Below are positions 1 to 64,000 of a stretch of DNA of 64,000 nt, in pieces. The translations under genes and the position numbers were made by a program. Position 1 is the first letter of the stretch, and each line of letters opens with the position of its first letter. The notes beneath the pieces were generated by a model. The model saw only the letters and a list, made by a program, of their open reading frames with translations. It made no database searches and was not told the DNA's origin. Origin of the DNA: Bacillus sp. 491mf (GTDB taxonomy: Bacteria; Bacillota; Bacilli; Bacillales; Bacillaceae_G); contig NZ_FOLV01000013.1 in NCBI RefSeq assembly GCF_900112415.1, positions 46,591 to 110,590 of the forward strand, in the 5' to 3' direction.

Positions 1-1
1 A

Positions 2-421
2 TCATTTATGGAGGATGAAATGAAGCTTGTCGTTCCGCCAAATCATCCTCTGACGATGACAAACCCGATTCAGACAAACATGCTACAAGATCAAGTATGG
101 GTGCTCCGCGAAACCGGTTCAGGAACGAGAGCTTACAGCGACCGTTTTATTCACGACCATCATTTAAAAATGAAGCGTTACTTCACATTTAGCAGCATTC
201 AAAGTGTAAAAGAAGCCGTTGCTGCCGGACTTGGCATTGCCATTCTATCAGACTGGACAGTGCGTAAAGAGTTGCAAGCTGGCGAAGTATGTCACATCCC
301 TGTGCCAAACGAAAAGCTCATGCGCCCTTTCTCCATTGTACGGGGAAAATATTTTATTCCTTCTAAAGCGATTCAAGTCTTTTTAGATCATGTGCAAAAC
401 TTTGCGAATCAACATCGTTGA
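2..421 (+). CDS. LysR-family regulator, C-terminal part (5' end outside window)
   Basis: The frame is open from base 2, so the gene continues from before the window. The visible ~139 residues are the effector-binding half of a LysR-type transcription factor. Typical features are KLVVPPNHPL near the start, the RETGSGTR segment that lines the effector pocket, and SVKEAVAAGLGIAILSD. The DNA-binding helix-turn-helix is not in the window. The closest recognisable type is CysL/YwfK-like, but the effector cannot be deduced. The -35 box of the downstream MerR promoter overlaps its stop codon. Confidence 0.85.
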   Translation, partial: SFMEDEMKLVVPPNHPLTMTNPIQTNMLQDQVWVLRETGSGTRAYSDRFIHDHHLKMKRYFTFSSIQSVKEAVAAGLGIAILSDWTVRKELQAGEVCHIPVPNEKLMRPFSIVRGKYFIPSKAIQVFLDHVQNFANQHR

Positions 422-449
422 CCTTTACACTAGTGTCAGGGTTTAAAAT
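418..449 (+). promoter_or_regulatory. MerR-type promoter/operator
   Basis: TTGACC (418-423) and TAAAAT (444-449) are separated by 20 bp. The spacer is centred on a dyad built on the perfect palindrome ACACTAGTGT, flanked by CC and GG. An over-long spacer carrying a dyad is the hallmark of promoters activated by MerR proteins, and a MerR gene follows directly. The assignment to that regulator is inference. Confidence 0.6.
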
Positions 450-471
450 GTGAGATGAAGGAGTGATAGAT

Positions 472-831
472 TTGCGCATCGGAGAATTATCGAAACATAC
501 AGGCGTAAGCGAACGGTCACTACGGCATTACGAAGATAAAGGCTTACTGACTTCAAAACGACTTGCAAATGGCTATCGTGATTTTGATGAAACGACCATT
601 GAGCAAGTAAAGCTTATTCAAATGTATTTACAACTTGGGCTAAATTTAGAAGAAACCGCTAGAATGCTGCGCTGTTTAGAAGTAGAGCCACACTTATACG
701 ATAACCCGTGCAGCAGTATCATCACACTTTACGAGGATAAGCTTGCGGAAGTAAAAAAGCAGATTTCGTTACTTTCTCATATCGAAGCGAATTTACAAAA
801 ACACATTACGTTGCTAAAAGAAAGGAATTGA
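472..831 (+). CDS. MerR-family transcriptional regulator
   Basis: A MerR family regulator of about 120 residues. The N-terminus RIGELSKHTGVSERSLRHYE is the winged helix-turn-helix. GLLTSKRLANGYRDF is the wing, and a C-terminal dimerisation coiled coil follows (about residues 75-115). I chose the TTG at 472 because AAGGAG (458-463) lies 8 nt upstream; a GTG at 463 overlaps that site. There are no metal-binding Cys clusters of the CueR/ZntR type, although CLEVEPHLYDNPC holds two cysteines. It probably controls itself and the reductase 6 nt downstream. The inducer is unknown. Confidence 0.85.
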   Translation: MRIGELSKHTGVSERSLRHYEDKGLLTSKRLANGYRDFDETTIEQVKLIQMYLQLGLNLEETARMLRCLEVEPHLYDNPCSSIITLYEDKLAEVKKQISLLSHIEANLQKHITLLKERN

Positions 832-837
832 TATACG

Positions 838-1374
838 ATGTTCGTTTTACACGGCAGTTCACGTCCAAATGGGAATACAGAACAATTAACGCATATGTTG
901 TTAGAAGGCGTCCAAACTGAAGAAGTATATTTACGTAATCATACTATCAAGCCCATTACAGATCAGCGTCACGATGCAGAGGGCTTTCAACCAATTGATG
1001 ATGATTACGAAGGTATCATTAAGCGGATGCTTGAACATGATACCATTGTCTTTGCAACGCCGCTTTATTGGTACGGTATGAGCGGATATATGAAAAATGT
1101 TGTCGATCGCTGGTCGCAAAGCTTACGAGATGCTTCCCTTCACTTTAAAGAGCGGATGCAAGATAAAAAAGTATATGTTGTCATTGTCGGCGGCGACAAT
1201 CCGAAATTAAAAGCACTTCCACTCATCGCACAGTTTCAATACATTTTTGACTTTGTCGGCGCTTCTTTTGATGGTTATATAATTGGATCTGCCAATGCGC
1301 CAGGAGAGATTGTGAATGATAAAGAAGCAATTGAAAAGGCTAAACTGTATAATCAAATTTTCAAGGAAAATTAA
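838..1374 (+). CDS. NADPH-dependent FMN reductase / flavodoxin-like oxidoreductase
   Basis: A 178-residue flavodoxin-fold protein. The N-terminal GSSRPNGNTEQL is the phosphate-binding loop for FMN. FATPLYWYGMSGYMKNVVDRW is the family's isoalloxazine-binding segment (two motifs, FATPLYWYGMS and MKNVVDRW). Such enzymes pass electrons from NAD(P)H to flavin, quinones or other acceptors in the cytoplasm. It starts 6 nt after the MerR gene, so the two are almost certainly one transcript and it is the likely target of that regulator. The physiological substrate is not evident. Confidence 0.85.
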   Translation: MFVLHGSSRPNGNTEQLTHMLLEGVQTEEVYLRNHTIKPITDQRHDAEGFQPIDDDYEGIIKRMLEHDTIVFATPLYWYGMSGYMKNVVDRWSQSLRDASLHFKERMQDKKVYVVIVGGDNPKLKALPLIAQFQYIFDFVGASFDGYIIGSANAPGEIVNDKEAIEKAKLYNQIFKEN

Positions 1375-1383
1375 TAGAATGAT

Positions 1384-1413
1384 TTGACAAATATACACCC
1401 AAATGCATACAAT
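1384..1413 (+). promoter_or_regulatory. SigA-type promoter of the ABC-F gene
   Basis: TTGACA (1384-1389, perfect) and TACAAT (1408-1413) are separated by 18 bp. A start near 1420 would give a leader of about 230 nt before the ABC-F start codon at 1653. This is unusually long and holds the attenuator elements described separately. Confidence 0.75.
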
Positions 1414-1508
1414 AAAGGTGAAATTATGAAAGGAAGGTACATCGGCCAATGAAGTTCTAATTCTCTTTTTATTCATCCATCACAAATAGTGAAACAAAAT
1501 GATGAAAA

Positions 1509-1652
1509 CTAGAAGAGGATTAGTATGCCCTTTTGTCGATAACTTTCTTTTGACAGGAACATGTAAAAATACATGTACAGTTTTTTGTGCATCTCTTTTT
1601 ACATATTACGGGTGAAATATGTCCTCTCTAGTGAAACTAGGGAGGTTTTTTT
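1509..1652 (+). promoter_or_regulatory. Transcription attenuator upstream of ABC-F gene
   Basis: A 10-bp stem (1623-1632 with 1636-1645, loop GAA) followed by seven T residues ends one base before the ATG. This is an intrinsic terminator that also buries the gene's ribosome-binding site AGGGAGG (1639-1645). The segment CTAGAAGAGGA (1509-1519) is complementary to TCCTCTCTAG (1622-1631) with one bulged A, so it can form a competing antiterminator. The same segment contains the Shine-Dalgarno AGAGGA of a five-codon upstream frame. A further hairpin, ACATGT...ACATGT plus a T-run, lies at 1560-1587. This layout matches ribosome-stalling attenuation known for vmlR- and vgaL-type genes. Confidence 0.75.
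1525..1542 (+). CDS. Leader peptide MPFCR upstream of ABC-F gene
   Basis: ATG-CCC-TTT-TGT-CGA-TAA encodes MPFCR. It is preceded by AGAGGA with 5-nt spacing. It sits inside the attenuator, and its Shine-Dalgarno is one strand of the antiterminator. A ribosome initiating or stalling here would decide which hairpin forms. An earlier possible mini-frame (1426-1452, MKGRYIGQ) has little room for a ribosome site after the predicted transcription start. Confidence 0.6.
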   Translation: MPFCR

Positions 1653-3290
1653 ATGACTATTTTAACAGCACGAAACATTGAAAAAAGCTTTGGTGACCGC
1701 ACTTTATTTACGTTACAAGCGCTTGATATCCATGCGCACGATCGCATTGGAATCGTCGGTGTAAACGGCGCCGGGAAATCAACGCTATTACAAATATTAA
1801 GTAAAGAAATCGAACCTGATGAAGGAACGATTACTCATTACGGTTCGATCGCCATCATTCCACAGTTCCATGAGGAGACATTAGAAACAGCCTCTTCTCT
1901 TGCAAAAGGACAATGGGGAATTTCTCACATCACAACGAATATGAGCGGTGGCGAACGCGGGCGTTTAAAAATTGCTCACGCCCTTGAACAAGAAGCAGCT
2001 ATCTTATTTGCTGATGAACCGACAAGTCATATCGATATGCATGGCACAGAACAACTAGAACGGGCATTACAATCTTATAGAGGAGCGATTATTTTAATTT
2101 CTCATGACCGCGCCTTATTAGATGCCATTTGCACAAAGATAATCGAAATTGAAGACGGTACCGTTCGGGAGTATAAAGGAAATTACACAAACTATCGGGA
2201 GCAAAAGAAGCTGCAAAGACAGCACCAGCAAGCGGAATATGAAAAATATACGAAAGAAAAACAGCGCTTAGAAACGGCAATCGCCAGTAGACAACAGCGG
2301 GCTTCTGGTATGACAAAAATCCCAACGCGCTTTTCTTCTTATGAATCTTGTCTATACAAATCCGGAGCAGCTTATAGCCAAGGTAACGTTCAAAAAGCCG
2401 CAAAAGCACTAGAAACAAGATTAGAGCAATTAGAAAAGAAAGAAAAACCAAAAGAAATTGCGCATACAAAATTTGATATACAATACCATGCACCCATTCA
2501 TAGTAAAACGGCCCTGCAATTAAATAAAGTTACGAAAAAAATTGGCAGCCGCACCCTCTTTCACAACATAAATGGAAGTATAACTCCAGGTGCAAAACTT
2601 GCGATTCTCGGAAAAAACGGAAGTGGAAAAACAACGCTATTTCATCTGATTCAAGCAAAGGAACGAGGAATTCAGCTTTCAAAAAGCTGTAAAATTGGTT
2701 ACTTTGAACAAACATTAGCCATTTTACAAAACGACAAAACCATTTTACAAAACGTAACGGAAAAAACACGTTATGACGAATCTTTCGTACGAACAATTCT
2801 TGCGCGCCTCTTATTTCGAAGAGAAGATGTTTATAAACGAGTAAACGTATTAAGCGGCGGCGAACGTGTAAAGGTCGCACTAGCGAAAATATTCTTAGGA
2901 GACTACAATCTGCTTCTTCTTGATGAACCGACAAACTATTTAGACCTTGCTACGCAAGAAGAACTAGAGCACATGCTGAAAGATTATCCTGGTACTGTGT
3001 TGTTCATTAGTCATGACCGCACCTTCATTCATAAAATTGCTGATCATATTTTACACCTAGATGAGAACGAACCGCGGATCTTTCAAGGAAATTACGAGCA
3101 GTATACGAAACGAACTGAACAATCTTCTATCAATCCAGCAGAGCAAGAACTACTGCGTCTGCAAACAAAATTAACAGAAGTAATTGGACGCATTTCGATG
3201 CCAGGGCGTCACGATGATGTGATTGTTCTGGAAAGTGAATACGAGCAATTACTGCGTGAAATTAAAGAATGCAAAAAAGCTGTCCTCTGA
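1653..3290 (+). CDS. ABC-F ATPase, antibiotic-resistance (ribosome protection) type
   Basis: 545 residues with two ATPase domains and no membrane segment. Domain 1 has Walker A GVNGAGKST (36-44), signature MSGGERG (97-103) and Walker B ILFADEP (117-123). Domain 2 has Walker A GKNGSGKTT (320-328), signature LSGGERV (400-406) and Walker B LLLDEPTNYLD (421-431). The long charged interdomain linker (about 185-290) resembles Vga/Lsa/Vml proteins, which displace lincosamides, streptogramin A or pleuromutilins from the ribosome. The drug range cannot be read from sequence. AGGGAGG sits 7 nt before the ATG and inside the terminator stem, so expression should be inducible by attenuation. Confidence 0.85.
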   Translation: MTILTARNIEKSFGDRTLFTLQALDIHAHDRIGIVGVNGAGKSTLLQILSKEIEPDEGTITHYGSIAIIPQFHEETLETASSLAKGQWGISHITTNMSGGERGRLKIAHALEQEAAILFADEPTSHIDMHGTEQLERALQSYRGAIILISHDRALLDAICTKIIEIEDGTVREYKGNYTNYREQKKLQRQHQQAEYEKYTKEKQRLETAIASRQQRASGMTKIPTRFSSYESCLYKSGAAYSQGNVQKAAKALETRLEQLEKKEKPKEIAHTKFDIQYHAPIHSKTALQLNKVTKKIGSRTLFHNINGSITPGAKLAILGKNGSGKTTLFHLIQAKERGIQLSKSCKIGYFEQTLAILQNDKTILQNVTEKTRYDESFVRTILARLLFRREDVYKRVNVLSGGERVKVALAKIFLGDYNLLLLDEPTNYLDLATQEELEHMLKDYPGTVLFISHDRTFIHKIADHILHLDENEPRIFQGNYEQYTKRTEQSSINPAEQELLRLQTKLTEVIGRISMPGRHDDVIVLESEYEQLLREIKECKKAVL

Positions 3291-3312
3291 TATATCGGCG
3301 CTTCGACAATAT
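3291..3312. repeat. Repeat family D fragment
   Basis: The sequence TATATCGGCGCTTCGACA follows directly after the ABC-F stop codon. It matches the core of the longer family D repeats near 32.6, 36.6 and 58.1 kb (GTGTCGAAGCGCCGATATAT on the other strand). Confidence 0.5.
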
Positions 3313-3327
3313 TAGACACACTAAAGA

Positions 3328-3355
3328 GGGCTGACCCAAGTCAGCCCCGTTTTTT
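3328..3355. terminator. Intrinsic terminator between ABC-F and nitroreductase genes
   Basis: GGGCTGAC (3328-3335), loop CCAA, GTCAGCCC (3340-3347), then CGTTTTTT. It separates two convergent genes. Confidence 0.85.
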
Positions 3356-3358
3356 CGA

Positions 3359-4066
3359 TTAAAATTTATTCCAAGTTAACACATCATCAAGTGGAAGACG
3401 AACTTTTTCAAATCCAGCCTGCACTGCTTTCCCTACACAAATTAACATAACAGGTTCAAGATTTTCCGGAACACGGAAAGCTTCTACAAATTTCTGCGGA
3501 TGGAAGCCACCGATTGGTACAGTATCAAAACCTTTTGCTTTTGCCGCTAACATAAGCTGCATCGCTACTAAACCACCATCAATCATCGCCACGCGAGTAG
3601 CTTGTTCATTAGAGAATTTCCCGTAGTTTTCAACAATCGAATTAACATAGAAACTCTTCGTTTCCTCTGTCATTCTTCCTTTTTTCACTACTTCTCCGTA
3701 AATTTTCTCCGCATTTTTATAGGCCTGTTTATCTCCTAAAACAGCAATGACAATAGATGCATCGACAATTTGTTTTTGATTGTTTGCGATTGGCAATAAC
3801 TCTTCTTTCGCTGCTTCATCTTGCACAACAAGAAATCTCCATGATTGCAAGTTTGACGATGACGGAGCTAAAGTTGCGAGCTCTAAAATTTCACGAATAT
3901 CTTTTTCATCCATTTTAAAATGCGGATCATAATGACGTACAGATTGGCGCTCCTTAGCAATAGTAAAGAAATCTGTGTCCTTAATTTCTTTTGGAGCTTC
4001 CGTATGAGTATTAAGCTCATGGATTTTATTCAAATACTCTTCTGCTGCAGACTTTTTTGCTGACAT
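3359..4066 (-). CDS. Nitroreductase-family flavoprotein
   Basis: 235 residues of the FMN-dependent nitroreductase fold, similar in layout to YdgI/YodC. ERQSVRHYDPHF near residue 39 holds the conserved Arg-Ser-x-Arg that binds FMN phosphate. LAPSSSNLQSWRF is the second FMN-binding segment. GFDTVPIGGF and LICVGKA are the C-terminal signature. These enzymes reduce nitro groups and quinones with NAD(P)H. The promoter carries two near-identical inverted repeats, so the gene is probably under tight repressor control, perhaps in response to electrophiles. Single-gene transcript. Confidence 0.85.
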   Translation of the reverse strand: MSAKKSAAEEYLNKIHELNTHTEAPKEIKDTDFFTIAKERQSVRHYDPHFKMDEKDIREILELATLAPSSSNLQSWRFLVVQDEAAKEELLPIANNQKQIVDASIVIAVLGDKQAYKNAEKIYGEVVKKGRMTEETKSFYVNSIVENYGKFSNEQATRVAMIDGGLVAMQLMLAAKAKGFDTVPIGGFHPQKFVEAFRVPENLEPVMLICVGKAVQAGFEKVRLPLDDVLTWNKF

Positions 4067-4083
4067 GGTTTTTCTCCCCTTTA

Positions 4084-4142
4084 ACTGTTCTAAATTTAAG
4101 AACAGTATATCCCCCTAACTGTTCTTTTGTCAAGAACAGTTA
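4084..4142 (-). promoter_or_regulatory. Twin-operator promoter of nitroreductase gene
   Basis: On the minus strand, TTGACA (plus 4128-4133) and TATACT (plus 4104-4109) with an 18-bp spacer form a near-consensus promoter. Two inverted repeats with the same arms (AACTGTTCTT / AAGAACAGTT) lie at 4116-4142 (11-bp perfect arms, -35 box in the centre) and 4084-4106 (8-bp arms, touching the -10 box). A dimeric repressor bound to both would fully block the promoter. The repressor is not identified; neither the Rrf2 nor the HxlR gene of this window has the same repeat in front of it. Confidence 0.75.
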
Positions 4143-4186
4143 ATCGTAAAAAATAAAACGAAAACTACAGTTCCGTTTTATCCCGC

Positions 4187-4332
4187 TACTTTAGGGCAGT
4201 AAAGCTCCCACCTCGAGATTATGAAAAAACAAAGAAGATAGGTGGGAGATAACTGCCCGTAAGAGCCCGATTGGGTGGGCTTTCCATCAGTGGGGATAAA
4301 GAAAAACCCCCACTGATGGAAGTTTCACTTTA
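4187..4332 (+). repeat. Repeat family C, copy 1 (full length)
   Basis: It starts CCCGCTAC...GGGCAG, runs through AGGTGGGAGATAACTGCCCGTAAGAGCCCGATT in two conserved blocks, and ends with the hairpin CCATCAGTGGGG / CCCCCACTGATGG followed by AAGTTTCACTTTA. The same order of blocks recurs at 16.6, 17.25 and 59.1 kb. It lies between the nitroreductase promoter and the Rrf2 gene's 3' end. Confidence 0.75.
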
Positions 4333-4333
4333 T

Positions 4334-4750
4334 TTATTCTTTAGGAAGTAAATCAGCTAGCTTTTTCTTTGCCAGCCCCTCTACAAGCCATCTTTCCATT
4401 TCATCTCTTAATTCATATAACGCTGAACATGTTGAAGGAGAAAAACACTCTTTCCCATCTACATCAAGGAATCCTTTTGAATACGGATCTGCTCTTATCG
4501 CATCATACACTTCTACTAATGTAATTTCATTTGCTGCTCTAGCTAAATAATAACCGCCATCTCGTCCTTCTTTCGCTACAATGAGTTCTGCTTTCACTAA
4601 ATGAGTAAGGATTTTTCTTAAAAAGAGCGGCTTTGTCCCTAACTTTTCAGCCATAATTGCACTAGGACAAATACCCTCATAATCCGCTAGTACCAATAAA
4701 GATTGCACAGCAAGTCCGAACCATTTCGTACTTGAAACCTTCTCTTTCAT
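4334..4750 (-). CDS. Rrf2-family transcriptional regulator
   Basis: 138 residues. An N-terminal winged helix-turn-helix covers KWFGLAVQSLLVLADYEG and the segment SAIMAEKLGTKPLFLRKIL. The wing contains GRDGGYYLARAANEITL, typical of Rrf2 proteins (IscR, NsrR, CymR, YwnA). Only two cysteines (ECFSPSTC, about residues 101-108) lie in the region where iron-sulfur members carry three. Cluster binding is therefore doubtful and a YwnA-like sensor is as likely. The ATG is preceded by AGAACGAATG-type sequence with GGGGTGAG further up. Target genes are unknown. Confidence 0.8.
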   Translation of the reverse strand: MKEKVSSTKWFGLAVQSLLVLADYEGICPSAIMAEKLGTKPLFLRKILTHLVKAELIVAKEGRDGGYYLARAANEITLVEVYDAIRADPYSKGFLDVDGKECFSPSTCSALYELRDEMERWLVEGLAKKKLADLLPKE

Positions 4751-4811
4751 TCGTTCTCACCCCTCTATTAGTCTAAACGATTTCGCTGAAAAGACAACTT
4801 AAAGTCCATAT

Positions 4812-4845
4812 AAAAAGAACCCTTCCTCCAGTTGAGAAAGGGTTC
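4812..4845 (-). terminator. Terminator of ybjQ-like gene
   Basis: Arms GAACCCTT (4817-4824) and AAGGGTTC (4838-4845), followed on the minus strand by TTTTTA. It lies just downstream of the YbjQ-family gene. Confidence 0.8.
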
Positions 4846-4859
4846 ACAAAATCATTCTC

Positions 4860-5174
4860 TTATCGAACTTTAACTGCCGTTCCGCTTACAGCTACCATCA
4901 GCATTCCTTCGCGAACGACTTCATAATCAACATCGATACCAACAATTGCGTTTGCGCCTTTTTGCGCTGCAAGACTTTTCATTTCTTCCATCGCAATATC
5001 ACGTGCTTCTTTTAATTTACTTTCATAAGCACCAGAACGACCGCCGACAATGTCACGAACAGACGCAAATAAATCACGAACGATATTTGCTCCCATAATC
5101 GCTTCACCGTTTACAATATCAATATACTCTTCAATTTCTTTTCCTTGAATAACAGAAGTTGTTGTAACGATCAT
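4860..5174 (-). CDS. YbjQ/UPF0145-family protein
   Basis: 104 residues matching the small YbjQ family, a pentameric cytoplasmic fold sometimes annotated as heavy-metal-binding. Conserved features are the start MIVTTT, the core [12 protein letters not shown], the segment GGRSGAYE followed by a helix, and [14 protein letters not shown]. Function is not established in the family. The ATG has AGGAGGAATAG just upstream. It is a single gene with its own terminator. Confidence 0.85.
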
Positions 5175-5208
5175 AATCTATTCCTCCTATGTATATAAAC
5201 TTATAACC

Positions 5209-5541
5209 TTAGCTTGCGCAATGTTTTCCGTTAATATAATAAGCTGATTCTGTGAAAACCGTAAACACAACCTCTACTTCAGGAAGTCCAAAATCCATCA
5301 AATATGTAGTAATGGCCTTAGCAAATCGATCACGAGTTTCCTGTCCACGTTCAAACCATTTTACTTCAATAAGAGGAAACACCTCTATTTCTTCTCCGTT
5401 GAATATAGATGTAGAATTCGGTAGTTCCAACGTAAAATTATCCGTACCACACTCACAAATCTCTGCGAGCTCTTCTACTAATGGTTTGCTTATACTCTTC
5501 AATTGTTCAGTGGTAACTCCACGAAATACAACATGTGGCAT
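5209..5541 (-). CDS. DUF1904 family protein (tautomerase-like fold)
   Basis: 110 residues starting MPHVVFRGV. It matches the short DUF1904 proteins of Bacillus, which resemble the tautomerase fold. WFERGQETRDRFA and PEVEVVFTVF are the recognisable core. The frame extends 29 codons further upstream, but I chose the ATG at 5541 because it has CGGAGGG 8 nt before it and because the extension has no family resemblance. No activity is known. Confidence 0.75.
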   Translation of the reverse strand: MPHVVFRGVTTEQLKSISKPLVEELAEICECGTDNFTLELPNSTSIFNGEEIEVFPLIEVKWFERGQETRDRFAKAITTYLMDFGLPEVEVVFTVFTESAYYINGKHCAS

Positions 5542-5679
5542 ATGAATCCCTCCGTTAGATAGCTTTATGCTTTGTTTGTCCACATCATAGCATAATTTAT
5601 TTTGCTGTACCAGAATGTATAAGTACATTTCAATAAACGATCATATGTTACTAAATAACGACTTCCATAAAAATCACAA

Positions 5680-5710
5680 AAAAAACGCATCTAACTTTAG
5701 ATGCATTTTT
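5680..5710. terminator. Bidirectional terminator after minJ
   Basis: CGCATCTAA / TTAGATGC arms (5686-5704), flanked by A-rich sequence on one side and T5 on the other. It can serve minJ on the minus strand. Confidence 0.7.
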
Positions 5711-5732
5711 ATATGCTATTCTTTTAACAACA

Positions 5733-6917
5733 TCATACAACTTCCGTATCCCACTGATGTTCTTGTTCTACAAAAACAATCCCAAGTTCATGATGCTCTC
5801 CTTCATAAATTGCATGTTGTACAAGGCGAAGCTCGCCGTTCGTATCAACGACTTCCATTTTACAAAAAGCACCTGTTGATCTTAATTGCAGTGCATTGTA
5901 GAACTCGTCTACATTTGTCGGAACAATTCCGTTCACTTTCACAATGATTTCCCCTGGTTTCAATTCCAGTTCCTCTCCGGCTGTACCTGGAATTGTGCCT
6001 AGTACAACTAGACCATTATCACGAGAAGAAAAGTACGCAGGGCGTCGGTCATCTTCCAAACGCTCTTGCACAGCAATTGTCAGTCTTCCAAGCATCGCTA
6101 CTCCCATAGCTACAATCGCTAATGTATGCAACCAATAACTCGCTATTCCTAATAAAAGGACAACTGCAGCTAGTCCAAATACGCGGCGTCCTGTAAATAA
6201 CAACGCTGATTTTGGCTCAAAGCTTTTAATCGTTCTCGTAAATCCAACTAAGAACGGGATTAAAAATAAAGAAAACTTTTGTGATCCAACAGAGACCACC
6301 GGCCACCAAGATATAAATTGCGTTAAAGCATCGCCTGGTATAAGAACGAATAATGGCACTAACCATAATCTATTTGATTCATGGAGTCCAATATTTAAAC
6401 TGCGTTTTCCTTTTCGCAATTTCGGCGTCGAATAATTCGCCGCATTCTTTGAAATAAGTAAACCTTCTACAACTAACATAAGCCCAAGTAAAATCGCTAA
6501 TGATACAACGCTACTCTCTTCTCCTTCTTGAAGCTGTAAGAAAGAGAATGGAAGTTTCGAAGATAATATCGCTGCTACAATGGAAACTCCTAACGTATAT
6601 GCAGGTGATAAGTATCTATACTGAGCAATAATAGCAAACGATATCGTCCAAATCGCCATTATAATCACGCTTGCTTGTGAGAAAACAAGCCCTGCTAAAA
6701 CTGTAATCAATGATAAAATGAGTCCTAAACCAATTCCTGCAAATCCAGATGTGCGTAGTTCATACCAAACATCATACACCTTAAAAGAAAAATCTTTCCG
6801 TTCTCGTAATACTCGTAAATATCCAACAAAAAAACTACTTATAAAGAAAACATACAAAGCAGGATGCGCTAAACAACGCACAATTGCCTTCATAATTTCT
6901 AATAACCAACTCTCCAC
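5733..6917 (-). CDS. minJ: MinJ-like division-topology protein (membrane, PDZ domain)
   Basis: About 394 residues. The N-terminal ~270 hold six to eight hydrophobic segments. A PDZ domain follows (about 300-370) with GTIPGTAGEELELKPGEIIV as the ligand-groove region. This matches MinJ (YvjD), which bridges DivIVA and MinD at poles and septa. It is also the syntenic position next to ctpB and ftsEX. The first ATG (6935) has no ribosome site; the GTG at 6917 follows GGTGGTGA and gives an N-terminus aligned with the B. subtilis protein, so I prefer it. The C-terminal tail after the PDZ is acidic. Confidence 0.8.
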   Translation of the reverse strand: MESWLLEIMKAIVRCLAHPALYVFFISSFFVGYLRVLRERKDFSFKVYDVWYELRTSGFAGIGLGLILSLITVLAGLVFSQASVIIMAIWTISFAIIAQYRYLSPAYTLGVSIVAAILSSKLPFSFLQLQEGEESSVVSLAILLGLMLVVEGLLISKNAANYSTPKLRKGKRSLNIGLHESNRLWLVPLFVLIPGDALTQFISWWPVVSVGSQKFSLFLIPFLVGFTRTIKSFEPKSALLFTGRRVFGLAAVVLLLGIASYWLHTLAIVAMGVAMLGRLTIAVQERLEDDRRPAYFSSRDNGLVVLGTIPGTAGEELELKPGEIIVKVNGIVPTNVDEFYNALQLRSTGAFCKMEVVDTNGELRLVQHAIYEGEHHELGIVFVEQEHQWDTEVV

Positions 6918-7084
6918 GAGACGATTCACCACCATTTATAAGATATTTTATTTCTTCCCGTACATATTGCTTTATGTAAGATTTAATCCGTTTCATTTTA
7001 TCTTATCACAATTAATCAAACGTTTGTTTAACACATTACAGAACATTGAAAGTATATATAAATACAAATTGAAACAATGGCATT

Positions 7085-7198
7085 AAAAAAACCTTTTTTT
7101 AGATGGACAAGAGCGTTTGGCCGCACATAGAATCGAGCATGTTGTATTCTGCATAGCAGCAATTTGTATGTTAGTAAATCGAAATGGATTTATATTAG
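7085..7198 (+). repeat. Repeat family A, copy 1 (bcr-like)
   Basis: TTTTTTTAGATGGACAAGAGCG...GGCCGCACATAG, then a second block GCATGTTGTATTCTGCATAGCAG and ATTTGTATG...AAATGGATTTATAT. Both blocks recur near 19.1, 26.5 and 32.9 kb, with reverse copies near 19.6, 24.1 and 49.9 kb. It fills the gap between ctpB and minJ. Confidence 0.65.
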
Positions 7199-7228
7199 AA
7201 AAGCTGCCGGGGTTTCCCGGCAGCTTTT
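7199..7228. terminator. Terminator after ctpB
   Basis: AAAAGCTGCCGGG / CCCGGCAGCTTTT, a 9-bp G+C-rich stem flanked by A4 and T4. It functions in both directions and directly follows the ctpB stop codon on the minus strand. Confidence 0.9.
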
Positions 7229-7229
7229 C

Positions 7230-8684
7230 TTATTTCGTCATTAATTTCAGTGCTGTTTGAAGCTGTAGATCGTTTTCACCAGAACGAATTTTTTCAACAA
7301 CCTTATTTTGGATTGTCTCTGCTGTCTTTTTATCAAGCTTACCCGTTGCATCCATACTGTTTGCATTTTGGAATGCTTTCACAGCTGCTTCTGTTTCTTT
7401 GCTAAAATAGCCATCTCCACGACCCGGCTCATATCCAAGACTCTTTAACATCTCTTGTGCATGTTTCACTTGCTCATCGTTATCATTGTAAGACAACGTT
7501 TTTTCAACTTGAATTGGCGTTGCATGGTAGTAATCAGGCTGTTTCACTTCAACCGTCGGCTCAATTCCTTTTTTATGAATCCAATTGCCTTCAGGCGTTA
7601 ACCATTTAAACATTGTCAGCTTAATATTGCTGCCATCTGTAAATGGTACAGCTTGCTGAACAGTACCTTTTCCAAATGTTTTCTCACCAATAAGAGGATA
7701 GCCTTCTCCTTCTTTTAACGCTCCTGCTAAAATTTCAGAAGCAGAGGCGCTACCTTTATCAACTAATACAGAGATTGGATACATTTTTCTCTCTTTTAAT
7801 GACGTGTAGAACTTTTGCTTCTCGCCATTACGCTGTTCTATTTGAAGCATTGGTTTTTTGTCTGTCATAAGCTCTTTTAAAATATCTTCAACACTTTTTA
7901 AATAGCCGCCTGGATTTCCGCGCACATCAATGACAAGACCTTGTATATTTTTCTTTTCAAGCTCTTTCAACTGATTTTGAAATTCTTTCGCTGTTTTGTC
8001 AGAGAATGATGTAATTTGTATATATCCAATATCCTTTCCATTCTCTTTCTTCACAGAACTAAATACAGTGAAAATCGGAATTTTATCACGCTTAATTTTA
8101 AATGTTAACGGATCAGTAACTCCTGCACGCTTCACTTCAAGCGTAACTGTCGTCCCTTTTTTCCCGCGAATTTTCATGACTGCTTCCTCGCGTGTTAAGT
8201 CTTTCACACCATTTCCATCAACTGTTAAAATTTGATCGTTCGGTTTCAGACCTGCCTTTTCTGCTGGAGAATCTTTGATTGGTGACACAATAATCAATTT
8301 CTCATCCGTTTTATTTACTTCAGCACCAATTCCTTCTAGCTCTGGATCAAGCGATTGCTCAAATTGCTTCGCTGTGGTCTTATCCATGTATGTAGAGTAT
8401 GGATCTTTCAGCGTTGCAAGCATCCCTTGAATAGCTCCTTCCACTAGCTTGTCATCCTTCACATCCTCAACATAACGTGAATCAATTAGTGTATACGCTT
8501 CGCGAATTTTATCCAAATCCGCTTGTTTTACATTGGCCTCTTTCCCTGTAATAGATTGCGCGATGTTAGAGCCACCAAACCAATACATCCCCGCAAACAT
8601 TCCGCCAGCACCAATGAAAAACGCTACAACCATGCCTATAATCGCAACTCTACGTTTCAATGCGGAATTCCCCTTTCCGAACAC
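7230..8684 (-). CDS. ctpB: C-terminal processing serine protease CtpB
   Basis: 484 residues. A signal anchor spans about 12-32. A PDZ domain lies near 105-195 and the S41 protease core near 200-410. A C-terminal peptidoglycan-binding domain covers about 405-470 (VKHAQEMLKSLGY...DGYFSKETEAAVKAFQ, two motifs). The Ser-Lys-Gln catalytic set is visible: Ser314 in GSASASE, Lys339 and Gln343 in FGKGTVQQ. In B. subtilis CtpB cleaves SpoIVFA to trigger pro-sigma-K processing in the mother cell. Gene order with ftsEX and minJ supports the assignment. The start has GGGGAATTCC upstream. Confidence 0.9.
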   Translation of the reverse strand: MFGKGNSALKRRVAIIGMVVAFFIGAGGMFAGMYWFGGSNIAQSITGKEANVKQADLDKIREAYTLIDSRYVEDVKDDKLVEGAIQGMLATLKDPYSTYMDKTTAKQFEQSLDPELEGIGAEVNKTDEKLIIVSPIKDSPAEKAGLKPNDQILTVDGNGVKDLTREEAVMKIRGKKGTTVTLEVKRAGVTDPLTFKIKRDKIPIFTVFSSVKKENGKDIGYIQITSFSDKTAKEFQNQLKELEKKNIQGLVIDVRGNPGGYLKSVEDILKELMTDKKPMLQIEQRNGEKQKFYTSLKERKMYPISVLVDKGSASASEILAGALKEGEGYPLIGEKTFGKGTVQQAVPFTDGSNIKLTMFKWLTPEGNWIHKKGIEPTVEVKQPDYYHATPIQVEKTLSYNDNDEQVKHAQEMLKSLGYEPGRGDGYFSKETEAAVKAFQNANSMDATGKLDKKTAETIQNKVVEKIRSGENDLQLQTALKLMTK

Positions 8685-8696
8685 ACAATGGTGTAT

Positions 8697-8727
8697 GAAA
8701 AGGCATCACACACTGTGCGATGCCTTT
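8697..8727 (-). terminator. Terminator between ftsX and ctpB
   Basis: AAAGGCATC (8699-8707) and GATGCCTTT (8719-8727), extended by CACA/TGTG inside, with CCTTTTCAT following on the minus strand. Confidence 0.7.
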
Positions 8728-8783
8728 AACTATTTCTACTATATGATAAGCTTGTACGAAATATGTTTGCAACTTTTTACACT

Positions 8784-9677
8784 TTAAATTTTTAGGAAAC
8801 GACGGATTGACATAACGCTTCCCCACATACCGATTAATGCACCGATTAGCATTAACAAGCCAGATAGCTCGAAAACGAACGGGCTATATGGAAGTAATTC
8901 AAAGATTGTTCCTGCAAATTTCTCATTAAACACAGATTGAAGCGAATTATATGAAATCAAAATCATAATAATTGGAATGATTGAACCTAGTACACCTAGG
9001 AATAATCCTTCTAACAAGAATGGCCAACGAATAAACCAGTTTGTTGCCCCAACAAGTTTCATAATTTCAATTTCAGTGCTTCGTGCATAGATTGTAATTT
9101 TAATTGTATTAGAGATTAAGAACATCGCTGTGAATAATAGACCAGCAATTAAGATAATCCCAATATTACGGCCAGTTTTTACTGTATCAAATAATTTTTC
9201 TACTTCACCTTGTCCGTATTGTACTTTATTTACAAATTGCATTTTTGCAATTTTCTTTGCAATAACAGCTGTATCAGTTGGTTCTGTCGCCTTTACAACA
9301 TATACATCTTTTAACGGGTTATCTTGCTCAAATAGCTCAAATGATTTCCCGCTATCGCCTAAACTCTTAATCAATTTTTTTAGTTCTGCGTCTTTAGAAG
9401 AATATTTAACAGAATCGACTTTCGAAATCTTAGAAATATCCTCTTTTAATTTCTTTTGATCTTCTTTCTTAGCTGCTGGATCAATATGCACACGAATTTC
9501 TACATCTTGCTCTACTTTCGTCGCAACATGGTTCATATTCATAATCGCTGTTAAAAAGACACCTACAAGTAATAATGTAACTGTTACTGCACTTACAGAG
9601 GCAAATGTCATCCATCCGTTACGGGATAAATTTTTGATACCTTCTCGTAAATGGCGACTAAGGGTTTTAGTCTTCAT
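8784..9677 (-). CDS. ftsX: Cell-division ABC-transporter-like membrane protein FtsX
   Basis: 297 residues. A cytoplasmic N-terminus precedes TM1 (about 22-45). An extracellular domain (about 46-165) with VEIRVHIDPAAKKEDQ follows, then three further TM helices after about residue 170. This is the FtsX layout. FtsEX relays energy to peptidoglycan hydrolases, in Bacillus mainly CwlO, and a CwlO-like gene lies 13 kb away in this window. I used the ATG at 9677, which has GAGGGAGG 6 nt upstream; the frame extends 18 codons further. It overlaps the 3' end of ftsE by 11 nt, so they are cotranscribed. Confidence 0.92.
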   Translation of the reverse strand: MKTKTLSRHLREGIKNLSRNGWMTFASVSAVTVTLLLVGVFLTAIMNMNHVATKVEQDVEIRVHIDPAAKKEDQKKLKEDISKISKVDSVKYSSKDAELKKLIKSLGDSGKSFELFEQDNPLKDVYVVKATEPTDTAVIAKKIAKMQFVNKVQYGQGEVEKLFDTVKTGRNIGIILIAGLLFTAMFLISNTIKITIYARSTEIEIMKLVGATNWFIRWPFLLEGLFLGVLGSIIPIIMILISYNSLQSVFNEKFAGTIFELLPYSPFVFELSGLLMLIGALIGMWGSVMSIRRFLKI

Positions 9678-10353
9678 ATCCGTATCCTCCCTCAATCTCG
9701 TCTCGAACAATTTTTCCACCTTCAATTGCAATTACACGATGACGAATTGTATTTACAATATCCGCATTATGCGTCGCCATAACAATCGTTGTACCGCGAT
9801 CATTAATGCGCTTAAAAATACCCATAATATCCATCGCTGTATCCTTATCAAGGTTACCAGTTGGTTCATCGGCAATTACAACTTTCGGACGATTCACGAT
9901 TGCTCTTGCAATTGCAATACGTTGTTGTTCCCCACCAGAAAGCTCACTTGGCAATGCATCAGCACGATCTTCAAGACCTACAAGCTTTAATACTTCCATA
10001 ACGCGCTCACGAATCACGTCTCGATCTTCTTCGATAACTTCTAAAGCAAACGCAACATTCTCATATACATTTAACTTCGGAAGTAACTTGAAATCTTGGA
10101 AAATTACGCCTAGCTGACGACGGAAATATGGTACGTCACGCTCTGGTAAAGATTCAATTACTAAACCATTCACATTAATAGATCCTGTAGTTGGTTTTTC
10201 TTCACGATACATCATTTTAATAAATGTAGATTTCCCGGCTCCACTCGGTCCTACTACATAAACGAATTCGCCTTGCTTAATTTTTACTGTGAGTCCATCC
10301 ACGGCTTTCATGCCATTTGGATACTCCTTATAAACATTCGTCATTGTTATCAT
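9667..10353 (-). CDS. ftsE: Cell-division ATPase FtsE
   Basis: 228 residues of a complete ABC ATPase. Walker A is GPSGAGKST (about 35-43), the Q-loop is FQDFKLLP, the signature is LSGGEQQR and Walker B is VVIADEPTGNLD, with the switch His in THN. The ATGITMTN-type start lies after GGGTGAT. It partners FtsX, whose gene overlaps its 3' end. In B. subtilis FtsEX activates CwlO during elongation and affects entry into sporulation. Confidence 0.95.
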   Translation of the reverse strand: MITMTNVYKEYPNGMKAVDGLTVKIKQGEFVYVVGPSGAGKSTFIKMMYREEKPTTGSINVNGLVIESLPERDVPYFRRQLGVIFQDFKLLPKLNVYENVAFALEVIEEDRDVIRERVMEVLKLVGLEDRADALPSELSGGEQQRIAIARAIVNRPKVVIADEPTGNLDKDTAMDIMGIFKRINDRGTTIVMATHNADIVNTIRHRVIAIEGGKIVRDEIEGGYGYED

Positions 10354-10600
10354 TATTTATCACCCAATACTAATGATTTTTTCGACACTTTTTATTCTTC
10401 GATGTTTAACTATAATTGCTAAAATCTTCGGTCGTTTTCACATTTTTCATTATTTTATCTTCTAAATTATGTAAAACTTTTTCACCAAAATTCTACAAAA
10501 AGGCACTTCGTCCTACATTGTACCATTATTCGGTTTTAAATTTGGATACAAGTTTGTTACAGTTATGTTACACGGTACGAAATATATAACATAACACAAG
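10354..10600. other. Upstream region of ftsE, no gene seen
   Basis: A+T-rich spacer with no frame of note. It should hold the ftsEX promoter on the minus strand, but I could not single out one convincing -35/-10 pair. Confidence 0.4.
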
Positions 10601-10601
10601 C

Positions 10602-10640
10602 AAATAAGACCTTCTGCTGTCGTACAAAGAGGTCTTATTT
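10602..10640 (-). terminator. Hairpin terminator downstream of cccB
   Basis: Perfect 11-bp arms AAATAAGACCT (10602-10612) and AGGTCTTATTT (10630-10640), with T-rich flanks. It lies beyond the family B repeat that follows cccB. Confidence 0.7.
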
Positions 10641-10665
10641 GTTGGCATTTCATGAAGAGATTCTA

Positions 10666-10796
10666 AGTTAGTCGGCTCCCGCGGCTAGAATGCTCGGTGG
10701 CTTCGCGCCTTCCTCCGAGGCACAATACGCCTCTCTGTCAGGAGCTCCATCCCCCTCCCATTCTGAACGAGCCGCTTCCGCTTTTCTTTTTTACTT
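10666..10796. repeat. Repeat family B, copy 1
   Basis: GGCTCCCGCGGCTAGAAT...CGGTGGCTTCGCGCC...GAGGCACAATACGCCTCTCTG, ending in ATTCTGAACGAGCCGC and TTCCGCTTTTCTTTTTTAC. It is clearly richer in G+C than its surroundings. It touches the cccB stop codon. Copies 2 and 3 are at 12.9 and 16.7 kb. Similar blocks are frequent in Bacillaceae intergenic DNA (from memory, not checked). Confidence 0.75.
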
Positions 10797-11120
10797 CTTC
10801 TCAGCTAGCCATTCTGATACTTTTTTCACATCTTCGCCTTGGATTACACCACCTGGCATACTACCGCGACCTTTCGCGATGATTTTTTCAATTTCTTCTT
10901 GGCTATACTTTCCGCCCACTTTTTTTAGCTCTGGCCCTGATAATCCTTGTAGGTCATTACCGTGGCAACCTGCACAACTTTTTTGAAATACTTTTTCAGC
11001 GCTATCACCACTAGCTGCTTGACCAGGGCTAGAAGGTTTGCTTTCTTCTTTTTTTCCACATGCTCCTACCGTAAGGGCTAACGATGCGCCTAATACTATC
11101 GTCAATAATTTCTTCTTCAT
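10791..11120 (-). CDS. cccB: Cytochrome c551-type lipoprotein
   Basis: 109 residues. The lipoprotein signal LTVGAC places the lipidated Cys at 21. A linker rich in Ser/Glu/Lys follows, then a single c-type haem domain with CAGCH (about 49-53) and the Met ligand in GSMPGG. It is an outer-face electron carrier, probably feeding a haem-copper oxidase. The position between ftsE and prfB matches cccB of B. subtilis. The stop codon lies inside the edge of a family B repeat. Confidence 0.9.
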   Translation of the reverse strand: MKKKLLTIVLGASLALTVGACGKKEESKPSSPGQAASGDSAEKVFQKSCAGCHGNDLQGLSGPELKKVGGKYSQEEIEKIIAKGRGSMPGGVIQGEDVKKVSEWLAEKK

Positions 11121-11309
11121 CTATATCGCTCCCCACTATTAATTAATCCCTCAATAGCCATTATAATGATTTCCCTGCGATTTCAAAACTTACCTGCATA
11201 CCCAATATTATCCTAAACGAGGGTCATCTCTTGCGGGCTCAAGGCCTATAGCAATTGTTTCAATTTCGTGAACAAATGATAGGATGCAATAAAATTAATG
11301 TTTTCTATA

Positions 11310-11395
11310 TAATTTCATTACGATTTTTCAACATATAAATCGTCGCTATGCAGGAAAAGGTCCTGACCGCTTCATCCATTTAAATTTTTATGTCG
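11310..11395 (-). repeat. Possible degenerate family A repeat
   Basis: ATAAATCGTCGCTATGCAGGAAAAGGTCCTGACCGC in two blocks resembles the tail of the reverse copies at 19.6 and 24.0 kb (AAAAGGTCTTGACC, AGACCCTGACCGC). The rest is not conserved. Confidence 0.4.
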
Positions 11396-11530
11396 TTCTT
11401 TCAATTTGCATTTATATAGTATAAAGAATCCAAAATGCACTCTATTTTTTGTACTATCACATGCATCATTTTATTATTTTCTACTTTTTACAAAAGAATA
11501 TACAACTTGTATGCTACAACTACACCCACC

Positions 11531-11558
11531 AAAAAGAGAAGTTGTGATGCAACTTCTC
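11531..11558 (-). terminator. Terminator of prfB
   Basis: GAGAAGTTG / CAACTTCTC (11536-11558), followed on the minus strand by CTCTTTTTGG. It lies downstream of the prfB stop codon. Confidence 0.6.
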
Positions 11559-11611
11559 TCCTCTTTCTCACCCTCTAAATAGAAGGTATGCTTCGCATTT
11601 TCTCACGCATG

Positions 11612-11637
11612 TGCCAACGCCTGTTGGCATTTTTTTG
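11612..11637 (+). terminator. Plus-strand terminator facing prfB 3' end
   Basis: TGCCAAC (11612-11618), loop, GTTGGCA (11623-11629), T8. The T-run is only on the plus-strand side, so it ends a plus-strand transcript although no plus-strand gene precedes it. See the candidate small RNA. Confidence 0.75.
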
Positions 11638-11641
11638 TTAT

Positions 11642-12743
11642 TTATGAAATACGGGAACGTAAATATGCATCAATAAACGCATCAATTTCTCCGTCCATAA
11701 CGGCTTGCACATTCCCAACCTCTGTATTTGTGCGATGATCTTTTACAAGAGAATATGGATGGAATACGTATGAACGAATTTGACTTCCCCAGCCAATTTC
11801 TTTTTGCTCACCACGAATTTCATCAAGCTCTGCTTGTTGTTCTTCTAACTTTTGTTGGTACAGTTTCGCTTTCAACATTTTCATTGCATGCTCACGGTTT
11901 TTAATTTGGGAACGCTCAGATTGACATGTTACGACAACATTTGTTGGAGTATGTGTAATACGAACAGCCGAGTCCGTCGTATTAATATGCTGTCCACCCG
12001 CACCACTTGCACGGTACGTATCTATTTTTAAATCCTCTGTACGTATTTCAATTTCAATATCATCGTTAAACTCTGGTACCACTTCACAAGATACGAAAGA
12101 TGTATGACGACGGCCAGATGAATCGAATGGTGAAATACGTACAAGACGATGTACGCCTTTTTCTGCTTTTAAATAACCGTAAGCATTATGCCCTTTAATT
12201 AATAACGTAACACTTTTAATCCCCGCTTCGTCACCAGGAAGATAATCTAACGTTTCTACTTTAAAACCGCGTTTTTCCGCCCAGCGCGTATACATACGAA
12301 GCAGCATAGAACCCCAGTCTTGTGATTCTGTTCCACCTGCACCTGGATGCAACTCTAAAATAGCATTATTCTTGTCGTGTTCTTCATTTAGTAATAATTG
12401 AAGTTCGTATTCGTTCATATCGGCAGATAAAGTTTTCACTTCAGCTTCAAGCTCCGCATGTAATTCTTCATCGTATTCTTCTTTTACAAGTTCATGTGTT
12501 ACTTCTAGATTTTCAAACGTTTCATTAAGCGTGTTAAACTTACCAACCATATCTTTTAAAGCATTCGCTTCATTAATAACTGTTTGTGCACTCTTTTGAT
12601 CATCCCAAAAGCTTGCACCCATCATAATTTCTTCTAGTTCTGCGATTCGCTTTTCTTTTCCAGCGAGGTCAAAGAGACCCCCTAAACGCCGCTAATCTCT
12701 TAGCCATTTTCTCTAGTTCTTGCCTAATTTCTACTAATTCCAT
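11642..12743 (-). CDS. prfB: Peptide chain release factor 2 (programmed +1 frameshift)
   Basis: RF2 recognises UGA/UAA and releases the nascent chain. The gene is in two frames. The first 24 codons from ATG 12743 ([16 protein letters not shown]...) end at CTT-TGA, with TGA at 12669-12671. A +1 slip at CTT TGA C continues as DLAGKEKR... in the second frame. The stimulator AGGGGG (plus CCCCCT, 12678-12683) lies just upstream, so this is the classic autoregulatory recoding site and not a mutation. RF2 hallmarks follow: codon-recognition tripeptide SPF in RISPFDSSG, and the catalytic GGQ in [15 protein letters not shown]. Full product about 366 residues. Confidence 0.95.
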
Positions 12744-12907
12744 TTTTGTCACCTCTATGTAATTACTTCTCTCATACGAAAGAATAATAAAACCTTCACT
12801 ACTTTATCCTAGCAACAAGGCAAACTCTCTCTGCTTTTGCGAGAGAGAGTTCATCTCTTGTTATTATATGAATGTTTATTAAAAATTTCCATTCATGAGA
12901 AAAACAT

Positions 12908-13061
12908 TTTAAACGAGCCGCATACGCTTTTCTTTATTGTCTAGCTCCTGCGGCTAGAATCTCCGGTCGTTTCGCCCCCTCGGACGAGGCAAAAAGCGCC
13001 TCTCTGCCTTTGGCTCCAACGTCCTGCGATTCTGAACGAGCCGCATACGCTTTTCTTTATT
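12908..13061. repeat. Repeat family B, copy 2 (tail duplicated)
   Basis: The block ACGAGCCGCATACGCTTTTC occurs twice (about 12914 and 13036), bracketing GCTCCTGCGGCTAGAATCT...TCGTTTCGCCCCC...AGGCAAAAAGCGCCTCTCTGCC. The outer end is immediately followed by the secA stop codon. Confidence 0.75.
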
Positions 13062-15570
13062 ACTTCCCGATTCCACAGCAGTTTTTGTGTTTTTTCCCGC
13101 TGCCGCATGAGCATAAGTCGTTACGGCCTGTTTGGTCAGCTTTTACGACTGGTTTTTTCTTTGCAAGTTCGTCGCCATCTTTTGGATGAACTGCTTCTCC
13201 TTGCGCTACTTCTTGACGTTCTAAGTTTTGTTCGATTTCCGCCTTCATGATGTAACGAGAAATTTCTTCTTCAATAGAAGCAATCATCGCTTCAAACATC
13301 GCAAAGCCTTCCATTTGATATTCACGAAGTGGATCAATTTGACCGTATGCACGTAAATGAATACCTTCACGTAAGTGATCCATTGCATCGATGTGATCCA
13401 TCCATTTCGAATCTACAACGCGGAATACAACTACCTTTTCAAATTCACGTATTTGTGCTTCTGGCATTTGTACTTCCTTCTCATCGTAGCGTGCTTTCAC
13501 TTTCGCAAAGACGCTATCGATCATTTCTTCTGGCGCTAAGCGGCGTAATTCTTCTTCTTTCACATCACCGTCTTGTAGAAGAGTTGCATTTAAGTACTCA
13601 ACAAGACCAGCAATGTTCCACTCTTCTTCTAATTCCTCTTGCGTATGAAGAGCTACCGTACGCTCTACTGTAGAATGCATCATTCCTTCAATAATGCCGC
13701 GCAGATTTTCTGATTCCATTACGTCTTGACGCTGTTTGTAAATCACTTCACGCTGCTGACGAAGTACATCGTCGTATTGAAGAAGCTGCTTACGCGCATC
13801 GTAGTTATTACCTTCTACTCGTTTTTGTGCAGATTCAACAGCGCGAGATACCATTTTACTTTCGATCGGTTGTGTATCATCCATACCTAAACGATCCATC
13901 ATCGCTTTCATATTATCAGCACCGAAACGACGCATCAGTTCATCTTCCATTGATAGGTAGAACTGTGTCACACCCGGATCTCCTTGACGTCCAGAACGAC
14001 CGCGCAGCTGATTATCGATGCGTCGGCTTTCATGACGCTCTGTACCGATAACTGCTAAACCGCCGACTTCACGTACACCTTCTGCAAGTTTAATATCCGT
14101 ACCACGACCAGCCATGTTTGTCGCGATCGTCACCGAACCTTGATAACCTGCTTCAGCAACAATTTCTGCCTCGCGTGCATGGTTTTTCGCGTTTAAGACA
14201 TTATGACGTACACCTTTTCTCGTTAACATCTTCGAAATTAACTCAGATGTTTCAATTGCCACTGTACCAACTAGAACAGGTTGTCCTTTTTTATGACGCT
14301 CAACAATATCGTTTACAACAGCATTAAATTTTCCTTCCATCGTTTTAAAAATTAAATCCGCACGGTCGTCACGAATAATCGGCTTATTCGTCGGAATCAC
14401 AACAACCTGCATATTATAGATGTTACGGAATTCTTCTTCTTCTGTTTTCGCTGTACCTGTCATTCCAGAAAGCTTCTCATACATACGGAAATAGTTTTGG
14501 AATGTGATTGTCGCAAGTGTCATACTTTCATTTTGAATTTCTACGCCTTCTTTTGCCTCAATCGCTTGATGCAATCCTTCGCTGTAGCGGCGACCTTTCA
14601 TAAGACGACCTGTAAATTGGTCAACGATTACGATTTCGCCTTCTTGTACAACATAATCTGTATCACGGTGCATAACAACGTGAGCACGAAGCGCTTGATT
14701 AATATGGTGAAGAAGCGCTACATGTTTTAAATCAAATAAGTTTTCAATGTGGAACGATTTCTCTGCTTTGTTGATCCCTTCTTCTGTCAACATAACATTT
14801 TTCGTTTTCACATCAAATGTGTATTCTTTTTCATTTGTTAACGTACGCACAAATGCATTCGCAAAAATATATAATTCTGCAGATTTTTGCGCTTGTCCAG
14901 AAATAATTAACGGTGTACGTGCTTCATCGACTAAAATGGAGTCTACCTCATCGATGATGGCATAGTGCAGTGAACGCTGTACACACTGTTCTTTATAAAG
15001 CACCATGTTGTCACGTAAGTAGTCGAATCCAAGCTCATTATTCGTGCTGTACGTAATATCAGCAGCATACGCAACTTGCTTCTCTTCTCGTGACATATGA
15101 TTTAAATTGATACCAACTGTTAAACCAAGGAACTCATGGAGTTGTCCCATTTCACTCGCATCACGCTGTGCTAAATATTCATTGACAGTAACAACGTGAA
15201 CACCTTTTCCTGTAAGAGCATTTAAGTATACTGGTAAAGTAGAAGTTAACGTTTTACCTTCCCCTGTCTTCATCTCAGAGATATTCCCTTCATGCAAGGC
15301 AATACCACCCATTAACTGAACAGGATATGGACGCATACCTAGTACACGTGTTGCCGCTTCACGCACAACAGCAAAAGCTTCTGGTAACAAATCATCTACT
15401 GTTTCACCTTTTGTTAATCGCTCTTTAAACTCTACTGTCTTTCCTTTTAACTGTTCATCTGTCAGTGGTGACATTTGATCTGCTAATGCTTCTATTTTAT
15501 CCACGGTTTTTTGCATACGTTTTACTTGACGTTCATTTGTATCAAACACCTTTTTTAAAATACCGATCAT
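13060..15570 (-). CDS. secA: Preprotein translocase ATPase SecA
   Basis: 836 residues, full length for Firmicute SecA1. NBD1 has Walker A MKTGEGKT (about 100) and the [14 protein letters not shown] helicase segment. NBD2 holds [10 protein letters not shown] and [13 protein letters not shown]. The C-terminal zinc/SecB-type tail has [14 protein letters not shown]. SecA drives polypeptides through SecYEG at the membrane. The ATG lies after GAGGAGCG. Position upstream of prfB and downstream of hpf is the conserved Bacillus order. Confidence 0.97.
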
Positions 15571-15800
15571 GAGAATACGCTCCTCTTTTATTAAAATAAA
15601 ACTTCCATCAGTGTCGTGATTCTTTTCACTGGTTGGTCGTTATAACACTCAATTTCATTTTGTATAAACATCGAATTCTTTCGCCTACTAAAAAAGTATA
15701 AACATACTAACAATTGTAACACTTGTTTTATATGTATGACAACAATCTGCCAAACACGGCTGCAGGAAAGTAAGGAAGAGGTCTGTTCATATGTATATAG
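15571..15800. other. secA upstream region, no gene seen
   Basis: A+T-rich. It holds the minus-strand secA leader. No frame longer than a few codons carries a ribosome site. Confidence 0.4.
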
Positions 15801-15804
15801 AATC

Positions 15805-15834
15805 TAAAAAAACGCAGCCATGACAGCTGCGTTT
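15805..15834 (-). terminator. Terminator of hpf
   Basis: AACGCAGC (15811-15818) and GCTGCGTT (15826-15833). The minus strand continues TTTTTTAG. Confidence 0.85.
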
Positions 15835-15843
15835 TCCATTATA

Positions 15844-16386
15844 TTATTTAGTTTCGATTAAACCATATTTTCCATCTTTACGACCATACACAACATTTGT
15901 TTCATTTGTTTCTGAATTTGTAAAGACGAAGAAATTATGACCTAACATATCCATTTGTAAAATCGCTTCTTCTACATCCATTGGTTTTAAGTCAAATCGT
16001 TTTGTACGAACAAGCTCTAATTCATCTTCAGCAACCTCTTCTTGCGCAGTTGGTTGATCTGGAAGAATCAACATTGCTTTTACAGAGCCTTTCTCACGTA
16101 ACTTACGATTTACTTTTGTTTTATGTTTACGAATTTGTCTTTCCAGTTTATCTACTACTAAATCAATAGCAGCGTACATATCGCTATTTGTTTCTTCAGC
16201 ACGAAGTAATAAATCTGGAAACGGGATTGTTACTTCCACCCTTTGCTTGTCAGAGTATACTTTTAAGTTTACCTTAATTTCTGGAAAAGTATCGAAATAG
16301 CGTTCTAATTTACTTAACTTTTTCTCTACATATTCCTTTAATGCTGGAGTTACTTCAATATTTTCACCGCGAATGTTGAATTTCAT
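15844..16386 (-). CDS. hpf: Long-form ribosome hibernation promoting factor
   Basis: 180 residues. The N-terminal S30AE domain (about 1-100, NIRGENIEVTPALKEYVEKK) sits in the 30S decoding channel. The C-terminal domain (about 125-180, FDLKPMDVEEAILQMDMLGH) drives 70S dimerisation to 100S. This is YvyD/HPF of Bacillus, induced by stress and stationary phase. AGGAGGAG lies 7 nt upstream of the ATG. Further up on the minus strand, AGGAAGG and GTCGAAAA about 12-15 nt apart vaguely resemble a sigma-H promoter; this is weak. Confidence 0.95.
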   Translation of the reverse strand: MKFNIRGENIEVTPALKEYVEKKLSKLERYFDTFPEIKVNLKVYSDKQRVEVTIPFPDLLLRAEETNSDMYAAIDLVVDKLERQIRKHKTKVNRKLREKGSVKAMLILPDQPTAQEEVAEDELELVRTKRFDLKPMDVEEAILQMDMLGHNFFVFTNSETNETNVVYGRKDGKYGLIETK

Positions 16387-16615
16387 AGATGAACTCCTCC
16401 TTTCAAGCCTATGTATAAGGTTTTCGACAAAGGAATCAAAAACCCTTCCTACATTTTAAAAATTTTTGATAAAATTCGATATTTTTTATCGATTTTTGTA
16501 GAAAAGAAAATGTATTATCTTTCCTACTTTTATTTTATCCTATTCACATCTTGTTTACTGTATGTACGTGTGAAGAATCCGTTACAAAATTGCAACAACT
16601 TTTTGACAACTTCTC

Positions 16616-16834
16616 CCGCTATTCGCGGGCAGTAAATACTTCCACCTCAAAATTCGGCGAAAACATTGTCCAGCTCCAGCGGCTAGAATCTCCGGTCGTT
16701 TCGCCCTGCGATTCTGAGCGAGCTGCTTCCGCTTTTCTTAAGAAGTTAGGTGGGAGATAAACTGCCCGTAAAAGCCCGATTGGTTCAACTAATAATCAGT
16801 GGGGATGAAGAACCCCCACTGATTAAAGTTTCAC
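16616..16834 (+). repeat. Repeat family C, copy 2, interrupted by a family B copy
   Basis: It begins CCCGCTATTCGCGGGCAGTAAA, breaks off at CAAAATTCGGCGAAAACA, and resumes with AAGAAGTTAGGTGGGAGATAAACTGCCCGTAAAAGCCCGATTGG in pieces, ending in the hairpin ATCAGTGGGG / CCCCCACTGAT and AAAGTTTCAC. The middle (16672-16741) is family B. Confidence 0.75.
16672..16741. repeat. Repeat family B, copy 3, nested in family C
   Basis: CAGCTCCAGCGGCTAGAATC, CGGTCGTTTCGCCCTGCGATT and GAGCGAGCTGCTTCCGCTTT form the short version of family B. Family C sequence flanks it on both sides, so B inserted into C. Confidence 0.75.
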
Positions 16835-16841
16835 TTTATGA

Positions 16842-16872
16842 TAAAACCTCCGTTAGCTATGCAACGGAGGTT
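16842..16872 (-). terminator. Terminator of cold-shock gene
   Basis: AACCTCCGTT (16845-16854) and AACGGAGGTT (16863-16872), with TTTTAT on the minus strand. Confidence 0.85.
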
Positions 16873-16926
16873 CTCTTATGTGAAACGCTGGTCCTTAAAG
16901 CACACCATGTTTCTCAAATAAAATGA

Positions 16927-17124
16927 TTATAACTTTACAACGTTTGCCGCTTGCGGACCACGCGCGCCGTCTACAATCTCAAATTCTACTTTTTCTCCTT
17001 CTTCTAACGATTTGTATCCATCGTGCTGAATCGCAGAAAAATGAACGAAAACATCATCTCCACCATCGCGCTCGATAAACCCAAAACCTTTTTCTGAATT
17101 AAACCATTTTACTTTTCCTTGCAT
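16927..17124 (-). CDS. cspC: Cold-shock protein (CspA/B/C family)
   Basis: 65 residues, a single OB-fold. RNP1 is KGFGFIE and RNP2 is DVFVHFS, with [11 protein letters not shown] at the start. It binds single-stranded RNA/DNA and acts as an RNA chaperone. AGGGAATG lies upstream of the ATG. B. cereus-group genomes have several csp paralogues, so the letter C is a tentative assignment. Confidence 0.93.
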
Positions 17125-17249
17125 ACTCGTTCCATTCCCTTCAATCTTAAAATAAAGGCATATGCCCCATACTTTGACTATAACGAATTAGAAAACAGAA
17201 AGTCAAAGAAGAGTTGTCGTCTTTTTATTGTACCTTTCGACATACTTTT

Positions 17250-17322
17250 TCCCGCTATTCGCGGGCAGATTTAAGATTGACAAAGAATCAAAGAAGATAA
17301 GTAGGGGATGCAAGTTTCACTC
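17250..17322 (+). repeat. Repeat family C, copy 3 (short form)
   Basis: CCCGCTATTCGCGGGCAG, then AAAGAAGATAAGTAGGGGAT and AAGTTTCACTCTATTT. It has both ends of the family but lacks the terminal hairpin. It overlaps the end of the lipase gene's downstream region. Confidence 0.65.
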
Positions 17323-18920
17323 TATTTCTCAATATACACCGAACGTACAATGGTACGTGTATATGCTTTTCCTTCTTTATTCTTCCCTTTAATATCGATC
17401 GTTACATTATACACACCTGATTTTTCGACATTTGGTAACTTCCCAGTGAATGTGGCTGCATCTTCTTTTTGCAGTTTATTAGATTGCGAAACTAGCTTTC
17501 CATCTCGATCTACAACGTGTACATCAAAAGATACGTTTTCTTGCTGCACGGAGCGCTTTTGAGATTTCGTTACCTTAAACTCCGCTTTGTTTTGTTTCAC
17601 TTTACCTGGCATTTCTAATGTAAACGGTGCAGCTTGTTTATAATTCGCAATCATCAAATACGCATCGTCCTTTTTCTGTGACAGCATTTTCAAACGCCAC
17701 TCGCCTTCTTCCATTTGATCTACTTGGAATGTTCGAATAGTCGCTCCGTTAAAATAAGCATACTCTTCTCCAATTGTCGCTTTACTATTTTGATTTGTGT
17801 ACACCTTACCAGATGGAGCGATAAGTTGCACTTGTACATTTTCGTTTGCAGTCAATACAGAAATACTTCCATCTGTTACAGTGTCCACCGCAAAGGTTTG
17901 TTCCGCCCAGCTATTTGCTGGGAGAGTTCCTCCAAGCACTGTTTGATTCGCATTACTAGCCAAGCTTTTTTGTGATTCTCCAAGCATACTTTCGCTTACC
18001 ATAGAAGGAGATGGTGCAGCACTACGCAAATAAGGCTCAATCCGTGAAAATACAGCTGATCCCATTCGAATGCTATCATGATCAAGACTAGAGTCTGTAA
18101 ATAGATGTTTTCCATAAGGCAGCTTCGTACTCCATTCGTTAACTAACCCATCATTCGCACCATACCAAGAGAGGTAAAACCCACCTACGGACAATGCGGA
18201 GAAGGCCGGTCCCCAACTTGTTCCCGCTACTGTATAATACCGGTTTAACTTTGCGTTCGGATTACTATCCGTTACATTACGAAACTGCGCCATTTCCCCC
18301 GTCTGTAAAGAATACGTGCCCGCATCTTGTTGCCCCAGTAAAGAAGCAAGCCAGCCTGCCCACCAGCTATACGCTAAGTCCGCTAAATTAGATCCATAAT
18401 GCGGAGAAGCAAGCGTCACTACATTTCCAACATAACGGCTGGCACCGTAATGAATAAGCGCTGCTTGCGTGTCTGGCCCACCTTTACTGTGCGCGACAAT
18501 ATTCACTTTCTTCCCAAAGCGATTATAGATTTCCTCCAGCATAGACGCGAGCAAACGTCCATTGTCCCACTCACTTGCCGAACCTTTTCCAGCCGCATCA
18601 TACAGCTGAACAAAAACAGTTTGATACCCTGCATTGTAAGCGTAGCTATACATATCATTCATACCGTGATAAACAGTTTCACCATACCAGTTCTTAGCAT
18701 TTCCATTCTTACCTTGAACGAATACGATAGGTGGTTTATCCGAACTATTCTCAGGAGTTGCCCCTAAAAACCAACTCCCAGGAGTAAACGATTCTGACGG
18801 TGGAAAAATCCCCCCAGATATTTGTACAGAACTAGCAAAAGCAGATGAAATAGAAAAAGAGCAAGAAATCAAAATAAAAGCCGTTACCAATGCAAAGAAC
18901 CGTTTGAACTTATGAAACAT
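17322..18920 (-). CDS. Secreted triacylglycerol lipase-like alpha/beta hydrolase
   Basis: About 532 residues. A Sec signal peptide (residues 1-31, FFALVTAFILISCSF core, ending AFA) precedes an alpha/beta hydrolase domain (about 45-310). IVFVQGKNG marks the oxyanion region. AHSKGG is the nucleophile elbow with Ser in place. DGLVNEWS gives the acid and DHDSI the likely His. About 200 further residues follow, which look like two beta-rich domains (DGSISVLTANENVQVQLIAP...; KGKNKEGKAYTRTIVRSVYI). I used the ATG at 18920 because GAGGGGG lies 6 nt upstream; the frame extends 13 codons. It is exported. Confidence 0.85.
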   Translation of the reverse strand: MFHKFKRFFALVTAFILISCSFSISSAFASSVQISGGIFPPSESFTPGSWFLGATPENSSDKPPIVFVQGKNGNAKNWYGETVYHGMNDMYSYAYNAGYQTVFVQLYDAAGKGSASEWDNGRLLASMLEEIYNRFGKKVNIVAHSKGGPDTQAALIHYGASRYVGNVVTLASPHYGSNLADLAYSWWAGWLASLLGQQDAGTYSLQTGEMAQFRNVTDSNPNAKLNRYYTVAGTSWGPAFSALSVGGFYLSWYGANDGLVNEWSTKLPYGKHLFTDSSLDHDSIRMGSAVFSRIEPYLRSAAPSPSMVSESMLGESQKSLASNANQTVLGGTLPANSWAEQTFAVDTVTDGSISVLTANENVQVQLIAPSGKVYTNQNSKATIGEEYAYFNGATIRTFQVDQMEEGEWRLKMLSQKKDDAYLMIANYKQAAPFTLEMPGKVKQNKAEFKVTKSQKRSVQQENVSFDVHVVDRDGKLVSQSNKLQKEDAATFTGKLPNVEKSGVYNVTIDIKGKNKEGKAYTRTIVRSVYIEK

Positions 18921-19089
18921 AACAGACCCCCTCATCGAATTTAAAATTGTCCCACACAATTATGTTATGCAGAGGTTTATCCAATCATTTGTATTAAATT
19001 GAATAATAGACACAGATTTCTCCTTACAAAGATTTAATAGTGTCACTGCATAATGCGAGTATATAAATACAACTTGAAAAACCAATACA
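18921..19089. other. Lipase upstream region
   Basis: A+T-rich spacer. I searched for a PlcR box (TATGNAN4TNCATA) because secreted lipases are often in that regulon, and found none. Confidence 0.4.
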
Positions 19090-19262
19090 AAAACCACTTT
19101 TTTAGGTGGGCGAGAGGGTCTGACCATGCATGGAGCGGTCAGGGCCCTTTTCTGCCACATGCTAAATTTAAAACAAAAGGAGAAAACAAGTAGCGGTCAT
19201 GTTGTATTTCGCATAACAGAAACTTATATGCCGGAAAATTAAAATGGATATATAGAGATAAA
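19090..19262 (+). repeat. Repeat family A, copy 2 (longest)
   Basis: ACCACTTTTTTAGGTGGGCG, GAGAGGGTCTGACCATGCAT, GGAGCGGTCAGGGCCC, then TTTTCTGCCACATGC, an A-rich segment, AAGTAGCGGTCATGTTGTAT, GCATAACAGAAACTTATATG and AAATGGATATATA. It is the best template for the family. CTGACC...GGTCAG is a dyad within it. Confidence 0.7.
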
Positions 19263-19373
19263 AACTATGATGATATACAATTTCAAAAAAACATATTGCC
19301 ATATTCTTGAATCTATAATATACTAAACTTACAAAATTCTTAATTTTCAAAAAATATAAAAGGAGGAATTATT

Positions 19374-19454
19374 ATGGCAATCGCAATTGCAGTTTTATCA
19401 TTTTTAGGTGGATTAATTCCGTTAATCACAACTCTTTTAAAAGCATTCATGTAA
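19374..19454 (+). CDS. 26-residue hydrophobic peptide
   Basis: Twenty-six codons from ATG to TAA, preceded by AAAGGAGGAATTATT (a near-perfect ribosome site with normal spacing). The product starts MAIAIAVLSFLGG and ends TTLLKAFM. It is almost entirely hydrophobic, with one Lys near the C-terminus and a Gly-Gly/Pro kink in the middle. It could be a membrane-active peptide of the phenol-soluble-modulin or type I toxin kind, or a leaderless bacteriocin. I do not recognise a named family. A 12-bp inverted repeat follows at 19483-19529. Confidence 0.6.
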   Translation: MAIAIAVLSFLGGLIPLITTLLKAFM

Positions 19455-19482
19455 TCTTCTCGCACTTATAATAAATTATCGT

Positions 19483-19529
19483 ACAAATAATCTGTCTATC
19501 AAAATTAAATTGATGTGCAGATTATTTGT
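19483..19529 (+). repeat. Perfect 12-bp inverted repeat after the peptide gene
   Basis: ACAAATAATCTG (19483-19494) and CAGATTATTTGT (19518-19529), with an inner ATC...GAT pair. It lacks a T-run, so it is a weak terminator or a 3' stabilising stem for the peptide mRNA. Confidence 0.6.
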
Positions 19530-19569
19530 GTGAGCTTACATATAACAAAAAGTATTCTAGTATACATAT

Positions 19570-19690
19570 CGAAAAATGGAACTACACCTCGCTGTCTTTC
19601 TTTGTATTAAAACTTTGCGCGTGGTAGGAAAAGGTCTTGACCAACTCTATACATAGTCAGTCCCTCTCGCCCATTAAAAAAATTGCTTTT
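19570..19690 (-). repeat. Repeat family A, copy 3 (reverse)
   Basis: Read on the minus strand: TTTTTTTAATGGGCGAGAGG, GACTGACTATGTATAGAG and GTCAAGACCTTTTCCTACC. These match the first half of copy 2. Confidence 0.65.
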
Positions 19691-19890
19691 CTGTCAGTTT
19701 TTCATAGAGTTTTTATATTTGATAAAAAAGTTTGTTGAATGAATAAATTGTTTAATTTTCCTAATTCACAAAGTTTTCAAAATTAAGTGATCCAAATGTT
19801 AATATTTGTTATACAATAAACTTGTCAAATAATCACCTAGGTAAGTTCCCCTGTTTTACTTGTTAAGATAGTTTGTATTACCCTTATTAT
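19691..19890. other. A+T-rich gap, no gene seen
   Basis: About 200 bp, with TATACAAT near 19810 as a possible -10 box. No coding frame or clear structure was found. Confidence 0.35.
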
Positions 19891-19892
19891 TA

Positions 19893-19935
19893 TCTCAAAA
19901 AGAACTTGTAGTGATTGCTACAAGTTCTTTTTGCT
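19893..19935. terminator. Terminator of comFC
   Basis: AAAGAACTTGTAG (19898-19910) and CTACAAGTTCTTT (19918-19930), T-runs on both sides. It serves comFC on the minus strand. Confidence 0.85.
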
Positions 19936-19996
19936 TTTCAAGTAGAAAGCGCGCTTACATCAAACTACAGTAGTAAAAAAGACCGCAAATGAAAAA

Positions 19997-20704
19997 TCAG
20001 CGGCATAACGTCAAAGACGACACGTTCTTCGCTCCTTTTTCATAGAAACATTCCGCCGCCTGCCGCACCGTAATACCGGTTGTATACACATCATCAATTA
20101 AGACAATATCCTTCCCACGAAAAGACTCATCCGCCGCAAAATAAAAAGGCCGAGAACGCTGCAATCGCTCCGCTCTCGTTTTCTTACTTTGCTTCTCTGC
20201 ACCGCTTCGCACAAGAGATGTCTTCATTACCGTGGCCGATAAACATGCCGCTAATAATTCGGCTTGATTAAATCCTCGTTCATATTGACGCGGCAAGCTA
20301 AGCGGAATCGGAACAATACAATCACAATGCGGAAAATGTTGCCGAAAAGCATTCGCAAAAGCAGAAAAGAATATTTGCACAAGAGCCGCATCACCGCGAA
20401 ACTTAAACCGAGCTAACACTTCTTTCATCCAATCATTATATACATAGACAGAGCGATTTTTGACATATACATGCCGAAAATGCGGATCTTTCCTCCAGCG
20501 TAAACAATCCTGACAATATTCTCCTTCTCTATACTCATCCGCTAAAGATTGAAACATTCTGCCGCAATCCGCACAAATATCTCCTATAATATAAGAAAAT
20601 TTTTGTTCACAATGCGTGCATACATACCGCTTATCTTGTTCAACAAAAAAGGAAAACCAGCTCGGCAAAATAGAGACAACATCGTCGCACAGAAGACAAT
20701 TCAT
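19997..20704 (-). CDS. comFC: Competence protein ComFC (phosphoribosyltransferase-like)
   Basis: 235 residues. The N-terminal zinc-binding half has CLLC, CTHC, CADC and CQDC pairs (about 3-80). The C-terminal type I PRTase fold has the PRPP loop DIVLIDDVYTTGIT (about 195-208). ComFC works with the ComFA helicase in DNA uptake and possibly in replication-fork repair. Its ATG overlaps the comFA stop codon by one base. comFB of B. subtilis is not present between them. Confidence 0.92.
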   Translation of the reverse strand: MNCLLCDDVVSILPSWFSFFVEQDKRYVCTHCEQKFSYIIGDICADCGRMFQSLADEYREGEYCQDCLRWRKDPHFRHVYVKNRSVYVYNDWMKEVLARFKFRGDAALVQIFFSAFANAFRQHFPHCDCIVPIPLSLPRQYERGFNQAELLAACLSATVMKTSLVRSGAEKQSKKTRAERLQRSRPFYFAADESFRGKDIVLIDDVYTTGITVRQAAECFYEKGAKNVSSLTLCR

Positions 20705-22050
20705 TAGTCAATTAACCCTTCTTGCTTCGCTCGTTTATTCATCATTTGAATTTGTTTTTTCGCCGCAACCATCGCCTCTGTCTTGCCGTAGTGAAAATAG
20801 ATGACATCTCCAGAAGGAGCGTGACGACTGCGCCCTGCCCGCCCGGCAATTTGAACGAGTGCACTTTCTGAAAAGACATGCTCTTCTGCTCCTAACACTG
20901 CCACTTGTAAATTCGAAACAGTAACGCCTCGTTCTAAAATCGTCGTCGTTACTAATAACGGAATCTCTCCTTTTCGAAACGAAGCCACTTTCTCTTTCCG
21001 GTTTGCCTCTTCCGCATGCACACCCTCTATACGATCATCGATACCTTTTAAAATAGAAACGATTTCTTCTACATAACAAACATGAGGAACAAATAGAAAT
21101 AGAGGATATTGTTTTTCTAAATACATATGGAGCCACCGCAAAACATTAGAAGGTAACATTTTCTTTTCGATGGATTTTCGCCAATTACCACACCAGCGAA
21201 AAAGAGGGACAGGGAGGGGATAACGGTGGTAGCGCGCCGGAATAATCACACCGGTTTGTTTTCCATTCCGAAGCTTTCTCTGCCAATCTTTAGACGGCGT
21301 CGCTGTCAAATAAATAAACGAAGCATTTTCTTTACTAGCAAGGCGAACTGCATATTGCAGCGTTTCATCCACTGAATAAGGGAAAGCATCAATTTCATCC
21401 ACAATCATTACATCAAACGCCCTGTAATAACGAAGAAGTTGATGCGTTGTCGAAATAACAAGCTGCGCATTTTTTGATAAGTCGTCACTTCCCCCGTATA
21501 ACGCGCAAATTGAAACAGATGGGAACACTTCCTGTAAACGCGGATAAAGTTCAAGTACAACATCCGTCCGCGGCGTAGCGATACAAATACGTTCTCCCCT
21601 ATGCAGCGCTTCTTGTATCCCATGAAATAACATCTCTGTTTTCCCCGCACCGCATACAGCCCAGACGAAAAATGATTCTTTTCGCTCTACCGCCCTAACA
21701 ATTCCATCTGCAGCCTTTCGCTGCCCTTCTGATAACTGACCATCCCACCTCAAACAATTCGCAATCACTTCGTTTTGTATCGGACCAGTCCAGCGAACGA
21801 GCTTTGTACATTCACTCACTCTTCCCATCATGATACACTTCCGGCAATACATGCACATCGCACCGCAGCGATAGCATCGAAACGAAAAAAACAATCGTTG
21901 CTCTTTATTTCCGCAGCGCTTACATATATAACGAGAGTTTTTCTTTACAACGCCTTTCTCATAACGAATATGGCCTTCTCGCTCTAATTGATGCAGTTCT
22001 TCTTTCGATACAGGTACTTCCTCTAACAGTAATTGACGACCTTCTAGCAT
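20704..22050 (-). CDS. comFA: Competence DNA-uptake helicase ComFA
   Basis: 448 residues. A four-Cys zinc module (CKRC...CYRC...CMYCRKC, about 43-75) precedes a DEAD-type helicase. Walker A is GAGKTEM, Walker B is VDEID, motif III is LTATPS and motif VI is QIAGRAGRS. ComFA powers import of single-stranded DNA through ComEC. CAGGAGTGAG lies before the ATG. It is translationally coupled to comFC. No clear ComK box was found upstream by eye. Confidence 0.93.
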   Translation of the reverse strand: MLEGRQLLLEEVPVSKEELHQLEREGHIRYEKGVVKKNSRYICKRCGNKEQRLFFSFRCYRCGAMCMYCRKCIMMGRVSECTKLVRWTGPIQNEVIANCLRWDGQLSEGQRKAADGIVRAVERKESFFVWAVCGAGKTEMLFHGIQEALHRGERICIATPRTDVVLELYPRLQEVFPSVSICALYGGSDDLSKNAQLVISTTHQLLRYYRAFDVMIVDEIDAFPYSVDETLQYAVRLASKENASFIYLTATPSKDWQRKLRNGKQTGVIIPARYHRYPLPVPLFRWCGNWRKSIEKKMLPSNVLRWLHMYLEKQYPLFLFVPHVCYVEEIVSILKGIDDRIEGVHAEEANRKEKVASFRKGEIPLLVTTTILERGVTVSNLQVAVLGAEEHVFSESALVQIAGRAGRSRHAPSGDVIYFHYGKTEAMVAAKKQIQMMNKRAKQEGLID

Positions 22051-22220
22051 CTCACTCCTGGTTTAAAAAACTTATAAAATTCTATCAAAACGTTGGCGGA
22101 CCAAGACAAAAGCCAACTTCCGAAAAGGAATCTCACCCTTTTCCTGTCCGCAAGGTTATCACCTTCTCATTCACCTATTGTGAAAGAATAACGGCAGGTT
22201 CTTGTTAGGAACGGTCTTGT

Positions 22221-22259
22221 TTTGCGTATAATCATTTATCCGGGTCAACTATACGCAAA
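22221..22259. repeat. Perfect 10-bp inverted repeat upstream of comFA
   Basis: TTTGCGTATA (22221-22230) and TATACGCAAA (22250-22259) with a 19-nt loop, about 170 bp upstream of comFA. It has no T-run. It may be an operator or an mRNA stem. Confidence 0.5.
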
Positions 22260-22335
22260 GGGATATAAGTTTTAAACCAGATTCCCCCCTTTCTGCTTTT
22301 ACTATAAAAGCTTGGAAAGAGTTTGTAAAAACGCA

Positions 22336-22376
22336 AAAAAGCCGATAACCTACTTTTAAAATAGTAAGCTATCGAC
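22336..22376 (-). terminator. Terminator of the CwlO-like gene
   Basis: CGATAxxxTACT / AGTAxxxTATCG stem (22343-22374), followed on the minus strand by GGCTTTTTTGCG. Confidence 0.75.
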
Positions 22377-22407
22377 CTTATACACGTAATTTATTTCATT
22401 AGAAATC

Positions 22408-23592
22408 TTAGAATCTACCGTATCCTAAGAAATGTTTTTGGTTGTAAGAACTGCCCAAGTCAGAGTATGAAATCCCTTTATCACCAGCGTGAATCATTTG
22501 TCCGTTACCAGCATAAATACCGATATGAGATGGACCTGCTTTATACGTACCTTGGAAGAATACTAAATCACCAGGTTGTGGATCGCTAATGTGCTGAGTA
22601 GAATTCCAGTATCCAGCTACATCTTGACGACCTACGCCGTAAATGTAAGAAATGAATCCACTGCAGTCAAATCCACCGTTAGATGGGCTTGCACTACCCC
22701 AAACATATGGCATACCAAGGTATTGTTGTGCTTTTCCAAGTACACCAGGAGCTGGAGGAGTAGGACCAGGATTTGGCTTAACTTCTTTTGGCTTAGGTTT
22801 CTCTTGTCCACCACCATTATTTGCTGGTTGTTGCGCTGGTTGTTGCGCTGGTTGTACTGCTTTTTCAGCTAAGCTTTGTAAATATAGAGCTTGCTTTTCT
22901 AGGTCTTTTAATTGACCCTCTGTGCTTTGCATTCCGTTTACAACCGTTTGCATTTTTGCGTTTAATTCATCGATTGCTGTTTGCTTTTTCGCTTTTTCAA
23001 CATCAAGTTCTTTTTTCGCAGTTTCGATTTTCGCTTGTGCATCTTTTAATTCTTTTTGTTTTTCTTTGATAAGCTCTACATCTTTTTTCACTTTCGCTTG
23101 ATCACTTTGTTGCGTTTTCATAATATCTTGGTCAGAATCAAGAATTTGTGAAACAGAAGTTAAACGATCAACTAAATCCGCAATACTTTTAGAGTTTACA
23201 ACTACTTCTGTTACAACGTTCGTATTTGGTTTCTCTTGAAGAGCAACTAAGCGCTTTCTTAACAGTTCTTCACGCTGTGCAATTTTCGTTTGTAACTCTG
23301 CAATCTCTTTATCTTTTTGTTCAATTGTTTTTTGTGCATCTTCAACTAGCTTGATCGTTTCAGCAAGTTTCGCTTCGTTCTCTTGAACAGACTTATCTAA
23401 CCCTTGAATTGTCTTCTTTAATTCATCCATTTGTTTTTGGATTTCATCACGTTCTTGTTGTTGTTTATGTAAAGTGTCTTTTTGTTGTTGAATTTGTGTA
23501 TTTACATCTTCAGCAAATGCGTTTGGTGTTACTACTGAAAACATCATAAATCCTGCAGCTAATGCGCAAGATGCGATTTTTAATTTTTTCAT
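22408..23592 (-). CDS. CwlO-like NlpC/P60 DL-endopeptidase
   Basis: 394 residues. A signal peptide (about 1-27, ending AFA) precedes two long coiled coils (about 30-120 and 150-235). A Gln/Pro/Asn/Lys-rich linker follows (about 240-275), then an NlpC/P60 domain at the C-terminus. The catalytic Cys lies in FDCSGFISYIYG, His in PSHIGIYAG and the third residue in MIHAGDKG. It cuts stem peptides between D-Glu and meso-DAP during growth. The coiled coil should contact FtsEX, encoded in this window, as CwlO does. A WalR-type box lies about 95 bp upstream. Confidence 0.9.
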   Translation of the reverse strand: MKKLKIASCALAAGFMMFSVVTPNAFAEDVNTQIQQQKDTLHKQQQERDEIQKQMDELKKTIQGLDKSVQENEAKLAETIKLVEDAQKTIEQKDKEIAELQTKIAQREELLRKRLVALQEKPNTNVVTEVVVNSKSIADLVDRLTSVSQILDSDQDIMKTQQSDQAKVKKDVELIKEKQKELKDAQAKIETAKKELDVEKAKKQTAIDELNAKMQTVVNGMQSTEGQLKDLEKQALYLQSLAEKAVQPAQQPAQQPANNGGGQEKPKPKEVKPNPGPTPPAPGVLGKAQQYLGMPYVWGSASPSNGGFDCSGFISYIYGVGRQDVAGYWNSTQHISDPQPGDLVFFQGTYKAGPSHIGIYAGNGQMIHAGDKGISYSDLGSSYNQKHFLGYGRF

Positions 23593-23685
23593 TTTGTTTT
23601 ACACCGCTTTCTTTTTTTAGTTTCCCGAATTTATCTAATAAATTTATACCATAATTACCAATGCTTTTTTATAATGTTACGTTTT

Positions 23686-23702
23686 TGTAAAAGAAATGTA
23701 AT
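23686..23702. promoter_or_regulatory. WalR-type box upstream of the CwlO-like gene
   Basis: TGTAAA-AGAAA-TGTAAT fits the WalR consensus TGTWAH-N5-TGTWAH exactly. It lies 94-110 bp before the start codon, on the strand opposite the gene. WalRK controls cwlO and other hydrolases in B. subtilis. Function here is inferred. Confidence 0.55.
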
Positions 23703-23719
23703 ATTATGCTTGTAGTTTT

Positions 23720-23990
23720 TTGACACTTCCATTCTAATATTGTATTTTCTTGTAAAGAAATAAGGAAATAAAACGATAACCCTTTTCCCTTTTTTGTACA
23801 ATTTCAGTTTTTTTACAAAAATATAACACATTCAAACTCCCTTATTATTACATAGAATAATTTACCAGTCCACTACTTTTCTATTATTTTCATATAATTT
23901 TATATTGATTTTCTAACATACAACTAACTTCCATTCACAAACAAATACTCTCACTCACCCTAAAAAAGGAAGGGCTTTCATTTCATTCTT
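23720..23990. other. A+T-rich gap, no gene seen
   Basis: Part of a gap of about 620 bp between the CwlO-like gene and the HxlR gene. No coding frame has a ribosome site. Confidence 0.4.
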
Positions 23991-23999
23991 AATTTCAAC

Positions 24000-24130
24000 G
24001 TCCCGACACATAAATCGCTGCTTCGAAAAAGTCAATACAAACGCCACTCGCACGTGACAAAAACAGACCCTGACCGCTCCCATACACGGCCAGTCCCTCT
24101 CGCCCTCCCCTAAAAAAAGGAGGTTTTTAT
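24000..24130 (-). repeat. Repeat family A, copy 4 (reverse)
   Basis: Read on the minus strand: AAACCTCCTTTTTTTAGGGG, AGGGCGAGAGGGACTGGCC, GTGTATGGGAGCGGTCAGGG and TCTGTTTTTGTCACGTGCG. These match copy 2 closely. Confidence 0.7.
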
Positions 24131-24215
24131 GCCGTTTCCCACTCAATACACGCAAATAAAAAAAGCGCAAGAATCTCCACTTGCACTTTTTCCTGAGCTA
24201 CCAAAATTCACTTTA

Positions 24216-24530
24216 TTAATGAACCCATTTCTCCGCCCATTTTTGCACTTCTTGCATAACACTCTCTAACGCTTTCCCTTTATCTGTTAAGCCATACTCA
24301 ATGCGTACTGGCACTTCAGGATAAACGGAACGCACAACAATTCCTTCACTCTCTAATTCCTTTAAACGCTCTGATAACATACGGTCGCTCATATTTGGAA
24401 TAATATCAGCAATTTCCCGAAATCGTTTCGGTTCTTCTAATAATGATTTAATAATTAAACCTGTCCACTTTTTACTAAGAAGTGTAAAAGCAGATTCGAA
24501 CTTTGGACATAAACACGGATTATGTTCCAT
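24216..24530 (-). CDS. HxlR-family transcriptional regulator
   Basis: 104 residues. CLCPKFESAFTLLSKKW is the typical HxlR start with the conserved Cys. The winged helix spans about residues 15-85: FREIADIIPNMSDRMLSERLKELE is the recognition region (two motifs, FREIADIIP and DRMLSERLKELE), then YGLTDKGKALE. Such proteins (YodB, HypR, CatR) often sense electrophiles or disulfide stress through that Cys. I chose the ATG at 24530, since GAGGTG lies 6 nt upstream. The target is unknown. Confidence 0.82.
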   Translation of the reverse strand: MEHNPCLCPKFESAFTLLSKKWTGLIIKSLLEEPKRFREIADIIPNMSDRMLSERLKELESEGIVVRSVYPEVPVRIEYGLTDKGKALESVMQEVQKWAEKWVH

Positions 24531-24644
24531 ATGTTTCACCTCTTTTTTATTATAAAATAGTTTCTTATAAAAAGTAAGTAGAATTACTTATTTTTTATAT
24601 TTTTACCAAAAAAGCTCCCTACTTAAAAGAGAGCCTCATTTTTA

Positions 24645-25487
24645 TTATTTTGTATACCATCCTAATGCAAGCGAACCTTCGCCTAAATGCGTTCCAATTA
24701 CTGGTCCAAAATAACTGATTCGAAATTCAACATGCGGGTATAGTTCTTTCAATTCCCGCTCCAATTCTTTTGCTTCTTCTTCTCGATTCGCATGGACAAC
24801 AACAGCTTCCATTGGGATTCCTTTACTTGCTTGTTCATCAAAGATTTCTACAATACGTTTTAATGCTTTTTTACGCGTACGAATTTTTTCAAATGGAATA
24901 ATGATTTTATCACGGAAATATAATACCGGCTTTACTTGTAATAAGCTTCCAATAAATGCTTGTGCACTATTTAAACGACCGCCGCGCTGCAAATGATGTA
25001 AATCGTCAACAACGAAGTACGCATCCATTGTTTTCTTCATTTCATCAAAACGAGAAAGAATCTCTTCTGGGCTTTTCCCTTCACTCGCCATTTTTGCGCC
25101 TTCACGTACATAAAATCCTTGTACTTCACAACTAATTTCTGAGTCGTATGTATATACGTCGACTCCTTCTACCATTTGACCAGCTGTCGTTGCCGTCTGG
25201 TATGTGCCACTAATGCCGCTAGAAAGATGTATACTAATCACCGCATCATACTCTTTTCCTAGCTCTTCAAACAACTTAATAAACTCCCCGATAGCTGGTT
25301 GCGACGTCTTCGCCAGTTCTCCTTGCTCCCTAACTTTCTCATAAAAGTCTTCCGCTGTAATTTCCATTTCTTCTTGATAAGATTCATTTCCCAAAATAAC
25401 GTTTAAAGGAATCATATGTATTTGTAACTCTTCACGTACATGTTTTGGTATATATGCCGTACTATCAGTGACAATAGCTATTTTCAT
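24645..25487 (-). CDS. degV: DegV-family fatty-acid-binding protein
   Basis: 280 residues of a DegV fold: MKIAIVTDSTAYI at the start, SQPAIGEF, SIHLSSGISGTYQTA (lipid head-group Ser cluster), LHHLQRGGRLNSAQA and the C-terminal GPVIGTHLGEGSLALGW. DegV/FakB proteins present fatty acids to a fatty-acid kinase. ATG 25487 has AGGTAGGT upstream; the frame extends 21 codons. Neighbourhood with comFA and yvyE matches B. subtilis degV, but degS and degU are missing here. Confidence 0.9.
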   Translation of the reverse strand: MKIAIVTDSTAYIPKHVREELQIHMIPLNVILGNESYQEEMEITAEDFYEKVREQGELAKTSQPAIGEFIKLFEELGKEYDAVISIHLSSGISGTYQTATTAGQMVEGVDVYTYDSEISCEVQGFYVREGAKMASEGKSPEEILSRFDEMKKTMDAYFVVDDLHHLQRGGRLNSAQAFIGSLLQVKPVLYFRDKIIIPFEKIRTRKKALKRIVEIFDEQASKGIPMEAVVVHANREEEAKELERELKELYPHVEFRISYFGPVIGTHLGEGSLALGWYTK

Positions 25488-25770
25488 TTTCGTACCTACC
25501 TTATAAACAGTTTTATTATTTATTGTACATGAAAATGGAAAAAGGTGCATTAATTGACGAATAAACGAAAGGTAAAGATTATAAATACTATCTCACCAAT
25601 TTACAACAAAAAAATTCAAATTATAATAGAAAGAGTCAAACTTATACAAAAAAGATTTGAAACTCCAAACTAGCCCTTTTAGAATAAAAAAGTATTGATT
25701 ATTTATCTTGTAAATCCTTCACCTTCTGAGAGACGAAAAAAGATTGAGATAGAGTCAAAGTTGCAATTTA
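25488..25770. other. Divergent spacer between degV and yvyE
   Basis: A+T-rich, about 300 bp, and should hold both promoters. I could not choose a convincing pair of boxes, and no repeat or RNA structure was recognised. Confidence 0.4.
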
Positions 25771-25791
25771 TTAAGATAGGAGCGTATATTA

Positions 25792-26433
25792 TTGTTATTA
25801 CAATATTTTACATTAAAAGGATACGGCGAACATGAAATCGTTATTCAAAAATCTCGCTTTATTTGCTATGCAAACCGCGCAACAACAGAAGCAGAAGCAC
25901 AAGAATTTATCCAAAAGATTAAAAAGCAACATTGGAATGCAACTCATAATTGCTCAGCCTACTTAATTGGTGAGCACGACCAAATACAAAAAGCAAATGA
26001 CGACGGAGAACCGAGCGGCACGGCTGGTGTACCTATTCTAGAAGTATTAAAGAAACGTCACTTAAAAGATACTGTAGTCGTTGTCACACGTTATTTCGGC
26101 GGCATTAAACTCGGAGCAGGTGGTTTAATTCGCGCATACGGAAAATGTACAAGTGAAGGGCTCAATCATATCGGCATCGTTGAACGAAAATTGATGCGCG
26201 TCATGAAAACAAAAATTGATTATACATTGCTTGGAAAAGTTGAAAATGAATTACGCAACTCTATATATGCTATTAAAGATATACACTACTTAGATCACGT
26301 CATATGCGATACATATGTGGAGGAAGATCAAAAACAATCATTCACAGAATGGATGATTGAAATCACAAATGGGAAATGTACAATTAACGAAGATGAGATG
26401 TTATATCTAGAACAAGATATAAATCCAAGTTGA
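25792..26433 (+). CDS. yvyE: YigZ/IMPACT-family protein YvyE
   Basis: 213 residues. The N-terminal IMPACT domain (about 1-120) has SRFICYANRATTEAEAQEFI, NDDGEPSGTAGVPIL and VVVTRYFGGIKLGAGGL. A C-terminal DUF1949 domain follows. The start is TTG at 25792 with ATAGGAG 9 nt upstream; no better start exists before the conserved region. The family has a suggested role in translation or peptide handling, not settled. It sits next to degV and lytR as in B. subtilis. Confidence 0.9.
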   Translation: MLLQYFTLKGYGEHEIVIQKSRFICYANRATTEAEAQEFIQKIKKQHWNATHNCSAYLIGEHDQIQKANDDGEPSGTAGVPILEVLKKRHLKDTVVVVTRYFGGIKLGAGGLIRAYGKCTSEGLNHIGIVERKLMRVMKTKIDYTLLGKVENELRNSIYAIKDIHYLDHVICDTYVEEDQKQSFTEWMIEITNGKCTINEDEMLYLEQDINPS

Positions 26434-26436
26434 AAA

Positions 26437-26570
26437 ACTGACTTAAAAACCTTTTTCTGCCACATGCGATATTTAAACAAAGAGAGAAAGAAAGTAGCGG
26501 GGTACTTTTTGCCCAACATGGCCGTGACTTGTATGTTGGAAAGTCAATTTGGATTTATATAGTACAACAC
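26437..26570 (+). repeat. Repeat family A, copy 5 (second half)
   Basis: ACCTTTTTCTGCCACATGCG, an A-rich stretch, AAGTAGCGG, CAACATGGCCGTGACTTGTAT and TTTGGATTTATATA. It matches the second half of copy 2 in order, and lacks the G+C-rich first half. Confidence 0.6.
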
Positions 26571-26596
26571 TAATTTACACTTAAAGGAGATTATTT

Positions 26597-27787
26597 ATGG
26601 AAGATCGTTATCATCATCTCCAAAATCGAAGAACAAAAAAGAAAAGAAGACGTAAAGGTTTCATATTCCTTATTTTCGCCCTCCTTATCGGAGGTGGAGG
26701 AGTTTATGCTTATAATTCCTATTCTTCTTTAATGGGAATTTATAGCGGTATGCAGCACGATAAATCGAAACTCCGTACAGAAGATGTAGAAATTACGAAA
26801 AAACCATTTAGTCTTTTAATTATGGGAATTGAAGATTATGCAACAGGTGGCGAAAATGGACGAACTGATTCCTTAATGTTTGCAACAATTAATCCAAATT
26901 CACAAAAAGTATCTTTAATGAGTATCCCGCGCGATTCACGTGTGACAATTGCAGGGCGTGATAAAAAAGATAAGATAAACGCAGCTCATGCCTATGGCGG
27001 AGAAAAAATGACAAGAGAAACAGTCGAAAACTTTCTAAAAGTGCCTGTGGATCACTATATAAAACTGGACTTTAAAGGATTTAAAGGTATCGTCGATGCT
27101 GTTGGCGGCGTTACAGTTGATGTTCCATTTGATTTTTGGGAACGATCTGATGTGAACTATTACAAAAAGATTGAGTTTAAAAAAGGACAACAGCATTTAA
27201 ACGGAGAAGAAGCATTAGCTTATGTTCGAATGAGAAAGCAAGATCCAAATGGTGATTTTGGACGTGCAGCTCGTCAACGTCAAGTACTTGCGGCGGTCGT
27301 ACATGAATTAAACTCACCTACTACCGTATTTAAAATAAACGATCTTGCAAAAGCAATCGGGAAATATATCAAAACAGACATACCTGTATCTGATGGCCTT
27401 GCACTCTATAAAAAATTCTCTGGTTTTGATGCATCTAGCATTCAAACGTTAAAACTAGAAGGCGAAGATAAGAAAATCGATGGAATTTATTATTTCGTTC
27501 CAAACGAAATAAACATTCAAGAAGTTCGCCATACCTTTAATCAAAACTTAGAAATACCAGATTCTTCGTCAGGTACGCAAGAACAACCTGAAACAAAAGA
27601 ACCGGCTAAACCAACGAACGGCCAAAATACAGAGCAAGAAAAACAAGAACCAGCTAAACATGATCAAAATTCGAATACACAAGCTGAAAAGCAAGAACCA
27701 GCTAAACCGAATCATAATTCCAATACACAAAAGACACCTTCATCCAATCAGCAATCAGATGAAGAATGGCAAATGTCTGGACATTAA
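26597..27787 (+). CDS. LytR-CpsA-Psr family wall-polymer ligase
   Basis: 396 residues. A Lys/Arg-rich cytoplasmic tail and one TM helix (about 21-42) precede the LCP domain (about 75-240). FSLLIMGIE, GRTDSLMFATI, SIPRDSRV with the key Arg-Asp-Ser-Arg, and YVRMRKQDPNGDFGRAARQR are the polyprenyl-phosphate-binding motifs. The last 80 residues are a low-complexity tail with repeated QEPAKP and HNSNTQ units. LCP enzymes (TagT/U/V) attach teichoic acids or secondary wall polysaccharide to peptidoglycan. It neighbours mnaA, galE and tagO. Confidence 0.9.
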   Translation: MEDRYHHLQNRRTKKKRRRKGFIFLIFALLIGGGGVYAYNSYSSLMGIYSGMQHDKSKLRTEDVEITKKPFSLLIMGIEDYATGGENGRTDSLMFATINPNSQKVSLMSIPRDSRVTIAGRDKKDKINAAHAYGGEKMTRETVENFLKVPVDHYIKLDFKGFKGIVDAVGGVTVDVPFDFWERSDVNYYKKIEFKKGQQHLNGEEALAYVRMRKQDPNGDFGRAARQRQVLAAVVHELNSPTTVFKINDLAKAIGKYIKTDIPVSDGLALYKKFSGFDASSIQTLKLEGEDKKIDGIYYFVPNEINIQEVRHTFNQNLEIPDSSSGTQEQPETKEPAKPTNGQNTEQEKQEPAKHDQNSNTQAEKQEPAKPNHNSNTQKTPSSNQQSDEEWQMSGH

Positions 27788-27826
27788 AAAAACAGCTGTC
27801 TCCTTTTTAGGGACAGCTGTTTTTCA
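27788..27826. terminator. Terminator between lytR-like gene and mnaA
   Basis: AAAACAGCTGTCTCC / GGGACAGCTGTTTTT, flanked by A-run and T-run. It serves both convergent genes. Confidence 0.88.
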
Positions 27827-27828
27827 TC

Positions 27829-28944
27829 TTATTTATTAAAGTATTCTACAATCGCCTTCACAATACGCCCTGACGCCTGACCATCACCGTATGGATTCGA
27901 TGCTTTTGCCATTGCACTGTGAGCTTCTTTATCTGATAATAACTCATTTGCTAAGTTGAAAATCGTCTCTTCATCTGTACCAGCAAGCTTTAATGTACCA
28001 GCCTCAATACCTTCTGGACGCTCTGTAGTATCACGCAGAACAAGAACCGGCACACCAAGTGATGGCGCTTCTTCTTGCACACCGCCAGAATCCGTTAACA
28101 TTAAGTATGAGCGAGCTGCAAAGTTATGGAAGTCAATAACATCAAGCGGTTCAATTAAATGAATACGATCATGCTCCCCTAAAATTTCTCCTGCAATTTC
28201 ACGAACAACAGGATTCATATGTACCGGATATACTACTTGCACGTCTTCATGAGTTTCAACAAGACGTTTAATAGCACGGAACATATTACGCATCGGCTCA
28301 CCTAAATTTTCACGGCGATGAGCTGTCATGAGAACGAGGCGGCTATCTCCAACTTTCTCTAACACCGGATGCGTATACGATTCTTTCACTGTCGTTTTTA
28401 ACGCATCAATTGCTGTATTTCCTGTAATGAAAATGTTTACCTCTTTTTTGTTCTCTTGTTGTAAGTTCGTTGCAGACTTCGCTGTTGGTGCAAAATGAAG
28501 ATCTGCCATTACACCCGTTAATTGACGGTTCATTTCTTCTGGATATGGAGAATATTTATCCCATGTACGAAGGCCAGCTTCCACATGACCAATTGGAATT
28601 TGATTATAAAAAGCAGCGAGACTTGCAATAAATGTCGTCGTTGTATCACCATGTACAAGAACGATATCTGGTTTCGCTTCTTTCATGATTTTATCTAAAC
28701 CTTCTAAACCACGGGTTGTAATATCAATTAACGTTTGACGGTCTTTCATAATATTTAAATCATAATTTGGCTTAATACCAAAAATGTCTAACACTTGATC
28801 CAACATTTGACGATGTTGTGCTGTTACAGTCACAATAGGCTCAATTTGCTGTGAATGTTTTTGCAATTCCAACACGAGAGGGGCCATTTTGATAGCTTCC
28901 GGACGCGTTCCAAAAATCGTCATTACTTTAATGCGTTCTGTCAT
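27829..28944 (-). CDS. mnaA: UDP-N-acetylglucosamine 2-epimerase (non-hydrolysing)
   Basis: 371 residues. FGTRPEAIKMAPL is the N-terminal motif, VHGDTTTTFIASLAAF and GHVEAGLRT are the substrate-site motifs, and DSGGVQEEAPSLGVPVLVLR is the UDP-binding region (family-typical Ser-Gly-Gly and Glu). It makes UDP-ManNAc for wall-linkage units and secondary polymers. ATG 28944 follows AGAGAGGAATTGAAT; the frame extends 17 codons upstream. Near tagO and an LCP ligase, which fits a wall-polymer role. Confidence 0.95.
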   Translation of the reverse strand: MTERIKVMTIFGTRPEAIKMAPLVLELQKHSQQIEPIVTVTAQHRQMLDQVLDIFGIKPNYDLNIMKDRQTLIDITTRGLEGLDKIMKEAKPDIVLVHGDTTTTFIASLAAFYNQIPIGHVEAGLRTWDKYSPYPEEMNRQLTGVMADLHFAPTAKSATNLQQENKKEVNIFITGNTAIDALKTTVKESYTHPVLEKVGDSRLVLMTAHRRENLGEPMRNMFRAIKRLVETHEDVQVVYPVHMNPVVREIAGEILGEHDRIHLIEPLDVIDFHNFAARSYLMLTDSGGVQEEAPSLGVPVLVLRDTTERPEGIEAGTLKLAGTDEETIFNLANELLSDKEAHSAMAKASNPYGDGQASGRIVKAIVEYFNK

Positions 28945-29053
28945 ATTCAATTCCTCTCTTCTTTCAGTTTCTCGATTCGTCATATACGACAACACTTGTT
29001 ATTATATATGAGAATCCATAATGTCAAAAGGAAATATTTTCTAAAAGATATAT

Positions 29054-29094
29054 AAAAACAAGTCAGCTACAAGGAAGCAGCTGACTTGTTTTTA
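29054..29094 (-). terminator. Terminator of galE
   Basis: AACAAGTCAGCT (29057-29068) and AGCTGACTTGTT (29079-29090), 12-bp perfect arms with T-run on the minus strand. Confidence 0.85.
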
Positions 29095-30078
29095 CTTACT
29101 ATATCCGTCCGGATGGGATGTATGCCATTCCCAAGCTGTTTGAATCATTTCTTCAAGCGAATATTTTGCCTTCCAACCTAATTCATTATAAATCTTTTCT
29201 GATGAAGCGATAAGCCTTGCAGGATCTCCAGCGCGGCGCTCCGCGCTAATCACATTTGCTTTCTTCTCCGTTACACGTTCACACGTTTCAATCACTTCTT
29301 TAACAGAAAATCCTTTTCCGTTCCCTAAGTTGTATACTTCATTTGATTTTTGCTCATTTTGTAAACTTTGCAGCGCTAAAATGTGCGCCTCCGCTAAGTC
29401 TGTCACATGAATATAATCGCGAATACAAGTACCGTCATGTGTATCATAATCTGTACCAAAAACAGCAATCGATTCACGTTTTCCTAATAAATGCTGAAGT
29501 ACAAGCGGAATTAAATGTGTCTCTGGCGTATGATCTTCACCAATTGTTCCTGATACATGGGCTCCCGCTGCATTAAAGTAGCGAAGTACAACATATTTCA
29601 GGCCATAAGCGGCATGAAAATCTTGTAAAATATGCTCAACCATTAATTTAGTGCGTCCGTATGTATTAATTGGATTTGTTGCCGTCTTTTCTGTAATCAT
29701 ATCTGTTTCTGGAATTCCGTACGTTGCCGCTGTTGAAGAGAAAATAAATGATGTTACGCCATGCTCCATCATTTTCTCTAGCAACGTCATCGTTGCCGAT
29801 ACGTTGTTTTTATAATATTTCAACGGATTGGAAACAGATTCACCAACAAGACTATTTGCCGCAAAATGCATAACAGCATCAATAGAGTAGTTACCAAATA
29901 CACGATCCAAATCTGCTGCGTTACTTAAATCTCCTACTTCTAAGATCGCTCTCTCATCAACACTTTCACGATGACCAGTTGATAAGTTATCTAATACGAC
30001 CACTTCAAATTTTTGGTCTAACAATTGTTTTACTGTATGACTTCCAATATACCCTGCTCCGCCAACGACTAAAATCAT
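29092..30078 (-). CDS. galE: UDP-glucose 4-epimerase
   Basis: 328 residues, short-chain dehydrogenase fold. The NAD loop is GGAGYIGSH at residues 7-15. STAATYG holds the catalytic Ser/Thr, and the Tyr-x3-Lys pair is YGRTKLM. RYFNAAGAH and HDGTCIRDYIHV are GalE-specific. It interconverts UDP-Glc and UDP-Gal (or the GlcNAc forms) for wall sugars. ATG 30078 has AGGGGGAG 6 nt upstream; the frame extends 19 codons further. Confidence 0.94.
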   Translation of the reverse strand: MILVVGGAGYIGSHTVKQLLDQKFEVVVLDNLSTGHRESVDERAILEVGDLSNAADLDRVFGNYSIDAVMHFAANSLVGESVSNPLKYYKNNVSATMTLLEKMMEHGVTSFIFSSTAATYGIPETDMITEKTATNPINTYGRTKLMVEHILQDFHAAYGLKYVVLRYFNAAGAHVSGTIGEDHTPETHLIPLVLQHLLGKRESIAVFGTDYDTHDGTCIRDYIHVTDLAEAHILALQSLQNEQKSNEVYNLGNGKGFSVKEVIETCERVTEKKANVISAERRAGDPARLIASSEKIYNELGWKAKYSLEEMIQTAWEWHTSHPDGYSK

Positions 30079-30509
30079 GGTTTCTCCCCCTATAAAAAAT
30101 ATATTATCTATAGCTCCATAATTATTATAAAGCAATTCCTAGCTGCAAAATCAACTTTCTCCTAATAGCTTATAACAAGAAAAAAGCATTCACCTGTATT
30201 CCGCTATTCTCTCAACGTATATATTTACACAACGCAGTTCTACCATAACCATTATATACCACCCCACATCATCCTCGCATAAGAAACATACATATTTTTC
30301 TGTAAAACATCCATATTAAGATTAATTTTCATCTTATAATTCGCTTTTAAAATGTCATATATTTCAGATATTACAATTTAAAGTCATGCGAAAAAAAGAT
30401 TGAATTCCATTCTTTTTGTGATACCATATGTTATGAGCCAAAAACTTATATTGAATTTTAAAGTAAAAAAGAGATTTCAATACGTTAAAATATAAAAGGT
30501 GGGGTATTA
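30079..30509. other. Divergent spacer between galE and tagO
   Basis: About 430 bp of A+T-rich sequence with no coding frame. It should contain both promoters. TAAAAT near 30483 is a possible -10 for tagO, without a good -35. Confidence 0.4.
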
Positions 30510-31580
30510 ATGGACTCACGAATTATTTATGCAGTTTTGGCATCGTTCATTACCGTACTGATCGCTACCCCTTTCGTAATTAAGTTAGCCTTTAAGATCG
30601 GGGCAACAGACAAGCCAAATGCTCGTAAAGTACACCAGAACATTATGCCGCGTCTTGGCGGACTGGCAATCTTTATCGGAGTTGCTATAGGGTGCTTTGT
30701 TAGCGGCTTGTATGAACAGCGTATCGTATCGATTAGTATAGGTGCTGTCATCATCATTATCATTGGAATTTTAGATGATATGTATGAATTATCTGCAAAA
30801 GTAAAATTCGGTGGACAACTTTTAGTCGCTTTGTTAATCGTGAAAAACTTACAAATACCAGTGCTTTACATTCCAATCTTAGGAGACACTGAACTTGGAT
30901 GGCTATCTTATCCAATTACAGTCTTTTGGATTGTCGGTATTACGAATGCTATTAATTTAATTGACGGACTTGACGGATTATCAGCTGGCATTTCTTCCAT
31001 TGTTCTTGCAACATTAGCTTACATGGCTGCTACTAGCGTGACTGGTGCCGGTAGTGCAATTATTTTACCGCTTGCACTTATCGTATTAGCAAGTACAATT
31101 GGATTTTTATTCTATAACTTCCATCCAGCGAAAATCTTTATGGGAGATACGGGGGCACTGTTTTTAGGATATTGCATTGCGGTGCTGTCACTACTCGGAC
31201 TATACAAAAGCGTAACATTATTTAGCTTTATCGTTCCAATCATTATTTTAGGGGTACCAATCTTTGATACAACATTTGCGATTATTCGCCGTGTTGTAAA
31301 TAAGAAACCTATTTCAGCACCAGATAAATCGCATTTGCATCACCGCTTACTGGCAATAGGGTTCTCTCATCGAACAACGGTGCTAATTATTTATGCATTT
31401 GGTATTTTCTTTAGTGTAAATGCCATTATTTTCTCAAAAGCAACATTATGGCTCTCAATTGTTCTTCTATTCCTGCTTATTTTAATTACTGAAATTGTGG
31501 CAGAAATTATCGGTCTTGTACACGATCGCTATAAACCAATTATTTCAATCTATAAAAAAGTAAAAAGACGTGAAGAATAA
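30510..31580 (+). CDS. tagO: Undecaprenyl-phosphate GlcNAc-1-phosphate transferase
   Basis: 356 residues with about ten to eleven membrane helices. Polyprenyl-phosphate transferase motifs are visible: GATDKPNARKVH near residue 31, GILDDMYELSAKVKF with the Asp pair, NAINLIDGLDGLSAG, FNFHPAKIFMGDTGALFLGY (NFHPAKIFMGDTG), and the loop KSHLHHRLL. This enzyme starts wall teichoic acid or secondary-polymer synthesis on the inner face of the membrane. The ATG follows AAAGGTGGGG. Confidence 0.93.
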   Translation: MDSRIIYAVLASFITVLIATPFVIKLAFKIGATDKPNARKVHQNIMPRLGGLAIFIGVAIGCFVSGLYEQRIVSISIGAVIIIIIGILDDMYELSAKVKFGGQLLVALLIVKNLQIPVLYIPILGDTELGWLSYPITVFWIVGITNAINLIDGLDGLSAGISSIVLATLAYMAATSVTGAGSAIILPLALIVLASTIGFLFYNFHPAKIFMGDTGALFLGYCIAVLSLLGLYKSVTLFSFIVPIIILGVPIFDTTFAIIRRVVNKKPISAPDKSHLHHRLLAIGFSHRTTVLIIYAFGIFFSVNAIIFSKATLWLSIVLLFLLILITEIVAEIIGLVHDRYKPIISIYKKVKRREE

Positions 31581-31615
31581 AAATAGCATAACCAATACAA
31601 CGTAAAAATATACAA

Positions 31616-31652
31616 ACAGGAAAATTTCTTTAAAGAAATTTCCTGTTTTTTT
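31616..31652 (+). terminator. Terminator of tagO
   Basis: ACAGGAAA-TTTCTT / AAGAAA-TTTCCTGT stem followed by T7. Confidence 0.85.
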
Positions 31653-31732
31653 GTTTTCCAAAATATAGTTCGTTTGAGAAGGTCCACCTTGGAGCAAGAT
31701 AACAGTACAATCTTCAAATTAGGGTGATTATC

Positions 31733-32497
31733 ATGATTAAGCGAACATTTTTACTTCTTTGTTTGTTTTCGACTATCATCTTTTGTTTTCTATCACCTAT
31801 GCAGGGTGCCGTTGTACCTTCACATGAGAATCGCCCTATCTCTCATTCTGAAACACAACCGCTCCATCAATATACCGCTGCTTCGCAAACAAAAGTAGCT
31901 TATTTAACATTCGATGATGGACCAAACAAATACACATCACAAATTTTAAACATTTTAAAGCAAAAAAACGGAAAAGCAACCTTCTTTGTTATCGGTGGAC
32001 GCGTCTCTCGTTATCCTCAAACAACAAAACGAGTCATTCAAGAAGGTCATTATTTAGGATTACATAGTATGTCTCACAATGCAAAATCCCTTTATAATGG
32101 TGATCCCTCTATTTTAGTTTCTGAAATGGAACAGGCCCGGAAAATTGTTCGGATGATTACTGGAATTGACACACATCTTGTTCGCGTTCCTTATGGCAGT
32201 ATGCCCTATTTAAAGAAAAATTATCGCGACGCTCTCGTTTCCTCTCACTATAAAATGTGGGATTGGACAATCGATACATACGATTGGAAAAGCGCACATA
32301 ATCCATTTGCCGTATTGGAACGAGTAATGAATCAAAGTGATAATTCAATCGAAGTCATTTTAATGCATGATTCAAACGTTACCGTACAAATCTTACCAAA
32401 AATCATTGACTATCTTCATTCACAAGGATATACACTTCTCCCTTACAACCCTTCCTCTCATTTAGAAGTGAATTTTTGGAAGGACGCAAGATTATAA
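31733..32497 (+). CDS. Exported polysaccharide deacetylase (NodB domain)
   Basis: 254 residues. A signal peptide or anchor spans about 1-28, with a NodB domain at about 60-250. TFDDGP gives the catalytic and metal Asp pair, HSMSH the two metal His, and IEVILMHDS the C-terminal His. Motif 3 is RVPYG instead of the usual RPPYG. It removes acetyl groups from peptidoglycan or another wall sugar polymer. I used ATG 31733; a GTG at 31724 in the same frame overlaps the ribosome site AGGGTGAT. Confidence 0.87.
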   Translation: MIKRTFLLLCLFSTIIFCFLSPMQGAVVPSHENRPISHSETQPLHQYTAASQTKVAYLTFDDGPNKYTSQILNILKQKNGKATFFVIGGRVSRYPQTTKRVIQEGHYLGLHSMSHNAKSLYNGDPSILVSEMEQARKIVRMITGIDTHLVRVPYGSMPYLKKNYRDALVSSHYKMWDWTIDTYDWKSAHNPFAVLERVMNQSDNSIEVILMHDSNVTVQILPKIIDYLHSQGYTLLPYNPSSHLEVNFWKDARL

Positions 32498-32620
32498 GGA
32501 GCTAACTAAAAAGTCTACTTTTTAGTTAGCTCCTTTCACTTTGAATCGACTACTTGTATGTCGAATATTACCGAAGGGTCTTTATATTGTGTCGAAGCGC
32601 CGATATATTGCAAAGAACGG
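32496..32620 (+). repeat. Repeat family D, copy 2, with terminator hairpin
   Basis: 18-bp arms (32496-32513 with 32518-32535, loop TCTA), starting AAGGAGCTAAC and ending GTTAGCTCCTT, overlap the deacetylase stop codon and must act as its terminator. Next come GAATCGACTACTTGTATGTC, GAATATT, GGGTCTTTAT and GTGTCGAAGCGCCGATATATT. The same order occurs at 58.0 kb and, reversed, at 36.6 kb. Confidence 0.75.
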
Positions 32621-32647
32621 CCGAGCCATGTGAAAACAAAGAAAAAA

Positions 32648-32697
32648 GAGAAAGAACAAAGGAATCCTCAATGAAGAGATTTCTTTTGTTCTTTCTC
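32648..32697. repeat. Long perfect hairpin
   Basis: GAGAAAGAACAAA (32648-32660) and TTTGTTCTTTCTC (32685-32697), 13 bp perfect, continued by GGAATC/GATTTC with one mismatch. No gene ends here. It may be a terminator for an antisense transcript, or a MITE-like remnant. Confidence 0.5.
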
Positions 32698-32865
32698 AAT
32701 GACAAGTAATTTTGTAGAGCTATTATCCGTTAGATCAAAGATAGTTAGGAGGCTATCTTCTTACAAATTCACTGTACCATAAAAAACCACTTCTCAATTA
32801 TGCAATTTTACATATTCATAACATTCTCGCCATTTCCTTATTTACATAGATTCGATATGATAAAA

Positions 32866-32935
32866 ACAACATTCCCTTTTTGGAGGGGCGAAAGCGTCTG
32901 GCCATACATAAAATTTATAAAAAACTTTATTCAAG
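32866..32935 (+). repeat. Repeat family A, copy 6, truncated at the IscB element
   Basis: CCCTTTTTGGAGGGGCGAAA and GCGTCTGGCCATACATAAAAT match the first half of family A. The second half is absent where the IscB-associated sequence begins. Confidence 0.55.
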
Positions 32936-32940
32936 AAAAA

Positions 32941-33190
32941 GGTGACTTCTATCACTGCCAATAACCCGCCACTTACCCGCTGATGCGGTTTGAAGTGGAG
33001 GCTTGCAAAGGCCTTTGTTGACTACCCTCAGTCTTTCGCGAACTACGTTGGTTTGGTCATGACACCTGTGGATACTCCTCAAGTCCGCAGCCCTGTCGTC
33101 TATGGTTAAAAGCTCTGATGGGTAGGAGCGGTGCTGTAGACCTAACAAGCCTTTCCAACATTGGGTATGAGGCACACACTCCAAAAAAGG
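32941..33190 (+). ncRNA. Omega (HEARO-like) guide RNA region of IscB
   Basis: The position is directly upstream of iscB, running up to its ribosome site. Local stems: CCACTT / AAGTGG (32969-32974 with 32993-32998) enclosing CCGC-TGAT-GCGG. GTCTA / TAGAC (33098-33102 with 33137-33141) encloses GCTC / GAGC. IscB elements carry such an RNA here, with the guide at its 5' end reading into the flank. The identification rests on position, base composition and stems, not on a covariance-model match. Confidence 0.62.
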
Positions 33191-33201
33191 AGGTATACGT
33201 T

Positions 33202-34451
33202 TTGTTCGTATACGTAAGAAACAAACACGATGAACCTGTCATGCCATGTTCGCCAAGAAAAGCAAGGCGCTTATTACAGGAACGAAAAGCAAAGGTAATC
33301 AAACGAACACCATTTACCATTCAATTACTCTATGGGAGCAGTGGATACAAACAATCTGTTTCCTTAGGAATTGACGCAGGAACAAAACACATTGGTGTTT
33401 CTGCGCCAACAGAACAAAAGGTTCTATTCGAAGCAAATGTACAGCTTCGTACCGATATCCAAGAATTACTGACGACTCGTTCCCAGTTTCGAAAAGCGAG
33501 AAGAAACCGTACAACACGCTACCGAAAGGCAAGGTTTTTAAACCGTAAGAAACCAAAAGGTTGGTTAGCCCCTTCGGTACAACATAAAGTCAATTCTCAT
33601 CTCAAAATCGTAAGCCTTGTACATGACATCCTTCCTGTTACCAAACTAACAGTGGAAGTTGCTCAATTTGACACACAACTGCTGAAAAACCCCGATATTC
33701 AAGGAGAGCAATATCAACAAGGCGAACAAATGGGGTTTTAGAACACTAGAGAATACTAGAGAATATGTCTTGTTTCGCGATCGTCACACGTGTCAGCGCT
33801 GTAAAGGAAAGAAGAAAGACAAAATCCTTAATGTGCATCACATTGAAAGTCGGAAAACAGGCGGAGATCGTCCTGATAATTTGATTACACTGTGCGAAAC
33901 GTGTCATAATGAAATTCATCGAAAAGGATTAGAACATACCATTAAGCGGAAAAGCAAATCATTGCGAGATGCCTCTCAGATGACCGTGATGCGATGGTTT
34001 ATCTATAACGGAATCAAAGAAATCTATCCCCATGCCCAGTTGACATACGGATATCTCACGAAGCATACACGCATCACACATCGTCGATGCGCGATGCGTG
34101 AGTGGTTATCCAGTAGCGAAACCTATTGATGCAGTGTATCTCATGAAATTCGTTCGCAAGAACAACCGTCAGTTGTATAAAGCAACGATTGGGAAAGGCG
34201 GGAAGCGCAAATCGAATAAGGCAGAACGATACGTAAAAGGGTTTCAGCTATTTGACAAAGTGGTCTACGAAGGGCAAGAGTGCTTTATTTTCGGAAGACG
34301 AAAAACAGGGTATTTTGACTTAAGACTGTTAGACGGAAGCAAAATTCATGCGTCCGCAAGTGTAAAAAAATTGAAACGAGTCGAATATACCGATACTTTA
34401 CTCATCGAAAGGAGAGAAAGCGATTCGTCCCCGACTTACGCTTTCGCTTAG
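33202..34451 (+). pseudogene. iscB: iscB, RNA-guided nuclease (Cas9 ancestor), broken
   Basis: The start is TTG 33202 with AAGGAGG 8 nt upstream. PLMP-type motif PVMPCSPRKARRLL, RuvC-I SLGIDAGTKHIGVSA, Arg-rich bridge helix RSQFRKARRNRTTRYRKARF, and RuvC-II KLTVEVAQFD. HNH is NVHHIESRKTGGDRPDNL with the C-x2-C pairs CQRC and CETC, then RuvC-III region TYGYLTKHTRIT and the C-terminal target-interaction domain (KGFQLFDKV, LLDGSKIHASAS). Lesions: TAG at 33739-33741 where Trp is expected, a 10-bp tandem duplication (ACTAGAGAAT twice, 33745-33764), and about 2 nt missing near 34086 in the RuvC-III His-Arg-Ile-Asp-Ala motif. The three readable pieces end at 33741, 34129 and 34451. Intact length would be about 415 residues. 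Confidence 0.85.
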
Positions 34452-34460
34452 AAGTCGGGG
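34429..34460 (+). repeat. Right-end hairpin of the IscB element
   Basis: 9-bp arms CCCCGACTT and AAGTCGGGG around a loop that contains the iscB stop codon. This is the subterminal palindrome expected at an IS200/IS605-type right end. Confidence 0.7.
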
Positions 34461-34475
34461 TCTCCTCGCCGAAAT

Positions 34476-35669
34476 ATGATGAACTCTAAACAAAGTATTA
34501 CAAAGCATTTGCAAATATTAACAGAAATCTTTCTCGTCTCCACGAAACTTGGGCTTACTTCCTTTGGAGGACCTGTTGCACATCTTGGCTATTTTCATAA
34601 CGAATACGTCCAAAAGCGAAAATGGATAGATGAAAGAAGCTACGCTGATTTGGTAGCTCTTTGCCAATTTCTTCCTGGTCCTGCTAGCAGTCAAGTTGGA
34701 ATCGGAATTGGGTTATCACGAGGCGGTATACTTGGAGCGATTGTTTCTTGGCTTGGATTTACGCTCCCTTCTGTTCTTGCGCTCGTCCTGTTTGCTTCAT
34801 TACTACAGCAGATCGATATTGCACACGCAGGATGGATTCACGGCCTAAAGCTAGTAGCCGTAGCGATTGTCGCTCATGCATTATGGGGAATGGCACAAAA
34901 GCTAACCCCAGACCGGAACCGCGTAACGATTGCAGTCATCGCCGCGGCTACCGTTCTATTATTCCAAACAGTTTGGATACAAATCATTGTGATTCTATGC
35001 GCAGGCATCGTTGGCTGGCTCTTATACAGAGAGCACACAATCACGGCTAAAACAGAAATATCGATTTCTATCTCTCGTAAAGTCGCAGCGCTATGCCTAT
35101 CTTTATTTTTTCTCTTATTCATACTATTACCGATATTACGCCCTTTCTCGCACTGGATTGCTATGTTTGATAGTTTCTATCGCTCTGGTTCTCTCGTCTT
35201 TGGCGGCGGTCATGTCGTTCTTCCGCTCTTAGAAAATGAATTTGTGTCAAACGGCTATATAACGAAAGAACAATTTCTCGCTGGCTATGGAATGACGCAA
35301 GCTGTGCCCGGACCATTATTTACATTTGCCGCTTATATCGGGGCTATTATGAACGGCGCCGCCGGGGCAACGATTGCGACAATCGCCATTTTCCTTCCTG
35401 CCTTCTTACTTGTTGTCGGCGTATTGCCATTTTGGGATGCGCTGCGCCGCAAACCGTACATACAAGGAGCTATGTTTGGAATAAATGCAGCGGTTGTCGG
35501 CATTTTACTCGCCGCTTTCTATCATCCCATTTGGACAAGCACGGTTATGCAGCCAGCTGATTTCATTGTCGCATTACTCTTATTTACGATGCTTTCCTTT
35601 TGGAAAATGCCGCCGTGGATCATTGTGATAATTGGTGCAATCAGCGGGATGATTTTGTCGGTACTATAA
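34476..35669 (+). CDS. chrA: Chromate transporter ChrA (two CHR domains)
   Basis: 397 residues, about ten to twelve membrane helices. It has two CHR halves: LTSFGGPVAHLGYF...CQFLPGPASSQV in the first, GSLVFGGGHVVLPLLENEFV...MTQAVPGPLFTFAAYIG in the second. It exports chromate (or related oxyanions) at the inner membrane. The start ATGATG lies 15 nt after the IscB right-end hairpin. The bases before it (TCTCCTCGCCGAAAT) contain no Shine-Dalgarno, so the insertion has probably cut the gene from its own leader. Confidence 0.88.
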   Translation: MMNSKQSITKHLQILTEIFLVSTKLGLTSFGGPVAHLGYFHNEYVQKRKWIDERSYADLVALCQFLPGPASSQVGIGIGLSRGGILGAIVSWLGFTLPSVLALVLFASLLQQIDIAHAGWIHGLKLVAVAIVAHALWGMAQKLTPDRNRVTIAVIAAATVLLFQTVWIQIIVILCAGIVGWLLYREHTITAKTEISISISRKVAALCLSLFFLLFILLPILRPFSHWIAMFDSFYRSGSLVFGGGHVVLPLLENEFVSNGYITKEQFLAGYGMTQAVPGPLFTFAAYIGAIMNGAAGATIATIAIFLPAFLLVVGVLPFWDALRRKPYIQGAMFGINAAVVGILLAAFYHPIWTSTVMQPADFIVALLLFTMLSFWKMPPWIIVIIGAISGMILSVL

Positions 35670-35801
35670 AAGCTAACCTTACATCCTCCTCACACTTTGG
35701 AGGATTTCACTATTATTTTTTGAATATTCAATTTATTATTCCTGCAAATTATGTTACGATTTATAGAACAAACAAATTTAGAAACAGGAGTTGCATTGCG
35801 C

Positions 35802-36467
35802 ATGCCTAAAAATCGGCTCTGGTTCTCTCGCACGATAATTGTTGTGATGTTTGTAATCATTTCATCCGGACTATCTACATTTTCTTTGTTTACACAACAG
35901 GAATTTAGAAAATTTATAGGTTGGGGGCATTACTATAACTATGAAGCGGATTGGAATGGGAAGCCACCAGGTATTCCAAGTGATGAAGCATATGAAATTA
36001 AAGACGACAATGAGAAACTAGAAGGTCAACCGATTCAAATGTCATGGAAAGTTAAGATTTTAGGTACCATCAATGAAAGCATTAAAAATAACAAAAAATC
36101 ATGGCTAACTACCTTAATTATCACCGCAACTATCATTCTTGCTTTCCTATATTTCAAAAAGAAAAAACCAACCGAATCCTACCCTACCTTACGTCCTAAA
36201 CAACAAGTCAACACAGAAACTACTCCGATAGCAGATGAACATAGCAATGACATCCATTCGATTCACAATGAAATCCGACAAGCACTTATAAAATGGGAAA
36301 AAACCCTACCTAAACATAATAGAAGAAAACCATATGAGACCGTGCAGCAGTGGCTATCAAGGCTGAATAAACCAGCAAATATTATACCGATCTATGAAAA
36401 AGTTCGTTATGGAGAAAGGGAATATTCAGCTAGCGACTTAGAACTGGTCAAACTTTGGACGAAATAA
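35802..36467 (+). CDS. DUF4129-type membrane protein
   Basis: About 222 residues. It has two TM helices (about 8-28 and 100-118), a short extracellular part between them (FRKFIGWGHYYNYEADWNG), and a cytoplasmic C-terminal domain. In that domain RRKPYETVQQWLSRL and YEKVRYGEREYSASDLE match the DUF4129 tail seen next to transglutaminase-like genes. No such partner is here. I used ATG 35802; TTG at 35796 in the same frame has better spacing (5 nt) to ACAGGAG and is an alternative. Role unknown. Confidence 0.65.
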   Translation: MPKNRLWFSRTIIVVMFVIISSGLSTFSLFTQQEFRKFIGWGHYYNYEADWNGKPPGIPSDEAYEIKDDNEKLEGQPIQMSWKVKILGTINESIKNNKKSWLTTLIITATIILAFLYFKKKKPTESYPTLRPKQQVNTETTPIADEHSNDIHSIHNEIRQALIKWEKTLPKHNRRKPYETVQQWLSRLNKPANIIPIYEKVRYGEREYSASDLELVKLWTK

Positions 36468-36529
36468 TAATAGGAGCGCACTCAACGGGCACATAAGTAC
36501 CTTTTGAATGCGCTCCTTTCACATGTCCA

Positions 36530-36705
36530 CCAAATATATCAGCGCTTTTCGCAATATATCGGCGCAAATGATACATTTATCAGCGCTTTTTCAAATATAT
36601 CGGCGCTTCGACACGATTTAAAGACCCTTCGACAACGTTCGACACACGAATCGTCCATTCGCTGGAGCTGAATCAAAAGTAGACTTTTTGGTCAGCTCTA
36701 TTTCT
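36530..36705 (-). repeat. Repeat family D, copy 3 (reverse, with extra units)
   Basis: Three spaced copies of ATATATCGGCGC or TATCAGCGCTTTT (36535-36610), then GGCGCTTCGACACGATT, AAAGACCCTTCGAC, and finally GAGCTGAATCAAAAGTAGAC, TTTTTGGTCAGCTC as the hairpin end. It lies between the DUF4129 gene and chbG. Confidence 0.65.
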
Positions 36706-37408
36706 AAAACTTCACAAGCTCCACCCCGCTCGGAAGCTTGCTCTCTGTTAAAATACGCAACTCTTCAACACGCTTCATCACATAAGACGAACATTTCATC
36801 AACTCTGCATCTACATAAGCTGGATGTACCATGATTTCAACTGTCGCTCCGTCCGCTACACGCTCTTGCAAAGTCATAAAGTAGTCGTCCGTTACACCAT
36901 CTCCGTAAAAATCGTGCAAAAACACATCAGAAAATGGACATATCGCACGTTCTTGTTCACAGCGGCGCACTGGAAGATGATATTTCGCTGCCAATCGCTC
37001 TAAGACATCATGCAAAATTGGCAGTGCATGTACATGATGATGGCTATCAAGGTGCGTCGGTGTTAAACCATATGATAGAAACTTTTCAATTTGTGCAGTC
37101 CATTCCTTCTCAACATCATATGAATCTATATTTCCTCCCCACACCGTACTTTGTGAATGAAACGAACCATCTTCTTTCACAAGAGAAGGTACATCAGAAA
37201 GAAGCGGTTTTCCCGCGGTTAAGACAAGATGTACACCAACCCCGAGCGTCTTATATTCCTTCGCTAATTGTACGGCATGCTCTACCCCTGGCATATTCAT
37301 CATCATCGTTGCAGAATTCACAAGCCCATTCACATGCGCGTCAACAATGCCGTAATTTACACCTCGCGTTAAACCGAAGTCATCTGCATTTACAATTAAT
37401 TGAATCAT
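36704..37408 (-). CDS. chbG: Chitooligosaccharide deacetylase ChbG/YdjC family
   Basis: 234 residues. [15 protein letters not shown] carries the metal-binding Asp pair, [14 protein letters not shown] and [12 protein letters not shown] the metal His, and [11 protein letters not shown] the last conserved His. ChbG removes an N-acetyl group from chitobiose-type sugars before hydrolysis. ATG 37408 has AGGAGGGGATGTA before it; the frame extends 17 codons further. It follows the GH4 glucosidase gene by about 115 bp on the same strand. Confidence 0.88.
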
Positions 37409-37522
37409 TACATCCCCTCCTATATGATTCTTCAACAGATACTTCCAACAAAAAATCACGCTCGCTCACCTAAAAAAAGAGAGATAATTCAAACTGAAAA
37501 AGCGGGCTCCATAGCGCCGCTT

Positions 37523-38848
37523 TTAGTTCTCCGCTTTTTTAAAAAATTGCGGAAGATATGTTCTATGAGCGTCTAGCATTTCATCTAAAATTTGTTTTGC
37601 TACTTTATCGGATGGAACAAGTGGATTAATCGTCATCGCAAGCAGCGCCTTATGATAATCACCTGTTACTGCAGCTTCAATTGTTACACGTTCAAACGAT
37701 TTAATTTGTTGTACTAGCCCGCGAACTGGTACTGGCAAGTCCCCAACCGCAAGCGGTTTTGGGCCATTTTTTGTAATCACACAGTTTACTTCAACAGCGG
37801 AGTCAGCTGGCAAACTTGCGATTGCACCGTTATTTCTTGTATTTACAGGCTGAATGTCACCTTTATTGTTATAAATAGACGTAATTAAACTACAGGCAGC
37901 ATCGCTATAATATGCTCCGCCTCGTTTTTCTAGTTGTGGTGGTTTAATGTCTAAGTTTGGATCTTTATATAGTTCAAACAGATCATTCTCTAGCTTTTTC
38001 ACCACTTCTGCACGTGTACCATTTTCCATTGATGCTTGCTTTTCTTCTTCTAACATTTCGCGTGTTTTGTAGTAATAACGGTGGTATGGGCATGGAATTG
38101 CCCGAAGCGCGCGAATGAAATCCGGTTCCCAATCAAGCGCTGCAATATTTTTCATCGTCATTTGTTTCTCTGGGTCGGTCACGAGTTCCAGCACACGGTC
38201 CATGACGCTTACACCATCTACATACACATCTAATCCGTACACCATATGATTTAATCCTGCAAAATCAACATGTACACGGCTTGAATCAACATCGAGAATC
38301 TTCGCTAATTCCATACGAATCCCAATCGGAACGTTGCATAACCCAACAACCTTTTGAATGTTCGTGTAGCGAAGAATAGCTTCTGTTACCATACCCGCTG
38401 GATTTGTAAAATTAATTAACCATGCATTCGGGCAGAGTTCTTCTATGTCTTTACAAATAGCCAAAATAACAGGAATCGTTCGTAAAGCTTTAAATAACCC
38501 GCCGGGACCATTTGTCTCCTGACCGATTACATCATACTTTAGCGGAATGACTTCATCTTTACCGCGTGCTTCTAATAATCCAACGCGAAACTGCGTTGTC
38601 ACAAAGTCAGCATCTTTTAACGCTTCGCGGCGATCTAATGTCAGATGAATATCAATTGGTACTCCTGCCTTTTTCACCATACGCTTCGCTAAGTTCCCAA
38701 CAATCTCTAACTTTTCCTTTCCTTCTTCCACATCAACTAACCAAATTTCACGAACAGGAAGTTCATGATAGCGCTTAATAAAACCTTCAATTAATTCTGG
38801 TGTATAACTAGAGCCACCGCCAATTGTTGTAATTTTTATTCCACGCAT
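37523..38848 (-). CDS. celF: 6-phospho-beta-glucosidase, GH4 family
   Basis: 441 residues. ITTIGGGSSYTPELIEGF is the N-terminal NAD loop. DADFVTTQFRVGLLEAR and NFTNPAGMVTEAI are GH4 motifs, and GLCNVPIG carries the metal-binding Cys, with Asn-Pro in place. GH4 enzymes need NAD and Mn and cut phosphorylated disaccharides by an elimination route. The substrate is probably PTS-imported cellobiose-P or chitobiose-P. AAAGGAGAACG lies before the ATG. The matching PTS genes are 3 kb away, separated by opposite-strand genes. Confidence 0.9.
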   Translation of the reverse strand: MRGIKITTIGGGSSYTPELIEGFIKRYHELPVREIWLVDVEEGKEKLEIVGNLAKRMVKKAGVPIDIHLTLDRREALKDADFVTTQFRVGLLEARGKDEVIPLKYDVIGQETNGPGGLFKALRTIPVILAICKDIEELCPNAWLINFTNPAGMVTEAILRYTNIQKVVGLCNVPIGIRMELAKILDVDSSRVHVDFAGLNHMVYGLDVYVDGVSVMDRVLELVTDPEKQMTMKNIAALDWEPDFIRALRAIPCPYHRYYYKTREMLEEEKQASMENGTRAEVVKKLENDLFELYKDPNLDIKPPQLEKRGGAYYSDAACSLITSIYNNKGDIQPVNTRNNGAIASLPADSAVEVNCVITKNGPKPLAVGDLPVPVRGLVQQIKSFERVTIEAAVTGDYHKALLAMTINPLVPSDKVAKQILDEMLDAHRTYLPQFFKKAEN

Positions 38849-38896
38849 GCTACACGTTCTCCTTTCGAATCGATTTTTTATAAATTGAAAGTTTAT

Positions 38897-39043
38897 TCAG
38901 TGTAGTAATGTAATCTCTATTTTTTCTCCTCTTGTTTCTGATTGTATGAGCCTGGTTTGAAAATGATGCGCTTCTTGAATTGCTTCTTCTGGCGTTGTCG
39001 GAGTAATAATGATTAAAGAATCAAATGTAACAAAGTAAAACTT
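38897..39043 (-). pseudogene. Orphan coding remnant upstream of celF
   Basis: On the minus strand, 48 sense codons end in TGA and read KFYFVTFDSLIIIT, then TPEEAIQEAHHFQTRLIQ and EKIEITLLH. Composition and hydrophobic pattern look like real protein. A stop codon lies directly before the first Lys, and there is no ATG, GTG or TTG in frame. It looks like the 3' end of a lost gene. I cannot assign a family. Confidence 0.4.
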
Positions 39044-39310
39044 CTATCAATGTTTTTTGCACGTTTTTCTTTTGTATTACTAGAAATAAGACTATGTGTT
39101 ACAAAAAGAACGCATTATTGACACACATTTACATGAAATTTATACAGCGATTAGTTCTCTAGTTGTATACGTTTAGAAAAAAAGTTTTTCCGAACAAAAT
39201 TCTCTATGAATCTATTCTATAAAAAAATTCTCCCAAAATTGAAAATAACCCAATTCTCCCCTGGTAATTTACATATACTAACATGAACCTACAAAATATA
39301 TTTCACATAA
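39044..39310. other. Divergent spacer between celF side and speE-like gene
   Basis: A+T-rich, no frame with a ribosome site apart from the remnant next to it. No clear promoter pair found. Confidence 0.35.
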
Positions 39311-39326
39311 AAGAAAGGGGCTCAAT

Positions 39327-40319
39327 ATGTCAAGAAACTGTCGGAAGCAAGATCAAAAGAAAGAATCTACTTCAGGTTGTAAAAAATATAACAGCAATAC
39401 ATCAAACTCAACATCATCTCAAAGTTACAGCCACGGTGATATATGGGACAAACTAAGTTTAGGAGAAATATTAGCAGACAAACATACCGCTCTATTTCAA
39501 GGAAAGAGTCAATACCAGAAGGTTGATGTGCTAAAAGTAAATGATGTCAGAATGTATCTTGATGAACAATTACAATTTAGCTCTGTAGACGAGCGGCTGT
39601 ATCATGAAGCACTTGTTCATCCTGCAATGGCGCTAGTAGATTCTCCAAAATCTGTTCTCATTTTAGGGGGCGGTGATGGCCTTGCATTAAGAGAAGTTTT
39701 AAAATATCAAACGGTTCGCCGCGTCGATCTTGTCGATTTGGATGAAGAAGTTATCAAAATTGCAACCAATGTGCCTGAAATTGTCGCATTAAATGAAGGT
39801 GCTTTTTTCGATAAGCGTGTAAAAATCCATGCATACGATGCTCGAAAATTTTTACGTACAAAATCTCGTAAATATGACGTGATTATTATCGACTTCCCAG
39901 ACCCCGCAACCGAGACATTAAGTCAGCTATATACGAAAGAATTATTTTCTGTTGTATCTAGCTTCCTTACGAAAGGTGGCGCGTTCGTCTGTCAATCTAA
40001 CTCACCAGAAGATGCACCGCTTACCTATTGGAGCATAGGCCAAACAATTCGCAGTACTGGATTAACAGTTGCAAGTTATCATACCATCGTTCCTTCTTTC
40101 GGAAACGATTGGGGCTTTCATATCGCGACCAATTCTTCTTCTATTATGCGCAATAGAAACCCACTACCCGTAACCGTTCCTCATCGAACACTTCCAAACA
40201 ACCTCGCTTTATTATTTCGCTTTAGAGAAGACCTCTTAGAGGAACAGAAAAATGCAGTAATCAACACAGAGAACAAACTTACACTACACCGTTGCTATCA
40301 AGAAGATATGGAATATTAG
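39327..40319 (+). CDS. Polyamine aminopropyltransferase (spermidine-synthase-like)
   Basis: 330 residues. The first 36 are a Ser/Asn/Lys/Cys-rich low-complexity extension. The spermidine-synthase fold follows: QFSSVDERLYHEALVHPA (amine-site region), LILGGGDGLALREVLK (AdoMet loop, 112-127), DLDEEVI, YDARKFL and IIIDFPDP. The last differs from the usual DSTDP and suggests a changed amine acceptor. It transfers aminopropyl groups from decarboxylated AdoMet, whose synthesis is encoded 23 bp downstream. GAAAGGGG lies before the ATG. Confidence 0.83.
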   Translation: MSRNCRKQDQKKESTSGCKKYNSNTSNSTSSQSYSHGDIWDKLSLGEILADKHTALFQGKSQYQKVDVLKVNDVRMYLDEQLQFSSVDERLYHEALVHPAMALVDSPKSVLILGGGDGLALREVLKYQTVRRVDLVDLDEEVIKIATNVPEIVALNEGAFFDKRVKIHAYDARKFLRTKSRKYDVIIIDFPDPATETLSQLYTKELFSVVSSFLTKGGAFVCQSNSPEDAPLTYWSIGQTIRSTGLTVASYHTIVPSFGNDWGFHIATNSSSIMRNRNPLPVTVPHRTLPNNLALLFRFREDLLEEQKNAVINTENKLTLHRCYQEDMEY

Positions 40320-40342
40320 TCTTATATAAAACAGGAGGTATC

Positions 40343-40714
40343 ATGGAGTATTCAACATTTGGAAGACATATAATAGTAGATATGTGGGGGATAGACACTG
40401 CCTTATTAAATGATTGTGAATTCTTACAACAACATTTAGTCACGGCAGCCAATGTGTGCGGTGCAACTATATTATCAGTAGACTCCATAACATTCGAACC
40501 ATCTGGAGTTACAATATTAGTTTTACTATCGGAAAGTCACATCTCTATTCATACGTATCCAGAAAAAAAGTTCGCAGCCATTGACTGCTATACGTGCGGA
40601 AAAAAGGTAGATCCGCAACAAGCCATCGATTATATATTACCTATATTCAAGCCGAAACAATGGTATATAAAACGGTTGATTCGTGGCTTAGGCGAAATCA
40701 CAGTTATTAACTAA
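40343..40714 (+). CDS. S-adenosylmethionine decarboxylase proenzyme (SpeH type)
   Basis: 123 residues, the prokaryotic short form. LSESHISIHTYPE contains the self-cleavage site Glu64-Ser65, which yields the pyruvoyl group. His70 and Cys85 (CYTCG) complete the processing/active site. Start MEYSTFGRHIIVDMWG; AGGAGG lies 5 nt before ATG 40343, and the frame extends 17 codons. It supplies the aminopropyl donor for the preceding enzyme; together they form a two-gene spermidine unit. Confidence 0.92.
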   Translation: MEYSTFGRHIIVDMWGIDTALLNDCEFLQQHLVTAANVCGATILSVDSITFEPSGVTILVLLSESHISIHTYPEKKFAAIDCYTCGKKVDPQQAIDYILPIFKPKQWYIKRLIRGLGEITVIN

Positions 40715-40726
40715 ACGATCACATTC

Positions 40727-40771
40727 ATACAAAACACGCCAAGTACTTTCCATACCCGGCGTGTTTTGTAT
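40727..40771. terminator. Terminator between polyamine genes and DUF3021 gene
   Basis: ACAAAACACGCC (40729-40740) and GGCGTGTTTTGT (40758-40769), 12-bp perfect arms between convergent genes. Confidence 0.85.
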
Positions 40772-40779
40772 TCTCCTTC

Positions 40780-41184
40780 TTATTTAATTTGGTTATTTAA
40801 ACCCTCAATCTTTTTCTTCCAATACATTGTCATTGCAAACCATATCACGAGGTAAATAATAATAAAGCTTCCTACACAAATGAAAATGGCACTTGCATGA
40901 CTAGGAACCCATCCCATCCATACTGCTACTGGGAGAAATGTTCCTAGTAATATAATGAAATGAATCATTGTTTGCTTTAACAGGCTCCACTCTTCCCTCT
41001 CAAAAACAAAAGAAGCAACGGAGAAAATGATCCCAATGATATTTGCGACAACAAGCTGAATTAACAATGTCCTTGTCTCGATTGTCTCCATCCCATTTGC
41101 ATAACCGATGCCTAAAAATAGTAAGCTATAAAACATCGCCATCCCCATACCAGCTGCCAACTTTGCACCTATTCTATCCATCAT
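40780..41184 (-). CDS. DUF3021 membrane protein
   Basis: 134 residues with four membrane helices. It is the small partner that regularly follows LytTR-domain regulators in Firmicutes. It starts 4 nt after the LytTR gene's stop codon. In such pairs the membrane protein is thought to restrain the regulator. This is inference from family context. Confidence 0.8.
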   Translation of the reverse strand: MMDRIGAKLAAGMGMAMFYSLLFLGIGYANGMETIETRTLLIQLVVANIIGIIFSVASFVFEREEWSLLKQTMIHFIILLGTFLPVAVWMGWVPSHASAIFICVGSFIIIYLVIWFAMTMYWKKKIEGLNNQIK

Positions 41185-41188
41185 CTTA

Positions 41189-41635
41189 CTAACCTCCTAT
41201 ATTCAAAACTTCTTTAATAAGCGGCACATATTTTCGCGAAACGTACTCTTTCATCCCGTTTGAAAAATGGGCACACATGCTGCCACTAAACGACATTTCA
41301 AAACTTTTCACATGCTTTATATTTGCAATTGTTGATTTGGAGAACCTCACAAATCCTTCGTGCTGCAGAGAGGTCTCTAATTCATACAAGCGGTGTTTTA
41401 CTTCAAGGTTTCCTTTTGTCGTTTGGGCAAATACCTTTCTGCCTTCCGAATAGAACCAATATATTTCTTTAAACTCTAGTAAATAAAACTGCTGATCTGC
41501 TATCCCAACAATTTGCTTGATCGTCCCCCCTTCTAATATTTTCAAAATGTGCTGAACATCTTCAGTCATTTCTTTCGTCCTTATCACGATTTCTAGTTCT
41601 TCATGTGCTGGGTCTAAATCAATATGAATCTTCAT
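41189..41635 (-). CDS. LytTR-domain DNA-binding regulator
   Basis: 148 residues. No receiver domain. About 45 N-terminal residues precede the LytTR domain (about 50-148): FKEIYWFYSEGRKVFAQTTKG, YELETSLQHEGFVRFSKSTIANI and SGSMCAHFSNGMKEYVSRKY. With DUF3021 it forms a two-gene LytTR regulatory system. Targets may include its own promoter. It lies between the polyamine pair and the cel PTS genes. Confidence 0.85.
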   Translation of the reverse strand: MKIHIDLDPAHEELEIVIRTKEMTEDVQHILKILEGGTIKQIVGIADQQFYLLEFKEIYWFYSEGRKVFAQTTKGNLEVKHRLYELETSLQHEGFVRFSKSTIANIKHVKSFEMSFSGSMCAHFSNGMKEYVSRKYVPLIKEVLNIGG

Positions 41636-41741
41636 TTCAGCCCCCCCTTACAACTTTATTTTTACATAAATGTGGAAAAAATAAATAGATATGTACATAA
41701 GCGGTTCCGTTATTTGTTTTACTTGTCGTTTTCGGTGCATG

Positions 41742-41766
41742 AAAAAGACCTTGCATCCGCAAGGCC
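41742..41766 (-). terminator. Terminator of cel PTS genes
   Basis: ACCTTGC-ATCC-GCAAGG stem (41748-41764), with TCTTTTTC on the minus strand. Confidence 0.7.
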
Positions 41767-42083
41767 TATTTTCCATCTAACATCTTCCTATATAAATCAA
41801 CAAACTCACTCGCTAATTCCTTCATTGTTATAGCATTCATAAGGTGATCCTGCGCGTGAACGAACAGTAACGTAAGTTCGACCCGTTCGCCGCCGGCCTC
41901 TTGTTGAATCAGCGCTGTCTGTAAGCGATGGGCTTCCTTTAACTCGCTGTCTGCCTCTTGCAATTTTCCGTCCGCTTCGGAAAGTTTTCCTTGTTTCGCA
42001 AATTGAATTGCCTCCATCGCCGAGCTTCTCGCATTTCCTCCATGTAAAATTAAATGAAAAGCCGTTGTCTCGAGCGTATCCAT
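41766..42083 (-). CDS. celC: PTS lactose/cellobiose-family IIA component
   Basis: 105 residues, all-helical. The phosphorylated His is His76 in [12 protein letters not shown], with Asp79 as trimer metal ligand. [19 protein letters not shown] is the N-terminal family motif. It passes phosphate from HPr to the IIB protein. It follows the IIC gene by 6 nt, so it is the last gene of the operon. Confidence 0.92.
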
Positions 42084-42089
42084 TTCCCT

Positions 42090-43403
42090 CTATTGCTCCC
42101 CCCTTTCTTCTGCCAGCTTTTGCTTATCCCACATTTTTAAGAATGGGAAATAGATAAAAAAAGCTAGGAAGAAGTTTACTAGCTGCATTACAACACCTGA
42201 AACCTTACCTCCTGTCGCTAAATAGCCGCTAAACAGAATCGGTGTTGTCCACGGTACAGCTGCGCCGCTTGGCCGTGCAACAACCCCCCACTCCATCGCA
42301 AAGTATGTCACAATTGTTAGGACAAGAGGAACAAGAATAAATGGAATGAGAAGAAGGGGATTTAACACAATTGGCATTCCAAATGTCACCATCTCATTAA
42401 TATTAAAAATACCTGGTCCAATAGATAGTCGGCCTAAACTTTTTAATTGCTGACTTCGTGCAAATAGTAACATCGCCACAACAAGTGCGAGCGTTGCCCC
42501 AGAACCGCCCATATAAATCCATAAATCAAAGAATTGCTGTGTAATTGTATTTGGCACACCCTGCCCAGCTTGAAAGGCGACGCGGTTTTGATCCATTAAT
42601 GAGAGCCAAATTGGTCCCATCACTCCGCCAACAATTGCTGCTCCGTGAATCCCGCACGCCCACAATACTTGAATAAGAATAATCGCAACTACAGCTCCAA
42701 ATAAGCTAGCACCAAGTGCACTAAGCGGCGCTTGTAACAATTGTCCCACAATATTATGAACGCTCACAAATGAAGTACGTTCTAGAATTAACCGTATAAT
42801 CCATACGAAAGTAATCACGACAAAACCAGGAATGAGTGCAACAAACGAACGCGACACGGCTGGTGGTACCGTTTCAGGCATTTTAATCACAATATTTCTC
42901 TGTATAATAACGCGGTATATTTCTGTAGATATAAGTGCTAATATCATCGCCACAAATAAACCTTGACTGCCTGTAAGTGCAGCTGGAATTACCCCTTCTA
43001 CTAAAATACTTTCCTTCGTCGTTTCTACAACATGAGTAACTTGAAATGGCGTTGCTACTAAAAAAGACACAAGCGACAATGCCCCTGACGCTAATGCATC
43101 TACTTTATATTGTTCCGCCAATCTGTAAGCGATTCCAAAAGAGGCTATTAAAGACATAATATTAAACGTAGCACTTACCGGATACCCTAATGTTTTCTGC
43201 CAACCATCTCCAAATAAATTGGCCATAAACTCATTATACCCAGGTATCGGCAACGCACTAATGATTAAGAAAAATGATCCGATAATTAAGAAAGGCATCG
43301 TTAAAATAATTCCGTCTCGAACAGCTTGTAAGTGACGCTGCTCAGCAATTCTTCCTGCTGCAGGCATAACGTATCTTTCTAAAAATCCCGTCATCCTCTC
43401 CAC
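42090..43403 (-). CDS. celB: PTS cellobiose/chitobiose-family IIC permease
   Basis: 437 residues, about ten membrane helices. Features: RDGIILTMPFLIIGSFFLI, the central loop with WACGIHGAAIVGGVMGPIW, and the substrate-site region NINEMVTFGMPIVLNP with the conserved Asn-Glu. It imports beta-linked disaccharides with phosphorylation. It lies between the IIB and IIA genes with 5-6 nt gaps. Confidence 0.92.
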   Translation of the reverse strand: MERMTGFLERYVMPAAGRIAEQRHLQAVRDGIILTMPFLIIGSFFLIISALPIPGYNEFMANLFGDGWQKTLGYPVSATFNIMSLIASFGIAYRLAEQYKVDALASGALSLVSFLVATPFQVTHVVETTKESILVEGVIPAALTGSQGLFVAMILALISTEIYRVIIQRNIVIKMPETVPPAVSRSFVALIPGFVVITFVWIIRLILERTSFVSVHNIVGQLLQAPLSALGASLFGAVVAIILIQVLWACGIHGAAIVGGVMGPIWLSLMDQNRVAFQAGQGVPNTITQQFFDLWIYMGGSGATLALVVAMLLFARSQQLKSLGRLSIGPGIFNINEMVTFGMPIVLNPLLLIPFILVPLVLTIVTYFAMEWGVVARPSGAAVPWTTPILFSGYLATGGKVSGVVMQLVNFFLAFFIYFPFLKMWDKQKLAEERGEQ

Positions 43404-43408
43404 TCCCC

Positions 43409-43711
43409 TTATGCCTTCATTGACAATGCTGCTTGTAACACCGCTTCCCCATTACAAAGTCCGTAGTGCACTGATTGAATGATATTAACAGGTATTCCTT
43501 TTTCTTTACAAAGCTCCTGCATTTTCGGTAATAGATAACGTACTTGCGGGCCGAGTAATAACACATCCGCTTCATCGATATGATTGCGCACTTCCGCCCC
43601 GGATACGGCCCAAATTCTTGCTTCTATCCCTTGCGCCTCTGCTGCTGTCTCCATCTTTGTAACAAGTAAACTCGTAGACATCCCTGCAGCGCAGCAAAGC
43701 AAAATGTTCAT
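43409..43711 (-). CDS. celA: PTS cellobiose/chitobiose-family IIB component
   Basis: 100 residues. The phosphorylated Cys is Cys7 in [17 protein letters not shown]. It is the first gene of the IIB-IIC-IIA operon. AGGGAGGGATC lies before the ATG. A perfect dyad AGGTTA-AGC-TAACCT is 43-57 bp upstream of the start. Confidence 0.92.
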
Positions 43712-43753
43712 ATGATCCCTCCCTTTCTCATCAGCTCTTTACAGCTACCCATA

Positions 43754-43768
43754 AGGTTAAGCTAACCT
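43754..43768. promoter_or_regulatory. Possible operator upstream of cel PTS operon
   Basis: AGGTTA-AGC-TAACCT, a perfect 6-bp dyad next to TATATATA, which could supply a -10 box for celA on the minus strand. No cre consensus was seen here. The regulator is unknown. Confidence 0.4.
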
Positions 43769-43911
43769 ATATATATGTCTAGGGTAATTCTCATATGACG
43801 AGCATATAAACAAAAATTCTCTATACTAAATTCACTTTCTCTATCATGAAATGAAGCTTCTAGCAAGAAGGGCTTACTATTTCAATTAACAACAAGTATC
43901 CATCACCATAC

Positions 43912-43948
43912 AAAAGAGAGGTAACCTTTGGCAGGTTACCTCTTTTCC
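43912..43948. terminator. Terminator after the 47-residue gene
   Basis: GAGGTAACC (43918-43926) and GGTTACCTC (43934-43942), flanked by AAAA and TTTT. Confidence 0.8.
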
Positions 43949-43980
43949 TTTATTGCTATAGTAATGAAATGATTCTTTCA

Positions 43981-44124
43981 CTACACGCTTTCTTTTGCGG
44001 GCCGATATAATGTTTGTACGAGACGATCATATTCACGCCTTGTAATTTCTTTATTATATAGCTTTAACAATAAATCTTTATGCTCTTTCGAAAATGCCAT
44101 TTTTTTAATGACCTCTGGATACAT
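43981..44124 (-). CDS. Hypothetical 47-residue protein
   Basis: Start MYPEVIKKMAFSKEHKDLL, end YDRLVQTLYRPAKESV. It is mostly helical and charged, with no membrane segment. ATG 44124 has GGAGGG 9 nt upstream; the frame extends 16 codons further without a site. It has its own terminator. I do not recognise the family. Confidence 0.6.
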   Translation of the reverse strand: MYPEVIKKMAFSKEHKDLLLKLYNKEITRREYDRLVQTLYRPAKESV

Positions 44125-44408
44125 GAAAACTTTTCCCTCCGTTTCATGAATACGACTAAATCCAGTGAACATTACCCTCTAGTCTATAAAAACAAAACAG
44201 AACTTATGTTTGCATAAAGCATTATAAACCATTTTTCTCCAAAGCACAATTATAAAATTCAAATTCTTCTTTTTATTTTTTTCCGAAGATTTCAACATTA
44301 TAATATCATAATCCCTCCTCAAGTACATATATATTTTTTGTCACTTTTTCGAATAAATTTTCCATAAAGGTAAGAAAATAATGGTAAAAAAAGATGAGGA
44401 GTAGACAT

Positions 44409-45764
44409 ATGGATACTGTTACACTATCGCGCGCTTTCTTTGGATCATCGTTAGCCTTCCATATTATTTTTGCAACGCTAGGAATTGGACTTTCTTTAAT
44501 GATTTTTATAAGCGAAGTGTTATATCACTGGAAAAAGGACCCCGATTATTCTGTAATGGCCAAAAGATGGACGAAAGCATTTGCAATTCTTCTCGGTGTT
44601 GCCATTCCAACAGGAACAATTGTAGGCGTCCAAATTTCCTTGCTTTGGCCTGGCTTTGCGAAGATTGTTGGACAAGTCATTTCCGTCCCGTTTCAAATTG
44701 AAATTTTCGCCTTCTTCCTAGAAGCATTATTCATGTCCATTTACGTGTATGCTGCTGATAAATTGCCACCATTCATGCGATTAATATCGCTCTTTTTTGT
44801 GATGTTTGGTGCAACTGCATCTGCTGTGCTTATCACATCAGCAAATACGTGGATGAATACACCAGCCGGGTTTTCAATGGCTGCAGACGGCTCGGTCTAC
44901 AATGTCGACCCTTGGAAAGCCTTTTTCAATCCAAGCTTTGTCACAAGCTCCATTCACGTTGTCATTACAGCTTATGCAACAGGAGCTGCTGTCATTGCTT
45001 CGATTGCCGGTTTTAAATTATTAAAACGAAACAAAAGCGCACAGGAGATTACCTATCATAAAAAAGGACTATATTTAGGTCTAATCGTCACGTTTATTGC
45101 AGGTGCAATCATGTGGCTCTCTGGACATGAATCTGCGATTGCCCTTCATGAGCACTCGCCAGAAAAATTAGCAGCAGCAGAAGCTTTATATCAAACACAA
45201 TCACATGCACCGCTAGCTATTGGCGGCGTACTTGACCCAGAAACAAACAAATTAAAATACGCTATTGAATTTCCAAACTTACTGAGCATGTTAGTTGGCC
45301 TGTCTCCAAATACAGTTGTAAAAGGATTAAATGAATTTCCAAAAGAAACGTGGCCGCCTTTCTACACCCATTTATTCTTTGATTTAATGGTTGGAACAGC
45401 TACATTCACATTTGCCGTCGCTGCAATTGCCCTTGGATATTGGTACTTCATTTACAGAAAAAAAGGAGGACAATTGCCGAAATGGATGCTGTGGGCCGTT
45501 GCGGCGTGTGGTCCAATTATGCTTCTTGGCATTGAATTCGGCTGGATTTTCAGCTGTAGCGGCCGTCAACCTTGGACAATTTATGGATTTCAGCGGACGA
45601 CAGATGCTGCTACGCGCGCTGATTTTGTCGGACCATTATTTATCGTCTTTGTCGTCCTTTACATCGCGCTCGGCACATTAACTGTCTTTGTCTTACGAAC
45701 GTTCTTTAAGCGCCATCCACTAAAGAACGACTTACAATCGAACAGGGGGGATTCACATGCATGA
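44409..45764 (+). CDS. cydA: Cytochrome bd-type quinol oxidase subunit I
   Basis: 451 residues, nine membrane helices. His19-type haem ligand region RAFFGSSLAFHIIFATLG, the Met ligand region further on, and GRQPWTIYGFQRTTDA, the diagnostic GRQPW. The Q-loop is short, as in the CIO/YthA subgroup. It oxidises quinol and reduces oxygen without pumping protons. ATG 44409 follows GAGGAG by 8 nt; the frame extends 5 codons. It overlaps subunit II by 8 nt. Confidence 0.9.
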   Translation: MDTVTLSRAFFGSSLAFHIIFATLGIGLSLMIFISEVLYHWKKDPDYSVMAKRWTKAFAILLGVAIPTGTIVGVQISLLWPGFAKIVGQVISVPFQIEIFAFFLEALFMSIYVYAADKLPPFMRLISLFFVMFGATASAVLITSANTWMNTPAGFSMAADGSVYNVDPWKAFFNPSFVTSSIHVVITAYATGAAVIASIAGFKLLKRNKSAQEITYHKKGLYLGLIVTFIAGAIMWLSGHESAIALHEHSPEKLAAAEALYQTQSHAPLAIGGVLDPETNKLKYAIEFPNLLSMLVGLSPNTVVKGLNEFPKETWPPFYTHLFFDLMVGTATFTFAVAAIALGYWYFIYRKKGGQLPKWMLWAVAACGPIMLLGIEFGWIFSCSGRQPWTIYGFQRTTDAATRADFVGPLFIVFVVLYIALGTLTVFVLRTFFKRHPLKNDLQSNRGDSHA

Positions 45765-46776
45765 AGCAAGTATTGCTATTATCATTCTCTGGGCCGTCAT
45801 TTTTGTATACAGTATTTTAGGCTCGATCGATTTCGGAGCTGGCTTTTGGGGGATGGTGTACGCAAAGCATCCAACACTTGCTGGAAAGCTAGCGAATCGC
45901 TACTTGTCTCCAACATGGGAAGTTACGAATACATTTCTAGTCTTTGTCGTTGTAGCGTTTCTCGGATTCTTCCCAAAGGCTGCATTTACACTTGCAACAG
46001 CAATGTTTGTTCCTGTTACCTTAATTCTCATTCTCGTTGCCATCCGCAGTACCTTTATGGTATTTGCTTACTCGGTACCAAAGTACGAGCATATGCTGCG
46101 CACAATTTCAGGCATTACGGGTCTATTAATTCCAGCTCTCTTAATTACAGTTCTCCCTGTAACAGAAGGAGCTTTCATTACGACTGCTAACGGGAAAGAA
46201 ACGTTACTATACGGAAAGCTATTATCAAGCCCGGTCGTATATTGGTACATGCTCTTCGGTTTAACGTCCGAACTCTTTTTATCAGCCCTCTTTCTCGCCG
46301 ACTTTGCTAGCGAACAAGGCTCTAAAGATACATACCGGCTATATCGAAGAAATGCCATCTTACTCGGTCCTGCAACGCTTGTCACCGCTATCATCGCACT
46401 TGTCGTCACGGAACCGGAAACACATTGGCTTATGGAAGGTTTAATGAAACAAATTCTATGGTTTACAATCTCAATTATCTTTTTTACCATTGGCTATTCA
46501 TCACTTTGGTGGACAAACAACAGGCAAGGAATACTAGGTTGGCCGCGTATTGCAGTTCTTTCTGTCGTCGCCCAATATGGATTTGCAAGCTATGCTTACG
46601 GCGTTGCCCATCTTCCATATATCATTTACCCAGAAGTGACCGTGTTCACAAGCTTTACAACGACAGAAACATTTTATGCACTGCTCGTCCTTTATGCAAT
46701 CGGTATCGCAATTTTACTACCAGGCTTCATCTTCTTCTGGAACTTATTTTTGAAAGATCGATCATTTTTAAAGTGA
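45757..46776 (+). CDS. cydB: Cytochrome bd-type quinol oxidase subunit II
   Basis: 339 residues, eight to nine membrane helices. SILGSIDFGAGFWGMVY at the N-terminus and the segment WEVTNTFLVFVVVAFLGFFPKA are typical of CydB/YthB. AACAGGGGGG lies before the ATG, inside the cydA 3' end. It is the partner of subunit I. The closest B. subtilis pair is probably ythAB. Confidence 0.88.
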   Translation: MHEASIAIIILWAVIFVYSILGSIDFGAGFWGMVYAKHPTLAGKLANRYLSPTWEVTNTFLVFVVVAFLGFFPKAAFTLATAMFVPVTLILILVAIRSTFMVFAYSVPKYEHMLRTISGITGLLIPALLITVLPVTEGAFITTANGKETLLYGKLLSSPVVYWYMLFGLTSELFLSALFLADFASEQGSKDTYRLYRRNAILLGPATLVTAIIALVVTEPETHWLMEGLMKQILWFTISIIFFTIGYSSLWWTNNRQGILGWPRIAVLSVVAQYGFASYAYGVAHLPYIIYPEVTVFTSFTTTETFYALLVLYAIGIAILLPGFIFFWNLFLKDRSFLK

Positions 46777-46943
46777 CGTTCAACTACCTGACGATTACAG
46801 ACAGCATCACAAATACCTATACTCATAACAAAATACTTAGTCAAACATCACCTACCACAAAATAAAGAGTAGATTTCACTCCGCATTTACCTACCAAAAG
46901 ATAATTAGGTAGATGTACGCAATCACTTTTCTCTTATAAATAC

Positions 46944-46977
46944 CTAATAGGCACATACTGACTATGTGCCTATTTTC
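46944..46977 (+). terminator. Terminator of cydAB
   Basis: AATAGGCACATA (46946-46957) and TATGTGCCTATT (46963-46974), then TTCATTT. Confidence 0.8.
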
Positions 46978-47150
46978 ATTTAAAATCCCCTATATGCTAT
47001 GTCTTTTCCCTAAAGTATTAAACACACATATTTACAACAGTTAGGGTAATGCCTCATACCTTCTATTAACAATTTGAATATGATTAAGTAGAAAGTCTCG
47101 GACAAGTTGAAATACTCTTGTTCAAACTAAACAACTTAGAAGGGTAGGCT
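46978..47150. other. Spacer between cydAB terminator and first ArsB-like gene
   Basis: A+T-rich with no frame of note. It should hold the promoter of the next gene. Confidence 0.35.
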
Positions 47151-47154
47151 AGCT

Positions 47155-48513
47155 ATGGGTATCGAAATTTGGATTACGGTCGTTGTTTTTCTTCTTACCA
47201 TGACCATCATCTTTTGGCGACCAGGCGGATTGAATGAAGCATGGCCAGCTGCAATCGGAGCAGGAATTATCATTATTACCGGCCTCGTTTCACGTGCTGA
47301 CATTGCCGATATCATTAGTAAGATCGGCGGCGCCTCCATTACCATCATCGCCACAATCGTTATGGCCGTTATATTGGAAAGTTTCGGTTTCTTTCACTGG
47401 GCAGCAGCTAGGCTCGCAAGCTTAGCAAAAGGATCTGGGCATCGTCTATATTGGTACATTCAATTACTCTGCTTTCTTATGACATTATTGTTTAATAACG
47501 ATGGTAGTATTTTAATTACAACACCAATATTAATTTTACTTCTAAAAAATCTTCAATTAAAACCGCATCAACAAATTCCATATTTATTAAGCGGCGCATT
47601 GATTGCAACAGCTTCTAGCGCTCCAATTGGCGTTAGTAATATTGTAAATTTAATCGCATTAAATATCGTTCACATGACACTCTATATGCATACAGCAATG
47701 ATGTTTGTCCCTGCAACATTAGGGCTTATCTTTATGTCATGGCTCATGTATTTAGTTGTGAAAAAGAAATTACCGAAACAACTACCAAAATCCGCTTATG
47801 ACATTGAAGAAGTCTTTTTCACAAAACACTTTCATCCATTAAAAGGGACAGATTCAATTAATACGAAAAAGAAACGCACAAAATTTATGTTAAAAGTGTT
47901 ACTGTTTGTCTTCCTTATGCGTTGTCTTCTTTTCGTTGCCTCATTTCTTTCCATTCCGATTGAGATTGTCGCGGTAGTCGGCTCCCTCGTTCTCCTCATC
48001 TGGAGATGGTATTATTTACGAACAAACCCAGTCGATATACTAAAAAAGACACCGTGGCACATTCTCATTTTCGCTTTTTCCATGTACGTTATTATTTACG
48101 GGCTTCATAACGCTGGATTAACAGCTTGGCTTGTCCAAGTATGCGAACCGATTGTCAATCAAAGCTTATTATATGCCAGCTTTACCATGGGCGGACTCGT
48201 CTCGATTCTATCAAACATCTTTAACAACCACCCTGCCTTAATGATTGGAACAATTACCTTAACAGAAATGGGATTAGATCCTATTACCCTCAAAACCATC
48301 TACCTTGCCAACATCATCGGTAGCGATATGGGATCATTGTTATTACCAATCGGTACACTCGCTTCTCTTATTTGGATGTATATCCTAAAGCAAAATAAAA
48401 TTAAAGTAAAATGGAAAGATTACTTGAGGGTCTCCTTAATTGTCATTCCACTCACCACAATCGTAACACTCTTCCTCTTATTCTACTGGGTACAGCTCGT
48501 CTTCGCCCGTTAA
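47155..48513 (+). CDS. ArsB/NhaD-like ion permease, paralogue 1
   Basis: 452 residues, eleven or twelve membrane helices. Features of the ArsB/ion-transporter superfamily: FLMTLLFNNDGSILITTPI in the first half, and the related SNIFNNHPALMIGTITLTEMG in the second (inverted-repeat discontinuous helices). GSDMGSLLLPIGTLASLIWM is strongly conserved. Substrate could be arsenite, or Na+/H+ exchange, or a dicarboxylate. There is no arsR or arsC here, so I leave it open. GAAGGGTAGG precedes the ATG. A close paralogue lies at 52.3 kb. Confidence 0.78.
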   Translation: MGIEIWITVVVFLLTMTIIFWRPGGLNEAWPAAIGAGIIIITGLVSRADIADIISKIGGASITIIATIVMAVILESFGFFHWAAARLASLAKGSGHRLYWYIQLLCFLMTLLFNNDGSILITTPILILLLKNLQLKPHQQIPYLLSGALIATASSAPIGVSNIVNLIALNIVHMTLYMHTAMMFVPATLGLIFMSWLMYLVVKKKLPKQLPKSAYDIEEVFFTKHFHPLKGTDSINTKKKRTKFMLKVLLFVFLMRCLLFVASFLSIPIEIVAVVGSLVLLIWRWYYLRTNPVDILKKTPWHILIFAFSMYVIIYGLHNAGLTAWLVQVCEPIVNQSLLYASFTMGGLVSILSNIFNNHPALMIGTITLTEMGLDPITLKTIYLANIIGSDMGSLLLPIGTLASLIWMYILKQNKIKVKWKDYLRVSLIVIPLTTIVTLFLLFYWVQLVFAR

Positions 48514-48524
48514 TCTATCAAACT

Positions 48525-48568
48525 AAATAGGGACCCAAAAAAATAGATTAGGGGTGGTCCCTATTTTA
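48525..48568. terminator. Convergent terminator after paralogue 1
   Basis: AAATAGGGACC (48525-48535) and GGTCCCTATTT (48556-48566), 11-bp perfect arms, T-rich on both strands. Confidence 0.85.
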
Positions 48569-48575
48569 ATGTATA

Positions 48576-48899
48576 CTAACGCTCTACAAATCGGTGACAG
48601 AGATAAGGCGGGATCCCAGCCTCCGGAAGAATGAAGGCCAAAATGAAATAGGCAAGAAACATACACGATGTGACGATAAGTAAAAACGATAATTTTGGGT
48701 ACCATCTCCTCGCAAATGAATATACGGAAAGACCAAAACTACTAAATACGAGAAACAACGTACCAACGGCTGTTAAAATAATATCCATTTCCTTCTCATA
48801 ACTTGGTGACAATAACAAAACAAATGTCACAACAAAAAAAATCTGTAATATACATGCAATAGCAAGAATAACCTTCTGCTTCACCTTTCTTTCCTCCAA
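48576..48899 (-). CDS. Small membrane protein, three TM helices
   Basis: 107 residues. A charged start MEERKVKQK is followed by three hydrophobic stretches (about 9-29, 39-61, 70-92) and a short tail with PPYLCHRF. AGGAAAGAAAGG lies before the ATG. I do not recognise a family. Confidence 0.65.
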   Translation of the reverse strand: MEERKVKQKVILAIACILQIFFVVTFVLLLSPSYEKEMDIILTAVGTLFLVFSSFGLSVYSFARRWYPKLSFLLIVTSCMFLAYFILAFILPEAGIPPYLCHRFVER

Positions 48900-49049
48900 T
48901 TCATCTCACTTTCTACGAAAAGTATTCTTGATAAAAAAACAAAATCCCCCCGCTCAGCAGGAGGATAATTACATATTAAGTTATATACACATAATCATAG
49001 ATTAAAAGGCTCTGTCTATTTAAGGCCCTCGCTCACCTCGAAAAGTTTT

Positions 49050-49607
49050 TTACTTTTCACCTCTATGTATCCGACTTCCTAAAGCCTTAATCTCAAAACT
49101 TAACCATATAGAAAATATAATTTCTAAAGATATCATAACTATTGCCACTATTGCTGGGCTAAAAATAATTCCTACTATAAAAGATGTGAAAGAAACAACT
49201 ATCGCCATTACAAAGTACGCTTTAGATTTATATAACCATCCAAAAGGTAATAAATGCGCTCCAAATATTACTGCTAATATCATAACCATTTTTTCAGGAA
49301 CAGCTTGATAAATCCACATTGCAATTAAAATATATAAAAATTGATTACAAGAAAATAATATTCCTAAAGCATTTAACGAATTATCTTTAGTTGAAAACTC
49401 TGCCTTTATTATTTTAGACATCATAAAAGCAATCGGTAAAAGCGTTGCAGTAATACAAAATATGAATAAATTTTTTGTCGATACCTCCTTTATCGGAAGT
49501 AACCATACTACTAAGATAGCACTCCAAATCATAATTGAAGCTAGAATAAAATGTAATCCCCGTTTACCCCTTACCGCTATATCATCCCTTAAGCCATCTA
49601 ATTCCAA
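49050..49607 (-). CDS. Membrane protein, five to six TM helices (DUF7010-like)
   Basis: 185 residues. The start MELDGLRDDIAVRGKRGLHF is followed by hydrophobic helices spaced every ~25 residues. The N-terminal signature reminds me of DUF7010 proteins, but I cannot confirm this. GGGGGATGGGG lies before the ATG. Function unknown. Confidence 0.65.
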   Translation of the reverse strand: MELDGLRDDIAVRGKRGLHFILASIMIWSAILVVWLLPIKEVSTKNLFIFCITATLLPIAFMMSKIIKAEFSTKDNSLNALGILFSCNQFLYILIAMWIYQAVPEKMVMILAVIFGAHLLPFGWLYKSKAYFVMAIVVSFTSFIVGIIFSPAIVAIVMISLEIIFSIWLSFEIKALGSRIHRGEK

Positions 49608-49854
49608 TACCCCATCCCCCTTTTCATAACATATAACAACAAGACCAAATATTGGTTATTCTACATATTCATTATATAGCATTTTAACCAATTTTATATT
49701 TTTTCTGAATATTATTACTGTATAATGTGATTTTAAAATCTTTCTCCAAGTCGCCATTCCATATAAAGCATTCTCAATAGAACAACAAATCCCCCGCTCT
49801 TACTCAGCAGGGGGATGATTATATATTAGATTAAGTACACATGATCATAGATTA

Positions 49855-49945
49855 AAAGCTGTTTAGAAAAGGGCACTAACCGCTCCCACACACAGCCATA
49901 CCCTCCGGCCCACCCAAAAAAAGAAAGGTTTTTCATTTCAGCTTT
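49855..49945 (-). repeat. Repeat family A, copy 7 (reverse)
   Basis: Read on the minus strand: AACCTTTCTTTTTTTGGGTG, GGCCGGAGGGTATGGCTGTG and GTGGGAGCGGTTAGTGCCC. It abuts the 3' end of thiC. Confidence 0.6.
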
Positions 49946-49957
49946 TCAAGTTTCTAC

Positions 49958-51877
<1,920 letters not shown>

Positions 51878-51911
51878 CAAGGAAGAGAACTAGCGGCTAG
51901 CAATGCCAAAT

Positions 51912-51949
51912 AAAAAAGCCAGGCCCATCATAAAGAATAGGACCTGGCT
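51912..51949 (-). terminator. TPP riboswitch expression-platform terminator
   Basis: AGCCAGG / CCTGGCT arms (51917-51949), T6 on the minus strand, about 30 nt downstream of the aptamer. Confidence 0.85.
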
Positions 51950-51977
51950 ACATAAAGACATTGTTATGTAAAGCCGA

Positions 51978-52072
51978 CAACTTCCCTCCGCTGGTACGAA
52001 CCAGATCAGGTCCAAAGGGTTAAGAAGCTTCAACACGCTTCTCTCTCAGCCCAGCTCTACGGGCACCCCCAG
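51978..52072 (-). promoter_or_regulatory. TPP riboswitch (THI element) of thiC
   Basis: On the minus strand: GGGGGTGCCCGTAGAGC, GGGCTGAGAGAGAAGC, ACCCTTTGGACCTGATCTGG, TTCGTACCAGCGGAGGGAAG. The CUGAGA and GCGnAGGGAAG core blocks and the CCTGATCTGG helix are intact. Thiamine pyrophosphate binding should favour the downstream terminator. Confidence 0.97.
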
Positions 52073-52277
52073 TTTATCACTGATTAAATTTTTACTACGC
52101 ACCTATCATACATCATTGTCTAAAAAATGCAAAGATATTTACAATTTTTCTTTTCACTCAAAAAATAGTTATTTCACTTAGTACAAGCCGAATCCGCACT
52201 TCATACATATGTAGTATAAGCCGGTGTAGGACTATGTTCTGCAAGGACACTTCACTATAAGAACAGGAGTGAAAGAG

Positions 52278-53639
52278 TTGATAAACCTCCAATCTCTCAT
52301 AACCATACTCGCGTTTCTCGGAACTATGCTCATCATCTTTTGGCGACCAAAAGGAATGAATGAAGCAATTCCAGCAACAGTTGGAGCAATGATTGTCATT
52401 TTAAGCGGCACTGTTTCTGTTGCTGACTTGGGTGATATTAGCTCAAAAATTATTGGCGCTGCTATAACGATTATGGCTACCATTGTCATGGCGATCGTAC
52501 TAGAGAGTTTTGGCTTTTTTCATTGGTGCGCTGTTCAACTTGCCAAAAAGGCAAAAAGCTCCGGTATTCGCCTCTTTTGGTATACAAATCTTCTTTGCTT
52601 TCTCATGACATTATTCTTTAATAACGACGGTAGCATATTAATTACAACTCCCATTTTACTGCTTTTGTTACACCATTTACGACTTAAACATGATCAAAAA
52701 ATACCTTACTTATTAAGCGGCGCACTCATCGCCACTGCCTCAAGTGCACCGATTGGTGTAAGCAATATTGTAAATTTAATCGCCTTGAAAATTATCCATA
52801 TGGATTTATACATGCATACAGCAATGATGTTTGTCCCTGCCACATTAGGCCTTATCTTTATGGCATTCCTGTTATTCCTCATCTTTCAAAAACAATTACC
52901 GAAAACCCTCCCGGTCTTACCGATACATTTAGATGAAAATTTCGTCAAAAAATCCTTTCATCCATTGCAGCCAAGACCCCAAACAGATGCAAATCGTAAG
53001 CGAACACGATTTATGTTTGGAATGCTCTTATTTATTTTATGCGTTCGCATCAGCTTGTTTATTGCATCGTACTTTCAATTTTCTATCGCCATCACAGCGG
53101 TCATTGGCTCTATTATTTTACTTGGGTGGAGATGGCATAAACTGCGCATTCCACCAGTTGACATGATTAAGAAAACACCTTGGTATGTGTTAATTTTCGC
53201 ATTTTCTATGTACGTAATTGTATACGGACTTCATAACATCGGTTTAACTAACTTTCTCGTTACAAAACTTCAGCCACTCATCACCAGTAGCTTATTTCAT
53301 GCTAGCTTTATTATGGGCGGCTTACTCTCAATCCTCTCTAACATCTTTAATAACCATCCTGCCTTAATGATCGGTACAATCGCTCTTACCGAAATGGGGC
53401 TAGATCCGATTACATTGAAAACAATTTATCTTGCAAACATCATCGGTAGTGACATGGGCTCACTACTACTCCCAATCGGTACATTAGCAACCTTAATGTG
53501 GATGTATATTACAAGAAAAGGAAAAGTAAATATCAGCTGGGGAACGTATATGAAAACTACATTTCTCGTCATTCCGCCAACTGTCATTTTCACGCTATTT
53601 TGCTTATATTATTGGGTGAAATTAATCTTTGCAGCTTAA
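52278..53639 (+). CDS. ArsB/NhaD-like ion permease, paralogue 2
   Basis: 453 residues, the same layout as the gene at 47.2 kb. FLMTLFFNNDGSILITTPI, SNIFNNHPALMIGTIALTEM and GSDMGSLLLPIGTLATLMWM are nearly identical, as are YLLSGALIATASSAPIGVSN and TLKTIYLANIIG. Loops differ. I chose TTG 52278 with ACAGGAG 8 nt upstream; the GTG at 52269 overlaps that site. Substrate not assigned. Confidence 0.78.
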   Translation: MINLQSLITILAFLGTMLIIFWRPKGMNEAIPATVGAMIVILSGTVSVADLGDISSKIIGAAITIMATIVMAIVLESFGFFHWCAVQLAKKAKSSGIRLFWYTNLLCFLMTLFFNNDGSILITTPILLLLLHHLRLKHDQKIPYLLSGALIATASSAPIGVSNIVNLIALKIIHMDLYMHTAMMFVPATLGLIFMAFLLFLIFQKQLPKTLPVLPIHLDENFVKKSFHPLQPRPQTDANRKRTRFMFGMLLFILCVRISLFIASYFQFSIAITAVIGSIILLGWRWHKLRIPPVDMIKKTPWYVLIFAFSMYVIVYGLHNIGLTNFLVTKLQPLITSSLFHASFIMGGLLSILSNIFNNHPALMIGTIALTEMGLDPITLKTIYLANIIGSDMGSLLLPIGTLATLMWMYITRKGKVNISWGTYMKTTFLVIPPTVIFTLFCLYYWVKLIFAA

Positions 53640-53684
53640 AGATGAAGAGAAGGAACGTATGTAATTACAAGAAAGGAGATTATT

Positions 53685-54380
53685 ATGCTTCATTTACAAA
53701 AATATATGAATCAACCCGTGCAAGTATTATTATCAGGAGACCTTCCATTTGAAGGAATTATGATTGATAAAGGTTCCGATATTATCGTCTTGTATGATGG
53801 AGAAAAATACATGTATATCTCTAGTCTACACATTCAACATTTAACTCCATTCACAGAATGCCCAGACTTTGAAAATCTCACAATTCCAGAATCTTTGCTA
53901 CCACAAGATATATTATCAACCGAATCGACAATTTCACTTCGAAAAACACTACAAGTGGCAAAAGGACAATTTATTGAACTCGCACTATCATACGAACATT
54001 TTTTACATGGATATGTCACTCATATTATGAATGACTATTTTGTCTTCCTCTCACCTGTCTATCAAACGTTATACGTCCCATTTCACCACGTCAAATATCT
54101 TGTTCCTTATAAAGACGCCGAAACACCTTACGGCTTAGAAAAAGAAAGACTGTCACCAACATCCTCCAAACTCACACTTGCCCGAACGTTTTCTGAACAA
54201 ATGAAAAAACTAAAACAACATATTGTATTACTTGATCTCGGCATACAAACTTACAAAATTGGAAAATTAACGGAAGTAACTGACAGTCAAATTGAACTCA
54301 TTACAGCACGTAATCAACATTTTCATTTCAACTTACACCATATTAAAACTGTTCATTTTCCTTATCAAAATCAAAAATAA
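53685..54380 (+). CDS. DUF2642-like protein with three internal repeats
   Basis: 231 residues made of three related units of about 50 residues, starting near 8, 95 and 180. Each has a strand pair, a Gly, a hydrophobic strand and a closing segment: YMYISSLHIQHLTPF, LYVPFHHVKYLVPY, FHFNLHHIKTVHFPY. This resembles the Sm-like DUF2642 modules of Bacillus spore-coat proteins. No signal or membrane segment. AGAAAGGAGATTATT precedes the ATG. A spore-coat role is inference. Confidence 0.6.
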   Translation: MLHLQKYMNQPVQVLLSGDLPFEGIMIDKGSDIIVLYDGEKYMYISSLHIQHLTPFTECPDFENLTIPESLLPQDILSTESTISLRKTLQVAKGQFIELALSYEHFLHGYVTHIMNDYFVFLSPVYQTLYVPFHHVKYLVPYKDAETPYGLEKERLSPTSSKLTLARTFSEQMKKLKQHIVLLDLGIQTYKIGKLTEVTDSQIELITARNQHFHFNLHHIKTVHFPYQNQK

Positions 54381-54382
54381 TG

Positions 54383-54420
54383 AAAAAGGGGAATCTCCTT
54401 ATAAGAGAATCCCTTTTGTT
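54383..54420. terminator. Terminator between the DUF2642-like gene and lctP
   Basis: AAAAGGGGAATCTC / GAGAATCCCTTTT with a 7-nt loop, between convergent genes. Confidence 0.85.
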
Positions 54421-54425
54421 TGTGC

Positions 54426-56087
54426 TTATGGAATCATCCAAGTTAAATAATAAGCTTGAATATATGTAATAATGCCGATAATTGTTACAAAGAATAAACT
54501 ATGTTTCACTGTGAAGCGGAATAAATCCGATTCTTTCCCAGTAAGTCCAACTGCCGCACATGCAATTGCAATCGATTGCGGAGAAATCATTTTACCCGTT
54601 ACCCCACCCGTTGTATTGGCAGCAACAAGCAATACTTCCTTCACACCTACTTGCTGCGCTGTAATCGCTTGTAGATTTGAGAACAATGCGTTTGCAGATG
54701 TATCTGATCCTGTTAAGAATACCCCAATCCAGCCAAGGAATGGTGAGAAGAATGGGAATAAGCTTCCTGTTCCCGCTAACGCTAATGCTAACGTTGAGGA
54801 AAGTCCAGAGTAATTTGCGATAAATGCAAAACCAAGTACTAATCCAATTGATAGAATTGGCATTTTTAATTCTTGCAACGTTTCCTTAAATGTAGCTACT
54901 GCTTGTTTTGGACTCATTTTTAAAACAAACATTGTAATGATACACGCAATCAAAATTGCTGTTCCTGTTGCCGATAAAATATCAAGCTTCAATACCGCTT
55001 CATACGGCGTCGGTTTATTAACGATCGGCTCCGCCTTCATGACTAAATTATGCAGACCCGGAACTTTAAACTTAAACACTAAACTTTCAAGCGCACCGCC
55101 TGGAACAAATAAATCCTTAAAGAATTTTTGACTCCAAATAACAACCATTACCGTTAAGATAATAAACGGTGACCATGCTTTTAAAACTTTTCCCATCGTT
55201 AACTGCATTGTAGAATCAGCCTCTACCGTTGCCGCTGCTTCAGCCTGTCCTTTTTCAGAACGGTAAATTTCTTTTGGCTGCCATACTTTTAGGAATAGCG
55301 CTAAACTGACTAAACTGACTAATGCTGATGTAATGTCTGGAAGCTCAGGTCCAAGATATGTTGCTGTAATAAACTGCGTAACCCCGAACGAGCCGCCTGC
55401 TACAAATAATGCAGGCCACGTTTGTTTCACACCTTTTAATCCATCCATTAAAAATACGATGAAAAACGGAACAAATAATGATAGAAGCGGCAATTGATGC
55501 CCAGCCATTTGTCCTACTTTATGAGGATCAATACCTGTTACTTGACCCGCTACTAAAATCGGAATCCCCATAGCTCCGAACGCTACCGGTGCTGTATTGG
55601 CGATTAAACAAAGTCCAGCTGCGTATAATGGATTTAAACCAAGTCCCGCAAGAAGCGCTGCTGTAATTGCTACCGGTGCTCCAAATCCAGCTGCCCCCTC
55701 TAAAAACGCGCCAAACGAAAAACCAATTAAAATAACAAGTAAACGATGATCACTTGTAATAGAAAGAACAGATGCACGAATAATATCAAACTGTCCTGTT
55801 TTCACCGAAATTTTGTATAAAAACACTGACATAACGATAATCCACGCAATCGGCCACAATCCATATGCAAATCCATAACCGGTTGCTGCCATCGCCATCG
55901 TAAATGGCATTTTATAAACGAAAAGTGCAATTATAACTGTTAATACAACTGTAATAAATCCCGCAACATAGCCTTTCATACGAAAAACTGCTAAAGCCAA
56001 AAAGAAAAATATAATCGGAATCATTGCAACTGCTGCCGAGATCCAAATGTTACCTAGCGGATCATAAGTTTGTGCCCATGTGCTCAT
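54426..56087 (-). CDS. lctP: L-lactate permease
   Basis: 553 residues, about thirteen membrane helices. LctP signatures: [10 protein letters not shown]-like start ([12 protein letters not shown]), [50 protein letters not shown] and [19 protein letters not shown]. It imports L-lactate (and glycolate) with protons. AAAGGGAGAGG precedes the ATG. Upstream cre-like palindromes and a Rex-like site suggest control by carbon and redox state. Confidence 0.93.
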
Positions 56088-56171
56088 AGTCCCTCTCCCT
56101 TTCCAATATCCCCTGTTTCCTAATAACCATATAAGTAGACCACCAGGTCATCATACCTTTACACCTAAAAA

Positions 56172-56197
56172 TAAAACGTTTTAGGAAAACGTTTTCA
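56172..56197. promoter_or_regulatory. Tandem cre-like palindromes upstream of lctP
   Basis: TAAAACGTTTTA (56172-56183) and GGAAAACGTTTTCA (56184-56197) lie back to back. The second differs from the cre core TGAAAACGTTTTCA at one base. This is 85-110 bp upstream of lctP. CcpA binding is inferred. Confidence 0.55.
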
Positions 56198-56272
56198 GTA
56201 ATGTGATATTTATACTTTATCATATTTTCCTTTATTTACAATCTAATTTTTCAAATTTTGTTCACAATTTGT

Positions 56273-56290
56273 TTGTTCACTATTTCACAA
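56273..56290. promoter_or_regulatory. Rex-like site upstream of lctP
   Basis: TTGTTCACTATTTCACAA: one half matches the Rex half-site TTTCACAA exactly, the other is degenerate. A further TTGTTCACAA-like element lies just before it (56258-56269). Lactate use is commonly Rex-controlled in Firmicutes. Confidence 0.35.
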
Positions 56291-56371
56291 AAGTGATATG
56301 ATTATATGTTATACCCATTATTTCTAAAAAAAGAACATTTCAATATACAATGAAATGTCCTTTTATTTCCC

Positions 56372-57606
<1,235 letters not shown>

Positions 57607-57750
57607 TTATTTTATCGATTAATTTTTAATTATTTATGTATTTATTGTAAATTTTAGGAGAGGAAATTAGAGGTCCTATCGTAATCGAAATGATACGCCA
57701 GTTGTTAAAATTATCCACCAAAAATGAAACTGCTGTTTCCAGTTTATTTA

Positions 57751-57780
57751 TGAATAGTAAAGTAACATCTTCTTATACTA
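57751..57780 (+). promoter_or_regulatory. Sigma-G/F-like promoter
   Basis: TGAATA (57751-57756), 17 bp, TATACTA (57774-57780), against the forespore consensus of about TGAATA-N17/18-CATACTA. It is 33 bp before a small gene. Forespore expression is inferred. Confidence 0.5.
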
Positions 57781-57812
57781 AAGTAGAAAACTGACTTTAG
57801 GAGGAATAGCAA

Positions 57813-57986
57813 ATGACTGACCAAAATCGAAATCAAGCCGCTATTGACGAAGGACGTAATAAAACAAAACGTGGCATTGAAGCAGCAAGTGACGCAATGC
57901 AAAATGCAATTGATACTGTTGAAAACGCTGGAAAAGCAGCTGTTGATCGTATTTCAGAAACAATGAAAGATGTCACAACTAGATAA
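57813..57986 (+). CDS. Small 57-residue helical protein
   Basis: ATG 57813 is preceded by TTTAGGAGGAATAGCAA (strong site). The product starts MTDQNRNQAAIDEGRNKT and ends DRISETMKDVTTR. It is hydrophilic and Ala/Asn/Asp-rich, and reads as one or two amphipathic helices. No Cys, no signal peptide. Under a sigma-G/F-like promoter it may be a minor spore protein. No family name recognised. A family D repeat follows the stop codon. Confidence 0.7.
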   Translation: MTDQNRNQAAIDEGRNKTKRGIEAASDAMQNAIDTVENAGKAAVDRISETMKDVTTR

Positions 57987-57989
57987 CAA

Positions 57990-58112
57990 GGAACAACGAG
58001 CTGACTAAAAATTTCACTTTTCGAGATGATTCAGCTCAGCCGATTGACTACTTGCGTGTCGAATATTGTCAAGGGGTCTTTATCCCGTGTCGAAGCGCCG
58101 ATATATTTCAAA
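57990..58112 (+). repeat. Repeat family D, copy 4
   Basis: GAGCTGACTAAAAATTTCAC, then TTCAGCTC as the hairpin end, GATTGACTACTTGCGTGTCG, AATATTGTCAAGGGGTCTTT and GTGTCGAAGCGCCGATATATT. It is nearly the same order and spacing as copy 2. Confidence 0.75.
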
Positions 58113-58158
58113 GAACAATCGATAACAAAAAAGCACTTGCAGTATGCAAGTGCTTTTA

Positions 58159-58650
58159 CTATCTTCTTTTTCTCCGTTTGCGGCGCTTCATCTTTTTCCG
58201 CCTTGTATTGATGCTGTCCGCTACAATATGTAATGTACTAGCAGCTATAACGCCCAGTACAAACGTGAAAATTTCCACTTCATGTACCTTTGCAATCTCT
58301 ACTAGCTTTCCTTCTAGCACCGTTTTATTTAACACATATAAAAATGGTGAGAAAACGAGAAGCATGTAGAGAAGACGAATTAAATCACCAATAATAATGG
58401 TATGAGTAAGCGGTGAGCGATGCGGCATCACAGTTTGATATGGATACCAAAAGATGCGAAGTAGTCCCCATTTCCGATAAGCGGAACTATGAATATCCAA
58501 ATCCGGCGTTAAAAAGTACGTTCCAACGATAAATCCAATTACAAACATAAGTAAAAAATCAAAATTTGTTAACCCATAAGAGACGAGCATAAATAATACG
58601 ATGGGAAGAGAAACTAAGTTTATCTTCGTGTGTGTTTTTCCTGACGGCAT
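58159..58650 (-). CDS. Putative metal-binding membrane protein (DUF2227-like)
   Basis: 163 residues. The start is MPSGKTHTKINL; GTYFLTPDLDIHSSAYRKWG and MPHRSPLTHTIIIGDLIRLLY carry His/Asp pairs in the membrane-bound metal-hydrolase style. Three or four TM helices, and a very basic tail (RRKKMKRRKRRKRR). Enzyme activity has not been shown for this group as far as I know. Confidence 0.72.
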   Translation of the reverse strand: MPSGKTHTKINLVSLPIVLFMLVSYGLTNFDFLLMFVIGFIVGTYFLTPDLDIHSSAYRKWGLLRIFWYPYQTVMPHRSPLTHTIIIGDLIRLLYMLLVFSPFLYVLNKTVLEGKLVEIAKVHEVEIFTFVLGVIAASTLHIVADSINTRRKKMKRRKRRKRR

Positions 58651-58679
58651 ATCCCATTCCTTCTGTTAGACGTTTCACT

Positions 58680-59045
58680 TCATGAATCTAACTTTTGATC
58701 GATAAGTGACGTATCCACATCAGAACCAAACCATTCTCCCAGTTTTGTACGCGCTTGTTCTTTCACTTCTTCATCAACATACATAGAAGCTTGTATAAGT
58801 GCAGCTGTTAATGCCCCTAAGTCATCTGTATAACCGAGTCCAGCTACAAAGTCAGGAATCGCATCAATCGGTGCAATAAAGTACGCAAGAGAACCAATAA
58901 TGACAAGCTTTACTCGTTTTGGAACATCTCGTTTTTGCAATACATAAAACAGTAACAAACTAGTATAAATGACTGAATGTCCCGCCTTAATTGCCGCATT
59001 TTTTACTTTATTCCAAAACGCTTCGACTGAAAAATTCTCCTTCAC
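58680..59045 (-). CDS. DUF1232 (YkvA-like) membrane protein
   Basis: About 121 residues. The hallmark segment is LAYFIAPIDAIPDFVAGLGYTDDL (AYFIAPIDAIPDF, then GYTDDLGAL), with two hydrophobic helices around it. The reading frame extends to 59087, but GTG 59045 has GAGGGGAG 8 nt upstream, so I prefer it. Function of the family is unknown. Confidence 0.78.
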   Translation of the reverse strand: MKENFSVEAFWNKVKNAAIKAGHSVIYTSLLLFYVLQKRDVPKRVKLVIIGSLAYFIAPIDAIPDFVAGLGYTDDLGALTAALIQASMYVDEEVKEQARTKLGEWFGSDVDTSLIDQKLDS

Positions 59046-59067
59046 TATGAAATCTCCCCTCGTTATT

Positions 59068-59162
59068 TTCCCGCTATTTGCGGTCAATTTGTGACAAAAT
59101 AAAGAAACTTATTTAGAGCGCTTCATTAGCAGGAAAACCCTCTGCTAATGGGAAATTCACAT
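59068..59162 (+). repeat. Repeat family C, copy 4 (diverged)
   Basis: TTCCCGCTATTTGCGGTC at one end. At the other, CATTAGCAG / CTGCTAATG (59124-59150) around AAAACCC, then AAATTCAC. Block order equals copy 1. Confidence 0.55.
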
Positions 59163-59660
59163 TATTTCTATATATACTACGTTTATTTACAACATAAGCA
59201 AACTTTACACACATACAATATAAGGTAAGTTCTAGCTTGGCTACGCTACTTATCATGTACCCTCATTATATCAAATAGACACGAAAAGAACAAGTGTTCG
59301 ATTTCTGTTTTTAAAAATTTTTCAATAATATAATACTCACTTTCTCTACATATCCTTTGCCATTTTTGTTATATTTTTTAGTTGACGAGCATATAAACCA
59401 ATGTTAAAGTTTTCACTGTCAGCTACAATGAAAAAGATACAAAAAATGTAAAATTCCAGTGTGTTCCTAATAGTCAATTTTTGTTGTATAATACAAAAAT
59501 GACATTGTGCTTATGGAACAACATAGAGGCAGGAAAACAAAGGTATGCATAGTTCAAGTCATATATGGATGTACGAAAGAAAAAACTCTATTCATGGCAA
59601 AGAAAACTATGTATTTTTTATTTTAGCATTTTTCTCTCAAAATTGACCAAGCCTGATAGA
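59163..59660. other. Upstream region of ltaS
   Basis: About 500 bp of A+T-rich DNA without a supported gene. TTGACG (59382-59387) with TAAAGT 17 bp later is a possible ltaS promoter. One frame from 59565 is a shadow of ltaS. Confidence 0.4.
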
Positions 59661-59676
59661 GAAAGGGTGAAAATGG

Positions 59677-61599
59677 ATGAAGGAATCTTTAAAATCACAA
59701 TTTCAAAACGTGCGTTTTACTTTCTTTGTCGCCATTACATTATGGTTAAAAACGTACATTATTACACGTACTAGTTTCGACTTAAAATTAGAGTCTTTCA
59801 TGCAAGAATTTATTTTATTTATTAGCCCGTTAGCAACATCATTATTTCTAGTGGGTCTTGCATTATTCGCAAAAGGAAAAAAACGAAATTATATTGCACT
59901 TGGAATCGACTTTGTTCTTACTATCGTTCTTGTCGGTAACGTAATGTTCTATGGTTTCTATAACGACTTCGTAACATTACCTGTACTGGGACAAACGTCA
60001 AACTTTGGTAGTCTTGGCTCTAGTGTGAAAGAGCTCTTTAACTACAAAATTGTCGTTGCGTTTGCTGATCTTATCTTCTTCTTTATTCTTTTAAAGAAAA
60101 AGAAAGAGTATGCAAAAACAGAGCGTATTTCACGTCCAATGCGCTCATTATATTTTGTATCAACAATTGCTATTTTCTTTGCAAACTTAGGGCTTGCAGA
60201 AACAGAGCGTCCTGAATTATTAACGCGCTCATTTGACCGCGTTATGCTTGTGAAAAACTTAGGTTTATACACACACCAAGTATATGATCTTGGTTTACAA
60301 GCAAAATCAAGTTCACAAAAAGCATTTGCAGATGGAAGTAAGTTGCAAGAAGCAGAAAACTATGTGAAGACAGTACAAGAAAAGCCAGACCCAAATATGT
60401 TCGGCGTAGCAAAAGGGAAAAACGTAATCGTTGTATCTCTTGAATCAATGCAAACATTCTTAATTGGTTCAAAAGTAAATGGTCAAGAAGTAACACCATT
60501 CTTAAACCAATTCGCAAAAGAAAGCTATTACTTTGAAAACTTCTATCATCAAACAGGCCAAGGGAAAACATCTGATGCAGAGTTTCTTGTAGACAACTCA
60601 TTATATCCGTTAGATCGCGGCGCTGTATTCTTTACACACGGTAACAATGAATTTATTGCAACACCAGAAATCTTGCACAATCAAGGGTATTACACAGCTG
60701 TGTTCCATGCAAACAACGCAACGTTCTGGAACCGTAACATCGTATACCCAGCACTTGGTTACGATCGTTACTTTAATGAATTAGATTATAAAATTACTCC
60801 TGAAACGAAATTAGGTTGGGGTTTAAAAGATATTGAGTACTTCGATCAATCAGTGGATATGTTAAAAAATATTAAGAAACCGTTCTATACACGTTTCCTT
60901 ACATTAACGAACCATTATCCATTTGATTATGATGATGGAACAAAATTAATTGAGCCTTATAACTCTGGTGACGGTGTATTTGACCGTTACGTAGTAACAG
61001 CTCGCTATTTAGATGAAGCTTTAAAACACTTTATTGAACGTTTAAAAGCTGAAGGTCTTTACGATAACTCTGTTATTGTATTTTATGGTGATCACTATGG
61101 TATCTCTGAAAACCATAACCGTGCAATGGCACAGTTCTTAGGAAAAGAAGAAATTACAACATTTGACCATATGAACTTACAACGTACACCTTTCTTCATT
61201 CACGTTCCTGGTCAAAAAGAAGGTAAAACAATTACAGCACCTGCTGGAGAAATTGATGTAAAACCAACAATTCTTAATTTACTAGGTGTTGATACAACAA
61301 ACGATATTCATTTCGGACATGACTTGTTCGCGCCAGATCGCAAATCATTTGTCGTATTACGTGATGGAAGCTTCGTTACAGATCAATACCTTTATACAAA
61401 TAGCACATTCTATAATCGCCTGACAGGTGAGGTTGCACAAGTACCAAAAGATGAAGCACAAGCAATGGTTGACCGTGCTCAAAACGAATTGCACATGTCA
61501 GATAAGATCATTGAAGGTGACTTACTTCGTTTCTTTGAAGGCAACAAAACAAAAACAGGTACAATCAAAACTGCAATTAAAGAAAAAAGCGCTGAGTAA
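59677..61599 (+). CDS. ltaS: Lipoteichoic acid synthase
   Basis: 640 residues. Five TM helices (within 1-205), a signal-peptidase-like site AFA at 216-218, then an extracellular sulfatase-fold domain. Active-site residues: Glu256 (SLESMQ), Thr298 (GQGKTSDAEF) and the Asp-His of FYGDHYG. It polymerises glycerol phosphate from phosphatidylglycerol onto a glycolipid anchor. AAAGGGTG is upstream. B. cereus-group species have several paralogues, so the main-copy status is not proven. Confidence 0.92.
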   Translation: MKESLKSQFQNVRFTFFVAITLWLKTYIITRTSFDLKLESFMQEFILFISPLATSLFLVGLALFAKGKKRNYIALGIDFVLTIVLVGNVMFYGFYNDFVTLPVLGQTSNFGSLGSSVKELFNYKIVVAFADLIFFFILLKKKKEYAKTERISRPMRSLYFVSTIAIFFANLGLAETERPELLTRSFDRVMLVKNLGLYTHQVYDLGLQAKSSSQKAFADGSKLQEAENYVKTVQEKPDPNMFGVAKGKNVIVVSLESMQTFLIGSKVNGQEVTPFLNQFAKESYYFENFYHQTGQGKTSDAEFLVDNSLYPLDRGAVFFTHGNNEFIATPEILHNQGYYTAVFHANNATFWNRNIVYPALGYDRYFNELDYKITPETKLGWGLKDIEYFDQSVDMLKNIKKPFYTRFLTLTNHYPFDYDDGTKLIEPYNSGDGVFDRYVVTARYLDEALKHFIERLKAEGLYDNSVIVFYGDHYGISENHNRAMAQFLGKEEITTFDHMNLQRTPFFIHVPGQKEGKTITAPAGEIDVKPTILNLLGVDTTNDIHFGHDLFAPDRKSFVVLRDGSFVTDQYLYTNSTFYNRLTGEVAQVPKDEAQAMVDRAQNELHMSDKIIEGDLLRFFEGNKTKTGTIKTAIKEKSAE

Positions 61600-61613
61600 T
61601 CAGTGCTTTTTTT
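61583..61613 (+). terminator. Terminator overlapping the ltaS stop codon
   Basis: AGCGCTGA / TCAGTGCT with the TAA in the loop, then T7. Confidence 0.85.
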
Positions 61614-61676
61614 ATAGTTGCGCAACCATTACACAACCTTCACCAAAATTTTACATAAAATTCATGAAACATCTCT

Positions 61677-61760
61677 ATAATAAAACATGTAAGCTTTGTC
61701 CCTAACAAACAAGCTACCCTCCTTTATGCAACGTTCTATGATAGAACGTTGCTATTTTTT
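61677..61760 (+). ncRNA. Candidate short RNA or leader upstream of dat
   Basis: TATAATA near 61677 could be a -10 box, with TTTACA 20 bp before it (long spacing). The predicted transcript of about 70 nt contains CCCTCCTTT, which is complementary to a Shine-Dalgarno. It ends in a perfect 12-bp hairpin (61728-61739 with 61741-61752) and a T-run. ltaS already has its own terminator, so this one ends something else, or attenuates dat. Confidence 0.4.
61728..61760 (+). terminator. Strong hairpin terminator upstream of dat
   Basis: GCAACGTTCTAT / ATAGAACGTTGC with a one-base centre, followed by TATTTTTT. Confidence 0.8.
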
Positions 61761-61838
61761 ATATCATAAAGCAGGATTCTTTCTTTCAACCTTCGAATTT
61801 GTATGTGCAAACACTACTTGGAGAAGGAAGGGGAAAAC

Positions 61839-62711
61839 ATGAAGTATGAACGCTTTGTATTATGGAATGGAAAAATGATTGATACAGCAAAAGAACAACC
61901 TCATATTGATATAGAGGAGCGCGGTCTACAGTTCGGTGATGGCATATATGAAGTTATTCGTATTTATAAAGGTACTTTGCACTTATTAGATCCACACATA
62001 ACAAGGTTATACCGCTCCATGGAAGAAATTGAGTTGTCCCTTACCCTTTCAAAAGCTGAGCTTATCTCATTCTTATACGAACTACTTGAAAAGAATCAAT
62101 TTCAAGAAGATGGCATCATTTATTTACAAATTTCCCGAGGTGTCAATCCTCGTGTTCATGCCTTCTCTTTTGATACTACTCCAACTATTTATGCTTACAT
62201 TCGAAAAAAAGAGCGACCTGCTTTATGGATTGAATATGGAATTCGTGCGATAACAGAGCCCGATATTCGCTGGCTTCGCTGCGATATTAAGTCATTAAAT
62301 TTGTTACCTAATATACTAGCTAATACGAAAGCAGAGCGAAGAGGCTGCAAAGAAGCTCTTCTCGTTCGAAATGGCATTGTCACAGAAGGTAGTCATTCTA
62401 ACTTCTTTCTTGTGAAAAACGGCAAACTATACACTCATCCTGCAAATCATCTCATTTTAAATGGTATTGTTAGGCAATATGTTATATCACTTGCCCATAC
62501 ATTACATATTTCCCTGCATGAAGAATTATTTGGCATTCATGATGTGTATAAAGCAGATGAATGCTTCTTTACAGGCACAACCTTTGAAATAATGCCACTT
62601 ACCCATCTAGATGGAACCCCTATTCAAAACGGGCAAGTAGGCCCGATCACAAAATTACTACAAAAGACATTTATGCAAAGCTTTTCTACTTCTAACGCCT
62701 TTTTATCTTAA
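61839..62711 (+). CDS. dat: D-amino-acid (D-alanine) aminotransferase
   Basis: 290 residues, PLP class IV. ERGLQFGDGIYEVIRIYKG is the N-terminal motif. The PLP lysine is Lys151 in CDIKSLNLLPN. EGSHSNFF and FTGTTFEIMPL are the phosphate and carboxylate-site segments. It makes D-Glu or D-Ala for peptidoglycan and poly-glutamate. ATG 61839 follows GAAGGAAGGGG; the frame extends 12 codons. Bacillus genomes may have a second copy. Confidence 0.92.
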   Translation: MKYERFVLWNGKMIDTAKEQPHIDIEERGLQFGDGIYEVIRIYKGTLHLLDPHITRLYRSMEEIELSLTLSKAELISFLYELLEKNQFQEDGIIYLQISRGVNPRVHAFSFDTTPTIYAYIRKKERPALWIEYGIRAITEPDIRWLRCDIKSLNLLPNILANTKAERRGCKEALLVRNGIVTEGSHSNFFLVKNGKLYTHPANHLILNGIVRQYVISLAHTLHISLHEELFGIHDVYKADECFFTGTTFEIMPLTHLDGTPIQNGQVGPITKLLQKTFMQSFSTSNAFLS

Positions 62712-62921
62712 AAACGAATAATAATACATCTATTTATTATTAATATATAGATTTAGTTCCTAAAATAAGGTGCAAATGAATTAGCACCCTTCTTTTTTAT
62801 CCTTTTTACCATATATGGATTTTCCTATATGCATTGACATCAGTCGACAACCACTTTAGAATTTTTATAGTTGGTAATTTTTTCATCACCTAAAATACAG
62901 ACAGAAAGGAATCGACAAACT

Positions 62922-64000
62922 ATGAAAAAATATCTTGCTGGTCTTGCAGCAGTGTCTGTAGCAGGTGCAGCAGCCCCGGCAATGGGCACAGTTCAGGCAG
63001 AAACAACTGGACAAAATGCACAACAACCTGCAGCACAAACAGAACAAACAACTAAAGTAGCTCCAAAAAGCGACACAAAATACACAGTAAATGCAGACGT
63101 ATTACGCGTTCGTACGGGTCCTAGCACAGATTATGACATTACTTCTCGTGTGTATGAAGGACAGAAACTAGACGTAATTGGACAAGAAAACGGCTGGTAT
63201 AAAATACAATATAACGGAAAAGTCGGCTACGTTAGCGGCGATTTTGTAAATACAGGCTCTTCATCACAAGGCAACTCAACTATTCAACCAGCAAGCGGAA
63301 ATTATACAGTAAATGTATCTTCCCTTCGTGTTCGTACAGGCCCTAGCACATCACACACACAATTAGGCTCTATACATAAAGGACAAGTTGTACAAGTCAT
63401 TGGTGAAGTAAAAGATTGGTTCAAAATTAACTACGGTGGACAAAACGCTTACGTTAGCAAAGACTATGTAACAAAAGGCGGTTCTGACGCTAACGTTGTA
63501 CAAGATAAACAACAACAAAATAACAACAATGTTACAGTTCAAACAGGCGGTACATATGTTGTAAATGCTACATCTTTACGTGTTCGTACAGGCCCAGCTA
63601 CATACCACAGTATCATTGGTGGCGTATTAAACGGTCAAACATTAAACGTTATTGGTGCTGAAAATGGATGGTTCAAAGTAAAACATAATGGAAATACAGG
63701 TTATGTTAGCAGCGAATTTGTGAAATTTGTTAAAGGCGGTACTTCTAATCCGTCAACAAACAACAATAACAACACTTCATCTCAAGGAAGTGGAGACTAT
63801 TACATCAATGTGAGCGCACTAAATGTACGCAGCGGCGCTGGAATGGACTACGGTATAATCGGTTCACTGCCGCAAGGACAAAAAGTACAAGTACTTGCAG
63901 ACGAGTATGGTTGGAGCAAAATTAGCTATAACGGCCGCACTGGCTATATAGGAACTCGTTACTTATCTAAAACACCTGTAAGTGGTGGACAAGGTAATAC
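62922..64000 (+). CDS. Exported multi-SH3 cell-wall protein (3' end outside window)
   Basis: 359 codons are visible and the frame is still open. A signal peptide (cleavage near VQA at 26) precedes a Gln/Thr/Ala-rich linker and four bacterial SH3 domains (about 53-112, 127-187, 212-272, 300-357). Each has an LRVRTGP or LNVRSGA turn and a GYVS/GYIG strand, with Ser/Asn-rich linkers between. It resembles the B. cereus EntC/EntFM group. Their catalytic end, NlpC/P60 or 3D-type, would lie beyond the window. AAAGGA lies 12 nt before the ATG. Confidence 0.87.
   Translation, partial: MKKYLAGLAAVSVAGAAAPAMGTVQAETTGQNAQQPAAQTEQTTKVAPKSDTKYTVNADVLRVRTGPSTDYDITSRVYEGQKLDVIGQENGWYKIQYNGKVGYVSGDFVNTGSSSQGNSTIQPASGNYTVNVSSLRVRTGPSTSHTQLGSIHKGQVVQVIGEVKDWFKINYGGQNAYVSKDYVTKGGSDANVVQDKQQQNNNNVTVQTGGTYVVNATSLRVRTGPATYHSIIGGVLNGQTLNVIGAENGWFKVKHNGNTGYVSSEFVKFVKGGTSNPSTNNNNNTSSQGSGDYYINVSALNVRSGAGMDYGIIGSLPQGQKVQVLADEYGWSKISYNGRTGYIGTRYLSKTPVSGGQGN

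What the first reader, a model, noticed from the sequence alone, without database searches (positions are those of the whole stretch)
32938..34475. Decayed IscB (Cas9-ancestor) element with omega-RNA region in a B. cereus-like chromosome
All IscB landmarks are readable: PVMPCSPRKAR start, three RuvC parts, Arg-rich bridge helix, HNH with two Cys pairs, C-terminal target domain, and an IS200/IS605-type right-end hairpin that swallows the stop codon. A structured non-coding block lies upstream where the guide RNA is expected. There is no tnpA, so the unit is a stand-alone IscB/omega-RNA cassette. Recent decay makes it useful for tracing loss of RNA-guided homing.
Basis: partly seen in the sequence, partly recalled or inferred. 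Interest (0 to 1): 0.75.

Follow-up and report, generated by a model that had tools for sequence, protein, structure and literature searches.

The report
Broken IscB element at a start codon
The stretch is a decayed copy of a known mobile element (an IscB nuclease gene with its guide RNA) that lies between a gene's apparent ribosome-binding site and its start codon; many of its relatives do the same and may carry a spare ribosome-binding site in their right end.

Summary
The finding is real. A HEARO/omega-RNA (RF02033, 114.9 bits) and broken iscB pieces (the first over the NF040563 cut-off) form one 1,522-bp element, 32957-34478. The protein frame is broken at least twice; the RNA and the right-end hairpin are still recognisable. 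As an object it is a new member of a known kind.

Its position was not in the finding. It lies between an apparent Shine-Dalgarno (SD) sequence and the start codon of an open chromate-transporter gene (ATG at 34479), so its guide would be that gene's leader. The junction is a called start codon in 13 of 25 ATGA-type elements (background 21 of 558 sites) and in 8 of 18 of a second set (60 of 1,734). Two Exiguobacterium sites have uninterrupted counterparts. The window's own empty site was not seen: no genome of its species was reached.

The right end has an SD-like motif just before a hairpin in 32 of 39 elements (5.9% of control windows). I propose that it hands a replacement SD across the hairpin to the host start codon. 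Solo right ends before rpiB in 8 genomes and a decayed element before tsaD support this; predicted SD accessibility is mixed. The mechanism is inferred, not shown.

The parts
32939..32945 (+). AAGGTGA, apparent SD of the chrA leader, now on the far side of the element
   Evidence: sequence; scored as a 6-nt SD match when the flanks are joined in a script
32941..32956 (+). inferred 16-nt guide of the omega-RNA (host leader)
   Evidence: the 16 bases left of the HEARO start; flank varies among copies; 16-nt guide length from PMC9640706 (passages)
32957..34478 (+). whole IscB/HEARO element, 1,522 bp
   Evidence: ends set by comparison with relatives; the window's own empty site was not seen
32957..33179 (+). 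HEARO / omega-RNA scaffold
   Evidence: RF02033, 114.9 bits
33202..33741 (+). iscB piece 1 (likely TTG start), ends in a stop
   Evidence: PF14239 and NF040563; start by eye
33770..34129 (+). iscB piece 2, HNH, another frame
   Evidence: PF01844 and NF040563 positions 189-301
34098..34451 (+). iscB piece 3, C-terminal part, third frame
   Evidence: no family hit; resembles C-termini of relatives by eye
34408..34414 (+). AAAGGAG, SD-like motif of the right end
34420..34469 (+). right-end two-tier hairpin
   Evidence: fold; hairpin finder
34479..35669 (+). chrA, chromate transporter; its ATG is the junction
   Evidence: open frame (34476-35669); TIGR00937, 417 bits, cut-off 171.7

Best explanation
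A once mobile IscB/HEARO element inserted directly 5' of the start codon of chrA. (1) Shown: it is an IscB/omega-RNA element whose nuclease frame is broken. (2) Shown for two relatives by uninterrupted sites and read from the sequence in the window: the junction lies between SD and ATGAA, with no target duplication at the two tested sites, so that the guide is host leader and the target-adjacent motif is the start codon. (3) Inferred: with an intact nuclease the RNP would cut a chromosome copy lacking the element at leader+ATGAA, and repair would copy the element back; the guide could be transcribed from the host gene's promoter because the element lies in a leader. (4) Inferred, moderately supported: the right end is a portable translation-start module. 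Its SD-like AAAGGAG lies just before a hairpin and the host start codon just after it, so the folded hairpin brings both to an effective spacing of about 11 nt and the downstream gene stays translated. (5) In the window the nuclease has decayed while RNA, hairpin, SD-like motif and the chrA frame remain.
For: Identity. Position: 13 of 25 set-1 ATGA junctions are called starts against 21 of 558 background sites (p 2.5e-11), non-coding sites only 13 of 23 against 21 of 149 (p 2.4e-5); set 2: 8 of 18 against 60 of 1,734 (p 1.1e-7), non-coding 8 of 15 against 60 of 266 (p 0.012). Uninterrupted sites: L252 equals the joined flanks of L120 over 90 of 90 bases; L277 aligns to those of L117 without a gap. 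Host SD moved away in 20 of 21 start-type insertions, no SD left beside the ATG in 20 of 21. Module: SD-like match before the hairpin in 32 of 39 against 321 of 5,462 control windows; spacing across the hairpin 11.5, SD 3.4, n 32; motif read in three iscB frames; solo right ends before rpiB in 8 genomes with AAAGGAGG unchanged; element with decayed iscB before tsaD; lone right end before annotated rocF. Precedent: T4 genes 38 and 25 (PMC3014915, passage). IsrB target-adjacent motifs NTGA, NTG, NTGG (PMC9581776, passages).
Against: Predicted SD accessibility is mixed: mean 0.46, over 0.5 in 10 of 27, window 0.26. 12 of 25 and 10 of 18 junctions are not called starts. 7 of 39 elements lack the motif by the finder, two of them (L127, L128) because the hairpin was misplaced; 6 more set-1 elements had no hairpin by the finder. 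In the GTGA branch a start lies 8-10 nt past the junction in 8 of 25, too far for the module. The window's empty site is unseen. No promoter signal above chance. No experiment.
Confidence: 0.68

Rival explanations
1. Ordinary dead IscB element. The start-codon position is a by-product of the ATGA target motif plus selection against insertions inside genes; the downstream gene is weakened, silenced or expressed by other means.
For: ATGA is itself a common start context; in set 2 the excess over non-coding sites is modest (p 0.012); about half of the junctions are not starts.
Against: Excess over non-coding sites in both sets; an insertion between SD and ATG should harm the gene, yet chrA and tsaD frames are open.
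Confidence: 0.3
2. The SD-like motif before the hairpin is a transposition or DNA-folding signal, not a ribosome-binding site.
For: Hairpin ends are typical of IS200/IS605 (recalled). The motif is found in start and non-start elements alike and is complementary to the TTCCT loop strand.
Against: The loop strand is kept in L019 (TTCCT) and nearly so in L114 (TTCCC), which lack the motif. It does not by itself explain why the motif is unchanged in the solo right ends before rpiB. Both roles may hold.
Confidence: 0.35
3. The downstream gene is translated by coupling from iscB, whose stop lies close to the junction, not through an SD across the hairpin.
For: The iscB-like frame ends 19-34 nt before the junction in many elements; in L017 and L114 its stop overlaps the host ATG.
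Against: In the window, L023 and L128 iscB is broken far upstream, and the solo right ends before rpiB in L300 and its kin have no iscB beside them by a crude motif test.
Confidence: 0.25

Closest known systems
IscB / omega-RNA (OMEGA) elements: HEARO RNA RF02033, NF040563
   Same: RNA scaffold upstream of iscB, PLMP/RRXRR N-terminus, HNH, guide from the left flank, hairpin right end
   Different: The window copy is broken; its placement before a start codon and the SD-like motif in its right end were not seen described in the papers searched
IsrB with measured NTGA / NTG / NTGG target-adjacent motifs (PMC9581776, passages)
   Same: Motif compatible with ATGA beside the target
   Different: IsrB lacks HNH; the passages seen do not speak of start codons as insertion sites, and the SD they mention is that of isrB itself
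T4 genes 38 and 25: SD and AUG brought together by RNA structure (PMC3014915, passage)
   Same: SD and start codon separated by a hairpin, working spacing 5 and 11 nt after folding
   Different: There a gene's own leader, tested by mutation; here a mobile element's end, proposed to serve whatever gene it lands before, untested

Membership tests
HEARO / omega-RNA (RF02033) | covariance-model match over the gathering score | tested here: met
   114.9 bits against 83, model 1-211
IscB | IscB profile over the curated cut-off | tested here: met
   piece 1 alone 243 bits against 175; piece 2 93.9 bits, under it as a fragment
IscB | HNH domain | tested here: met
   PF01844 42.5 bits against 21.4, piece 2
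IscB | one open reading frame with all three RuvC parts | tested here: not met
   three frames, a stop at 33739-33741: a pseudogene copy
IscB | RNA-guided cleavage beside a target-adjacent motif | not testable with these tools
   needs biochemistry
IS200/IS605-type element | hairpin right end and scarless insertion | tested here: met
   hairpin; no duplication at two relatives' sites; not seen for the window itself
IS200/IS605-type element | Y1 transposase TnpA | tested here: not met
   no such frame inside the 1,522-bp element; elsewhere in the host not searched, no genome held

The most novel reading that the evidence does not exclude
IscB/HEARO elements of this branch are start-codon specialists. 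Their target-adjacent motif is the start codon (ATGA/ATGG), their guide is the host leader, and their right end is a portable translation-initiation module (SD, hairpin, spacer) that replaces the SD they displace. Such an element can sit before a gene, even an essential one, use its promoter for the guide RNA and keep it translated; solo right ends can then stay as permanent leaders, as before rpiB.
Probability: 0.5. Interest if true: 0.82.

Novelty: new member of a known kind. Interest (0 to 1): 0.6.

Why it matters
The element itself is ordinary. The positional rule, if it holds in a large survey, would explain why target-adjacent motifs of these relatives of Cas9's ancestors look like start codons, how a guide taken from flanking DNA gets transcribed, and how an element between SD and ATG is tolerated. 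The right end would be a natural module that carries a ribosome-binding site across a hairpin, and a simple reporter can test it.

Tried and rejected
Host genome: none held. Relatives of a Bacillus sp. genome gave chrA-like DNA in 41 of 60, 66% at best over most of the gene; two searches of the order, 397 genomes each and largely the same set, gave one match at E<=1e-100, 69%. So the window's own empty site is unseen and the B. cereus label unverified. Phage records: one match, 9% of the query. That chrA is simply silenced is not favoured, since its frame is open, but not excluded. A promoter scan gave 3 sites against 4.4 expected by chance. A first hairpin finder was too strict (15 of 73 loci) and was loosened after I had looked at the sequences and before the start-codon test (19 of 73).

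Limits of the counts. Of 96 HEARO loci tabulated, 55 got a right end; 3 repeats of one site and 2 with other junction letters (L085, L121) were dropped, leaving 25 ATGA and 25 GTGA. Nineteen of the 55 right ends were set by patterns typed after looking at the sequences, so set 1 is not blind. Set 2: 79 loci, 6 left out as already used, 73 examined, 19 with a right end, one (L177) dropped for want of a left end; the left end of L205 is doubtful. L183, called 3 bases off, was not counted as a start. Starts come from my own simple gene caller, which weighs SD, for elements and background alike, so the SD counts are not independent of it. On plasmid pSC2 the record annotates another start, downstream of my junction for L023. 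Pairing of the outer stem is partly by construction. Related elements are not independent events.

Full report
What is there. The window holds one IscB/omega-RNA element at 32957-34478. The RNA matches Rfam HEARO over the whole model (114.9 bits, gathering score 83). The coding part lies in three pieces in three frames. Piece 1 hits RRXRR and the IscB equivalog model over its cut-off; piece 2 hits HNH and a later part of the IscB model; piece 3 has no family hit but resembles the C-termini of relatives by eye. PDB chains matched by piece 1 are mostly IscB.

Where it sits. Right of the element comes ATGAAC, the start of an open chromate-transporter gene (TIGR00937, 417 bits). Left of it ends AAGGTGACTTCTATCACT, which looks like an SD and leader. 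In related loci the left end falls, in nearly all, on GTCAA-like letters at the first base of HEARO with varying flanks, and the right end stops before ATGA or, in another branch, GTGA. Joined in a script, the window's flanks give a 6-nt SD match 11 nt before the ATG. Nine of 11 chrA homologues have a start with an SD match near the same N-terminus. The window's species was not among the genomes reached, so this empty site is inferred, not seen.

Is it a rule? In set 1 (25 unique ATGA-type elements from genomes, plasmids and viral contigs, the window included) the junction is a called start codon in 13; among 558 other ATGAA sites in the same flanks it is 21 (p 2.5e-11); against non-coding sites only, 13 of 23 to 21 of 149 (p 2.4e-5). 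In set 2 (73 further viral-contig loci; 19 with a right end by rule, 18 with both ends) it is 8 of 18 against 60 of 1,734 ATG[AG] sites (p 1.1e-7), non-coding only 8 of 15 against 60 of 266 (p 0.012); with a longer minimum gene length 7 of 18 against 45 of 1,734 (p 3.3e-7), non-coding 7 of 17 against 45 of 348 (p 0.005). For two Exiguobacterium sites the uninterrupted sequence exists in other genomes: L252 is identical to the joined flanks of L120 over 90 of 90 bases, and L277 aligns without a gap to those of L117. No target duplication is seen at either.

What happens to the host gene? In 20 of 21 start-type insertions (13 of set 1, 8 of set 2) the host SD lies on the far side of the element, and in 20 of 21 no SD match is left beside the ATG. 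Of 12 non-start junctions none has a host SD; since the caller weighs SD, this is not independent. One element, with a longest iscB-like frame of 83 codons, lies before tsaD (450 bits, cut-off 296). The search found that sequence at one place only in its genome, G341, and uninterrupted in 36 of the 39 other genomes searched. TsaD is essential in B. subtilis (recalled).

The right end. In 39 of 45 elements a finder recognised the hairpin (20 of 26 in set 1, 19 of 19 in set 2). In 32 of these 39 an SD-like match of 5 nt or more stands within 18 nt before the hairpin foot, against 321 of 5,462 control windows in the same elements (5.9%). Counted across the hairpin, GGAG lies 11.5 nt (standard deviation 3.4, n 32) before the ATG. 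The motif appears in three iscB reading frames: ERR, KEV/QEV, EGG (one search read). In T4 genes 38 and 25 a structure between SD and AUG reduces the spacing to 5 and 11 nt, and mutations that weaken it reduce translation initiation (PMC3014915, passage).

Solo right ends. A search with one right end found copies in 22 of 150 genomes, with a cap on matches scored per genome. Of 30 loci read, 24 lack the iscB C-terminal motif in the 300 bases before, by a crude test. Of 25 loci examined for rpiB, 8, from 8 genomes, have the right end (79-94% identity) directly before rpiB, with AAAGGAGG unchanged in all 8 and the hairpin kept in spite of changes; rpiB was confirmed by profile in one, L300 (TIGR01120, 189 bits, cut-off 139), and in the others by its first residues. 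On a plasmid a lone right end stands before annotated rocF.

Against it. Predicted SD accessibility is mixed (mean 0.46, over 0.5 in 10 of 27, window 0.26). Seven of 39 lack the motif by the finder: L127 and L128, where the hairpin was misplaced and AAAGGAG is visible, and L019, L114, L185, L194 and L226. The motif could pair with the loop strand or serve transposition. About half of the junctions are not starts. The GTGA branch differs (8 of 25 with a start 8-10 nt on), and there the module would lie too far away. Coupling from iscB is a live alternative where iscB is intact.

Known or new. IscB, HEARO and their mobility are known. Measured IsrB motifs are NTGA, NTG and NTGG (PMC9581776, passages), and OgeuIscB's NNRR (PMC9640706, passages) admits ATGA. 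The IsrB paper notes an SD in the last omega-RNA hairpin, that of isrB itself (passage), which is not the one meant here. HEARO's preference for ATGA/GTGA sites is recalled from the 2009 description; the copy I asked for is not held. Ten searches listed no paper that I recognised as describing start codons as IscB insertion sites or an SD in the right end; each listed at most 20 papers, of which I read passages of six. Most subscription journals are not in the library, so this is weak evidence of absence.

Verdict. The object is a new, decayed member of a known kind. The positional rule is supported by two sets of limited size; the translation module is a hypothesis with natural cases in its favour and no experiment.

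Noticed in passing
window 32499-32619 and 36584-36698: A pair of inverted repeats (77 nt at 81% and 35 nt at 86%) flanks the stretch with the element and chrA at about 4 kb distance.
   Followed up: no
window 51966-52080 (-): TPP riboswitch, RF00059, 73.4 bits.
   Followed up: no
   Followed up: partly
L289-L293, L295, L298, L311-L313, L315: Eleven loci share another upstream sequence joined to the same right end, followed by ATGATGAA; perhaps a short element that shares the right end.
   Followed up: partly
L300-L303, L316-L318, L321: Solo right ends directly before rpiB in eight genomes.
   Followed up: yes
L194 2985-3942 and 8760-8834; L147 702-765; L148 627-1841: Viral contigs with HEARO near other structured RNAs: ROOL, tRNA and RAGATH-18 in L194, RAGATH-18 in L147, two group I introns in L148.
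   Followed up: no
L017 and L114 junctions: The iscB-like stop codon overlaps the host ATG (TGATG and ATGA), a layout known from translational coupling.
   Followed up: no
G314:C1:3311072-3311271 (in L104): A second, weak HEARO-like match (37.2 bits, under the cut-off) directly behind a full one.
   Followed up: no
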